NCBI GenBank assembly: GCA_023249635.1
Contig: JAHFCH010000030.1
Span: forward strand, 1-41,409
Length of the DNA stretch: 41,409 nt
Direction: 5' to 3'
DNA from: Fibrobacterota bacterium
GTDB taxonomy: Bacteria; Fibrobacterota; Fibrobacteria; UBA11236
Shown here: positions 1 through 41,409 of the stretch, piece by piece
Layout of the letters: every line of letters begins with the position of its first letter
Numbering within the stretch: the stretch's first letter is position 1
Notes under the pieces: model-generated
What the model was told of the DNA's origin: nothing
Seen by the model: only the letters and a program-made list of their open reading frames with translations
Databases searched by the model: none
Program-made: the position numbers and the translations under genes

Positions 1-966
1 TTCCACCGCGCTGGCCAGAAGTTCCATGGCCGCGATGGGCAACCGTGCGGAAACCCCGGACTTCTGATCGACATAGTCCTTGTCCTCGCGCGCTTCGAAA
101 GCGATCCGTTCCACCACCAGGCGGATCAGCTCCGGGATCACGGGCTTGGCTCCGGTGGTTTCCAGCTTGGCTTCCTGCCGCGTAATCTCCATGGCGGCCT
201 CGGCGCTTTTGGGATAGTGCGTGATGATCTGCGAATCGATGCGATCCTTCAGCGGGGTGATGATGTTGCCGCGATTGGTGTAGTCTTCCGGGTTGGCCGA
301 AAAAGCCATCAGGATATCCAGGGGGATGCGCACCCGGAAACTGCGGATCTGGATGTCGCGCTCCTCCATGATATTCAGCAGCCCTACCTGGATGCGCGCC
401 TGCAGGTCCGGCAATTCATTGATGACGAAGATGCCCCGGTTGGTGCGCGGGATGATGCCGAACTGGATGGCGGCTTCGTGGCCGTACCCGAGCTTCTGAT
501 GAAAGGCCTTGACCGGATCGATGTCCCCGATCAGATCGGCCATGGAGACGTCCGGGGTCGCCAGCTTTTCGCCGTAGCGCCGCTCGCGCCCTATCCATTC
601 GATAGCGGTCTCCTCGCCCTCGGCAGCGATCTTGTCCTTGGCATATCGCGAAATGGGCGCATAGGGATCGTCGTTCACCTCGCTGCCCGCGACGATGGGA
701 ATGCGCTCATCCAGGAATTCGGCGAGCCGCCGCAGGATACGGGTCTTACCCTGGCCCCGCAGGCCCAGCAGCAGGATATCATGCCGGGAAAGGATGGCGT
801 GCGTCAATTGCTTGAGCACCGTGTCCTCGTACCCGATGACGCCGGGCATCAACGACCCCCCTCCGCGGATGCGCGCCAGCAGATTGTCGCGCAGTTCCTC
901 TTTGACGGGTTTGCTGCGCCAGCCCGAGCGTTTCAATTCGCCCAGGGTGCGGGGGAAATCCGACAT
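1..966 (-). CDS. MoxR/ChlI-like AAA+ ATPase, C-terminus beyond window edge
   Basis: The reading frame runs from an ATG at 964-966 to the left edge with no stop, so 322 residues are visible and the C-terminus is missing. I translated it by hand from the reverse complement. Near residue 70 there is a Walker A motif (GLRGQGKT), near residue 180 a Walker B-like stretch (GIFVINELPDL), then a sensor-type asparagine (AFSANPEDYTN) and a sensor 2-like SGVSARLPI near the edge. This is the layout of magnesium-chelatase subunit I and MoxR-type ATPases, which remodel partner proteins and often pair with a von Willebrand factor A protein. No partner is visible. The ribosome site GGAGG lies 4-5 nt upstream of the ATG, and a TGTATATAT stretch (RC of about 1001-1009) could serve as an extended -10. 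The family is secure; the substrate is not known. Confidence 0.85.
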   Translation of the reverse strand, partial: MSDFPRTLGELKRSGWRSKPVKEELRDNLLARIRGGGSLMPGVIGYEDTVLKQLTHAILSRHDILLLGLRGQGKTRILRRLAEFLDERIPIVAGSEVNDDPYAPISRYAKDKIAAEGEETAIEWIGRERRYGEKLATPDVSMADLIGDIDPVKAFHQKLGYGHEAAIQFGIIPRTNRGIFVINELPDLQARIQVGLLNIMEERDIQIRSFRVRIPLDILMAFSANPEDYTNRGNIITPLKDRIDSQIITHYPKSAEAAMEITRQEAKLETTGAKPVIPELIRLVVERIAFEAREDKDYVDQKSGVSARLPIAAMELLASAVE

Positions 967-1071
967 ACCGACCTCCAACTGACTACGGTGAACAGGATCA
1001 ATATATACAACGGAAGGCTATGGTCCCCGCGGGGCCGGGGCCTGGAGGGCGCTTACCAAAAGGAAATGGTC

Positions 1072-1099
1072 GTGAAAGCGGAAAGGGGAAAGCAGAAAG
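1072..1099. repeat. Four tandem purine heptamers (nnGAAAG) at the galE 3' end
   Basis: Four consecutive 7-bp units read GTGAAAG, CGGAAAG, GGGAAAG and CAGAAAG, ending five bases before the galE stop codon. The period matches the TTTAAGG heptamer repeats elsewhere in the window, but the unit differs and I see no opposing CTTTC arm nearby, so no hairpin forms. It could be a decayed or different member of the same repeat class, or a chance purine tract. Confidence 0.5.
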
Positions 1100-1103
1100 G
1101 GCG

Positions 1104-2093
1104 CTAGTTGCGGCGTTCCTTGGCATTCGCTTGATAGGCGGCCCAGGTCGTGCGCAGCAGCGTGCCTACATCGCTGTATTTCGCCTCCCAACCCAGGATC
1201 TCCTTCGCCAAACCCGCTGAGGCGGTCACGGCGGGAGGATCGCCTTCGCGGCGTCCCACGATTTGGTGAGGTACGGGCTTGCCGCATACCTCTCCCGCCA
1301 TCTTCACCATCTCCATGACCGTGATGCCGGCGCCCGTGCCCAGGTTCACGACCAGCTTTTCGGTCCCTGCCGCCAATTTTTCCAGCGCTAAAACATGGGC
1401 GGCCGCGAGATCGGAAACATGGACGTAGTCGCGGATGCAGGTACCGTCGCGCGTAGCATAATCGCTGCCGAAAATCTGGATCTGCTTGCGCCATCCCATG
1501 GCCGCTTCCATGAGCACCGGCAACAGGTTGTTGGGATTCTGCTCCAGGCCGTTAAGTTCGCCGTCCACATCGTAGCCGGCGGCATTGAAGTACCGCAGGG
1601 CCGCATAGCGTAAGCCTTTAAGGCGACCGTACCAATCCAGGAAGCCTTCGATGGCGAGCTTGGTATACCCGTAATAGTTGGCGGGAGTGGTGGGATGCTT
1701 CTCGTCCATGGGCTGGTAGACCGGATCGCCGTACACGGCCGCCGTGGAGGAGAAAACGAAATGCTTGATGCCATGCTTGGCCACGGCATTGAGAAGGTTC
1801 AAGGTTCCCGTAATATTATGCACGGAGTACTTCTCCGGCTGGGTCATGGAATCGCCCGCGGCCTTGAGGGCGGCCAGATGGATGACCCCGTCGAATTTCG
1901 CGACTGCGCAGACCTCGTCGAGGGCGCGCGGATCAAGGATATCCCCGTGCCGGAATACCGCGCCCGGCCTTAAGTTGCCCCGCAGCCCGGAAGAGAGGTT
2001 ATCGAATACGGTCACGGCCGCGCCCGCGCGCAAAAGGGCCTTTACCACATGGGAACCGATATACCCGGCACCGCCGACGACCAGAACGTTCAC
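1104..2093 (-). CDS. galE: UDP-glucose 4-epimerase
   Basis: This 329-residue protein interconverts UDP-glucose and UDP-galactose in the cytoplasm, supplying galactose for surface glycans. It has the N-terminal NAD-binding glycine motif GGAGYIGSH (residues about 7-15), the FSSTAAVYG catalytic Ser/Thr segment near residue 115-123, and the YxxxK pair in NYYGYTKLAIE. Length and motif order are normal for the extended short-chain dehydrogenase family. The start is a GTG preceded by CGGAGG with 8 nt spacing. It lies downstream of a heptamer-repeat hairpin that separates it from the phosphatase gene on the same strand, so the two may not be cotranscribed. The neighbouring glgP, glycosyltransferase and lpxH genes fit a general role in sugar and envelope metabolism. 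Confidence 0.95.
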   Translation of the reverse strand: MNVLVVGGAGYIGSHVVKALLRAGAAVTVFDNLSSGLRGNLRPGAVFRHGDILDPRALDEVCAVAKFDGVIHLAALKAAGDSMTQPEKYSVHNITGTLNLLNAVAKHGIKHFVFSSTAAVYGDPVYQPMDEKHPTTPANYYGYTKLAIEGFLDWYGRLKGLRYAALRYFNAAGYDVDGELNGLEQNPNNLLPVLMEAAMGWRKQIQIFGSDYATRDGTCIRDYVHVSDLAAAHVLALEKLAAGTEKLVVNLGTGAGITVMEMVKMAGEVCGKPVPHQIVGRREGDPPAVTASAGLAKEILGWEAKYSDVGTLLRTTWAAYQANAKERRN

Positions 2094-2154
2094 GGGATTA
2101 GCCTCCGAAGGATGTGGGGAGAAGATAGATTTCGGCTGATGGGGTGTGGAACAA

Positions 2155-2232
2155 GAAGGTTTAAGGTTTAAGGTCTAAGGTTTAAGGGGGAATAAGCCGA
2201 TGTGACCGACCCACCTTAAACCTTAAACCTTC
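2155..2232. repeat. Heptamer inverted repeat, copy A (gene-less)
   Basis: The left arm holds TTTAAGG at 2160 and 2167, TCTAAGG at 2174 and TTTAAGG at 2181. The right arm holds CCTTAAA at 2214 and 2221 followed by CCTT. Positions 2155-2174 pair perfectly with 2213-2232 (20 bp) around a 38-nt loop that contains the remaining left heptamers. It fills most of the space between the end of the phosphatase gene (2237) and the galE start, both on the minus strand. No T-run follows, so it is not a textbook terminator, though a strong RNA hairpin is expected. It belongs to the family with copies at 11374, 16709 and 20346. Confidence 0.9.
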
Positions 2233-2236
2233 CCCC

Positions 2237-3979
2237 CTATCCTCTGGGTTCCCGCCGCTTTATCGCGAAAATCGAGATATCATCCAGACTCTGCCTTCCC
2301 TCCGAGAACCGCTCTTTGTCCATCTGCGCCTGGGCGATGGTTTCCGAGGCCCCGAGGTGGGCGTACTTGCGGATGACGTTGTCGAGGCGCTTGCGTCCGT
2401 ACAACTCGTCCTTGCTGTTGAAGCTTTCGTTGATACCGTCGGTATACACGAAGAGCAGGTCGCCCGGATGCAGCATGGCTTCCTGCTCGGTATAGCTGTT
2501 GTCCTCGAACATGCCCAGGAAAAAGCCGCCGCGCATCTGCAAATGCTCCAGACTCTTGGTCGCATGCCGGAATATGACGGGATAGGGATGGCAGACGCGG
2601 CTATACGAGAGCTTGCCGGTCTTGAGATCGAGAATGGCCGCGAAAGCCGTCAGGTAATGATCGGTATTGATGGCCGCGCACAGGTCCACGTTCACGTTCG
2701 TCAGGATGTCGGCGACGGATAGGCCGGCCTTGACATGGCGATCGAAGGCCATCTTGGCCATAGCGGTCACCAGGGCCGCCGGTACTCCGTGGCCGGAAAC
2801 ATCGGTCATGAGCATGAAGATGCGATCGTCATCGAGGCGGATGAAATCGTAGAAGTCCCCGGAAACCTTGCCGGTGGGCGCATAGGCGGCGGCGACTTCA
2901 TAACCCTCGAGCCTGGGCAATGTCTTGGGCAGCATGCCCTGTTGCACCTGTTTGGCCATGTCCAACTCCATCTCCGTCTCCTGGCGCACCCGCACCAGTT
3001 CCTGGTTCTGGACGAACAATTCCTCGGTGCGCTCCTTCACCTTCACCTCGAGATCGGCTGCATCGGCCGCCAGCTTCTTCTCCATCTCCTTGAAGTTGGT
3101 GACGTCCGTGACGAACCAGACGCGGCCGATGAGGCGGCTCTGCTCATCGACGATGGGGCGGGTATAGATCTGGAAATTGGCCGGCTGGGGCAGCACCATC
3201 TCGAACAGCCCCTCGGAATGCAGTTGCGGTTCCTTCTGGATGGCGCTGTAAAAGGACATGAATTCGTGGGGGTCCTTGAAATGGTATTGCAGCAGCTCGG
3301 CGGCTATGTCGAATTGCATACCGGCGAACTGGCGCCAATTCAGGCCGAAAAGCTTGCCGAAGCGCGCGTTGGTGGAGCGGATGACCGAGCCCTCGTCGAT
3401 CAGGGCGATGCCGTCCTTGGACGAGCCGATGATGGCCTTCACGCGGCTCTCGGAGAGCCGCAAATCCGTCACTTCGCTGATGCTCACCAGGCGCGTCCCA
3501 TTAATGAGGGCGCTGCGGAAATGGTAGTAGCGTTTCTCCCCGTTTGGCATGGGGATTTCCTTTTCCCACTCGCTTTCCTTGCCCTCGGGTTCCAGGTAGT
3601 AGTCGATATCGCCGAAGATGGGGCGGCCCGACTGGGAATGGATACCCACTTCCTTGATGGGCCTGCCGATGGCCTGGGTGTGCAGGGTGCCCAGGATTTC
3701 CAGGGCGTAGGAATTGATCTTCACCACCCGCATATCCTTATCGATATGGATGATGCCGGATTGGCGATCAATGAAGTCTTCCTGCTTCACCGTTTCACTG
3801 AGCTGGGATTTGGTGGTTTGCAACTCGTGTTGGAAATGCCCCATTTGCCGCTTCAGGGTAGGGATTTCAACGTCGTCCTTGTACTTGAGCAGGTGCTGCA
3901 GCTGGACGTTCTGCTGTTTGAGCTTATAGATTTCCGGCGTCAACTCGCCGTGGGAACCGAAATCCAAGGGGATATCCAA
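2237..3979 (-). CDS. RsbU-type PP2C (SpoIIE) phosphatase with two PAS domains
   Basis: The 580-residue product should dephosphorylate a serine/threonine phosphoprotein, typically an anti-anti-sigma factor, in response to a signal sensed by its PAS domains. In order it has an N-terminal coiled coil (about 12-70), PAS-like domains at about 70-165 and 175-300, a second coiled coil (about 300-345), and a SpoIIE phosphatase domain to the end. Metal-binding and core motifs are present: SGDFYDF, MTDVSGHGVPAAL, CHPYP, YTDGINE and DDIS. There is no transmembrane segment. No anti-sigma or STAS partner is adjacent. The start taken is a TTG at 3977-3979 without a clear Shine-Dalgarno site; the frame is open further upstream, so the N-terminus is uncertain. 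A good promoter lies just upstream at 4035-4063. Confidence 0.88.
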   Translation of the reverse strand: MDIPLDFGSHGELTPEIYKLKQQNVQLQHLLKYKDDVEIPTLKRQMGHFQHELQTTKSQLSETVKQEDFIDRQSGIIHIDKDMRVVKINSYALEILGTLHTQAIGRPIKEVGIHSQSGRPIFGDIDYYLEPEGKESEWEKEIPMPNGEKRYYHFRSALINGTRLVSISEVTDLRLSESRVKAIIGSSKDGIALIDEGSVIRSTNARFGKLFGLNWRQFAGMQFDIAAELLQYHFKDPHEFMSFYSAIQKEPQLHSEGLFEMVLPQPANFQIYTRPIVDEQSRLIGRVWFVTDVTNFKEMEKKLAADAADLEVKVKERTEELFVQNQELVRVRQETEMELDMAKQVQQGMLPKTLPRLEGYEVAAAYAPTGKVSGDFYDFIRLDDDRIFMLMTDVSGHGVPAALVTAMAKMAFDRHVKAGLSVADILTNVNVDLCAAINTDHYLTAFAAILDLKTGKLSYSRVCHPYPVIFRHATKSLEHLQMRGGFFLGMFEDNSYTEQEAMLHPGDLLFVYTDGINESFNSKDELYGRKRLDNVIRKYAHLGASETIAQAQMDKERFSEGRQSLDDISIFAIKRREPRG

Positions 3980-4034
3980 TTCAGGTCCGCATGAGGTGGA
4001 AGAGGGCTGAAAACGCGGAAATTTGCACGGTATA

Positions 4035-4063
4035 AGTATACAATATCGCCCTTCCCATCACAA
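4035..4063 (-). promoter_or_regulatory. Promoter for the SpoIIE phosphatase gene
   Basis: On the minus strand a -35 TTGTGA (RC of 4058-4063) and a -10 TATACT (RC of 4035-4040) are separated by exactly 17 nt. The position, some 55 nt before the first plausible start codon, suits the 2237-3979 gene. Confidence 0.55.
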
Positions 4064-4127
4064 TCGCCAACGTATACCGGGTCCCCGCATGGCCCCTGGA
4101 TGGCTTAGCTATATTTTCGCCAATTGC

Positions 4128-4156
4128 TTGTCCGGCGACACTCCGGCTGGTATTTT
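4128..4156 (+). promoter_or_regulatory. Promoter for the thioredoxin-like gene
   Basis: A -35-like TTGTCC (4128-4133) and a -10-like TATTTT (4151-4156) are separated by 17 nt. Transcription would begin near 4163, which supports a start codon at 4191 or 4203 rather than any earlier in-frame codon. Confidence 0.4.
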
Positions 4157-4202
4157 TTATGGGTTCCTGTTACGGGTTCCAATCGAGGAGATGAACGTCC
4201 CT

Positions 4203-4784
4203 ATGCGGCATATCAAGGTTATCCTGGCCACGTCGATTCTGACCGTTTTCGCCATCAATCTCGCGGGGGCCCAGCCCATGCGCGGACCCGTACAGGGACC
4301 CGCCGCTCCCGAAGCCCCACCCACATGGGAACCGGATAAGAAGGTGAAGGGCAAGCGCGATCATATCGATTTCGCGCTCAATCCCAAGCCCATCTCCGAT
4401 GCCAATATGAAGTTTTCCCACTTCGCCAACCGGAAGCTGATGATCTTCTACTTCTCGGCGAAATGCCCGCACTGCCAGCACGCCTTCCCATACGTATCCA
4501 AGCTCTCGGACGATTTGGCCAAGGAAGGGTTCCAGTCCATCGCCATCGCCATCAAGTACAACACCGAGGACGATATCCGCAGCTTCATCCGGGATTACAA
4601 CGTGCACATGCCCGTCTTCTACGACGAGGATCGCACCATCGGAGAGAACTACGGCACCGGATCCATCCCGTTGCTGCTCGTCATCAATGAGAAGGGCGAG
4701 TACATCCGGTACAAGACCTTCGACGCGGATACCACGCCCGGCCAGATCAAGAGCGAGGCCGCCCAACTGGCTTCGGCCAAGTAA
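4203..4784 (+). CDS. Exported thioredoxin-like (TlpA/AhpC-TSA type) protein with CPHC active site
   Basis: From ATG 4203 the product is 193 residues. Residues 1-23 form a signal peptide (basic MRHIK, hydrophobic core, cut near LAGA), so it acts outside the inner membrane. A thioredoxin fold follows, with the sequence FYFSAKCPHCQHAFPYV carrying the redox-active CPHC pair and a cis-proline site in GTGSIPLLLV. CPHC is the pair found in DsbA-type proteins, but the context FSAKCPHC with a later INEKGEYI strand is more like TlpA-type thioredoxins. The substrate is unknown. AGGAG at 4186-4190 lies 12 nt before 4203 and directly abuts an alternative in-frame ATG at 4191. A strong terminator follows the gene. 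Confidence 0.8.
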   Translation: MRHIKVILATSILTVFAINLAGAQPMRGPVQGPAAPEAPPTWEPDKKVKGKRDHIDFALNPKPISDANMKFSHFANRKLMIFYFSAKCPHCQHAFPYVSKLSDDLAKEGFQSIAIAIKYNTEDDIRSFIRDYNVHMPVFYDEDRTIGENYGTGSIPLLLVINEKGEYIRYKTFDADTTPGQIKSEAAQLASAK

Positions 4785-4807
4785 ACCAGGCCGCATAGGC
4801 GCCTTTC

Positions 4808-4837
4808 GGGGGCGGACGTCAGCGTCCGCCCCCTTTT
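4808..4837 (+). terminator. Rho-independent terminator after the thioredoxin-like gene
   Basis: An 11-bp perfect GC-rich stem (GGGGGCGGACG at 4808-4818 pairing with 4823-4833) closes a TCAG tetraloop and is followed by TTTT. It lies 24 nt after the stop codon at 4784. Confidence 0.85.
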
Positions 4838-4862
4838 CATTTCCCCTCGTCCCGGGACCCGA

Positions 4863-5894
4863 GTGCCGAAGATCAATTCCTCCTTCACCGCCAAGATCCG
4901 CAATCCCGGCAGGGATACCTTGGTGGAATACCTGTCGCGCCGGTTCACGTATCATTCACGCCTGGAATGGGAAGGACTGCTTTCCCTGGACCGCCTGCAA
5001 CTTGAAGGCACCGCGGCCCGGGGAGACGAGACGTTGCGCGAAGGGCAGAGCCTGCGGTTCGCGGTGGTGGACTACGAGGAGCCCGATGTACCGCTGGATT
5101 TCCGCATCCTGGAGCGCGGCCCTGACCTGTGCTTCGTGCACAAGCCGGCGGGCATGCCCGTGCACCGGACGGGAAAGATCTTTTTCCAGACGCTGGCCAA
5201 CCTGGTGCGGGAAGAACTCGCGGACGATGCCTGGGCCCCTCTCAATCGCCTCGATCGCGAGACCAGCGGGCTGTCCGCCTTCGCCCGCGGCGCCGATGCC
5301 ATCCGCGCCTACAGCCCTGCCTCTCCGGGATCGCGTTGGCTGAAGCTCTACCTTGCCGTAACCCGAGGGTTACCCCCCTCCGCGTCCGGCCGTATCGAAG
5401 CCCCATTGGGCGAATTGCCGGACTCCCCCATCCGCAGCCGCATGCATGTGCATGCGGCGGGTAAGCCCGCCCTGACCCTGTATCGGCGCCTGGCGGAACG
5501 GGACGGTCTGGCCCTGATTGCGGTAGCCCCCATCACCGGCCGCAAGCACCAGATCCGGGCCCATCTCGCCCATGTGGGATGCCCGCTGATCGGCGACAAG
5601 ATTTATTCCCTGGACGGCAAGGCCTACCTCAAGCAATTGGATCGGGATCTGGACGAAGCGGATTACCTCGAGCTCGGCGCGAAACGACATCTGCTGCATG
5701 CCTTCTGCCTGCGCATAGGCGCCCATGCGCAAGCGCCGCATGAGGCTTGGGATTGGGATGTGGGGAGCGAGTTCGCGCGGGTGTTCAAAGCCCTGGAGGC
5801 CCGCGCCTGGTGCGCGACCCCGGATTTCAACGCCTTCTTGGAAGAGGCCATGGCGGCCCGGGATGCCCGCGCGGAATCAGCCGGCGGAGCCTGA
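4863..5894 (+). CDS. RluA-family RNA pseudouridine synthase
   Basis: The 343-residue protein should isomerise uridine to pseudouridine in rRNA or tRNA. An S4-like N-terminal region (about 10-65) precedes the catalytic domain, which opens with the typical LCFVHKPAGMPVH and contains the catalytic aspartate in NRLDRETSGL near residue 125. Later strands (APLGELPDS, LIAVAPITGRKHQIRAHLAHVGCPLIGDKIY) match the family closely. The start is a GTG with only a weak GGGA upstream. The 3' end overlaps the convergent ferredoxin-like gene by 18 bp. I cannot assign the exact target uridine, so no RluA/C/D symbol is given. Confidence 0.9.
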   Translation: MPKINSSFTAKIRNPGRDTLVEYLSRRFTYHSRLEWEGLLSLDRLQLEGTAARGDETLREGQSLRFAVVDYEEPDVPLDFRILERGPDLCFVHKPAGMPVHRTGKIFFQTLANLVREELADDAWAPLNRLDRETSGLSAFARGADAIRAYSPASPGSRWLKLYLAVTRGLPPSASGRIEAPLGELPDSPIRSRMHVHAAGKPALTLYRRLAERDGLALIAVAPITGRKHQIRAHLAHVGCPLIGDKIYSLDGKAYLKQLDRDLDEADYLELGAKRHLLHAFCLRIGAHAQAPHEAWDWDVGSEFARVFKALEARAWCATPDFNAFLEEAMAARDARAESAGGA

Positions 5895-6185
5895 AGCCAG
5901 GATCTTGCGCACCTGCGCGTCGATGGCGTCCAGGTCCTCGACATGGGCATCCTGGAACCATACCTGCTGGGGATAACACATGATGTTGGGGCCTTGGGCG
6001 CAGGGCCCGAGGCATGCCGTGCGGCTGATGCGGATGGGGAGCTTGGCTTCCTTGAACCGCTTCTTCAATTGCTCGGCAAGCAGCGCGGTATCCGGAGTAT
6101 CACCGCAGGATTTATCCCCGTTCTCCCGCGTGTTGGTGCAGAAGAACAGGTGGAGCTTATGGGGGGTGGCTTCGATACGCATCAT
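5877..6185 (-). CDS. Thioredoxin-like [2Fe-2S] ferredoxin domain protein
   Basis: This 102-residue protein has cysteines at 16, 27, 58, 62 and 70. The pattern C16-x10-C27-x30-C58-LGP-C62 is that of the thioredoxin-like [2Fe-2S] ferredoxins, stand-alone relatives of the NuoE iron-sulfur domain. It is presumably a cytoplasmic electron carrier; the partner enzyme is not evident. Its last 18 bp overlap the end of the convergent pseudouridine synthase gene, and its start lies just past the stop codon of the collagen-like gene at 6186, so it may be the last gene of that minus-strand unit. Confidence 0.85.
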   Translation of the reverse strand: MMRIEATPHKLHLFFCTNTRENGDKSCGDTPDTALLAEQLKKRFKEAKLPIRISRTACLGPCAQGPNIMCYPQQVWFQDAHVEDLDAIDAQVRKILASGSAG

Positions 6186-8102
6186 CTAAGGAAATACGAT
6201 AATCGACCAGTTGATGGAATCGGCCGTATCCTGGATGAATGCCCCCGTACCGCCGACGATGGCGACCTGGAGTTTGACGGAGGTGGAACCGGCGGGAACC
6301 AAGATGGACCAAGTGCCGGAAATCGTCTTATGGGACGCGGCTTCATTGTCATAGTACGAGGTTCCATCGCCAAACGAGGTACCGATAACGGGCCGGACGC
6401 GAATCCAGGTATTGGCTACCGTGACCCAATTGGTCATGCTCCAGGTAAGCACGGCCTTTCCCGCCGGAAGCGTAATCGTTTTCGCGGAGCTGGGTATGTC
6501 GACATAGTTTGTAGCCGCCGCCGGCAGGATATTCGTGGTGGGAGAGGATCCCGACGAGAAAAAGTAATCGGTGAAAACCGTATTCGCCTTCGCGTTCAGG
6601 GCCGCTTGCAGGCCGGTCACGTCGGCGATGACATGGGAGTGTCCCACGGCCGATTTGGCCGCCAGGATGGCTTCCAGGCCGGGAATCGCCGCCAGGGAAT
6701 CATGGATGTCGGTCACGATTGCCAGGATCTTCACCTGGTCAAGCACACCCTTGAGATTGGCCACCGAGGCGTCCCGCGCGCCGACGAACAACGCGGCCGA
6801 GTCCAGGACCACCGGGCCCTTTGACCAAGGCGTGAAGGAAACCTGGACCCCGTTCACGAAGGTGCGGACCGCGGAGCCGTCGTAGCTCGCCGCCACCGCC
6901 ACATTGGCACCCGCGGGCACATTGCCGTCCCCCACCCAGGCCCAGTCGGCCAGAACGGTCTTGATGCGGAAGCGGAGCTTGTTCTTTATGACCGCGAGTT
7001 CGTATTGGCCCGCCTTGGCCACCAGGGTCTGGCTGTCCGGCGGGGTTTCCGTCGACAACTTCACCAAGGCCGAGATGGCGAGTTCCTTGTAAGGATTGAG
7101 GGAAGCGGAATTCGCCGCCGTAGCGTAACCGTTACCCAGGAATTGGATGGCCGAATCGCCGGGAGCGTTCTCGAGACGATTGGTCCCGTCGGTGGAGAGG
7201 GTCAGGGTATTGCCGTTTCCGGAACTGTCCGGGGTCGTGCGCGGGGTTGCCGAGCTGAAGCGGTCGAAACCGTAAACCGCGCGGGACCCCCGATCGAGTA
7301 TCAGCTTGAAAACCGGCGCCTGATCGGCGGGATCGCCTTTGTCGCCCTTGTCGCCTTTATCCCCCTTCAAACCGTTCACGCCATCGTTGCCCTTGACTCC
7401 CGCGTCGCCTTTGAGCCCTGATAAACCCGCGTCGCCTTTATCACCTTTCTCACCCTTATCGCCTTTGCTACCCGCGCTTCCCGTCGCCCCTTTCAGGGCG
7501 GAGGTATACTTGGAAGCCAACACCGCCGCCACGGAATCCACGGACACCGAATCGGATTTGCCCGAGGCCGCCGCGTAATCCAAGAACAACAACGCGCCGT
7601 GGGCGCCTTCCAATGCGCCCAGCTCGACATCCAGGCCGTCCGCCCCTTCCAGGATGAAGCCCGCAAAGGCGCCATCCTGGATCTTCTTCACCACCGCGGC
7701 CGAAAGGGCGATGGATGCCATGGTCTGCAAATCCTTCGCCGCACCCAACTTTACCGCGCCCACGCTGTCCCCGGCCTTCAGGTTCTCGAAGCGGGTCTGG
7801 GTCTCCAGCAGGTTAAGGCTGTTGGCCAGGTATACGCGCAAGGTACCGTCCTTGATAACGTCCTTGACGTAAACGTTGAGACGGGCCTTGACGAGACCGG
7901 CGCCCGCGCCGTCACCCAAGGCATGGGCTACCCAGCCCTTGCTATCCCCGGCGCGTACCAGCAGGGATTTGCCGGTGCCGTTGTATTGCGAGGAGTTGGC
8001 ATAGCCGTCCTTGAAGGGCGTGAACGGGGTTTCCACAGCGAAAGCCGCCGCGCAAGCGAGGAGGAGTCCCGCCATGGCGGCGGTGGGGATGCGATAGCTC
8101 AT
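6186..8102 (-). CDS. Exported collagen-like protein with a LamG-like domain
   Basis: From ATG 8102 (GGAGAGGG five bases upstream) the product has 638 residues with a signal peptide ending near AAAFA. An N-terminal beta-rich region (about 25-170) resembles DNRLRE-type carbohydrate-binding modules. Residues about 205-257 are some 18 uninterrupted Gly-X-Y triplets rich in GDK and GEK, a bacterial collagen-like stretch. A concanavalin/LamG-like sandwich follows (about 270-475), then a coiled linker and a C-terminal beta domain ending in WSIIVFP. It looks like a surface or appendage protein whose collagen-like rod could trimerise. The frame also opens at 8141, overlapping the previous stop as ATGA, but that start lacks a ribosome site. 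It is the last envelope gene of the unit 10425-6186. Function is inferred from domain style only. Confidence 0.75.
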
Positions 8103-8140
8103 AGTGCCCTCTCCGGGGGATTGAAGTTCACGGCTGCGCA

Positions 8141-9706
8141 TCAGAACGCGCGTTTCCAGGCCAGCACCGAGGGCTGGGCCAAAAAGGTGGGGGTGCGGGT
8201 GCCGGGCACGGAGGCTCCGAACACGCTTAGGCGTTGCAGCCAGCCGCGGTTCTCGACCTGGGCCGCGGTAAGCTTGGGTGCGGGTGTCGGACTCCCCGTA
8301 GCATATTGGAAATCCTGGATGCGGATGGCCTCGCCGGCGACCTCGTCGTAGAGGGTCACCCGCAAGAGATTTCCCTTGGGGCCATAGGCGTAGGTTTCGG
8401 ATTTATCCAGCTCTAGGGTATTGCCCTCGACGTACATGTAATGCAGCGCGGGAAGGCCCAGGCCGTTGTACACGTAGCGCTCCGATGCGCTGGGGACCAT
8501 GCCGCCCTTGTTGACGAAGGTGCGGGATGCCAACAGCAAGCTATCATCCCACGTGGACCGGACCATGCGGCTGAGCACAAGAGCCGAGTCCAGGCGCGAG
8601 AAGGATGAGTCCACCGTTTCCTTGGCCGAGACCACGGAATGCTTGAGCAAGCGGGTCAGCTTGCCTTGGGCATAGCTACGAGTCTCAACCGCTCCGGCGG
8701 CTCCGTAGAAAAGGCTGTCGACGGTGGTTCCGGATTTGAGCGTTACCGTGATAGTAAGCAAACGGCCTTTGGAATCGTATTCGAAGGCGGAATCGATGCC
8801 ATCGTCATTGCGGTAGGCGCGGAAGGCCTTTTTGAGGTAATCCTTCCCTGCCATCGTGGCATAGGAATACCCGACCGTGGAAACCGGGATCTTGTCTTTG
8901 ATGAATGCGGTAGTGTCGAAGTCGAGGAGCGAATCCCGGCTTCCGTTCGCCAAGTATTTGAACCAGGTGAGGGAGCCTTGGGCCGATGCGGTATCATTCC
9001 GGGTGGCGATGCCCTGCAGCCGGTCGCCCAGGCGCGCGGCCAGCACTTCCACGTCCCACTTCTTCTCGTCCACCACGGTGGAACCGCTCAGGACCTGGAT
9101 CTTGATGCTGATTTTCTTCCCGCCCAGCGAGTCGGCCGGAGTCCAATCGACCAGGGTTCCGGTGCCTTCGGCGATCACGCTGTCCCCCATGCGCACCCAC
9201 CACCTGTAGGTCTTGCCCGCGGCGCTATCCACGCGCAGGTCCAGCGGCTTTCCCGCCAGGGCCAGGTTGAAGGAGGCTTCCAGGTAACCGGGAAGGTACT
9301 TGCCGGAGTGCACGGACGCATAGGCCTGATCGACCTTGGCGTTATCCCATTCCGGCGCCAAGGTCACGGACATATCCTGCGTGAAGGTGCCCTTGCTTTC
9401 GCCGTGGCCGATTTCGAATCCGCCCGAGAAGAATTTGAAGCTCAGGGTGTAAGTCTGGCCCGGATACGCCTGAACGGTGCCCTTGGACACGCCCAGTTTG
9501 GTATTCACGGTCAGGGCCTGAGGCTTGCCGGTATCGCCTACCGCGATGGAAATCTCGATGCCGTCCAGGGGCAATCCGCGGGGAACCGAAGCCACCACGA
9601 ATTTCACGGAGAAGGGTTCTTTGGAGCCCGACGAGGCAGCATCGTCGCAGCCCGGAAGAAGGAGGGCGGCGAGCAGCGCGGCCAGGCAGTAAAGGAGGCG
9701 GTTCAT
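8141..9706 (-). CDS. Lipoprotein of unknown function with YD-like repeats
   Basis: The 521-residue product starts with a type II signal peptide whose lipobox is LLPGC (Cys20). The residues after the cysteine are Asp-Asp; in Escherichia coli Asp at +2 favours inner-membrane retention, but this rule may not apply here. The N-terminal half contains beta-sandwich-like segments. The C-terminal half has several segments resembling YD/RHS-type motifs ([46 protein letters not shown]), which build beta shells in larger proteins. I do not recognise a named family. The gene overlaps the preceding one by ATGA (9703-9706), so they are translationally coupled, and it precedes the collagen-like gene. A joint surface role is inferred. 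Confidence 0.65.
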
Positions 9707-10425
9707 TGGGATCCTTGATTGGGGGTCACGACCGTGACCTCGACGGGCCGGGGAACCTCGGTTTTGGCGGCCGATTCATCGGTGAGCGTTACCACCAGAA
9801 AAGCGGCGGCGAGCACGCCCACCGCGCCGGCGGTAATTGGCACCCAGGGCCGTATTCCCGACTTTCCCTTTCCCTTTTCCTTGGCCACCGGCATCGCAGG
9901 CGCAGGCGGATTGCCCTGGATCGCATCGGGTTGGGCAGCGACCGCGGCAGGAGCGGGGGGCATATTGGACGCGGTTTTGGCTGGGGCGGGCTCTGCTGCG
10001 CTGGCTTCGGCAGGATGCAGCTTCTCAAGCTTCTCGTAGTCGCTTTTCACCTTCTTGAAAATCGATTCGATGTTGTCCGAGATGTAAAGGTCGAGCAGGT
10101 CGATGGTCGGCATCATGCGCAGCAACTGGTACATGTAGCTCTCGGCCTTTTTGCGCGTGGTCGGGTCGGCCGCGTATACCACGCTCAGGTATTTGAAGGT
10201 ATAGACGGAATCCTCGCGGGTCGAATCCATCCCGCTTTTCCGGAAGGCCTCCAACGCATTGATCACGGTCCAGAATTCGCCTTCGAAGTAGGCCTTGCTG
10301 ACCACGGGTTTATCGAGGGTTCCATCGGCATTCATCCCCTTGATGGCATGGGCGGGACGGAACGCCGTAAGCAACAGGCATACCGCGATCGCCAGGAGCG
10401 AGAACGGTCTCGGGGAGCGGAACAT
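9703..10425 (-). CDS. Exported protein with helical domain, Pro/Ala linker and C-terminal membrane anchor
   Basis: The 240-residue product has a signal peptide (MFRSPRPFSLLAIAVCLLLTAFRPAHA). Residues 28-140 are helical and resemble one or two tetratricopeptide-like units (FEGEFWTVINALEAFRKSG, YTFKYLSVVYAADPTTRKKAESYM). A Pro/Ala-rich linker follows (about 140-185), then a basic patch and one transmembrane helix (ITAGAVGVLAAAFLVVTL), with a short tail. No named family is recognised. It is the first gene of the unit leading to the lipoprotein and the collagen-like protein, with a 4-bp stop/start overlap, so the three probably form one envelope assembly. The 218-bp gap upstream, shared with the divergent lpxH, should hold its promoter. 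Confidence 0.65.
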   Translation of the reverse strand: MFRSPRPFSLLAIAVCLLLTAFRPAHAIKGMNADGTLDKPVVSKAYFEGEFWTVINALEAFRKSGMDSTREDSVYTFKYLSVVYAADPTTRKKAESYMYQLLRMMPTIDLLDLYISDNIESIFKKVKSDYEKLEKLHPAEASAAEPAPAKTASNMPPAPAAVAAQPDAIQGNPPAPAMPVAKEKGKGKSGIRPWVPITAGAVGVLAAAFLVVTLTDESAAKTEVPRPVEVTVVTPNQGSQ

Positions 10426-10583
10426 GTTGGGCCCTTCCTGGTATCCGGGTATCCGAAGCGCCTTGGCACGGTTTGGGCCGCTGTCTCATTCGGCCCTTGC
10501 GCTTGCGGATGCGGGTGGGAAAGTTAATAATCAAGCAAGGAATTTTGCCGGGCCGGAAATTTCCTACCCTTGGAGGAACGCCG

Positions 10584-10613
10584 ATGCTTCGAGATGGCCC
10601 CGAGCCCATTTAA
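10584..10613 (+). CDS. Possible nine-codon leader ORF before lpxH
   Basis: GGAGG at 10572-10576 lies 7 nt before an ATG at 10584 that opens a nine-codon frame ending in TAA at 10611-10613. It is in frame with lpxH, 60 bp upstream of it, and its ribosome site is much better than the one before lpxH itself. It could be a leader peptide or a relic of a longer N-terminus. Confidence 0.25.
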   Translation: MLRDGPEPI

Positions 10614-10643
10614 CTGAATAAAGGTTCACTTCGGAATATTCTG

Positions 10644-11393
10644 ATGACTTCCCCACGCCCAGCCTATTTTATCTCCGATTTGCACCTCGGCGCGCAGTAC
10701 CGGGCCTTGGATCCGGCCAGGGAAACGTACCTGTTACGGTTCTTGCGGGATAAGGCCATGGGCGCCTCGCACCTCTTCATTCTTGGGGATTTGTTCGAAT
10801 TCTGGATGGAGTACCGCAGCTTCGTGCCCAAAGAGCATTTCCGGGTGCTGGCGGCTTTGGAAGCCTTGGTCCGTTCGGGGGTGGAAGTCCATTACCTGAG
10901 CGGCAACCATGATTTCAACCTGGGGGGCTTCTTCCAAGCGCAATTGGGAGTGCGGATCCATGACTTCGAGCTTCCGTTCGACTTGCAGGGCAAACGGCTC
11001 TTGCTCTTGCATGGCGATGGACTGGCGGCATCGGATTGGAAATACCGGATCCTGAAGCGGATCATCCGGCATCCGGCCGCGAACCTGGCATTCCGTCTGC
11101 TGCATCCCGATTGGGGCATGGGCATCGCGTATGCGGTAAGCAAGGCGTCCCGGGACAAGCACCAGAACCGCCCCCGCAAAATGGATGAGTACGAAGCCGC
11201 CTCGCGCGCATTGCTGGTCTCGGGAAAATACGACTTGGTCATGCATGGGCATACGCATGCGTCGTTCGTGAAGGAGTTCCCGGAAGGTGTCTATGTGAAC
11301 AGCGGAGAATGGCTGTACGAAATGAAATACGTGGTGATGGAAGCGGGTGAGTGCCGGATTGAGTCGGAAGGGGGGAATAGGTTTAAGGTTTAA
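10644..11393 (+). CDS. lpxH: UDP-2,3-diacylglucosamine diphosphatase-like metallophosphoesterase
   Basis: The 249-residue protein matches LpxH-type enzymes, which cleave UDP-2,3-diacylglucosamine to lipid X in lipid A synthesis at the inner membrane face. The metallophosphoesterase motifs appear in order: SDLHLG near the start, GDLFEFW, SGNHDF, LLHGDG and HGHTH. The length is about that of LpxH proteins, and the segment between HGDG and HGHTH has the helical arginine-rich cap seen in this family; a related sugar-phosphate phosphatase remains possible. The last four codons and the stop (RFKV then TAA) lie inside the left arm of repeat copy B, so the present C-terminus was probably set by that insertion. 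The ribosome site before 10644 is poor. Confidence 0.8.
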   Translation: MTSPRPAYFISDLHLGAQYRALDPARETYLLRFLRDKAMGASHLFILGDLFEFWMEYRSFVPKEHFRVLAALEALVRSGVEVHYLSGNHDFNLGGFFQAQLGVRIHDFELPFDLQGKRLLLLHGDGLAASDWKYRILKRIIRHPAANLAFRLLHPDWGMGIAYAVSKASRDKHQNRPRKMDEYEAASRALLVSGKYDLVMHGHTHASFVKEFPEGVYVNSGEWLYEMKYVVMEAGECRIESEGGNRFKV

Positions 11394-11459
11394 GGTGGGG
11401 TCCGTCGCAAGGCCTATGTCCACATCCTCACCTTGAACCTTAGACCTTAAACCTTTTCC
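11374..11459. repeat. Heptamer inverted repeat, copy B, between convergent genes
   Basis: The left arm has TTTAAGG at 11382 and 11389; the right arm has CCTTGAA at 11431, CCTTAGA at 11438 and CCTTAAA at 11445. Positions 11374-11396 and 11437-11459 pair over 23 bp with two mismatches around a 40-nt loop. The left arm includes the end and stop codon of lpxH. The right arm ends one base before the stop codon of the convergent gene at 11460. It could act as a bidirectional terminator, although no clean T-run follows. Confidence 0.88.
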
Positions 11460-12389
11460 TCAGCTCAACCTCCCCAACTCGTTCCGGATGTCATCCAGCT
11501 TCACGTAGTCTTCCTTCTGCAACGCTTCCACCTTAGCGACCAGCAATTCCAGCTTCCGGATGGCTTTGGCGTCATGGGCCGGAGTCGATTCCACCAGGCT
11601 GATGATGGCCTGCATGTCTTCCGGATACCCGAAATCGCCCATGAAGGTCCTGAACTGATTGAGGGCCTTGGCGTATTCCTCGGCATCGCTCAGGCTGTAG
11701 ATCATCTTGGGGATGATATCCTTGAGCAGAAAGGCTTTCACGTCGCCTTGGAAAGTCTGGAGCCGGGGGCCATCCCCTTCGCGCGCGCCCTTCGGCTTCG
11801 GCTCCTCGATGTTGCCCAGCAAGGCCGCGATCTCGCTTGCCATGGCATGATGTTCCTGCTCGCGGAAATAGGCCTGGTAGATGATCGGGAAGGAGTTCAC
11901 GCATAAGTGGGCGTGGCTGAGCACGGTGAAATGCCCCAGGAAATACACATCGCTGTCGCCGGCAAGCATTTCCGCCTCGCTGTTGAAGAACGCGATCTTG
12001 GCGGGAATGGGGATGAAGTCGGCGTTCTTCATGGATTCGAGCCGCTCCTTGACCGCCTCGGGATCTAGGGCCCCTTCCAGGCCGCCGGTCTCCTTGGCCT
12101 GATCGATCACCTCCTGGATGCCTTTCTCCAAGGAGATGCCGAATTCCTCGCGGAAGAAATCCCGGATGTTGCGCTGATTGACGAAGTTCGCCTGCACGGC
12201 CAGGATTCCGTTGCGCACCATGGCCGCCAATGGGCTGGCCGCCTCCCCGGAGCTCTCATCGGATCCCGAGGATCCGGTTTCGCCCAAGGCTTCGGGAACG
12301 ATGCGTACATACGCGATGAGCTTGCCAAGCAGCTTATCCGGACCGCCCTTGCGTTGTTCCAGATGCATGCCGGGAAGATTGGGCATCAT
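11460..12389 (-). CDS. Unknown protein translationally coupled to larC
   Basis: The frame is open from 12728, but the upstream part overlaps larC in another frame and is low-complexity shadow. The real start is the ATGATG at 12389, overlapping the larC stop as ATGA, which gives 309 residues. The protein is soluble and mostly helical, without signal peptide or membrane segment. A Ser/Gly-rich insert lies near residues 38-50. The central region includes SEAEMLAGDSDVYFLGHF and HAHLCVNSFPIIYQAYFREQEHH, with several histidines that could bind metal or cofactor. I recognise no family. Tight coupling to larC hints at a link to nickel-pincer cofactor metabolism, but that is inference only. Confidence 0.7.
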   Translation of the reverse strand: MMPNLPGMHLEQRKGGPDKLLGKLIAYVRIVPEALGETGSSGSDESSGEAASPLAAMVRNGILAVQANFVNQRNIRDFFREEFGISLEKGIQEVIDQAKETGGLEGALDPEAVKERLESMKNADFIPIPAKIAFFNSEAEMLAGDSDVYFLGHFTVLSHAHLCVNSFPIIYQAYFREQEHHAMASEIAALLGNIEEPKPKGAREGDGPRLQTFQGDVKAFLLKDIIPKMIYSLSDAEEYAKALNQFRTFMGDFGYPEDMQAIISLVESTPAHDAKAIRKLELLVAKVEALQKEDYVKLDDIRNELGRLS

Positions 12390-13600
12390 GTCTTCCCCGC
12401 GGTCTGCAGCAACGCCTCGCGATAAACATCCTGCAGCGGAACCCCGGCGAGGCGCGCAAGCGCGCGGCAGCTCTCGAACTCCGGGGACCAGCGGGGCGCG
12501 GCGCGGCCCGTGAATTCGATCTTCTTCACTTCCACTTCCCCGTATTTCGTGCTGACCGCTCCGACGGATTTTTCCGCGATGCATCGCCGCACCGGGAACC
12601 AGCGCATGCCCCCCGTGGCGGTCTCGGAGGCAATGAGGGTAAGGGCTTTTTCCAGGGTTTCCCCATCGGCCAAGGCGCAGAGTTTTACGGCGCCGCGGTT
12701 CTTCTTCATGAAGATCGGTTCCTGCCATACGTCCCGGCAGCCCGCTTCCAGCAGACGCTCGGCCGCGTATCCGATGAGCTCAGGAGCCATATTGTCCAAA
12801 TTACATTCCACCTGGAACAGGCTATCGCCCGCGGTCGGCGAGATGGGGCGCAACAGGCTCAGGCGCAGCACATTGGCGATACCGGGAAAATCCCGCGTAC
12901 CCGCCCCATAACCGCTTCGCTCCTGCACCGCGGCGAAACCGTCCGGCAGGGGGCGCGCCAAGGTCGTGATGATGGCCGCTCCGGTGGGCGTGCACAACTC
13001 CCCGCGCAGACCGGTGCGCACGCAAGGAAAGCCTTCCGTCAATGCCACCGTGGCCGGCACTGGCACGGCCAATGCGCCATGGGCGCTTGGTACCGTGCCC
13101 GATCCGAATGTGAATGGCGTGGTGTAGTATTCGTCGATACCCAGCATGGCGAAGCCGAGGCAGGCGCCGGCGATATCGGCGATGGCATCCAAGGCGCCGA
13201 CTTCGTGGAAGTGTACTTGCTCCACCGGCACCCCGTGGATACGGGCCTCCGCGTGGGCCAGACGCGTGAAGACGGCGATGGCATCGCGTTTCGCGCGCTC
13301 GGGCAGGCCGGATTTCCCGATCAGGCCGGTGATGTCGGCCAACCCCCGCGCCCCATGTTCTTCCGGAGCCGCGACATGGAAGCGCGTGGCCATGATGCCT
13401 TGCTTGGAGACGCGCGTGAGGGAGTATCCCAGACCGGGAAGTTCCAGCGAAGCCATGCTTCCGCGCCAGGCTTCGAAGTCGAGGCCGAGATCGAAAAGCG
13501 CCCCGAGGATCATGTCCCCGGAAGCCCCGGTTTGCATGTCGAATAGGAGGATCAGGCTAGGCTCTCCGGGCCGCGCGCAGCGTGTCGCGCCCTTCGCCAA
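12386..13600 (-). CDS. larC: LarC, nickel insertion protein for the nickel-pincer nucleotide cofactor
   Basis: LarC inserts nickel into the pyridinium dithio-carboxylate nucleotide to finish the cofactor of lactate racemase and related enzymes. Family signatures are present: LFDMQTGASGDM near the N-terminus, VHFHEVGALDAIADIAG, the TPTGAA segment, and LDNMAPELIGYAAERLLEAGCRDVW followed by IFMKKNRGAVKL. The two halves, which in some lactobacilli are joined by programmed frameshifting, are here in one continuous frame. The listed start is a TTG at 13600 without a ribosome site. Homology begins near 13552, where a CTG codon at 13553-13555 stands 8 nt after GGAGAG, so a rare CTG start is plausible. 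No larA, larB or larE is in the window. The downstream gene overlaps by 4 bp. Confidence 0.88.
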   Translation of the reverse strand: MAKGATRCARPGEPSLILLFDMQTGASGDMILGALFDLGLDFEAWRGSMASLELPGLGYSLTRVSKQGIMATRFHVAAPEEHGARGLADITGLIGKSGLPERAKRDAIAVFTRLAHAEARIHGVPVEQVHFHEVGALDAIADIAGACLGFAMLGIDEYYTTPFTFGSGTVPSAHGALAVPVPATVALTEGFPCVRTGLRGELCTPTGAAIITTLARPLPDGFAAVQERSGYGAGTRDFPGIANVLRLSLLRPISPTAGDSLFQVECNLDNMAPELIGYAAERLLEAGCRDVWQEPIFMKKNRGAVKLCALADGETLEKALTLIASETATGGMRWFPVRRCIAEKSVGAVSTKYGEVEVKKIEFTGRAAPRWSPEFESCRALARLAGVPLQDVYREALLQTAGKT

Positions 13601-13663
13601 AGCTACTAAATGGGATCGGGACGGGCCCGCGCCGGAGCGCGGTTTCCAAGGGGTTAGCGGCCC

Positions 13664-14524
13664 TCAGATCTCCAAGGCGGCTTGGAACTTTTCGATTTCG
13701 TCCTTGGCGCTGGCTTTCACGGCATCCAGGTCTTCCTGGGTGAAACCGAGTTGCGCCACCAGGGCGGTATCGACGGCGGGCGCCGTATCCAGGCCCGGCA
13801 GGATGAATCCCACCTCGTAACAGAGGCTGTCGGCGAGATGCACCAAGGTGGTAATCTCGCGCGCGTATTCGGTCTTGGACGGGGCATGATGATGGACGAT
13901 GGGGATGCGGATATCCTGCGGCAATTCCCACCGCGAGGTGAGCCAATCGCCGACTTCGGTGTGGCTGAAGCCGAAGACTTCGGTTTCGCATTGCAGCAAG
14001 GGGACTTTTTTGTCCAACGAGATCTGGATCGCCTTCATGAAATTCTCATGGAAGTATTGATCAAGCACGATGCGGCCGATATCGTGGATGAGTCCTGCGC
14101 AGAAGCATTCTTCCGGATCGAAGAGTGTGAACTTGCGCATGCGCAGGGCGAGCTGGCGGGAAAGTACTGCGCAAGCCAGGGAATGGGCCCAGAATTTCTT
14201 GCGGCTGAAGCGTTCGTTGCGCCCGTCGCCGGGAAACATTTTCACCACCGTGATCGAAAAGACCATGGTGTTGATGACCTTCAGGCCCAAGATGACCACG
14301 GCATTCTGTACCGTGGTAACCGTGCGCGGAATGCCGTAAAAAGCCGAGTTCGCCAGGCGCAGTACCTTGGAGGTAAGGCTCAGGTCGCGGGAAATCAGAT
14401 TGGCGACATCCACGGCGGTCGTGGTGGGATCGTTGATGATTTTCAGCAGCTTGTTGGCGACTTCCGGCAGGGTCGGAAGGTTCTCGATTTGCTCTATCTT
14501 CTTTTGATCCAGGCTCTTGCTCAT
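13664..14524 (-). CDS. HDOD-domain signalling protein
   Basis: From ATG 14524, which follows GGAGAAGG, the product is 286 residues. It begins with the typical HDOD opening (IEQIENLPTLPEVANKLLKIINDP) and contains DLSLTSKVLRLANSAFYG, the hallmark of this domain. An HD pair survives in AGLIHDIGRIVLDQ, with further histidines in VHHHAPSK. HDOD proteins act as regulatory scaffolds in stress, cell-cycle and cyclic-di-GMP signalling; most lack phosphodiesterase activity. There is no receiver, PAS or GGDEF domain attached, so it is a stand-alone HDOD protein. It precedes larC by about 60 bp on the same strand, but a functional link is not apparent. Confidence 0.85.
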   Translation of the reverse strand: MSKSLDQKKIEQIENLPTLPEVANKLLKIINDPTTTAVDVANLISRDLSLTSKVLRLANSAFYGIPRTVTTVQNAVVILGLKVINTMVFSITVVKMFPGDGRNERFSRKKFWAHSLACAVLSRQLALRMRKFTLFDPEECFCAGLIHDIGRIVLDQYFHENFMKAIQISLDKKVPLLQCETEVFGFSHTEVGDWLTSRWELPQDIRIPIVHHHAPSKTEYAREITTLVHLADSLCYEVGFILPGLDTAPAVDTALVAQLGFTQEDLDAVKASAKDEIEKFQAALEI

Positions 14525-14804
14525 GCCTTCTCCGGGTCCGGTTGCGACCCTGTGGACGGCGTCATGGAAACCCCGATGGATGCTTTGTGGGCATCGCGAA
14601 TGCAGGATCCCCATGCGGACCGGCTAGGATTAAGTTTATACTTATTCGGGGGGCCATTTCAATCCGACAATCCTACAATCCCACGGTTACCTTATTTGTA
14701 CCTTTGCTGGCAACCTCGGTGCCGTCTTTGCTTGCTTCTGGCTTGACATCCTTCTTGAAATCCCGGCCTGAATCCCTCGCTTTCGGCCGACCTGAAACAG
14801 GTGT

Positions 14805-16679
14805 ATGATAAAGGTCAATTCCCTTCCCGCTCTCCTGCCCCTGCTCACCTCCCTCCTTTGCCCAGTCGCCGGGGCCTTTACCGTGGACGGGATGCCTGGA
14901 ACCCTATTCTCCCCCTCCGCCCAGCCCTTGGGGCATCTGGGCCTGGCCGTCTCGGCTTCGGCCTACGGTCATGAGGATGCGTCCATGGTACGTCACAATC
15001 TATTCCTGTTGAGGGAATACGCCGGCGCGCTGGACAGCAATCAGGTACAGGATCTGCAAAGCGCCATGGTGCGCCTGAACGTGGCGTTGGGCCTGGGTAG
15101 CCATGTCGACGCCGGCCTGAGCGTACCCTACGCGGGGGATTTCATTTCCGATACCCGCGCCAAGGAATTGACCGGCACCGGCCTCGGCGATCCCACCTTT
15201 TTCCTCAAGGGCAGCGTGACCGCGGCAGGCAACCACCTTTTTGACGCCGCGCTCCTGACCTCCGTCACCCTTCCCGCCAAGAACAGTAAGGGTTTTCTCC
15301 CCAAGCAGGGCGGATACATGCCCGATGACACGGTGGCAGCGAATATGCCCCGCTTCTTCTCCAGCTATGGGGTAGGCTGGTCGGCGCGGGCCTTGCTGAC
15401 CTTGGACCTCGATCGCATCGAGGAGACCCCTCCCCCCTTCCGTGCCAGCGCGGGGGCTGGCTTCTCGCAATCAGGTTTACAAGGTTCCGAAACCCGCTTC
15501 CTGCTCGGGGGCGATCTGGAATGGATCGCCATGCCCAACCTGGTCTTCTCCGTTTCGGCCCAGTCGGAAACCCGGGTCTCCAAACTCGATGCCATCGGCA
15601 AGGAATATTCCTACGCCTCCGCCGGCTTCGCGGCCCACGGGGACGACGGGATCTTCTTCGCCGTCAATTTCCAGAAGAGCCTTCCCGCCGATCGCCCCTT
15701 CCGCACTTACAATATCCCCATCGCCGAAGGCGTCTACACCTTCGATGCGCGGTATCAGCCGCGTCTGGCCCTGGTAGCCAACCTGGGTTGGTCCGGAAGC
15801 CTGGTTGCCGAGGACGGCGACAAGGACGGCATGCCGGACAAGGAAGACCTATGCCCGCATGAACCCGAGGACTTCGATAATTTCCAGGACATGGACGGCT
15901 GCCCTGAAATCGACAATGACGGGGACAGCATCGCGGACGCGCTGGACAAATGCCCCATCGAGGCGGAAGACCGCGACGGATTCCAGGACGAGGATGGCTG
16001 CCCCGAGCTGGACAATGATAAAGATGGCCTGGCCGACGCCGTGGACAAATGCCCCAATGATGCCGAGGACATGGACGGTTTCGAGGACTACGACGGCTGC
16101 CCCGAACTGGACAATGATAAAGATGGCGTTACCGATGCGCAGGACAAATGCCCCAGCATCCCGGAAGACATGGACTCCTTCGAGGACACCGATGGCTGCC
16201 CGGAGCCGGACAATGATCAGGACAAGATTCCGGACATCAACGACAAATGCCCCAATGAACCGGAGAGCTACAACGGGTTCGAAGACGGGGACGGCTGCCC
16301 GGATATGAGCCGGAGCATGCTGAACTCGGTCCCCTTGGAGAAGCGGACCATCCTGACCGGCATCCACTTCCTCGGCAACTCGGCGGATATCCTGCCCGAA
16401 TCCCACGCTGCCCTGGACACCTTGGCCGAACGCATCCGCGCGGTGGCGGGACTCATGGTTGAGGTGCGCGGCTACTGGGACGGGGCCGGCAGCGAACTGG
16501 ACGGTTTCCGCTACTCCGAGGCCCGTGCCAACGCGGTACGGAAATACCTCGTAGGCAAAGGGGTGGAATCAAACCAAATCATGGCCCGGGGCATGGGCGC
16601 CCGCGATCCCATCGACAACAACAAGACCGCGATAGGCCGCCAGCGGAACCGGCGGATTGAATTACATCGGATGAATTGA
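14805..16679 (+). CDS. OmpA-family outer-membrane protein with thrombospondin type 3 repeats
   Basis: The 624-residue product has a signal peptide (MIKVNSLPALLPLLTSLLCPVAGA), a beta-barrel domain (about 25-335), five calcium-binding thrombospondin type 3 repeats (about 340-500), and a C-terminal OmpA-like peptidoglycan-binding domain with LVGKGVESNQIMARGMG and the conserved NRRIEL. It should tie the outer membrane to the cell wall, with a calcium-stiffened spacer in the periplasm. The start ATG has only a weak AGG upstream. In the 280-bp gap before it a perfect -35 hexamer TTGACA (14743-14748) stands out, but no good -10 follows at standard spacing. The gene is followed by repeat copy C, which separates it from the convergent barrel gene. 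Confidence 0.88.
   Translation: MIKVNSLPALLPLLTSLLCPVAGAFTVDGMPGTLFSPSAQPLGHLGLAVSASAYGHEDASMVRHNLFLLREYAGALDSNQVQDLQSAMVRLNVALGLGSHVDAGLSVPYAGDFISDTRAKELTGTGLGDPTFFLKGSVTAAGNHLFDAALLTSVTLPAKNSKGFLPKQGGYMPDDTVAANMPRFFSSYGVGWSARALLTLDLDRIEETPPPFRASAGAGFSQSGLQGSETRFLLGGDLEWIAMPNLVFSVSAQSETRVSKLDAIGKEYSYASAGFAAHGDDGIFFAVNFQKSLPADRPFRTYNIPIAEGVYTFDARYQPRLALVANLGWSGSLVAEDGDKDGMPDKEDLCPHEPEDFDNFQDMDGCPEIDNDGDSIADALDKCPIEAEDRDGFQDEDGCPELDNDKDGLADAVDKCPNDAEDMDGFEDYDGCPELDNDKDGVTDAQDKCPSIPEDMDSFEDTDGCPEPDNDQDKIPDINDKCPNEPESYNGFEDGDGCPDMSRSMLNSVPLEKRTILTGIHFLGNSADILPESHAALDTLAERIRAVAGLMVEVRGYWDGAGSELDGFRYSEARANAVRKYLVGKGVESNQIMARGMGARDPIDNNKTAIGRQRNRRIELHRMN
15820..16305 (+). repeat. Five tandem 99-bp units encoding thrombospondin type 3 repeats
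   Basis: Five 33-residue units each carry a DNDxDGxxDxxDKCP motif and end in DGCP. At DNA level the third and fourth units share identical stretches (GACAATGATAAAGATGGC at about 16013 and 16112, 99 bp apart), so the array can recombine and vary in length. Confidence 0.85.
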
Positions 16680-16708
16680 GGTTGGAGAGGGGAAGAGAAG
16701 GGAAGAGA

Positions 16709-16761
16709 AGGTTTAAGGTCTAAGGTCTAAGGAATTGGATTCCACCTTAGACCTTAAACCT
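16709..16761. repeat. Heptamer inverted repeat, copy C, between convergent genes
   Basis: TTTAAGG at 16712 and TCTAAGG at 16719 and 16726 face CCTTAGA at 16745 and CCTTAAA at 16752. Positions 16709-16726 pair perfectly with 16744-16761 (18 bp) around a 17-nt loop. It lies in the 95-bp gap between the OmpA-type gene and the convergent barrel gene. A short direct repeat, GGAAGAGAAG twice at 16691-16710, precedes the left arm. Confidence 0.9.
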
Positions 16762-16774
16762 ATTCCGTCAGGTC

Positions 16775-17491
16775 TCAGAACGCCAGTACGTACCCGACCG
16801 AAGCGGACACATTCAGTAAGTCGCTCGGCTTCCGGCCTTCGCCGAACTTCGCGGTTACCTTCGGTTCGAAATTGATTCCATTGAATTCGTTGATGATGAA
16901 GTGGACGGCGCAGGCGCCGGTCACGTCATGCCACAGGTAGGTCCCGTCCGGGAATACGCCGCCCTGCCCCTGCTTGGTCAGCAGGTTCCGCTGGTACGTC
17001 ACGTAGTAGAACTCGTACCCGGCCGAAGGGATGAGTACCAGCTTTTCGCTGCTGAAGATGCGCAAGGCGAAAAGCGGCCCGCCGCCCAATTGGGTGCGGC
17101 TGAAGCTGTTGTATTTCAGGCTGTCCGCCGTGGCGTCCGGCTTGGTTTTCGTATCCTCATGGATGAAATCGGCGCGGATGGCGAAGCTGAAGGTTTTCAG
17201 ATTGTCCGGCTCGATGAATTCGAAGATGCCGTAGGGATGGATGGTGTAGGCTTTGAGGGTGGGGTCGAAGGTAAGCGTATCCTTCAACGGAGCCGCGTAT
17301 TCGAAGCCCAGGGTGGTACGCCCGTCGATGGTGTACTCCATACCGGCGCTGTATTCCGTGATACCGGAATTCCATTTTAAGCCGACATAAGGAACGATAC
17401 CGGAAACCTCGGCCTCGAAAAGCTGCACCTGGGAAAAAACCGGGGCCGACATGAGTGCCATGGCAAGGGGTATGCTTCGTTTCAACACCAT
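16775..17491 (-). CDS. Predicted outer-membrane beta-barrel protein
   Basis: The 238-residue product has a signal peptide (MVLKRSIPLAMALMSAPVFS) and then alternating beta strands rich in aromatic residues and glycine, ending in a terminal phenylalanine (SASVGYVLAF), as expected for proteins handed to the BAM complex. No enzymatic motif is visible. I do not recognise a named family; a small porin-like or structural barrel is the simplest reading. A ribosome site AGGAG lies upstream in the 165-bp gap that follows the kinase gene on the same strand. The neighbouring OmpA-type gene is convergent and separated by a repeat hairpin. Confidence 0.65.
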   Translation of the reverse strand: MVLKRSIPLAMALMSAPVFSQVQLFEAEVSGIVPYVGLKWNSGITEYSAGMEYTIDGRTTLGFEYAAPLKDTLTFDPTLKAYTIHPYGIFEFIEPDNLKTFSFAIRADFIHEDTKTKPDATADSLKYNSFSRTQLGGGPLFALRIFSSEKLVLIPSAGYEFYYVTYQRNLLTKQGQGGVFPDGTYLWHDVTGACAVHFIINEFNGINFEPKVTAKFGEGRKPSDLLNVSASVGYVLAF

Positions 17492-17587
17492 TTTTCCTTA
17501 TGCTCCTGAGGTTGTAGTCACGTTCCCGCAACGATGATCGACAGGCCCCCCGTTGGACGGCGGACTAAAACTTAATTCAGTTATGTT

Positions 17588-17608
17588 AAAAAAAGGCCCT
17601 CTGGGGCT
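17588..17608 (-). terminator. Terminator after the kinase gene
   Basis: On the minus strand a short hairpin AGCCCC-AGA-GGGC is followed by a run of seven T (RC of 17588-17594). It lies about 50 nt after the stop codon of the kinase gene. The stem is short but the T-run is long. Confidence 0.55.
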
Positions 17609-17656
17609 AAAAATAGCGCGTTTCCGAAGATTGCGCTGGCCGCTTCTGACCCCGAT

Positions 17657-19336
17657 CTAGCGATCGAGTTTGAACTTGAATTCGCGGCGGAAGCCCGGGG
17701 TCACGGTTATCACCGTGTCGAAAGGAGGGCTTAGGCGATGGACGATTTCAACATGGCATTTGCCCACCGGCACTTCCAGGAAGGCGTTCATGGGGGTTTC
17801 GCCTTGGGGTTTGCCGTTGATGGTCAAGGCCGCAAAAGGGGGCGCCGATTTGATCAGGACGAAGCCGGTCTGGGGGGCATCCGGTACGTCCTTGGGCGGG
17901 GTGACCACGGGGACCGGACGCGGGTCGGCGATGGGTCGATGGATCGGATGGGGCAGCACCACATCCTTGGGGCGATGGGTATTCGCGATGGCAACCGGAT
18001 CTTCCGTGACCGGGTTGGCAACGGGATTGGGGGTCGGTATCGGGTTCGGGGTAGGCGTCGGCAATCCCGTAGTGGCAGGCACCGGTTGTGGGTTTACGGT
18101 ACCATTGGTGACCGGAGTTTTAGGCCCTGGCCGTACCACTTGGATTGGTTTGACTTCCTCGTCCTTACCGCCGAACCGGGTCCAAAAGATGGCCCCTGCC
18201 AGAACCAGAACGCACAGGGAGAGCAGGACCCCGATCCAGACCACCGGACTGCGGGAGGAAGGTCCCATCGCACCCGTAGTCGCCTGGGTCTGGAAATCGG
18301 CGGGATTGGCCATGGAGCGGGACATGGTATTGCCCCCGCTCATGGTGGAACCGGCCTTGATGATTTGCGATTGGGGGAAACCGCCCAGCGAGGAGCCACC
18401 CTGACGGGGAGGTTTCAACGTCTGCTTGGTCATGCCCGCGGCTTCGGCGATGGTATGCCCGCCGCCCTGGATGCCCAAGGTCTGGATGTAGAGCTTGACG
18501 TGCTCGACAATGTCGACGATGCCATGGGTCCCGAGATAAGCGCGCAACTGGTTGGCGAGCCAACGCGCACCGTCGCCACGATTCTCGGGTTGCTTCTGAA
18601 GCAGGGTATCCACCAGCTTGACCAGGATCGGATCGGCCTGGGGATTGATGTCGACGATGGAGGGGTGCGGCCGTTCGCAAATGTTGCGCATGGTCACCGG
18701 GATGCTCGGTCCGGTGAAAGGCATTTTGGCCGTAAGGATGTAATAGAAGACGCCGCCCAGTGAGAAGATATCCGTCTTGTTGGTGGGCTTGACGCCTTCG
18801 ATTTGCTCGGGCGACATGAAGTTGGGCGAACCGAGCACGGCTCCGGTCTGGGTGCGCGAACCTTCGTCGGCGATATGCGCAATGCCGAAGTCCGCAATCT
18901 TGAGCGTGCCTTCGGAATTGAACATCAGGTTTTCGGGTTTGATGTCGCGGTGCACCACGCCATGCTTCTCGGCCGATGTCAGGCCTTCGGCGGCTTGGCA
19001 TACGATGGCGGCTACCACCGTATTCGGCATGGTCTTACCTTGGGTCGCTCCCGCGATGGCCTGCAGGTTCTGGCCGTCGATGTATTCCATCACCAGAAAC
19101 TGCTGATCGTCCTGGATACCGAAGTCGAACACTTCCACGATGTTGATGTGGCGAAGGGAGGCGATGGTCTTGGCTTCGACGGTGAAGCGATCCATCAGGC
19201 CGGTGTTGGATGAGAGATGGGCCTGGATGACCTTGATTGCGACCAGGCGCTGAAGCAACGGATCCTCGGCGAGGTAGACCGTAGCCATGCCCCCCTGGCC
19301 CAACTGATTCAAGATCCTGTAGCGTCCGTATTCCAT
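17657..19336 (-). CDS. PknB-type Ser/Thr protein kinase with extracytoplasmic PEGA domain
   Basis: The 559-residue protein has a Hanks-type kinase domain at residues about 4-265, with LGQGGMATVY (P-loop), AIKV (catalytic lysine), HRDIKPEN (catalytic loop), DFG and SPEQ. A single transmembrane helix follows at about 365-385. A long Pro/Thr/Asn-rich linker then leads to a C-terminal PEGA domain (about 490-559, APPFAALTINGKPQGETP). The kinase is thus cytoplasmic and the PEGA domain extracytoplasmic, presumably binding a surface ligand. All catalytic residues are present, so it should be active. It may oppose PP2C-type phosphatases such as the one at 2237, but the two are not linked. The gene is divergent from the lipoprotein hydrolase, sharing a 139-bp gap. 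No clear Shine-Dalgarno site precedes the ATG. Confidence 0.92.
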   Translation of the reverse strand: MEYGRYRILNQLGQGGMATVYLAEDPLLQRLVAIKVIQAHLSSNTGLMDRFTVEAKTIASLRHINIVEVFDFGIQDDQQFLVMEYIDGQNLQAIAGATQGKTMPNTVVAAIVCQAAEGLTSAEKHGVVHRDIKPENLMFNSEGTLKIADFGIAHIADEGSRTQTGAVLGSPNFMSPEQIEGVKPTNKTDIFSLGGVFYYILTAKMPFTGPSIPVTMRNICERPHPSIVDINPQADPILVKLVDTLLQKQPENRGDGARWLANQLRAYLGTHGIVDIVEHVKLYIQTLGIQGGGHTIAEAAGMTKQTLKPPRQGGSSLGGFPQSQIIKAGSTMSGGNTMSRSMANPADFQTQATTGAMGPSSRSPVVWIGVLLSLCVLVLAGAIFWTRFGGKDEEVKPIQVVRPGPKTPVTNGTVNPQPVPATTGLPTPTPNPIPTPNPVANPVTEDPVAIANTHRPKDVVLPHPIHRPIADPRPVPVVTPPKDVPDAPQTGFVLIKSAPPFAALTINGKPQGETPMNAFLEVPVGKCHVEIVHRLSPPFDTVITVTPGFRREFKFKLDR

Positions 19337-19475
19337 GTCAGTTCAGGTGCGTCTCTGTCCCCGGCACACGCGCCCACCGATGTGCGGGGTGGCACAACCT
19401 CCGCCGGCGCGGATGGCTAAGATGGTATTCCCATCATCCGCGGCGGCCGAAGCTACCCGGCCAGGAAGGTAGAAA

Positions 19476-20339
19476 ATGTTTTTTCCCATCCTAAGAATTG
19501 TCCCGCTATTCCCGGTCCTATGCACTTGCTTTCTCATGTCCTGCAACCTCGCCGGAGGCCCCGGTAAGAGGGCGAACGGCTTACGTGTCTATTTCGTCGA
19601 CGTGGGGCAAGGCGACGCTTGCGTCTTGCGCACGCCGGAAAACCGGTGGTACATCTACGATATCGGAAATGAGGAGCGGACCCTGATTGCGTTCTTGCGT
19701 CATGTGAGGGCCGACACCTTGCAGGCGGCCGTAATTTCGCATCCGGATTTGGACCATTTTGGGGCATTCCCCGCCCTGCTGCATGATTTCCCAGTGAAAA
19801 AGGTCTACTTGCCCGAGGGGACCAGCACCAACCCGGCCTGGTTGGGGATGATCCGGGATTTAGACGCTTTGGCGGTCGATCGGGAAACCCTGTACGCAGG
19901 AGATATTTTGGCATGGGGCGGTCCGCTGACCGCACGCGTGCTCTGGCCACAACCGCATGCCTCCTTATCCGGCAACGACTTGTCCACGGTGTTGCGCATC
20001 GAGTACGCCGGGAAACGGATCCTGCTTACGGGAGACATAGAGGACGCGGCGGAATCCGCGATCCTGGGCGAAGGCTTCGCGCTCGCCGCCGACATCCTAA
20101 AAGTCGCGCACCATGGCAGCCGCACCTCCAGCAGCCTGGCCTTCATCGCCGCCGTACGCCCAAGTTGGTCCGTGATTTCCTGCGACAGCACCGTATATGG
20201 CCACCCGCACGTGGAAGCGCTGGCGGATTTGGCGGTCGTTATGGGAGGGGAGGAGAGGATTTTAAGGACTGACAGGGAGGGGACGATTGCGTTCGAGTTG
20301 GATGGGGACGGGGTTAGGAGGATTGATCCGTGGCAGTAA
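19476..20339 (+). CDS. Lipidated ComEC-like metallo-beta-lactamase-fold hydrolase
   Basis: The 287-residue product starts with a lipoprotein signal (FLMSC, Cys23) and continues with the hydrolase domain found at the C-terminus of the DNA-uptake channel ComEC. Motifs include VYFVDVGQGDACVL, SHPDLDHFGA (the HxxxDH metal site), NDLSTVLRIEYAGKRILLTGDIED and LKVAHHGSRTSS, followed by VISCDSTVYGHPH. Stand-alone proteins of this type are thought to be secreted nucleases or phosphodiesterases. The membrane channel and OB-fold of ComEC are absent and no competence gene is near. GGAAGG lies 6 nt before the start. The stop is only 6 bp before the left arm of the S23-carrying element. Confidence 0.85.
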   Translation: MFFPILRIVPLFPVLCTCFLMSCNLAGGPGKRANGLRVYFVDVGQGDACVLRTPENRWYIYDIGNEERTLIAFLRHVRADTLQAAVISHPDLDHFGAFPALLHDFPVKKVYLPEGTSTNPAWLGMIRDLDALAVDRETLYAGDILAWGGPLTARVLWPQPHASLSGNDLSTVLRIEYAGKRILLTGDIEDAAESAILGEGFALAADILKVAHHGSRTSSSLAFIAAVRPSWSVISCDSTVYGHPHVEALADLAVVMGGEERILRTDREGTIAFELDGDGVRRIDPWQ

Positions 20340-20345
20340 ACGTTG

Positions 20346-20772
20346 AGGTTTAAGCTCTAAGGTTTAAGGATTGGAAAATCTAGGAGAATTGTATGGCGAA
20401 AATTGAAAGTTACCGGGATTTGATCGTTTGGCAAAAGGCGATGGCCCTAGTCAAAAAAGTTTACCTGTTAACTCGCCAATACCCTCGAGAAGAAATTTAC
20501 GGACTAACTTCGCAGATGCGAAGAGCCGCAGCATCAGTTCCCGCGAATATAGCGGAGGGACGCACGCGGAATCATCGAAAGGAATTCGCAAATTTCCTGG
20601 GGTATGCCAGGGGATCGCTCGCGGAACTCCAAACATTTTTAATCCTATCCGTAAATCTGGAAATCGTAGAACGCGATAAAATCAAAGGACTGTTTTTGGA
20701 TTCAATGGAGTTGGAAAGAATCCTGTCCCGTCTTTCAAAAAATCTTCACTTTAAACCTTAGACCTTAAACCT
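20346..20772. mobile_element. Heptamer inverted-repeat element, copy D, carrying an S23-family gene
   Basis: The left arm is TTTAAGC, TCTAAGG and TTTAAGG at 20349, 20356 and 20363; the right arm is CTTTAAA, CCTTAGA and CCTTAAA at 20749, 20756 and 20763. Positions 20346-20369 and 20749-20772 are complementary at 22 of 24 positions. The arms match those of copies A-C, but the loop is 379 nt and holds the four-helix-bundle gene, which ends inside the right arm. By hand count 20401-20760 is about 44% GC, well below its neighbours (a sample line in the preceding gene is 65%). It fills the space between convergent genes ending at 20339 and 20784. I interpret it as the complete form of a mobile element. 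No transposase or flanking target duplication is visible. Confidence 0.75.
20393..20761 (+). CDS. Four-helix-bundle protein of the S23/IVP family
   Basis: The 122-residue protein has the full family pattern: YRDLIVWQKAMALV, then YGLTSQMRRAAASVPANIAEG, then FLGYARGSLAELQT, predicting four helices. Relatives are encoded in intervening sequences of 23S rRNA genes, and the diversity-generating retroelement accessory protein Avd is a more distant one; they are basic and pentameric in the cases studied and thought to bind nucleic acid. Here the gene is not in rRNA but inside heptamer inverted repeats. Its last codons and stop (FKP then TAG) come from the right arm. AGGAG lies 6 nt before the ATG. 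Base composition is clearly lower in GC than that of neighbouring genes, pointing to separate origin. A role in binding or mobilising its own hairpin is inference. Confidence 0.93.
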   Translation: MAKIESYRDLIVWQKAMALVKKVYLLTRQYPREEIYGLTSQMRRAAASVPANIAEGRTRNHRKEFANFLGYARGSLAELQTFLILSVNLEIVERDKIKGLFLDSMELERILSRLSKNLHFKP

Positions 20773-20783
20773 TTTCCCGGTCC

Positions 20784-21677
20784 TCAACCTTGCAACGCCT
20801 TCTGGATCCTCGTCATTGCCTGCGCCTCATTGGCTGCTTCCAGGCTGTGGGCATCTCTTCCCCTTACGCCCCACTGGACGTAATTCTGACCTTTGAACAA
20901 CGCCAGGGTTTTGGTTCCTAGGATTGCGGAGAGGTGGCTTACGCCACTATCGTTGCCGACGAACAGGGCGGCCTGTGAGAGCAGGCGAGCAAGTTCTACG
21001 GGGCTCTCCGGTTCCATCACGGGAAAGCGCGACGCGAAAATCGATTTCACATCCTGTTCCGCAGGGCCGATAAGGACGCGGGTATCCGGGTAACGGCGGC
21101 TTTTCAACTCGTTGGCGAGAAAGGCGTAGAACTCGGGATCGTAATTCTTGTCCTTGCTGCCCGAGCCCGGATGGATCAGGGCGTAGCCTTGGCGAACCGT
21201 CGCGATGGGGAAATAGAGATCCTCTTCCGGCACGGCAGGCAGGGCGAAATGCGGCAGGCATTGGAGATGGTAGTCCATCGCATGCTCCTGGGCATTATTC
21301 GGGAAGGGCGGGTGGATATGGAACGGTCCGGAGCATTTCTGGTGCAGCAGGGTGCGCAGCTTGGGCTCTTCTTCCATCCACAGCAAGGCCGAAGTCATCC
21401 CGTCCAGCGAGCGGGGCAGCAAGTCGCCCGAGTAGAATTGCAGGAAGTCCTGGGACTCGCAGTCGTAGGCTTCGTCGAGCAGACCCATCTCCGCGGCCAA
21501 CTTCAGGTAGGCCGGCTTTCCCAGGCCGATGAAACGGTGGTCCGAGAATTTCCAGCGAAGGCTGACCAGCGCCGGCCAGGTCATGATGAAATCGCCCAGC
21601 GCGCCGCGATGCGAGAACACGAAGACTTTCGGCTTCGCGTCGGCGGTGGTGGCACGGGGAACGGCGGAAGTGGACAT
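20784..21677 (-). CDS. Glycosyltransferase family 9 (heptosyltransferase-like)
   Basis: The 297-residue protein has the two Rossmann-like halves of GT-B family 9 enzymes, which add heptose or related sugars to lipopolysaccharide. The N-terminal half starts with FVFSHRGALGDFIMTWPAL, the nucleotide-sugar half includes ALIHPGSGSKDKNYDPEFYAFLANEL, and the donor-binding end has LFVGNDSGVSHLSAILGTKTLALF, all typical. The donor and acceptor sugars cannot be told from sequence. It starts 4 bp after the stop of the PRPP-synthetase-like gene, so they are probably cotranscribed with glgP upstream. Its stop lies just past the right arm of the S23 element. Confidence 0.85.
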   Translation of the reverse strand: MSTSAVPRATTADAKPKVFVFSHRGALGDFIMTWPALVSLRWKFSDHRFIGLGKPAYLKLAAEMGLLDEAYDCESQDFLQFYSGDLLPRSLDGMTSALLWMEEEPKLRTLLHQKCSGPFHIHPPFPNNAQEHAMDYHLQCLPHFALPAVPEEDLYFPIATVRQGYALIHPGSGSKDKNYDPEFYAFLANELKSRRYPDTRVLIGPAEQDVKSIFASRFPVMEPESPVELARLLSQAALFVGNDSGVSHLSAILGTKTLALFKGQNYVQWGVRGRDAHSLEAANEAQAMTRIQKALQG

Positions 21678-21681
21678 GGGG

Positions 21682-22839
21682 CTAGTACCGGGACGGCGGG
21701 CGCCAGCGCGGGTTCTTGGAGGACATGTCCACGGAGTAGAAATCCTTCTCGAACTTGGCGGAATTCCGGCCCATGTATTGCAGCAGGAAGCGCGCGATCC
21801 ACTTTTCGATCTTCAGCACCACCAGCTTCTTGCGCAAGCGGCCCTGGGAGTCGCGGTTCAAGATGGTCGGGATGGTGTTGAGGGTGAGGATCTCGTCGAT
21901 GAACGGAGAGTTCAGGTTTTCGCGGGCCTCGGCGCTGGAGAGGAAATGGGTCACGCCGAAGCAGGTCTTGTTGGGATTGCCCTGGCGCAGCAGGCGGCAG
22001 CACTCAACGATCGTCGAACCGGTCCGCACCATGTCGTCCAGCACGATCACATCCTTCCCCTGGATCTGCTCCAGGGAAAGATCGGAATCCTTGCTGACGG
22101 TCATGCTCACCTTGCGCTCGCCATCGCGCACCTTCTCCATGATGATGCGCGAAGTCTTGGGAAGCCCAAGGGAATCGAATACCGCCTTCATGAAGGGCTC
22201 GGCGCCGTGGTCGGGAGCGCACAGGACCAGGTTGTCCCCGTCCTTGCCCGTCACCACCATGTCGGAATAGCGTATGTAGTCGGCGTAGAGATCGGAGGGC
22301 GTAAGGTTGTGGAACTCGCCGTTGAACAGGTACGAGAACAGCTTCTGCACCTTGGACGAGTGGTTGTGCACGGTAATCACCACGTCCACGCCGGCGCTCT
22401 TGAGCACTTCGGCGTAGAGTCGCGCCGTGAACGGTTGGCCGTCGAACTTCTTCATGTCCTCGACGGGACGGCCCTGTTCGTCCGGGCCGCGGTGCGGGCC
22501 GCGATCCTGGGCGCTGAAATAAAGATCCGGCTCGACCAGGATTACCTTGCGGGCCCCGTTGTCCTTGGCCGCGCGGGCCAGCACCAGGTTGCGCATCGCC
22601 AAGCTGCCGCGGGTATGGTTGGTGCCCGAGGAGCAGATGATGATGGTCTTGCCGTTGAGCTGCGCGCCGATCTGGGACAGATCCATTTCATCGCTGATGA
22701 AGCGCGGGCAGAATTCGGTATTGGCGTAGACCTTGAGCGAGATGATGTCCGAGATTTCCTCGGGCTGCCCGCACATGTGGCCGATGTCGATTGCGAAAGG
22801 GTCGTCGGAGACGTTGCTGATGATTATAAAATCTTTCAC
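21682..22839 (-). CDS. Divergent ribose-phosphate pyrophosphokinase-like protein
   Basis: The 385-residue protein has the double phosphoribosyltransferase fold of PRPP synthetase. The PRPP-binding loop is intact in VIVLDDMVRTGST, and an N-terminal half resembling the regulatory domain includes KTIIICSSGTNHTRGSLAMRNLVLARAAKDNGA. It is about 70 residues longer than usual. The canonical flexible-loop RQDRK region reads AQDRGPHRGPDEQGRP with an insertion, and the usual DLHADQIQGFF is replaced by TVHNHSSKVQKLF. It may be a specialised or regulatory paralogue rather than the housekeeping enzyme. The start is a GTG with GGAGGG 12 nt upstream, 27 bp after glgP. The operon glgP, this gene and the glycosyltransferase suggests sugar-phosphate metabolism. 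Confidence 0.75.
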   Translation of the reverse strand: MKDFIIISNVSDDPFAIDIGHMCGQPEEISDIISLKVYANTEFCPRFISDEMDLSQIGAQLNGKTIIICSSGTNHTRGSLAMRNLVLARAAKDNGARKVILVEPDLYFSAQDRGPHRGPDEQGRPVEDMKKFDGQPFTARLYAEVLKSAGVDVVITVHNHSSKVQKLFSYLFNGEFHNLTPSDLYADYIRYSDMVVTGKDGDNLVLCAPDHGAEPFMKAVFDSLGLPKTSRIIMEKVRDGERKVSMTVSKDSDLSLEQIQGKDVIVLDDMVRTGSTIVECCRLLRQGNPNKTCFGVTHFLSSAEARENLNSPFIDEILTLNTIPTILNRDSQGRLRKKLVVLKIEKWIARFLLQYMGRNSAKFEKDFYSVDMSSKNPRWRPPSRY

Positions 22840-22866
22840 TAGCTACCGGGACCCTCCGTTAAAACT

Positions 22867-25419
22867 TCAATCCGACTTGCCGGGCGCGATCTGTCGCGCC
22901 TCCGCGCCCATTTCGATAGGCACCGGAACCGCGTTCCAGATATCGCGGTTGTATTCCAGGATGGTCCGATCGGACGAGAACTTGCCCATGCGCGCCACGT
23001 TGAGGATGGCTTTGCGGGTCCATTGATCGTAATCGGTATACAGCTCCGAGACCTTCTGCTGGCAGGCGACGTAGTCGCTGAAATCCGCCATCAGCATGTA
23101 CTCGTCCTTGAAGATCAGGTTGTCCACCAGCGGGTTGAACAAGGTCGGCTCGTCCGGGCTGAAATAGCTGGTGCGGAACAGTTCCATCACCGCCATCAGG
23201 CGCGGATCCTTGTCGATATACTCCAGCGGGTTGTAGCCGCCGGCGCGGCGGGCCATCACCTGCTCGGCGGTAAGGCCGAACAGGAAGAAATTGTCAGCGC
23301 CCACCTCTTCGCGGATCTCGATGTTGGCCCCGTCCAGGGTACCGATGGTCAGCGCTCCGTTGATGGAGAACTTCATGTTGCCCGTACCGCTGGCTTCCTT
23401 GCCGGCGGTGGAAATCTGCTCCGACAAATCGCTGGCCGGGAAAATCTTCTCGGCCAGGGAAACGCGATAGTCTTCCAGGAACAGCACCTGCAACAGGTCG
23501 CGGGTATCCGGATCGGAATTGACCACGTCGGCCACGGCATTGATGAGCTTGATGACCAGCTTGGCCATGAAATAGCCCGGAGCCGCTTTACCGGCGAAAA
23601 TGAAGGTGCGCGGCACGATTCCGCGGCCGCGGCCCGACTTCACCTCGTTGTACAGGTGGATGATGTGCAGCACGCTCAGCAACTGGCGCTTGTACTCGTG
23701 GATACGCTTGATCTGCACGTCGAACAGGGTGTTCGGATTCAGGATCACGTCTTTGGTATTGCCCACGTATTCGGCAAGCCGCTGCTTGTTCTCGAACTTC
23801 ACCTTCTGCCACTTCTTCACGAAGGCGGTATCCTGCGCGAACGGCTCCAGCTTGCGGATCTGGGAGAAATCCTTGACCCAACCATCGCCGATATGCTCGC
23901 TGATCAGCGCCGAGAGGCCCTTGTTGGCCTTCTTCAGCCAACGCCGCGGGGTGATGCCGTTGGTCTTGTTATTGAATTTCCCGGGGGACAGGTCGTAGAA
24001 ATCCTTCACGACCAGGCTTTCCAGCAGATCGGTGTGGAGCTGGGCCACGCCGTTAACCGAGTGCGAGCCTACGATGGCCAGGAAGGCCATGCGCACGGTG
24101 CGGTTCTCGCCCTCTTCGATGAGGGACATGCGCTTGAGGCGCTCCACGTCCCCGGGGTATTTCCAGGAGACCTGCTTGAGGAAGCGGTAATTGATCTCGA
24201 AAATGATCTGCAGATGGCGCGGCAGCAGGCGGCCGATGAGATCGACGGACCACTTTTCCAGCGCCTCGGGCAGCAGGGTATGGTTGGTGTAGGCGAACAC
24301 CTTGTTGGTGATCTCCCATGCCTGCTCCCACGAGAAGCCCTCGATATCCACCAGGATGCGCATCAATTCGGGGATGGCGATGGTGGGATGGGTGTCGTTC
24401 AATTGCAGGTGCACCTTTTCGGCCAGCAGGCTGCAATCCTTGTGGTATTTCTTATGCCGGCGCAGCATATCGCCCAGGGTGGCCGCGCACATGAAGTACT
24501 GTTGCTTAAGCCGCAGCTCCTTGCCGTTCATGGACGTATCGTTGGGATACAGCACCTTGGAGATGCTCTCCGCCAAGGCGATGTCCTTGCTGGCTTCCAG
24601 GTAATCGCCGCTATTGAAATAATGCAGCCCGAATTCGTCCGCCGACTTGGCCGACCATAGGCGCAGGGTGTTCACGGTCTTGTTGCCGTATCCCGGAATG
24701 GGGGAATCGTACGGGCAGGCGAGCACGTCTTCCGTGTCCACCCATTCGAACACCACGTTGCCTTGCGGATTCTTACGCGTTACCACGCGGCCCTTGAACT
24801 GCACCGTTACCGTGTATTCCGGCCGGGGGATTTCCCAAGGATTGGTCAGCCGCAGCCAGTTGTCCGGATTCTCGTGCTGGAAACCATTCTTGATGGTCTG
24901 ATGGAACATCCCGTAATCGTAACGGATGCCGTAGCCGTAGGCGGGTAATTGCAGGGTAGCCATGGAATCGAGGAAGCAGGCGGCCAAACGCCCCAGGCCG
25001 CCGTTGCCCAGGCCGGCCTCCAACTCCATGTTGCGGATCTCTTCCATGTCCAGGCTCAGATCATAAACCGCCGACTCCACCACTTCTTCCAACCCCAGGT
25101 TGAGAATGGCGTTGCCCAGGGTGCGGCCCATCAGGAATTCCATCGACAGGTAATAGATCCGCTTCACGTCCTGGCGGTAGTAGGTATGCTGGGTCTGGAT
25201 CCAGCGCTCGATCATCTTGTCGCGCACCGCGAAAGCGACGGCGAGATAGCGATCGTAAGCCGTAGCCGAGTATTTGTCTTTGCCTAAGGAGAGTTGCAGA
25301 TGCCGGAAGAACGCCGCTTGGAATAATTCCTTGGCTTCCTTCAAGTCCGCCGGATTTTCGGGGGCTAAAGCGCCGTTCGAGGACGATTCGGCAGGGGTCT
25401 TCACTTGGGTTTTCGGCAT
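22867..25419 (-). CDS. glgP: Glycogen/starch phosphorylase
   Basis: The 850-residue enzyme releases glucose 1-phosphate from glycogen or maltodextrin in the cytoplasm. It is collinear with bacterial phosphorylases: ELEAGLGNGGLGRLAACFLDS near residue 120, QLNDTHPTIAIPELMRIL in the middle, GKFNNKTNGITPRRWL, and the pyridoxal-phosphate site EASGTGNMKFSINGALTIGTLDGANIEI near residue 680, whose lysine should carry the cofactor. Length is normal. An in-frame TTG at 25440 would add seven residues, but the ATG at 25419 is preferred. It heads a probable operon with the PRPP-synthetase-like and glycosyltransferase genes. The 205-226 bp gap to the divergent gene at 25646 must contain promoters for both; I saw no convincing hexamer pair. 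Confidence 0.95.
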   Translation of the reverse strand: MPKTQVKTPAESSSNGALAPENPADLKEAKELFQAAFFRHLQLSLGKDKYSATAYDRYLAVAFAVRDKMIERWIQTQHTYYRQDVKRIYYLSMEFLMGRTLGNAILNLGLEEVVESAVYDLSLDMEEIRNMELEAGLGNGGLGRLAACFLDSMATLQLPAYGYGIRYDYGMFHQTIKNGFQHENPDNWLRLTNPWEIPRPEYTVTVQFKGRVVTRKNPQGNVVFEWVDTEDVLACPYDSPIPGYGNKTVNTLRLWSAKSADEFGLHYFNSGDYLEASKDIALAESISKVLYPNDTSMNGKELRLKQQYFMCAATLGDMLRRHKKYHKDCSLLAEKVHLQLNDTHPTIAIPELMRILVDIEGFSWEQAWEITNKVFAYTNHTLLPEALEKWSVDLIGRLLPRHLQIIFEINYRFLKQVSWKYPGDVERLKRMSLIEEGENRTVRMAFLAIVGSHSVNGVAQLHTDLLESLVVKDFYDLSPGKFNNKTNGITPRRWLKKANKGLSALISEHIGDGWVKDFSQIRKLEPFAQDTAFVKKWQKVKFENKQRLAEYVGNTKDVILNPNTLFDVQIKRIHEYKRQLLSVLHIIHLYNEVKSGRGRGIVPRTFIFAGKAAPGYFMAKLVIKLINAVADVVNSDPDTRDLLQVLFLEDYRVSLAEKIFPASDLSEQISTAGKEASGTGNMKFSINGALTIGTLDGANIEIREEVGADNFFLFGLTAEQVMARRAGGYNPLEYIDKDPRLMAVMELFRTSYFSPDEPTLFNPLVDNLIFKDEYMLMADFSDYVACQQKVSELYTDYDQWTRKAILNVARMGKFSSDRTILEYNRDIWNAVPVPIEMGAEARQIAPGKSD

Positions 25420-25645
25420 TGTGGTTCCCGTTGCTGGCAATTTAGAACAAAAGCACCTATCCGGGAGGAAGTTTACAATAGGCCCGGTCCATAATCCGTT
25501 CTTATTTGTCGATGAGTGGCAGCCATACGTTGCGCATTGCGGCCATTTATCCGGTTTTTAAATTAAACTGTCCATTATTCCAGACCAAGCAAAGCATGTT
25601 CCGAACTTGGGATAGCCGGAAAGGATTCGCGGATAAACCGCACGT

Positions 25646-26443
25646 ATGACGGAGAAAATCGACCTTCCGCAACAGTTGCATTCACTTGGTTTGGTGAAAC
25701 GTACCTGGCCGGAAACCCTGGCAGCCATCAAGGCCGCGCTCCCGCCCGCGGACTTGGAAAAGTTCACGCGCGCCCACAAGAATTTCGTGGCCTACCGCAG
25801 CGAAACCACCCTCTCGCGGTTTTACGGAACTGTTTTTTCCTTGGGCATCCAAGCCCTCGTAAACGGTTATCGCTACGGGCGATTGCTGCAAGTGCTTGAA
25901 GATCTGCTTCCGGCCCTTACCCCCGGTATGAAAGTCCTGGATGTGGGCGCGGGCGGCGGTTACATCGCCACCTTGGCCATGCGCCATCGCTCGCCAGCGG
26001 CCTATTATGTCCAGGACAATTGCGCCGCGGTGCGCGACGAATTGACCGCCCAAGGCTTCACCGTCCTCCCCCACCCCGCTCCGGCGACCGCTCCCATCCA
26101 AGGCGGATTCGATCGCATCCTTTGCGTAGACAGCGTAGGCGAACTCAACGGCGATGACGACGGCCAACTGGCGCGTCCTGGCGGCGTGCCGGAAGCGGAA
26201 TTACCGGAGCAGATGGAAGAGCGGTACGGCTTCGCGCAGAAACTGGAAGCCTGGAAGCCTTTCCTTGCCCGCGGCGGTCGCATATTGCTGTGGGAACCTT
26301 TCAACTTTCCGGATGCGTACCGCGCGGTCGGGAGCTATCTGGGCCGAAAGGGCTGGAACGCGGAAGTGGCGAATCCGGCTGCGAGCCGATACCATTTATC
26401 CCTGTCGGCGGAAAACCCCGGCCCGGCCGAGCAGGCGCCATGA
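25646..26443 (+). CDS. Class I SAM-dependent methyltransferase-like protein
   Basis: The 265-residue protein has a helical N-terminal part (about 1-85) and then a Rossmann-like core with methyltransferase motif I as KVLDVGAGGGYIATLAM (about 95-110), a weaker motif II (AYYVQDNC), GGFDRILCVDSVGEL as the motif III-like strand, and FLARGGRILLWEPFNF as a post-core strand. The fold assignment rests mainly on motif I. The substrate is unknown. Its stop overlaps the start of the MTHFR-like gene as ATGA, so the two are translated together and probably act on one pathway, perhaps transferring a one-carbon unit. It is divergent from glgP. Confidence 0.7.
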   Translation: MTEKIDLPQQLHSLGLVKRTWPETLAAIKAALPPADLEKFTRAHKNFVAYRSETTLSRFYGTVFSLGIQALVNGYRYGRLLQVLEDLLPALTPGMKVLDVGAGGGYIATLAMRHRSPAAYYVQDNCAAVRDELTAQGFTVLPHPAPATAPIQGGFDRILCVDSVGELNGDDDGQLARPGGVPEAELPEQMEERYGFAQKLEAWKPFLARGGRILLWEPFNFPDAYRAVGSYLGRKGWNAEVANPAASRYHLSLSAENPGPAEQAP

Positions 26444-27390
26444 GCCTGATGGAATCGCTTAGGCAGAGGCGCTCGGGACTCCGCTTCTACGGTTTGACCC
26501 CGCCGAAGCGGGATCAGGATCCTGCCAAGTTCAGGGGCATCGCCGAACGCCAGATGGAGCGGATCAAAGCGTTGGCGCCGGACGGTTTGATCCTCTACGA
26601 TTTACAGGACGAAGCGGGAAGGACTACCAGCCCGCGACCCTTTCCGTTCCTACCCACCTTGGAACCGTCGCGGTACGCCAGGGAGCAATTGGCGGAATTG
26701 AACATTCCCCGGATCCTTTACCAGTGCGCCGGCAATCATAGCCGGACGGATTTCCTCGCCTGGGCGGACCGATTGGATCCGGAACGCGACGCCTGCGTAC
26801 TGGTAGGCGCGCCCGCGGCTTTATCCTCGAAGGCGACTGAGGCAGCGGATCGGGATTCCCCGCTTAGCCTTTCCGCCGCGACCGCGCTCCTTCGCGAACG
26901 GCAGCCGAAGACTTGCCTGGGCGGTGTGGCGATCGCGGAACGCCACGTGCGTAAGCAGGACGAGGGCGCCAGGCTGCTCGCGAAATATTCGCAAGGTGCC
27001 CGATTTTTCATTTCCCAGACCATCTACGACTCCGGCGCCAGCAAAGCGCTGCTCGCCGACTATGCCCTGCGGTTCCAATCGGCCGGGGTCGCCCCGGTCC
27101 CGTTCATCCTCAGTTTCAGCCCCTGTGGATCGCTAAAGACCATGGAGTTCATGAAATGGTTGGGAATCGCGTTTCCGGAAGGCTTGGAACGCGACCTCCA
27201 GGAAAGCCGGGACATCCTGGCCGCCTCGATGGATGCGGCCGTACAAGCCTTCGCCGAGATCCGGTCTTTCGCGGCGGAAAAGTCCATTCCCATCGGTATC
27301 AACGTGGAAAGCGTGGCGGTCCGCAAAGAGGAAATCGAGGCCTCTTGCGTCCTGTTCCGCAGGCTCTCCCTCGCGCTAGCGAAGAAATAG
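26440..27390 (+). CDS. MTHFR-like TIM-barrel protein lacking the usual catalytic acids
   Basis: The start is the ATG at 26440 inside the ATGA overlap, giving 316 residues. The protein aligns by eye with methylenetetrahydrofolate reductase: YGLTPPK (17-23) stands where MetF has FEFFPP, and FFISQTIYD (189-197) matches the strand with the folate-binding glutamine. However, Glu28 of Escherichia coli MetF appears replaced by glycine, and the RGD motif holding Asp120 reads LVGAPA (121-126). GLILYDLQDE and RPFPF are further conserved-looking segments. It could therefore bind a folate or flavin but catalyse a different step. Coupling with the methyltransferase-like gene supports a one-carbon role. 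A divergent but true reductase is still possible. Confidence 0.7.
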   Translation: MSLMESLRQRRSGLRFYGLTPPKRDQDPAKFRGIAERQMERIKALAPDGLILYDLQDEAGRTTSPRPFPFLPTLEPSRYAREQLAELNIPRILYQCAGNHSRTDFLAWADRLDPERDACVLVGAPAALSSKATEAADRDSPLSLSAATALLRERQPKTCLGGVAIAERHVRKQDEGARLLAKYSQGARFFISQTIYDSGASKALLADYALRFQSAGVAPVPFILSFSPCGSLKTMEFMKWLGIAFPEGLERDLQESRDILAASMDAAVQAFAEIRSFAAEKSIPIGINVESVAVRKEEIEASCVLFRRLSLALAKK

Positions 27391-27442
27391 CCGGATTCCT
27401 ATATTTATCCCCGAATTAAAACCATAAGTCAGGAGTGTTCCC

Positions 27443-28036
27443 ATGGCCGTTCTCGTCAATAAGCAAGCGCCCGAATTCAAAGCCGAAGCCGCCACCGGCG
27501 GAAACGCCTCGGTGAAGGATTTCACCCTGTCGCAGTTCAAGGACAAGAAGTACGTGGTGCTGTTCTTCTACCCCCTCGACTTCACCTTCGTCTGCCCCAC
27601 CGAAATCCATGCCTTCCAGGATCTTCTGGGCGAGTTCGAATCGCGCAACGCCCAGGTCGTCGGCGTGTCGGTCGACTCCGTGAACAGCCACCAGGCCTGG
27701 CTCCGCACCCCCAAGAACGACGGCGGCATCCAAGGCGTCACCTACCCCATCATCGCCGACCTCACCAAGTCCATCTCGCGCGACTACGACGTGCTCGATG
27801 AAGCCGTGGGCATCACCTACCGCGCCACCTTCATCATCAACAAAGAAGGCAAGGTCATGGCGCAGAACATCAGCCATCGCCCCATCGGACGTTCGGTGGA
27901 AGAGGCCCTGCGCCTGCTCGACGCCGTGCAGTACAACGAGCAGCATGGGGAAGTATGCCCGGCCGGTTGGACCAAGGGCAAGAAGGCCATGAAGGGCAGC
28001 AATGACGGCGTGCGCGCCTTCTTCAGCGGCAAGTAA
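27443..28036 (+). CDS. ahpC: Typical 2-Cys peroxiredoxin AhpC
   Basis: The 197-residue protein reduces hydrogen peroxide and organic peroxides. The peroxidatic cysteine is in FTFVCPTEI (about residue 52) and the resolving cysteine in HGEVCPAGW (about residue 170). GRSVEEALRLLDAVQ and the overall length are typical of the AhpC/Prx1 group. The C-terminus ends AFFSGK, lacking the eukaryotic YF motif. No ahpF is next to it, so reduction is probably by a thioredoxin or a distant AhpF/AhpD. AGGAG precedes the ATG. The coding sequence is strongly C/G-biased at third positions, in keeping with high expression. Two hairpins follow, the second a real terminator. Confidence 0.95.
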   Translation: MAVLVNKQAPEFKAEAATGGNASVKDFTLSQFKDKKYVVLFFYPLDFTFVCPTEIHAFQDLLGEFESRNAQVVGVSVDSVNSHQAWLRTPKNDGGIQGVTYPIIADLTKSISRDYDVLDEAVGITYRATFIINKEGKVMAQNISHRPIGRSVEEALRLLDAVQYNEQHGEVCPAGWTKGKKAMKGSNDGVRAFFSGK

Positions 28037-28081
28037 GCGGCGCCACATGTGAAACGGCCAAGGGCCGCATCACCTGTGCGC

Positions 28082-28116
28082 GCATATCCGAAATGGCTCC
28101 GCCACTTCGGATATGC
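28082..28116. other. Hairpin without T-run downstream of ahpC
   Basis: Positions 28082-28092 (GCATATCCGAA) pair with 28106-28116, and an inner TGGC/GCCA pair extends the stem beyond one A-C mismatch, leaving a TCC triloop. No T-run follows. It lies between ahpC and the terminator at 28155, so it would be part of the ahpC 3' untranslated region and could protect the mRNA end. Confidence 0.6.
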
Positions 28117-28154
28117 AGAGGAAACAAAGGGATTCGTCCTCGTAGGCCTCATGT

Positions 28155-28187
28155 AAAACCCGCTCCGGATTCCGGGGCGGGTTTTTT
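28155..28187. terminator. Bidirectional terminator between ahpC and the tail-tube-like gene
   Basis: AAAACCCGCTCCGGA pairs with TCCGGGGCGGGTTTT (one T-G wobble), followed by TT on the plus strand, while the A-run on the left gives a T-run on the minus strand. It serves ahpC on the plus strand. The last T overlaps the stop codon of the convergent gene, so it may serve that gene less well. Confidence 0.85.
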
Positions 28188-28705
28188 CATGAACCCGAAA
28201 CCGGCTCCAGGCTCAGGCCCTCATGCACGATCTCGACCACCTCTTCCGCGGGCTCCGCGCTCCCTGCCGCCAGCAAAGGCACTTCCCAACGGCAGGGCCA
28301 TCCCTTGCGGAACACCCAGTGGGCCGCCAGTTCGCCGTTGGCGGTGAAGATGAAAATGTGGCCATCACGGCGCTGGGGGTTACCGTCGATGATGGATTGC
28401 CGCCAGCGCCACAGTCCGCTGAGCAAGGGATCATACGGCCGTTTCAGGATCAACCGCGCGCCTTTGAGCGGGCCGGCAACCTGGACCGGGACGCCGTCTT
28501 CATCGGCGTTCACCACTTCCGAGGCCGATGTCAGGCCTTCCACGGACTGGAATACGGCTTGGGTCACGCCCTCGATTTCGATCTTGATGGTAAACGGACC
28601 CGTGGTTGCGGTCCGATACGGGACCTCACGATGGGCGGCCAGGCCGACAGTCGCCGAACCCAGTAGGATCAACGAAGCCAGCGACAGTGAGCCTGTACGA
28701 AGCAT
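28187..28705 (-). CDS. Exported phage/CIS tail-tube-like (T4 gp19 family) protein
   Basis: The 172-residue product resembles the inner-tube proteins of contractile tails and injection systems (T4 gp19, Afp1/Pvc1). The match runs from FTIKIEIEGVTQAVFQSVEGL (38-58), through LILKRPYDPLLSGLWRWRQSIIDG (85-108) and RRDGHIFIF, to GWPCRWEVPLL (135-145) and VVEIVHEGL (156-164). Unlike those proteins, it begins with a signal peptide (MLRTGSLSLASLILLGSATVGLA), so it should reach the periplasm or beyond. AGGAGG lies 4 nt before the ATG. No sheath, baseplate, spike, ClpV or tape-measure gene is near. It may be a domesticated tube fold forming rings or filaments outside the cytoplasm; this is inference. 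The fold assignment is from remembered family consensus. Confidence 0.75.
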   Translation of the reverse strand: MLRTGSLSLASLILLGSATVGLAAHREVPYRTATTGPFTIKIEIEGVTQAVFQSVEGLTSASEVVNADEDGVPVQVAGPLKGARLILKRPYDPLLSGLWRWRQSIIDGNPQRRDGHIFIFTANGELAAHWVFRKGWPCRWEVPLLAAGSAEPAEEVVEIVHEGLSLEPVSGS

Positions 28706-28890
28706 AAATCCTCCTGACCTGAAAGCGCCCTATAACAATAATCATTTGGACGCAGGAAAGGATGGAACCGGTTCACCCACGTGATCCGCAACACGTGCAA
28801 CCGCCAATGTGCTAATGGGATGTCCCAGGGTCGGGCCCCGGAAAGCGAGCAGGGACGGGGCCTTACGGCACGCAGGGCCCCAGCGGTGGA

Positions 28891-29727
28891 CTAGATGCGG
28901 ACGCTGTCCACGGCCGTCAGGATGATGCCCTTACAGCCGAGTTTGGAAAGGGAATCCATGATGCGCTGGCTTTCCCGCTTCTTGATCATGGCCTTCACCG
29001 AAAACCAGGAAGACTTCTCCAGGGACATGACCGTCGGCGATTCGATACCCGGGGTAATCGCGCAAGCCTGTTTCAGCAGGGCTTCGGGGGCATCGTACTC
29101 CACCATCATGTATTCCTGCGCCAGCAGCTTGCCTTCGATGCGGCTCTTGAGGGTCAATACCTCGTCCTGGCCTTCGCGCCCGGGATGGGCGAACAAGGCA
29201 GCTCGCGACTCGAACAACGGTTCCCCGATGATGCGCAAGCCGGCCTGCTTCAAGGTGGTGCCGGTCTCGACGATATCCACGATGGCATCGGCGATGCCGA
29301 GCTTGATGGAGATTTCCACGGCGCCTTCGAGCTCCACCAAGGGGTTGCCCGGCAGCTTGCTTCCCACGATGTTCGGGAAGGAAGTCGCGATGCGCATGCC
29401 CGTGAGATCCGCCAGGCCCTTGGCCTTATGCATTTCCGGAACCGCGGCGCACAGCTTGGAGGCGCCATAGCTCAGGTCGACCAGGCAGGCGGGAGCCACG
29501 CCTTTTTCCGCCACGAAATCCTTACCGGTAATGCCGGCGTCGAGGATGCCGTTGGCCACGTACAGGGGAATGTCCCCCGGGCGGAGGAAATAGAATTCCA
29601 CCTGATTCTCGGAATCGAACGTGCTCAGCGAGCGCAACGATTTGCTCACCCGATAACCGCAGGCGGCCAAAATGTCCATGGTCGGTTCGAAAAGCTGGCC
29701 CTTGTTGGGAAGCGCTACTTTGATCAT
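28891..29727 (-). CDS. hisG: ATP phosphoribosyltransferase, long form
   Basis: HisG joins ATP and PRPP in the first step of histidine synthesis. From ATG 29727 the protein is 278 residues, starting MIKVALPNKGQL. It has DAGITGKDFV, IVGSKLPGNP and the PRPP-binding DIVETGTTLKQAGL. The C-terminal domain of the long form is present (about 205-278, including the segment WFSVKAMI), which binds histidine for feedback inhibition, so no HisZ is needed. Its start overlaps the hisE stop as ATGA. Only these two his genes are here, so the pathway is split across the genome. The 185-bp gap after it shows nothing recognisable. Confidence 0.95.
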   Translation of the reverse strand: MIKVALPNKGQLFEPTMDILAACGYRVSKSLRSLSTFDSENQVEFYFLRPGDIPLYVANGILDAGITGKDFVAEKGVAPACLVDLSYGASKLCAAVPEMHKAKGLADLTGMRIATSFPNIVGSKLPGNPLVELEGAVEISIKLGIADAIVDIVETGTTLKQAGLRIIGEPLFESRAALFAHPGREGQDEVLTLKSRIEGKLLAQEYMMVEYDAPEALLKQACAITPGIESPTVMSLEKSSWFSVKAMIKKRESQRIMDSLSKLGCKGIILTAVDSVRI

Positions 29728-29984
29728 AAACGCGCGTAAACCTCTTCCAGGGTCAGGCCCTGCTCCGCCATCATGCAGGCGACGTAATACAACACTTGCG
29801 ACAGCTCCAGCGCCGCGGCATCCTTGCCCTCGAAACGCGCCGCCATCCAGGCCTCCGCGGCCTCTTCCACCAGCTTCTTGCCGATGCCATGCGCGCCCTT
29901 TTCGAACAGCGCGGTGGTGGATTTGCCCGCGGGCATCTCCCGTTTCCGCTCTTGCGCTAGGCGCACCATCTCCTCGAAAGTCAT
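29724..29984 (-). CDS. hisE: Phosphoribosyl-ATP pyrophosphatase
   Basis: This 86-residue protein hydrolyses phosphoribosyl-ATP to phosphoribosyl-AMP, step two of histidine synthesis. It has the MazG-like helical pattern with KLVEEAAEAWMAA, GKDAAALELSQVLYYVACMMAEQGLTLEEVYARL, including the acidic metal-binding residues. Length is normal for a stand-alone HisE, without a fused HisI. It is translated ahead of hisG with a 4-bp overlap. No strong ribosome site precedes the ATG. The upstream 241-bp gap carries an unusual nested inverted repeat at 30136-30182 but no histidine-rich leader peptide. Confidence 0.92.
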   Translation of the reverse strand: MTFEEMVRLAQERKREMPAGKSTTALFEKGAHGIGKKLVEEAAEAWMAARFEGKDAAALELSQVLYYVACMMAEQGLTLEEVYARL

Positions 29985-30135
29985 GGGCTAAAGCATAGAA
30001 AAATCGCCACAAAACCCTTTAATGCAAGGGGAATGGGCGCCTCGGGCGCACTCTAAAGCGGCACTGGCGCTACCTGGGGGCTTCCGCGAATGCGTCCAGG
30101 GGTGGCGGGGCCGGCTCCGAGCGAGACACAACCCC

Positions 30136-30182
30136 CTGTAATGTCATTGCCATTACAGGCTCGGTAATTACAATGACATTAC
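30136..30182. promoter_or_regulatory. Nested, mutually exclusive inverted repeats upstream of hisE-hisG
   Basis: GTAATGTCATTG (30138-30149) and CAATGACATTAC (30171-30182) form a perfect 12-bp inverted repeat with a 21-nt loop. CTGTAATG (30136-30143) and CATTACAG (30151-30158) form a perfect 8-bp repeat with a 7-nt loop. Both use GTAATG, so only one hairpin can form at a time. A palindrome GTAATTAC (30164-30171) lies inside. It sits about 150 nt upstream of hisE and 44 nt after the previous gene's stop. It could be an RNA switch, a protein-binding operator or a repeat remnant. Confidence 0.6.
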
Positions 30183-30225
30183 TTCGCGAGCGGGTCTTGT
30201 CCGGGGGGGCCGGCGTCCCAGGGTC

Positions 30226-32499
30226 TCAGGGTTTCAGGGAGTCCGCGGGCACGGCGGCCGAAGGGGAGATGCCGGGCAAATCGGGAAGGAACGTGGGGAA
30301 GGCCTGCGCGTGCTTGGGAGCCCAATCGCCGAGGATTTGCTTCGGCTGCAAGAAATCGGGGAGCCAATGGATTCCGCCGAAATACCAGCGCGCCCCCACA
30401 TCCAGCAACAGCACGAAAACGACGAGGGTCTTCCAAGGGAAAGAGCGCTCGGCATAGCGATCCGAAGCTGCCCGGCGCGAACCGGAGGGCAGCTTGGCCT
30501 GGCTGCTGAGGGTGGCGCCGAAGGGCACGTTGATCTTTGCCTTCGAGTTCACGGCCCAGCCGTTGGCGTCGAGGATGGGGCCCAGGTTGCGCTTGCGCAG
30601 CTTCATGTAGGCCATCACCACCGAGGGCAGCGAGATCAGCAGCATCAGGCCGACGATGGCCCCTAGGATGGCGAACTCGCCCATTTGCAAAATGCCCACC
30701 GCATGCGCGACCAGGGCGGTCACGAAGGTTCCGATGGCGCCCGCGGCCACGCCGATGGCGGCCACTGTGCCCACGTCCACCTTCTTTTCGGGAGGCGGCG
30801 GCGGGGGCGGAAGCTTGGAATCCGCGTTCACGGCGACCACGGCGGTGGCGGCCAGCTTGGCGTGGGCTTCGGCGTCCGCGGCGGCGGCGCGCTTGTTGAT
30901 TTGCTCTTCCATGTAGCGCGCGAATTTCTTGTACGGGGCCCAGAACGCCTGGCGGATGCTGATGGGGTTCTCGATGATCTTGGTGACGGTCGCGTCCCAA
31001 TCCTTCCCCTTGCGATCATAGAACAGACCGTTGCGTCCCACCATCAGGTTGTCGCTGTCGCCGGCGGTAAAGGCCGCTACGATACTCATCTTCTCGCCGC
31101 GCGAACTGTTCACGCAATCCACGTAGGCCAGGTATGCGCCCGCAAGCCCTGCCATTACGCCGTGCTTGGCCGCGTCCTCGACATGCAGGCACAGCCGGCA
31201 GGCGCGTTGATCCAGGTACAGGGTACCCGCCTGGAAAATGGCCGGCTGATCGCCGTCGTAGAAATCCTCGAAGCTGACGAAGTTCACGCACAGCAAGGCG
31301 AGGTCGCGGTAGTAGCGCACCAGGCGTTCCACCTGCTCGATGCCCTCGGTCTCAACGCGCAGGGATTCGTCCTGGGCCAGCAGCGCTTCCACGCTGGAGC
31401 GGGCGCCGGAGGAAAGCAACTCGCGAACGCGCGCCAATCCCAGCTTCTCAATCCTTTCCCCTGCCTTACCCGCCTGCCAGGCGAAGTATGCCGAGAACTT
31501 GGCGAGCATGTCCAGCCAATCGGCCTCGGTCAACTCCTTGCGCGGACCCAGGATGGGCACTACCGCTGCCGAGGCAAACAGCTTGAGAGCGACGGCATGG
31601 GCGGGATTGATTGGGCCTTCCAGGGGCAGGGCCTTGCCGGCGGCCACGCGGGCCAGGGGAAATCCCCTCACCTCCGAAGTCGTGATGTCCAGATCCTTGG
31701 CCGCGAAGCCCAGGTATTCCTCTTCCTTGCGGTTGAGCGCCTGCTCGGCGCGATTGTCATAGGCGGCCAGGCGGCAACGCCCGAAATAATCGTCCAGCTT
31801 GGCGCGCACGGCCTGCAGCGCGTCCACAGCCGCGACGGTGGCATCCTTGCCGAAGGGGAAAATGCGGGCGGCATCGGCGTCAGCGGCGGCCTGCCATTGG
31901 GAGTACGCCTGGACCTCGGTGAAGAAGGCTTCGATCTGTTCCTTGCCCACGCCGGGTTTACCGCTCAGGTCGGGAACGCTCCCCATGCAATCCATCATCT
32001 CCCGGACAACCGCCTTGCCTCCCTCGTCGGTTGCGGAAAACTCGGTGATGACGCCGTCGCCGTTGAAGCGGGTATCCGCGAAGATACGTACCCGGTCCGA
32101 TACGTCGGCCACTGTCAGCGTACTGGCATCGTCCTTGCCGATATGATGCAGGATCTGCTTGGCCGAAGCGGCCAGCACCTTGCCTTCCGGGGTCGCGTCC
32201 TGGATGGAGGCCAAAGGCAACCCGTCGGCGGCTTTGAAGAGGTCGTCCGGGGTTTTCAGGCTGTCCACGGCGAAGCGGGCCGCGGCGATGAGCTCGCGGG
32301 CCCGCACGCGGCCGTTGCCGTCCGTGTCGATCAGCTCCAGGGTGCGCGCCTCGATCTCGAGGCCCCGGGTGGGGCACGCCAAGGCCGCCCACAGCTTCTG
32401 ATCCAATTGATCGAGGTGCTTGAGGTCGGCGCCGCTGGTGAGCTTCACCTGATCGAATCCTCCCGCGCGGAAGAAGGTCCACTTATGCTGTTCGGCCAT
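30226..32499 (-). CDS. Large EF-hand-containing membrane protein of unknown function
   Basis: The 757-residue product has no signal peptide. Near residue 55 an EF-hand-like loop reads DTDGNGRVRARE, and near residue 140 a second, degenerate one reads DTRFNGDGVITE. A long soluble region follows (to about 560), then a Pro-rich PPPPPPPEKK linker and two adjacent transmembrane helices (about 580-640: TVAAIGVAAGAIGTFVTALV and FAILGAIVGLMLLISLPSVV). A third segment near 690 (TLVVFVLLLDVGARWYF) precedes a short tail. It is thus probably a cytoplasmic calcium-responsive domain anchored to the inner membrane by its C-terminus. I do not recognise a named family. GGGAG lies 7 nt before the ATG. The gene is on the same strand as hisE-hisG and the DUF3078-like gene but spaced from the his genes. 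Confidence 0.7.
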   Translation of the reverse strand: MAEQHKWTFFRAGGFDQVKLTSGADLKHLDQLDQKLWAALACPTRGLEIEARTLELIDTDGNGRVRARELIAAARFAVDSLKTPDDLFKAADGLPLASIQDATPEGKVLAASAKQILHHIGKDDASTLTVADVSDRVRIFADTRFNGDGVITEFSATDEGGKAVVREMMDCMGSVPDLSGKPGVGKEQIEAFFTEVQAYSQWQAAADADAARIFPFGKDATVAAVDALQAVRAKLDDYFGRCRLAAYDNRAEQALNRKEEEYLGFAAKDLDITTSEVRGFPLARVAAGKALPLEGPINPAHAVALKLFASAAVVPILGPRKELTEADWLDMLAKFSAYFAWQAGKAGERIEKLGLARVRELLSSGARSSVEALLAQDESLRVETEGIEQVERLVRYYRDLALLCVNFVSFEDFYDGDQPAIFQAGTLYLDQRACRLCLHVEDAAKHGVMAGLAGAYLAYVDCVNSSRGEKMSIVAAFTAGDSDNLMVGRNGLFYDRKGKDWDATVTKIIENPISIRQAFWAPYKKFARYMEEQINKRAAAADAEAHAKLAATAVVAVNADSKLPPPPPPPEKKVDVGTVAAIGVAAGAIGTFVTALVAHAVGILQMGEFAILGAIVGLMLLISLPSVVMAYMKLRKRNLGPILDANGWAVNSKAKINVPFGATLSSQAKLPSGSRRAASDRYAERSFPWKTLVVFVLLLDVGARWYFGGIHWLPDFLQPKQILGDWAPKHAQAFPTFLPDLPGISPSAAVPADSLKP

Positions 32500-32538
32500 G
32501 GCGGGCTCCCGGGGTAAGAAAAAGGAAAAGCTTAGAGA

Positions 32539-33414
32539 TCAGAGCGAGAGGAAGGCGATGCCTACGGAAAGGCTTTCGCGGGTCTGCGTATCCTCGGAAA
32601 GGTCCTTATCGTAAAGCATCTCGAGCTCGAAGTTGACGCTGATGAGCTTGTTCACCTTGGCGGTTATTTTGTTGGCCCAATCCGCGTCGATCTCGTCCGA
32701 GCCCTTGAAATTGATGAACACGTCAAGCTTGGTGCTGCCCAGGATATTCTCCATGAGGGTATGCTGGTACTCGGTGGTGGAACTTAAACCGTACTCGACC
32801 TTGGAGTCCTCGATCTCCGTCGTCTTCTTATCATCGGCATAACCTTGGTTGGCGGAGAAGGTTTCCTTAAGCTGGAAGCCCAGGCGTTCTTTGAAATCCG
32901 GAATGGGGGTGATGCCGACGCCCACTGTCTGGGTGAAGTAAGCCGGGTCGAAGAATTCCGAGGTCAGGTCGCGGGTACCCGCCTTGTCATCGTATTTGTA
33001 CCCGGCGGTGAACTGCGACCAGCCGGCCAGGGCGGCGAAGGGATTTACCAGGGTCCCCAGCTTGCGGGTGTAAATGGATTCCAGGCGCCATTCATCCGCG
33101 GATTTGCGGGAGGCGAGATCGGAAATCTTGGTCTGCCCATAGCGGAGCTTGGAGGAATTCTCCCAGATGAACTTTTCCTGATCGAGAGTGCAATTGCCTG
33201 CCAGGTTTATATCCCAGGTGAGCGCGTCAGTACCGCCCTTGGCCCATTTGTCGTAATAGGTTTGGCTCAGATTGAGCATCCCCGTGAACTGCTCCTTCCA
33301 GCCATACTTAACGCTGTCGGCAGGCGCGGCAGCGGCCTGGGCGCGCAGGGCGGTGGGGAGCATTACGGCGACGGCGAAGGCCATCTTGGTGAGAGAAACT
33401 CGTACAGCGATCAT
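32539..33414 (-). CDS. DUF3078-like outer-membrane protein
   Basis: The 291-residue protein has a signal peptide ending near ALRAQA and then beta strands with the segment LNLSQTYYDKWAKGGTDALTW (about 46-66), which matches the DUF3078 pattern of an asparagine/serine-rich strand followed by W-x-GG. Later strands are rich in aromatic and charged residues, ending in VGIAFLSL, consistent with a beta-barrel of about 12 strands. The function of the family is unknown; it is common in Bacteroidota and relatives, which is part of the reason for placing this organism in the FCB group. AGGAG lies 11 nt before the ATG. Confidence 0.75.
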   Translation of the reverse strand: MIAVRVSLTKMAFAVAVMLPTALRAQAAAAPADSVKYGWKEQFTGMLNLSQTYYDKWAKGGTDALTWDINLAGNCTLDQEKFIWENSSKLRYGQTKISDLASRKSADEWRLESIYTRKLGTLVNPFAALAGWSQFTAGYKYDDKAGTRDLTSEFFDPAYFTQTVGVGITPIPDFKERLGFQLKETFSANQGYADDKKTTEIEDSKVEYGLSSTTEYQHTLMENILGSTKLDVFINFKGSDEIDADWANKITAKVNKLISVNFELEMLYDKDLSEDTQTRESLSVGIAFLSL

Positions 33415-33568
33415 TATTAAGGGTCTCCTAGGGGGTGGAAAGGTACTATCCCCCCTTAAAAACCCAAGCCGGTTATCCGTCCGGAAGCCTGTCCGCGGAC
33501 GGTAATTTTACGTCAACGTCATATCGGACCCGGCTTTTCAGGGGTATTACAGGCGCATTATTATCGGT

Positions 33569-33596
33569 TTGAATGTTCTATGACCGAGTGTATCTT
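33569..33596 (+). promoter_or_regulatory. Promoter for the first large secreted paralogue
   Basis: TTGAAT (33569-33574) and TATCTT (33591-33596) are separated by 16 nt. Transcription would start near 33603, just before the strong ribosome site GGGAGG at 33609, which argues against the in-frame ATG at 33580. Confidence 0.35.
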
Positions 33597-33621
33597 TTGC
33601 CGCGCACAGGGAGGGGGGCCC

Positions 33622-36111
33622 ATGATGACCCCGCTCCGTTTCGGTGGGGAATTTCCAATGCAGGTATCGATCTCGATGAAGCGGGCCCTCGCGCCCGGTT
33701 TCACGACCCTTTTAATAACCCTTTTTACCTCTTTATTGGTTTTGGGAGCGGGCTCGGCTTCGGCCGCCCTTCCCCTGCCTTGGGAGCAAGGCGATATCGG
33801 CAGCGTCGCGGTAGCGGGCTCCGGCAGCGAAAGCGGCGGGACCTGGACCGTGGCCGGCTCCGGCGCCGACGTGTGGGGCAATGCCGACGGTTTCCACTAC
33901 GTGTACCAACGCCTGAACGGGAACATGCAGGTGGTGGTCAAGGTCACGACTGTCCAGAACCAGAACGTCTGGTCCAAAGCCGGCCTCATGATCCGCGACG
34001 ACCTCAGCGCCGGCGCCCGGCACGCCTCGGTATTCGTCACCCCGGGCAACGGCATCACCTTCCAATCCCGCACCGTGGCCAACCAGATCAGCGTCAGCGC
34101 AACCACGGCCGGCCTGGCCGCGCCGTATTGGATCAAGCTGGTCCGTAACGGCAACCAGTTCTCCGCTTTCCGCTCGCCGGACAACATCACCTGGACCCAG
34201 GTGGGGACCACGCGCGCCTTGGAACTCGATCCGGTGGTCTATGTGGGCCTGGCGGTCACCAGCCATAACAACCCCGTGCTGTGCACCTCGACCTTCACCA
34301 ACCTCTCCCTTATCAAGCCCCAGGTGCTGCTGGTGGCCTCTTCGGCCACCCTGAACGCGGGCGACGCGGCGGTCAAGAAGCGCTTGGAAATCCTCGGCTA
34401 TACCGTGGTGGTCAAGGTCGCGGCCCAGTCGGTCACCGCCGACGCCAACGGCAAGGACCTGGTGCTCATCTCCTCTTCGATTACCTCGGCGGACGTGAAC
34501 ACCAAGTTCAAGACCGTAACCCAGCCGGTACTGCTGTGGGAAAACGCCCTGCTCGATGACATGGGCATGACCGGCACCGTGGGCGGCACCGACTTCGGAA
34601 CCACCACCCTGCAGACCCAGGCCACCATCTATACCGCGGCCTGCAACCGCGCCACCATGTATACCGCCGCTACCGGCTGGGGCGACGGCTGCCAGGACAT
34701 GTCCGCCGGACTCACCGGCAACGTCAATATCACCCGTAGCGCCCAGACCTTCTCATGGGGCGTACCCAACGCCAATGCCATCAAGATCGCCTACCATGCC
34801 GGTAACCAGGCCCGCGCGGTCGATTTCGCCTATGAGAAGGCCGCCGCCATGCCCGGCCTCGCCGCTCCCGCCCGCCGCGTCTTCCTCTTCATGGAAGACA
34901 ATACCGCCTCCAACTGGTCGCCCCGCGGCCAGGCCCTGTTCGACAACGCGGTATACTGGGCCACCGGCAGCAAGTACTACCTCACCCGTAAGGTGCTGGT
35001 CCTCAACTATGATCCCATCCTGGGCAGCAAGGGCGGTATACGCCTCCACCAGTACAACCAGCCCTCCCCGCGGCAATGGAATTGGAACGATCCGGTGGTC
35101 TTGGAACGCGACTACCTGGCGGACATCTACGAGGCCAGCGGCGGCTACGTGCGTTGGAAGTGGGCCTTCTATCCCGAGATCCCCACCTACCTGAACAAAT
35201 GGGTACAGATCACCGGCGCGGAGCAATTCGGCTCCGCCACCTTCACCGAGCAGGATTACATCGACGGTTACAACGTGGGCATCGATACCCGCGATTGGGG
35301 CGCGGCGGCGCGGGCCATGCCCCAGGGCGGCTTCTACACGGCCGACTACGTAGGCATGTTCAGCCAGTTCAACGTCGAGGCCAAGGTCACGGCGGGCGAA
35401 GTGGACGAAGTCATCATCTATGCGCACGCCTTCGCGGGCCTCAACGAATCGGCCATGGCGGGCGACCAGGCCTACAACCTCAACGGCCCGGTCATCTGGC
35501 GTCCCGGCATCAAGAACTTCGTGGTCATGGGCCTCAATTACGAGCGCGGCCGCTCCGAGGCACTGGAAAGCTTCGGCCACCGCGCCGAATGGCTGCTCGA
35601 TCGGCATGCCTTCGTACAGCCCGCCGATGAAATATTCACCATCCCCTATTATCCCTGTATCTGGTCCGACTTCCCCGCGGGCGACTATTGCGGTTCGACG
35701 CGCCAGCCCACGCCCCAGCGCAGCATCTACGACAAGTTCAGCACCGTGGAAGGCCTGGTGGCCGGCAACGCGGGCGTAGGCGCCGCCCATTGGGCCCCCA
35801 ACGCGCGCAACCGCGGCGACGAATACAACTGGTCCTTGGCCAACACCGCCTACACCATGGCCGATGATTGGCAGTACAACTACCCGACCTTGACCGGAGC
35901 CGCCACCAAGCGCCTGGTCAACCTCAACGAATGGACCCCGTACGCTCAGGACGCCGACGCCGGTCGCGGGTTCAAGAAATGGTGGTTCATGCATTTCCCC
36001 CGCGTGGCCGGTCTGTATCCCAATGACGGGAACGTCCGCAACCGCTTCCGCCTCAACAACTGGTGGGAATACATCATGGACTACAACAAGCATTCGGAAA
36101 CCCAGCATTGA
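33622..36111 (+). CDS. Large secreted protein, DUF1349-like sandwich plus unknown catalytic-looking domain (paralogue 1)
   Basis: From ATG 33622, 7 nt after GGAGG, the product is 829 residues; ATG 33658 is an alternative that gives a shorter signal peptide. After the signal (ending GAGSASA) comes a DUF1349/concanavalin-like sandwich (SKAGLMIRDDLSAGARHASVFVTP; DNITWTQVGT). A Rossmann-like domain follows, beginning LLVASSATLNAGDAAVKKRLEILGYTV. The C-terminal 350 residues are conserved with the paralogue at 36476 and contain EVDEVIIYAHAFAGLNESAM, ESFGHRAEWLLDRH and HWAPNARNRGDEYNW. These histidines and acids could form an active or metal site, but I know no function. A glycan- or polymer-acting extracellular protein is a guess from the sandwich domain. 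Confidence 0.75.
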   Translation: MMTPLRFGGEFPMQVSISMKRALAPGFTTLLITLFTSLLVLGAGSASAALPLPWEQGDIGSVAVAGSGSESGGTWTVAGSGADVWGNADGFHYVYQRLNGNMQVVVKVTTVQNQNVWSKAGLMIRDDLSAGARHASVFVTPGNGITFQSRTVANQISVSATTAGLAAPYWIKLVRNGNQFSAFRSPDNITWTQVGTTRALELDPVVYVGLAVTSHNNPVLCTSTFTNLSLIKPQVLLVASSATLNAGDAAVKKRLEILGYTVVVKVAAQSVTADANGKDLVLISSSITSADVNTKFKTVTQPVLLWENALLDDMGMTGTVGGTDFGTTTLQTQATIYTAACNRATMYTAATGWGDGCQDMSAGLTGNVNITRSAQTFSWGVPNANAIKIAYHAGNQARAVDFAYEKAAAMPGLAAPARRVFLFMEDNTASNWSPRGQALFDNAVYWATGSKYYLTRKVLVLNYDPILGSKGGIRLHQYNQPSPRQWNWNDPVVLERDYLADIYEASGGYVRWKWAFYPEIPTYLNKWVQITGAEQFGSATFTEQDYIDGYNVGIDTRDWGAAARAMPQGGFYTADYVGMFSQFNVEAKVTAGEVDEVIIYAHAFAGLNESAMAGDQAYNLNGPVIWRPGIKNFVVMGLNYERGRSEALESFGHRAEWLLDRHAFVQPADEIFTIPYYPCIWSDFPAGDYCGSTRQPTPQRSIYDKFSTVEGLVAGNAGVGAAHWAPNARNRGDEYNWSLANTAYTMADDWQYNYPTLTGAATKRLVNLNEWTPYAQDADAGRGFKKWWFMHFPRVAGLYPNDGNVRNRFRLNNWWEYIMDYNKHSETQH

Positions 36112-36133
36112 TCTTCTGATCCCTGTTCGCGCC

Positions 36134-36161
36134 CCGTCTCCCGGTGCCTAACCGGGGACGG
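36134..36161 (+). terminator. Possible terminator after paralogue 1
   Basis: CCGTC-T-CCCGGT pairs with ACCGG-G-GACGG around GCCTA, with one bulged base on a side. Four T's follow 10 nt later (36171-36174). The distance from stem to T-run makes it an imperfect intrinsic terminator. Confidence 0.4.
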
Positions 36162-36412
36162 CGGCGAACCTTTTCCCGGCTCTCCCCCGCTCCCCACGTT
36201 CTCTCCGATTCCGCCGCTTCGCCGCTTTCTTCCGCTGGCCATGCACATTCCAGCGTCGCCGCTCGTAAAACCCGGATCACATACCGCCCTTTATCCACGG
36301 GCTCCGCAAGCCATACCCGCGTGCTCGGCGTAACGGCCGTTCCCTAATCTGTTCCCAAAAAAATGCACAGGGATGTTCTCCATCAAATGCACAGCAATCG
36401 CGTTGCGCCGTC

Positions 36413-36441
36413 TTGACGATCGATCCCGTGTTGGGTTTTAT
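36413..36441 (+). promoter_or_regulatory. Promoter for the second secreted paralogue
   Basis: TTGACG (36413-36418) and TTTTAT (36436-36441) are separated by 17 nt. The start codon at 36476, with GGAGG at 36466-36470, lies about 35 nt past the -10, which fits a short untranslated leader. Confidence 0.45.
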
Positions 36442-36475
36442 TACCCCGCATACGCTAAACCCATTGGAGGACACA

Positions 36476-38893
36476 ATGCATCGTATAAGCATGGAATCGA
36501 GGATAAGGAAAAGCGCGGCGGTGATGGCATCGCTGCTGCTGGGCTTCGCGGGCACGGCGCGCGCGGCCGTACCGGCGCCCTGGGCCGAGAAGGACATCGG
36601 CTCGGTAGGCGTGGCGGGCAGCGCCGCCTACAACGGCACCACCTGGGCCGTGTACGGCTCCGGCGCCGACATCTGGGGAACCGCGGACGGTTTCCATTTC
36701 GTGTATCAGACCCTGGCCGGTAATTCGACCATCGTGGCGCGCATCAACGATGTCGCCAACACCAATGGTTGGGCCAAAGCCGGCGTAATGATCCGCCAGG
36801 ACCTGACCGCGGGATCCAAGCATGCCTTCATGGCCATGACGCCCTCCAACGGCGCGGCCTTCCAGTACCGTTCCGCGGCCGCGGGAACCTCGTTCAGCAC
36901 AAATGTCACCGGCTTCGCCGCGCCTTACTGGGTCAAGCTGGTACGCAGCGGCGACGTGTTCACCGGCTTCCGCTCCCCGGACGGAACCACCTGGACCCAG
37001 GTGGGCGCGGCCCAGACCATCGCCATGACCGGCTCCATCTATGTCGGACTCGCCGCCACCAGCCACGATAACACGCGTCTGGGCTCGGCCGCGGCCATCA
37101 GCGTCACGGTAACGGGCACCGCGCCCGCCAGCGGCGTACTCTTCGTAACCAGCTCGGCAAGCCTTACCGCCGCCGACGCCGCCGTCAAGAAGCGCCTGGA
37201 AACGCTGGGCTACTCCGTGACCGTCAAGGCCGCGGCCCAGACCGTTACCGCCGACGCCAACGGGCGCCAGTTGGTGGTGGTTTCCTCTTCGCCCGCTTCC
37301 GGCGACGTGAACACCAAGTTCACCGCTTCCGCGGTTCCCTTGGTGACTTGGGAGAACGCCATCCTCGACGATCTCGGCATGACCGGCCTTACCGCCGGCA
37401 CCGACTACGGCACCACGGACGCGCAGACCCAGGCCAGCATCTTCACCTCGGCCTGCGATCGCACCAACATGTATACGGCCGCCAAGAACTACGGCGATGG
37501 CTGCCATGACCTCGCCGGCGGTCAGACGGGCACCATCGCGCTCTACACCGCCGCGGGACAGGTCTCCTGGGGCAAGCCCAACGCCAACGCCATCAAGATC
37601 GCCTCCCAATCCAACGACGCGAGCAAGGTGATCGACTTCGCCTATGAGACCGGCGCCGCCATGCCCGGCCGCGCGGCCCCCGCCCGCCGCGTTTTCCTGT
37701 ACCTGGCCGATCTCACCGCCCCCATCCAGAGCGCCCGCGCGTTGGCGCTGTTCGACAACGCCATCTACTGGGCCACCAACAACAAGTACTACGTGACCAA
37801 GAAGGCGCTCGTGCTCACCTTGGATCCCATCCTCCCCTCCCAGGGCAACCAGCGCCTGCACACCTACGCCATGGCGCACTGGGGCACCTGGAGCGATCCC
37901 GTCGTGCTCAACCGCGACTACCTGATGGATCTCACCGAAGCCAGCGGCGGTTACGTGCGCTGGAAGGTCGCCAACTACCCCGGCATCCCGCAGCCGCTCA
38001 ACTCCTGGGGCCCCATCACCGGCTCGGTCCAGTTCGGCACCGCGCAGTTTACCGATCAGCAGTACCTGGATGGCTATCAGTACGCGCTTGACACTTGGGA
38101 TTGGGTGGGCGCGCAAGGGCACATGCCCAGCGGCGGCAACTACCAGGCCGACTACAATGCCCTGCTCGACCTGTACGGCGTGGACGCCAAGGTCAATGCG
38201 GGCGAAGTCGACGAAGTCATCGTGTGGGGCTTCCCCTGGTCGGGTTACTACGAATCGGCCATGATGGGCCGCACTTCGTATTGGATCAACGGCTCGCCCA
38301 TCTACCGCAACACCCCCAACTTCTTCGTGATGGGTTACAACTACGAGCGCACCGTGGGCCTGGCCGAGCACGCGTTCGGCCATCGCGCCGAGCAGCTCAT
38401 CGGCGACCACGCCTTCGCCACGCCCCCCACCCTCCCCTACAACAACTGCTACTGGCCCGACTTCGGCGCCGGTTGCGGCAGCCAGCAGGTGCCCGCCATG
38501 CGCAACATCTGGGACAAGTTCAGCGTGGTGGAAGGCAACCTGGCCGGCCAGGCCGGTGTCGGCGCCATCCATTGGCCCCCGAACACGCAGACCCACGTGA
38601 ACGAATACGTGTACTGGGGCGACAACCAGGCCTATTCGATGGCCGACGATTGGCTGTACAACTACCCCAACCTGGCGGGCGCATCGACCAAGCGCTTGGT
38701 GAACCAGTACGAGTGGATGCCGATTGCCCAGGATAACGAGGTGCAGCGCGGCTTCGTGAAGTGGTACTACCAGCATTACCCGCGGTTCAAGGGCACCTAT
38801 ACCGATGCGGGCAACGCGTCGAACAATGGGCGCCAGAACAACTGGTGGGAATACGTGGTGAACTTCAACCTGTATCCCGAGACCCAGCACTAA
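36476..38893 (+). CDS. Large secreted protein, DUF1349-like sandwich plus unknown domain (paralogue 2)
   Basis: ATG 36476 follows GGAGG with 5 nt spacing and gives 805 residues. The signal peptide ends near GTARA. The domain order is the same as in the preceding gene: DUF1349-like sandwich (WAKAGVMIRQDLTAGSKHAF), Rossmann-like domain (LFVTSSASLTAADAAVKKRLETLGYSV), and the long C-terminal domain (EVDEVIVWGFPWSGYYESAM, EHAFGHRAEQLIGDH, HWPPNTQTHVNEYVYW), ending in NNWWEYVVNF and PETQH like its paralogue. The tandem arrangement shows a local duplication, and conserved histidines and acids in both copies argue that the C-terminal domain is under selection. The 3' terminator at 38928 follows. Function unknown. 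Confidence 0.78.
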   Translation: MHRISMESRIRKSAAVMASLLLGFAGTARAAVPAPWAEKDIGSVGVAGSAAYNGTTWAVYGSGADIWGTADGFHFVYQTLAGNSTIVARINDVANTNGWAKAGVMIRQDLTAGSKHAFMAMTPSNGAAFQYRSAAAGTSFSTNVTGFAAPYWVKLVRSGDVFTGFRSPDGTTWTQVGAAQTIAMTGSIYVGLAATSHDNTRLGSAAAISVTVTGTAPASGVLFVTSSASLTAADAAVKKRLETLGYSVTVKAAAQTVTADANGRQLVVVSSSPASGDVNTKFTASAVPLVTWENAILDDLGMTGLTAGTDYGTTDAQTQASIFTSACDRTNMYTAAKNYGDGCHDLAGGQTGTIALYTAAGQVSWGKPNANAIKIASQSNDASKVIDFAYETGAAMPGRAAPARRVFLYLADLTAPIQSARALALFDNAIYWATNNKYYVTKKALVLTLDPILPSQGNQRLHTYAMAHWGTWSDPVVLNRDYLMDLTEASGGYVRWKVANYPGIPQPLNSWGPITGSVQFGTAQFTDQQYLDGYQYALDTWDWVGAQGHMPSGGNYQADYNALLDLYGVDAKVNAGEVDEVIVWGFPWSGYYESAMMGRTSYWINGSPIYRNTPNFFVMGYNYERTVGLAEHAFGHRAEQLIGDHAFATPPTLPYNNCYWPDFGAGCGSQQVPAMRNIWDKFSVVEGNLAGQAGVGAIHWPPNTQTHVNEYVYWGDNQAYSMADDWLYNYPNLAGASTKRLVNQYEWMPIAQDNEVQRGFVKWYYQHYPRFKGTYTDAGNASNNGRQNNWWEYVVNFNLYPETQH

Positions 38894-38927
38894 ACCCGCG
38901 CGCTCGAACCATTCGAGGGCAAAAAGA

Positions 38928-38953
38928 AAGGCCCGGGAGATATCCCGGGTCTT
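38928..38953. terminator. Hairpin terminator after paralogue 2
   Basis: AAGGCCCGGGA (38928-38938) pairs with TCCCGGGTCTT (38943-38953) over 11 bp with one wobble around GATA. A run of five T's lies some 8 nt further on. It follows the stop codon by about 35 nt. Confidence 0.65.
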
Positions 38954-39204
38954 CCAACCTTTTTGAGAATCGCCCTTTCCCAACTCCTACTAGTCGAGGC
39001 ATTTCAAACACTCACCCAGCTTTTCTCAGTGTGGCGTTGACGGCAAATGCCACAGGAGTGAAAGTGAACGCGACAGGAAAAAATTCTTGCGGTGTATACC
39101 CCGATTCCGAAACACTGAACCAGATTTTTATCATACCTAACTGAAGGGAGCATAGGGTTCATGCCGCGATCCGTGTCATGCATCCAGGACGGCGACAAGT
39201 TAGG

Positions 39205-39231
39205 AAGGCCGGGGAGCGATCCCCGGCCTTT
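39205..39231. terminator. Symmetric hairpin terminator before the lipoprotein gene's 3' end
   Basis: AAGGCCGGGGA (39205-39215) and TCCCCGGCCTT (39220-39230) pair perfectly over 11 bp around a GCGA tetraloop. It is flanked by A's on the left and T's on the right, so it could work in both directions. The convergent lipoprotein gene ends at 39258. Confidence 0.65.
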
Positions 39232-39257
39232 CGCCGTTCAAAGAATCCTGATCCGCG

Positions 39258-40154
39258 TTACTTCCAGGTGGGAATCCCGCCTACGTAGGCGCATTTCCGG
39301 GGTTCCACAGGCAAACGTACCAGGCCGCTGTCGGTGAATACCGCGCGGGTGCCGCGCCCGTCGTAGGGGCTGCTCTGGGGAGGTTCCGGAGGCATGCAAC
39401 CCCACTGGTGGATGGTTTGCACGACCTTCCCGCCCTTGATCCGGTAGGCCGCCGTGCCGAAGCCCGGATGGCCGTCGTACCCGTACACCACCAGGGAAGA
39501 CTCCGATTCCCAGAAGACGCGGTGGTAGATAAAGTCAACGGTATCGGCAGCGGACTTGGGGAACTCGATTGAATCGACCAAGGCGGGGATCTCCAGGTCC
39601 ACGAACACCACCTTGACGGTCGAGAGGGAGGGCTGGGCCGGAACGGCCAGGCGCGCGAAGGACGGAGAAGGGACCGCATCCTTCATTTTCAGGTTTTGGG
39701 TGCCCGGCAATGCGATAAGATCAGTCCGGCCGCGACCCTGGGCGTCGGACAGAATCAGGTGTTGTCCCAACTTGGGATCCAATTCCCCATGCAGTAGGCG
39801 GCCATGGAGAGGGGAGAAGTAGAACGGTGGACCTTCTTCATGGGAGCCGTTCCAAGCCTGTCCCGAGGGCACATCGAACAGGGTGTCCCGCTTGGAGGTA
39901 TCCGCCGTATCGACCCGGTAGAGGAGAAATCGCAGAGGAGTCCAATCGCATCCCCCTTCCAGTGCCGGACCATCGCATTCCTTGAGCAGGTATTCGTCCA
40001 TGACGGCGACGGCGCTTTGATCCTCGGAATAAACGGCACGGTAAAGGTGGATTTTTTCCTTCATCGGCAGGGATGAAGAAGTACCCTGGCATCCGGCCAG
40101 GATCGCCGACAGGGCGGCGGGGAAGATTCGGCGGATAGGGAACATGTGTAGCAT
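39258..40154 (-). CDS. Lipoprotein of unknown function
   Basis: The 298-residue product has a type II signal peptide with lipobox ILAGC (Cys22), followed by Gln and Gly-Thr-Ser-Ser, which suits outer-membrane sorting. The rest is a mixed alpha/beta sequence with repeated beta-like segments (LYRVDTADTSKRDTLFDVP, KLGQHLILSDAQGRGRTDLI, FWESESSLVVYGYDGHPG) that could form propeller blades as in TolB-like or WD-like lipoproteins, although no consensus motif is clear. Cysteines at about 60 and 69 and two near the C-terminus may form disulfides. I do not recognise a family. GGAAG lies 11 nt before the ATG. The 80-bp gap to the acs gene suggests it may follow from its own promoter. Confidence 0.65.
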   Translation of the reverse strand: MLHMFPIRRIFPAALSAILAGCQGTSSSLPMKEKIHLYRAVYSEDQSAVAVMDEYLLKECDGPALEGGCDWTPLRFLLYRVDTADTSKRDTLFDVPSGQAWNGSHEEGPPFYFSPLHGRLLHGELDPKLGQHLILSDAQGRGRTDLIALPGTQNLKMKDAVPSPSFARLAVPAQPSLSTVKVVFVDLEIPALVDSIEFPKSAADTVDFIYHRVFWESESSLVVYGYDGHPGFGTAAYRIKGGKVVQTIHQWGCMPPEPPQSSPYDGRGTRAVFTDSGLVRLPVEPRKCAYVGGIPTWK

Positions 40155-40233
40155 ATATTCAAGATCTTCCGCGGCCCCTTATGGCGCCGCGCAGGTCATG
40201 ACGTGGAAGTAAGCGGAAACCGCTACCCTGGAT

Positions 40234-41409
40234 TCAGTCCTCGTCGTTGCGGAGCTTCGCCAATACGTTCAAATCGTCCAGGGTGGACATATCGCCCTTG
40301 GTCTCCACCCCGTTGGCCACATCGCGCAGCAGGCGCCGCATGATTTTGCCGGAACGGGTCTTAGGGAGCGCGTCGGTGAAGTGGATCTGGTCCGGCATCG
40401 CCAGCGGCCCGATCATGTTGCGCACGTGGGCCTTCAGCGCGGCGGAGGTCTTCTCGCCCTTCTCGGCGCCTTTGCCCAGGCTCACGAAGGCGGCCACGCC
40501 TTCGCCCTTCACGTCGTGCTTGAAGCCCACCACGGCGGCTTCCACCACGGATTCATGCGCCACCAGGGCGCTTTCCACTTCCATCGTGGAAAGGCGATGG
40601 CCGGATACGTTGAGCACATCGTCGATGCGGCCCAGGATCCAGATGTAGCCGTCGGCGTCCTTCACGGCGCCGTCGCCGGCCAGGTACCAGCCCTGCTTTT
40701 CGAAGCGGCTCCAGTATACGTCCTTGAAGCGATCGTCGGCCTTGTACAGGGTGCGCAACATGGAGGGCCAGGGCTGCCTGATCACCAGGAAACCGCCCTG
40801 GTTCACGCCCAGCTCTTCGCCCTTCTCATTCACGATGGCGGCATCCACGCCGAAGAAGGGGAAGGTGGCCGAACCGGGCTTGGTCGGGGTGACGCCGGGC
40901 AGCGGGCTGATCATGATGGCGCCGGTTTCGGTCTGCCACCAGGTGTCCACGATGGGGCAGCGCTTGCCGCCGATAACCTCGTGGTACCACATCCAAGCCT
41001 CGGGATTGATGGGCTCGCCCACCGAACCCAGCAGACGCAAGGAAGAGAGATCATATTTGTTGGGATGCTCGTCGCCCCATTTCATGAAGGAGCGGATGGC
41101 GGTGGGCGCGGTATAGAAGATCGAGACCTTGTAGCGCTCGATGATCTGCCAGAAGCGATCGTTCTCGGGGAAGTTGGGCGCGCCTTCGTACATGAGCACG
41201 GTGGCGCCGGCGTTGAGGGGGCCATAGACCACGTAGCTGTGGCCCGTGACCCAGCCGATGTCGGCCGTGCACCAATAGGTATCCTCCGCCTTGATGTCGA
41301 AGATATGCTTGGTGGTCAGGTAGGTGCCCACCATGTAGCCGCCGGTGGTATGCAAGATGCCCTTGGGCTTTCCGGTCGAGCCCGAGGTGTAGAGGATGTA
41401 CAAGGGATG
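40234..41409 (-). CDS. acs: Acetyl-CoA synthetase, N-terminus beyond window edge
   Basis: About 391 C-terminal residues are visible and the frame stays open through the right edge, so roughly the first 40% is missing. The sequence starts within the adenylate-forming P-loop ([12 protein letters not shown]) and continues with [23 protein letters not shown] (the acetate pocket tryptophan segment), [25 protein letters not shown] and [12 protein letters not shown], whose lysine is the acetylation-controlled residue of Acs. These identify AMP-forming acetyl-CoA synthetase, which activates acetate via acetyl-AMP in the cytoplasm. All visible catalytic segments are intact. No acetyltransferase or deacetylase gene is adjacent. 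Confidence 0.94.

Follow-up and report, generated by a model that had tools for sequence, protein, structure and literature searches.

Introduction

The S23/IVP proteins make up a very widespread orphan family, met so far chiefly in genes that interrupt ribosomal RNA, for which a structure was solved in 2006 without a function being given, and the intervening sequences (IVSs) of rRNA have had no agreed origin since 1990. The locus considered here, on a contig of a Fibrobacterota bacterium, holds a gene of this family between two inverted arrays of heptamers and outside any rRNA gene, which raises the question of what kind of element the gene and its arms constitute and what part the protein might play in it. 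The whole stretch of DNA that was analysed, 41,409 nucleotides long, is referred to below as the window.

An S23 gene inside a heptamer inverted repeat

A first-pass annotation, made from the sequence alone, had described a four-helix-bundle gene of the S23/IVP family with about 44% GC, enclosed in a heptamer inverted repeat between two protein genes and not in rRNA, and the present analysis bears out this description in all its parts (Table 1). The pairing arms (20346-20369 and 20749-20772) are complementary at 22 of 24 positions across a 379-nt loop, and the S23 gene, with a GC content of 44.4% against 60.4% for the window, is the sole gene between them. The flanking ComEC-like and GT9 genes are convergent. 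An Rfam search of the window matched zero families, so there is no rRNA remnant in it; such a remnant, which the first-pass annotation had named as a finding that would refute its reading, was also missing from Rfam matches at 20 related loci.

Table 1 Heptamer elements of the window and the genes on either side of the complete copy.
Feature	Positions	Strand	Basis
Gene-less AGGTTTA hairpin, flanked by an epimerase gene (-) and a gene for a SpoIIE-domain protein (-)	2156..2232		
Gene-less AGGTTTA hairpin, flanked by convergent genes	11374..11459		
Gene-less AGGTTTA hairpin, flanked by convergent genes	16709..16761		
Left neighbour: ComEC-like metallo-beta-lactamase-fold protein; in congeners too, outside the element	19476..20339	+	
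Complete S23 element, 427 bp; orthologous site without element in three congeners	20346..20772		
Left heptamer array, 4 units AGGTTTA AGCTCTA AGGTTTA AGGATTG	20346..20373	+	
Probable ribosome-binding site AGGAG, in the loop, not in the stem	20382..20386	+	sequence
S23/IVP four-helix-bundle protein gene, 122 aa (PF05635, TIGR02436)	20393..20761	+	
Right heptamer array, inverted; overlaps the S23 gene 3' end	20745..20772	-	
Right neighbour: glycosyltransferase family 9; in congeners too, outside the element	20784..21677	-	

The encoded protein passes the curated cut-offs of both PF05635 23S_rRNA_IVP (E=1.2e-36, 125.6 bits, cut-off 33.8) and NF008911/TIGR02436 (118.1 bits, cut-off 24), and a profile search of the protein gave no transposase match. 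The AF2 model (pLDDT 93.6) is the four-helix bundle that had been claimed; it matches the S23 protein XCC0516 (PDB 2GSC), which X. campestris encodes, with a TM of 0.89 and an rmsd of 0.9, and its fold also matches 2RLD (BT_0352) and, more distantly, the protein Avd of diversity-generating retroelements (DGRs), including the Avd chains of the DGR ribonucleoprotein. We know of no catalytic activity for S23 proteins. Omega values of about 0.05-0.11, from S23 gene pairs with measurable, unsaturated dS, show that the protein is under purifying selection. Elsewhere in the window, an OmpA/thrombospondin type 3 repeat gene has internal 99-bp tandem repeats (15882-16264).

Heptamer arms are a general feature of S23 loci

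The arms are not peculiar to this locus. All three S23 genes of the genome have inverted heptamer arms with one word each (AGGTTTA, CGTCGGG and AAAAGTG), and heptamer arms are also found at S23 genes across the class, on five cyanobacterial plasmids and at 80 named loci from many phyla. Looking for 7-bp repeats beside S23 genes in other genomes, as the first-pass annotation had proposed, revealed a 7-bp tandem array in a flank at 116 of 138 S23 loci from many phyla and in both flanks at 80 of the 138. Seven was the best period in 182 of the 206 S23 flank segments that scored, and eight in 18, whereas only 16 of 272 control segments scored at all, 7 of those 16 with period 7. Some S23 genes have no recognisable arms (e.g. 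L101, L102, L097, L186). The genomes compared are mostly metagenome-assembled. Array units appear to be 8 bp rather than 7 bp long at a minority of S23 loci (L142, L115, L125, L144, L154, L170, L171, L173).

The words themselves appear to follow the protein. The S23 heptamer usually contains AG, and within arrays the AG columns are 99% constant while the middle positions vary. AG is present in the words of 85 of 94 subfamily I loci against 4 of 13 subfamily II loci (p=7e-6), and AAT in 9 of 94 against 11 of 13 (p=4e-8); both subfamilies co-occur in some genomes, and word similarity rises with S23 protein similarity. Such covariation is the pattern that would be expected if the protein recognises the word, although it is no proof of binding.

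As to where the elements are found, one separates cas6 from cas4 in a type I-D CRISPR operon (L104 11405-11773, plasmid pANA02 of Anabaena sp. 90), and comparable S23 insertions separate nrdB from nrdA (L103) or lie within conjugation operons (L105, L107).

Gene-less hairpins carry the word of the resident S23 gene

Gene-less heptamer hairpins are paired with the word of the S23 gene resident in the same genome. The gene-less copies that had been reported in the window were recovered as three AGGTTTA hairpins, and a window search for the 14-mer AGGTTTAAGGTTTA, with up to 3 mismatches allowed, gave 23 matches against 0.93 expected, a count that no shuffle attained; these 23 matches are the three gene-less hairpins and the S23 element. 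Over 383 kb of the genome, a sample selected for matches to its S23 heptamers, 36 of 48 inverted repeats have period-7 arms. A 288-kb sample from the same genome was composed of contigs picked for their lack of listed matches, and its zero count is therefore biased and unusable.

Between genomes, this one has 365 AGGTTTA dimers (at most 1 mismatch) and each of five congeners has 0. For GGCGTCG, the counts are 99 and 174 dimers in the two genomes whose S23 gene is flanked by that word, and 5, 0, 0 and 0 in four others. Genome G004 contains both an S23 gene with AGGGTAA arms and an AGGGTAA gene-less hairpin. For 31 named loci, the share of distant arrays that differ from the local S23 heptamer by at most one base is 33% as a locus average, compared with 6% for permuted words and a maximum of 24% in 500 permutations. 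The orientation is fixed as well, since the heptamer reads in the 5' arm in 58 of 58 paired arrays and is reversed in 0. AAAAGTG, the word of the third S23 family of this genome, has only about four copies, and its pattern control was uninformative because the pattern is nearly identical when read backwards.

The pairing is looser in Fibrobacter, where numerous genomes have AGACGAG and AGTGGTT arrays but no S23 gene to match them, so that it is not absolute; the median number of AGACGAG arrays is 27 in genomes with a matching S23 gene versus 8 in the others (p=0.006). Such looseness would be expected if hairpins outlast the genes, and also if S23 genes merely travel with hairpins of another origin, a possibility considered below.

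The loops of the gene-less copies are variable and mostly unrelated, with a 10-mer in common in 14 of 378 pairs. One conserved loop for all gene-less copies was considered and rejected, as only a few loop subfamilies were seen. Many loops of the GGCGTCG hairpins (L063-L091) hold a terminator-like succession of A-tract, stem and T-tract, or have GC-rich satellite hairpins by the arms.

Elements are gained and lost as units

Complete and gene-less elements alike are gained or lost as units, and gene and arms are co-mobile. The site of the window element has neither an S23 gene nor heptamer arms in genomes G002, G003 and G005, and in G004 it holds an S23 gene 52% identical to that of the window, with AGGGTAA arms. 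The first-pass annotation had held that gene and arms form one element, to be abandoned if relatives carried the gene without arms at this locus. Relatives show either gene plus arms or neither, the empty sites show insertion as a unit and the gene-less copies share the cognate heptamer, and the one-element interpretation is supported. Gene-less hairpins, loops included, likewise account for presence/absence differences of whole units.

Conjugative plasmids of cyanobacteria with backbones about 97% identical differ in whether they carry the element. At the one clean junction, the occupied site reads AAAAA-GTAAT, element, GTAAT-TAACAAA and the empty site AAAAA-GTAAT-TAACAAA, with a 5-bp duplication of GTAAT that is not visible at other sites. 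A clean duplication at every site was rejected, since only this one was found and the other sites show altered spacers. One plasmid relative retains a decayed half element, and another plasmid site is occupied among relatives by an S23 element, a gene-less hairpin with a GGGAAC word, an element with a different heptamer, or nothing. When 50 kb from five related cyanobacterial plasmids were searched for further indels, the S23 element and unrelated small repeats were all that emerged.

An operon spacer in Fibrobacter, empty in 10 genomes and with arm remnants in 4, holds S23 genes in other genomes, where at least four words are represented in the arms and several of the genes are nested within remnants of earlier arms. 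Carriage by phages was rejected, as no match was found among 50,697 phage records.

Two further observations concern the plasmids. In Nostoc sp. C057 (L200 1150-1540), an unrelated ATTCAAA inverted-heptamer element without an S23 gene lies in the spacer that has an S23 element in relatives, and near-identical cyanobacterial plasmids differ by insertions within HIP1-type GCGATCGC sites (L202 35546-35571, L203 12080-12126).

Relation to known systems

The window element is a member of the S23/IVP family by protein sequence and fold; it is not an rRNA IVS by its location, not a REPIN/RAYT system by its protein, and not a DGR. The 23S IVS of Coxiella burnetii likewise has an S23-family ORF looped by a long inverted-repeat stem, with a similar total length, and three tandem heptamers GACAGAT, variable in number among strains, precede its S23p ORF (PMC4990558). 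In contrast, the window element lies outside 23S rRNA and S23 elements are intergenic in many phyla, they are accompanied by many dispersed gene-less hairpins of the same heptamer, and that heptamer is genome-specific and follows the S23 gene. Because elements outside rRNA are common in many phyla, it is the rRNA IVS that looks like the special case, and the tandem heptamers upstream of the Coxiella ORF (PMC4990558) also suggest that rRNA IVSs may be such cases. Mobility of IVSs was proposed earlier by Ralph and McClelland 1993, as cited in PMC4990558.

In organisation, the REPIN/RAYT systems (Bertels and Rainey 2011, PMC3116915) are similar in having a gene between short repeats, dispersed gene-less inverted pairs with variable spacers, and each repeat class tied to one gene per genome. 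The REPIN/RAYT criterion of dispersed hairpin-forming inverted pairs cognate to a single-copy gene with the same flanking repeat is met here. The proteins differ, RAYT being an HUH tyrosine transposase and the S23 element gene a PF05635 member without a transposase match, and so do the repeats, since S23 arms consist of tandem heptamers and REPs are 20 bp long. Classical MITEs and insertion sequences are unlike the system in that its S23 master copy lacks a transposase gene.

Avd of DGRs (4DWL, 8UB7/8UBB/8UBE) shares the fold with a TM of about 0.8, and there is weak sequence similarity to bAvd PF22296 (E=5e-4, 21.1 bits, below the cut-off of 40); the Avd profile NF033474 gives 25.3 bits and does not reach its cut-off of 80. 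Unlike in a DGR, no DGR reverse transcriptase is found beside the S23 gene, whose neighbours encode an MBL-fold protein and a GT9, and no variable/template repeat pair was seen with it. A single reverse transcriptase was found in this genome; it lies on another contig and, judged from its sequence, is of the group II intron type. Heptamer arms are, to our knowledge, not a described DGR feature. A DGR or retroelement was rejected on the lack of a DGR reverse transcriptase and on Avd scores far under the cut-off.

Finally, dispersed intergenic heptamer arrays resembling those described here are known from Xanthomonas (GGGAATC), Nostoc/Calothrix (STRR), Geobacter and marine Beggiatoaceae, and the parts of the sources available to us give neither a protein partner nor a mobility mechanism for them (PMC4692102, PMC2700814, PMC4679880). 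For Xanthomonas, PMC4692102 counts 70-75 convergent inverted heptamer pairs per genome. Among open-access papers, with preprints and subscription journals not covered, none was found that links non-rRNA S23 genes to cognate dispersed heptamer hairpins.

A probable two-component repeat system and its alternatives

The S23 elements probably represent a two-component repeat system akin to REPIN/RAYT, in which an Avd-type four-helix bundle takes the place of the transposase, with binding and action in trans being inferred. In such a system the complete element would consist of an inverted array of 7-bp units, the S23 gene and the array again, and the S23 protein, probably a pentameric ring as in its relatives, would recognise arrays of its own heptamer through a motif recurring every seven bases, anchored on AG in subfamily I and on AAT in subfamily II. 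Recognition would take place on the hairpin in its folded state, whether RNA or single-stranded DNA, where the S23 oligomer would recruit or guide copying and insertion, so that its own element would spread and, through action in trans, gene-less hairpins sharing that heptamer would spread too. Changes in the protein and in its word would go together, giving each genome a private word, and the cutting or polymerising activity may be supplied by the host. Heptamer binding and trans-mobilisation are inferred only, as are the nucleic-acid intermediate and any activity for cutting or polymerising. By analogy, an RNA stage might be favoured by the relation to Avd, a component of an RNA-bound complex, and by the fact that RNase III cleaves the IVS stem of Coxiella (PMC4990558); single-stranded DNA would be just as compatible with the hairpin shape and the fixed polarity.

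This reading rests on the heptamer arms of S23 loci, the heptamer of the gene-less hairpins, the distribution of AG and AAT by subfamily, the gain and loss of whole units, the fixed polarity of the arrays, the purifying selection on the protein and its fold. Counted against it are the absence of any known S23 catalytic activity or observed movement, the unrelated loops of the gene-less copies, which a simple cut-and-copy of whole hairpins does not explain, the non-absolute pairing in Fibrobacter, the single clean duplication, the armless S23 genes, the roughly four AAAAGTG copies and the predominance of metagenome-assembled genomes.

It is possible, although unlikely, that the S23 protein is instead a regulator acting on RNA, which would attach to the heptamer stems of transcripts and thereby govern termination, mRNA stability or cleavage by RNase III; the dispersed hairpins would then be its regulatory sites, spread by selection and ordinary recombination and not by S23 itself. 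In Coxiella, RNase III does cut the stem of the rRNA IVS, in which tandem heptamers are present (PMC4990558), three of the four window elements are flanked by convergent genes, some GGCGTCG hairpins contain terminator-like A-stem-T sequences, and Avd, the closest structural relative with a known function, belongs to an RNA-bound complex. A regulon would, however, be expected to retain conserved sites among congeners, whereas hundreds of copies in one species with none in its congeners, together with the gain and loss of units, form the pattern of a spreading element.

The chances appear slimmer still that the hairpins arise by another process, such as slippage together with some other transposase, and that S23 genes insert into or home to hairpins already in place. 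The Fibrobacter hot spot, where S23 genes with new heptamers lie within older arm remnants, would fit such a course of events, as would the cognate arrays in some genomes without an S23 gene and the varying number of array units, but arms of an element's own heptamer at virgin sites, as in the window and on the cyanobacterial plasmids, would not be expected, and neither would a heptamer motif that follows the S23 subfamily.

Very little remains of the idea that the element originated as a 23S IVS and left its rRNA gene as a copy, which is largely refuted: the protein family is the same, the stem is similar and the length of 427 bp is close to the 428 nt in Coxiella (PMC4990558), but there is no rRNA match around the window element or at 20 related loci, and elements of this kind are common outside rRNA in many phyla. 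An origin by chance, or by simple expansion of a microsatellite beside an unrelated small gene, is refuted, since, although an excess of heptamer microsatellites is known in bacteria (PMC4692102), the chance expectation is far exceeded and the arrays are paired, of one fixed polarity and matched to the S23 gene.

Extending the REPIN/RAYT-like reading to the whole family, S23/IVP proteins would be the dedicated factors of phylum-spanning heptamer-hairpin mobile elements, each reading its private word and mobilising its own and gene-less copies without a classical transposase, with rRNA IVSs and at least part of the unexplained heptamer repeats of Xanthomonas, cyanobacteria and other bacteria as members or products; this wider proposal could at present go either way. 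The S23 system could explain the puzzling heptamer repeats of many bacteria, and, if the protein mobilises the hairpins, no known transposase fold would be involved. S23 function and IVS origin now become directly testable, as the protein apparently co-varies with a 7-base DNA or RNA word of which there are hundreds of cognate hairpins.

Mini-hairpins at the element edges

The Fibrobacter operon spacer also contains perfect mini-hairpins with triloops, often GAA (L209, L212, L219, L220, L227, L233, L234), which follow the upstream stop codon, precede the heptamer arm and are not present at empty sites. In some of them the native end of the gene forms the 5' half of the stem, as though it had been folded back and copied. 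Among the 251 edge segments of all loci, 16 show a stem of at least 7 with a tri- or tetraloop, versus 4 of 999 controls.
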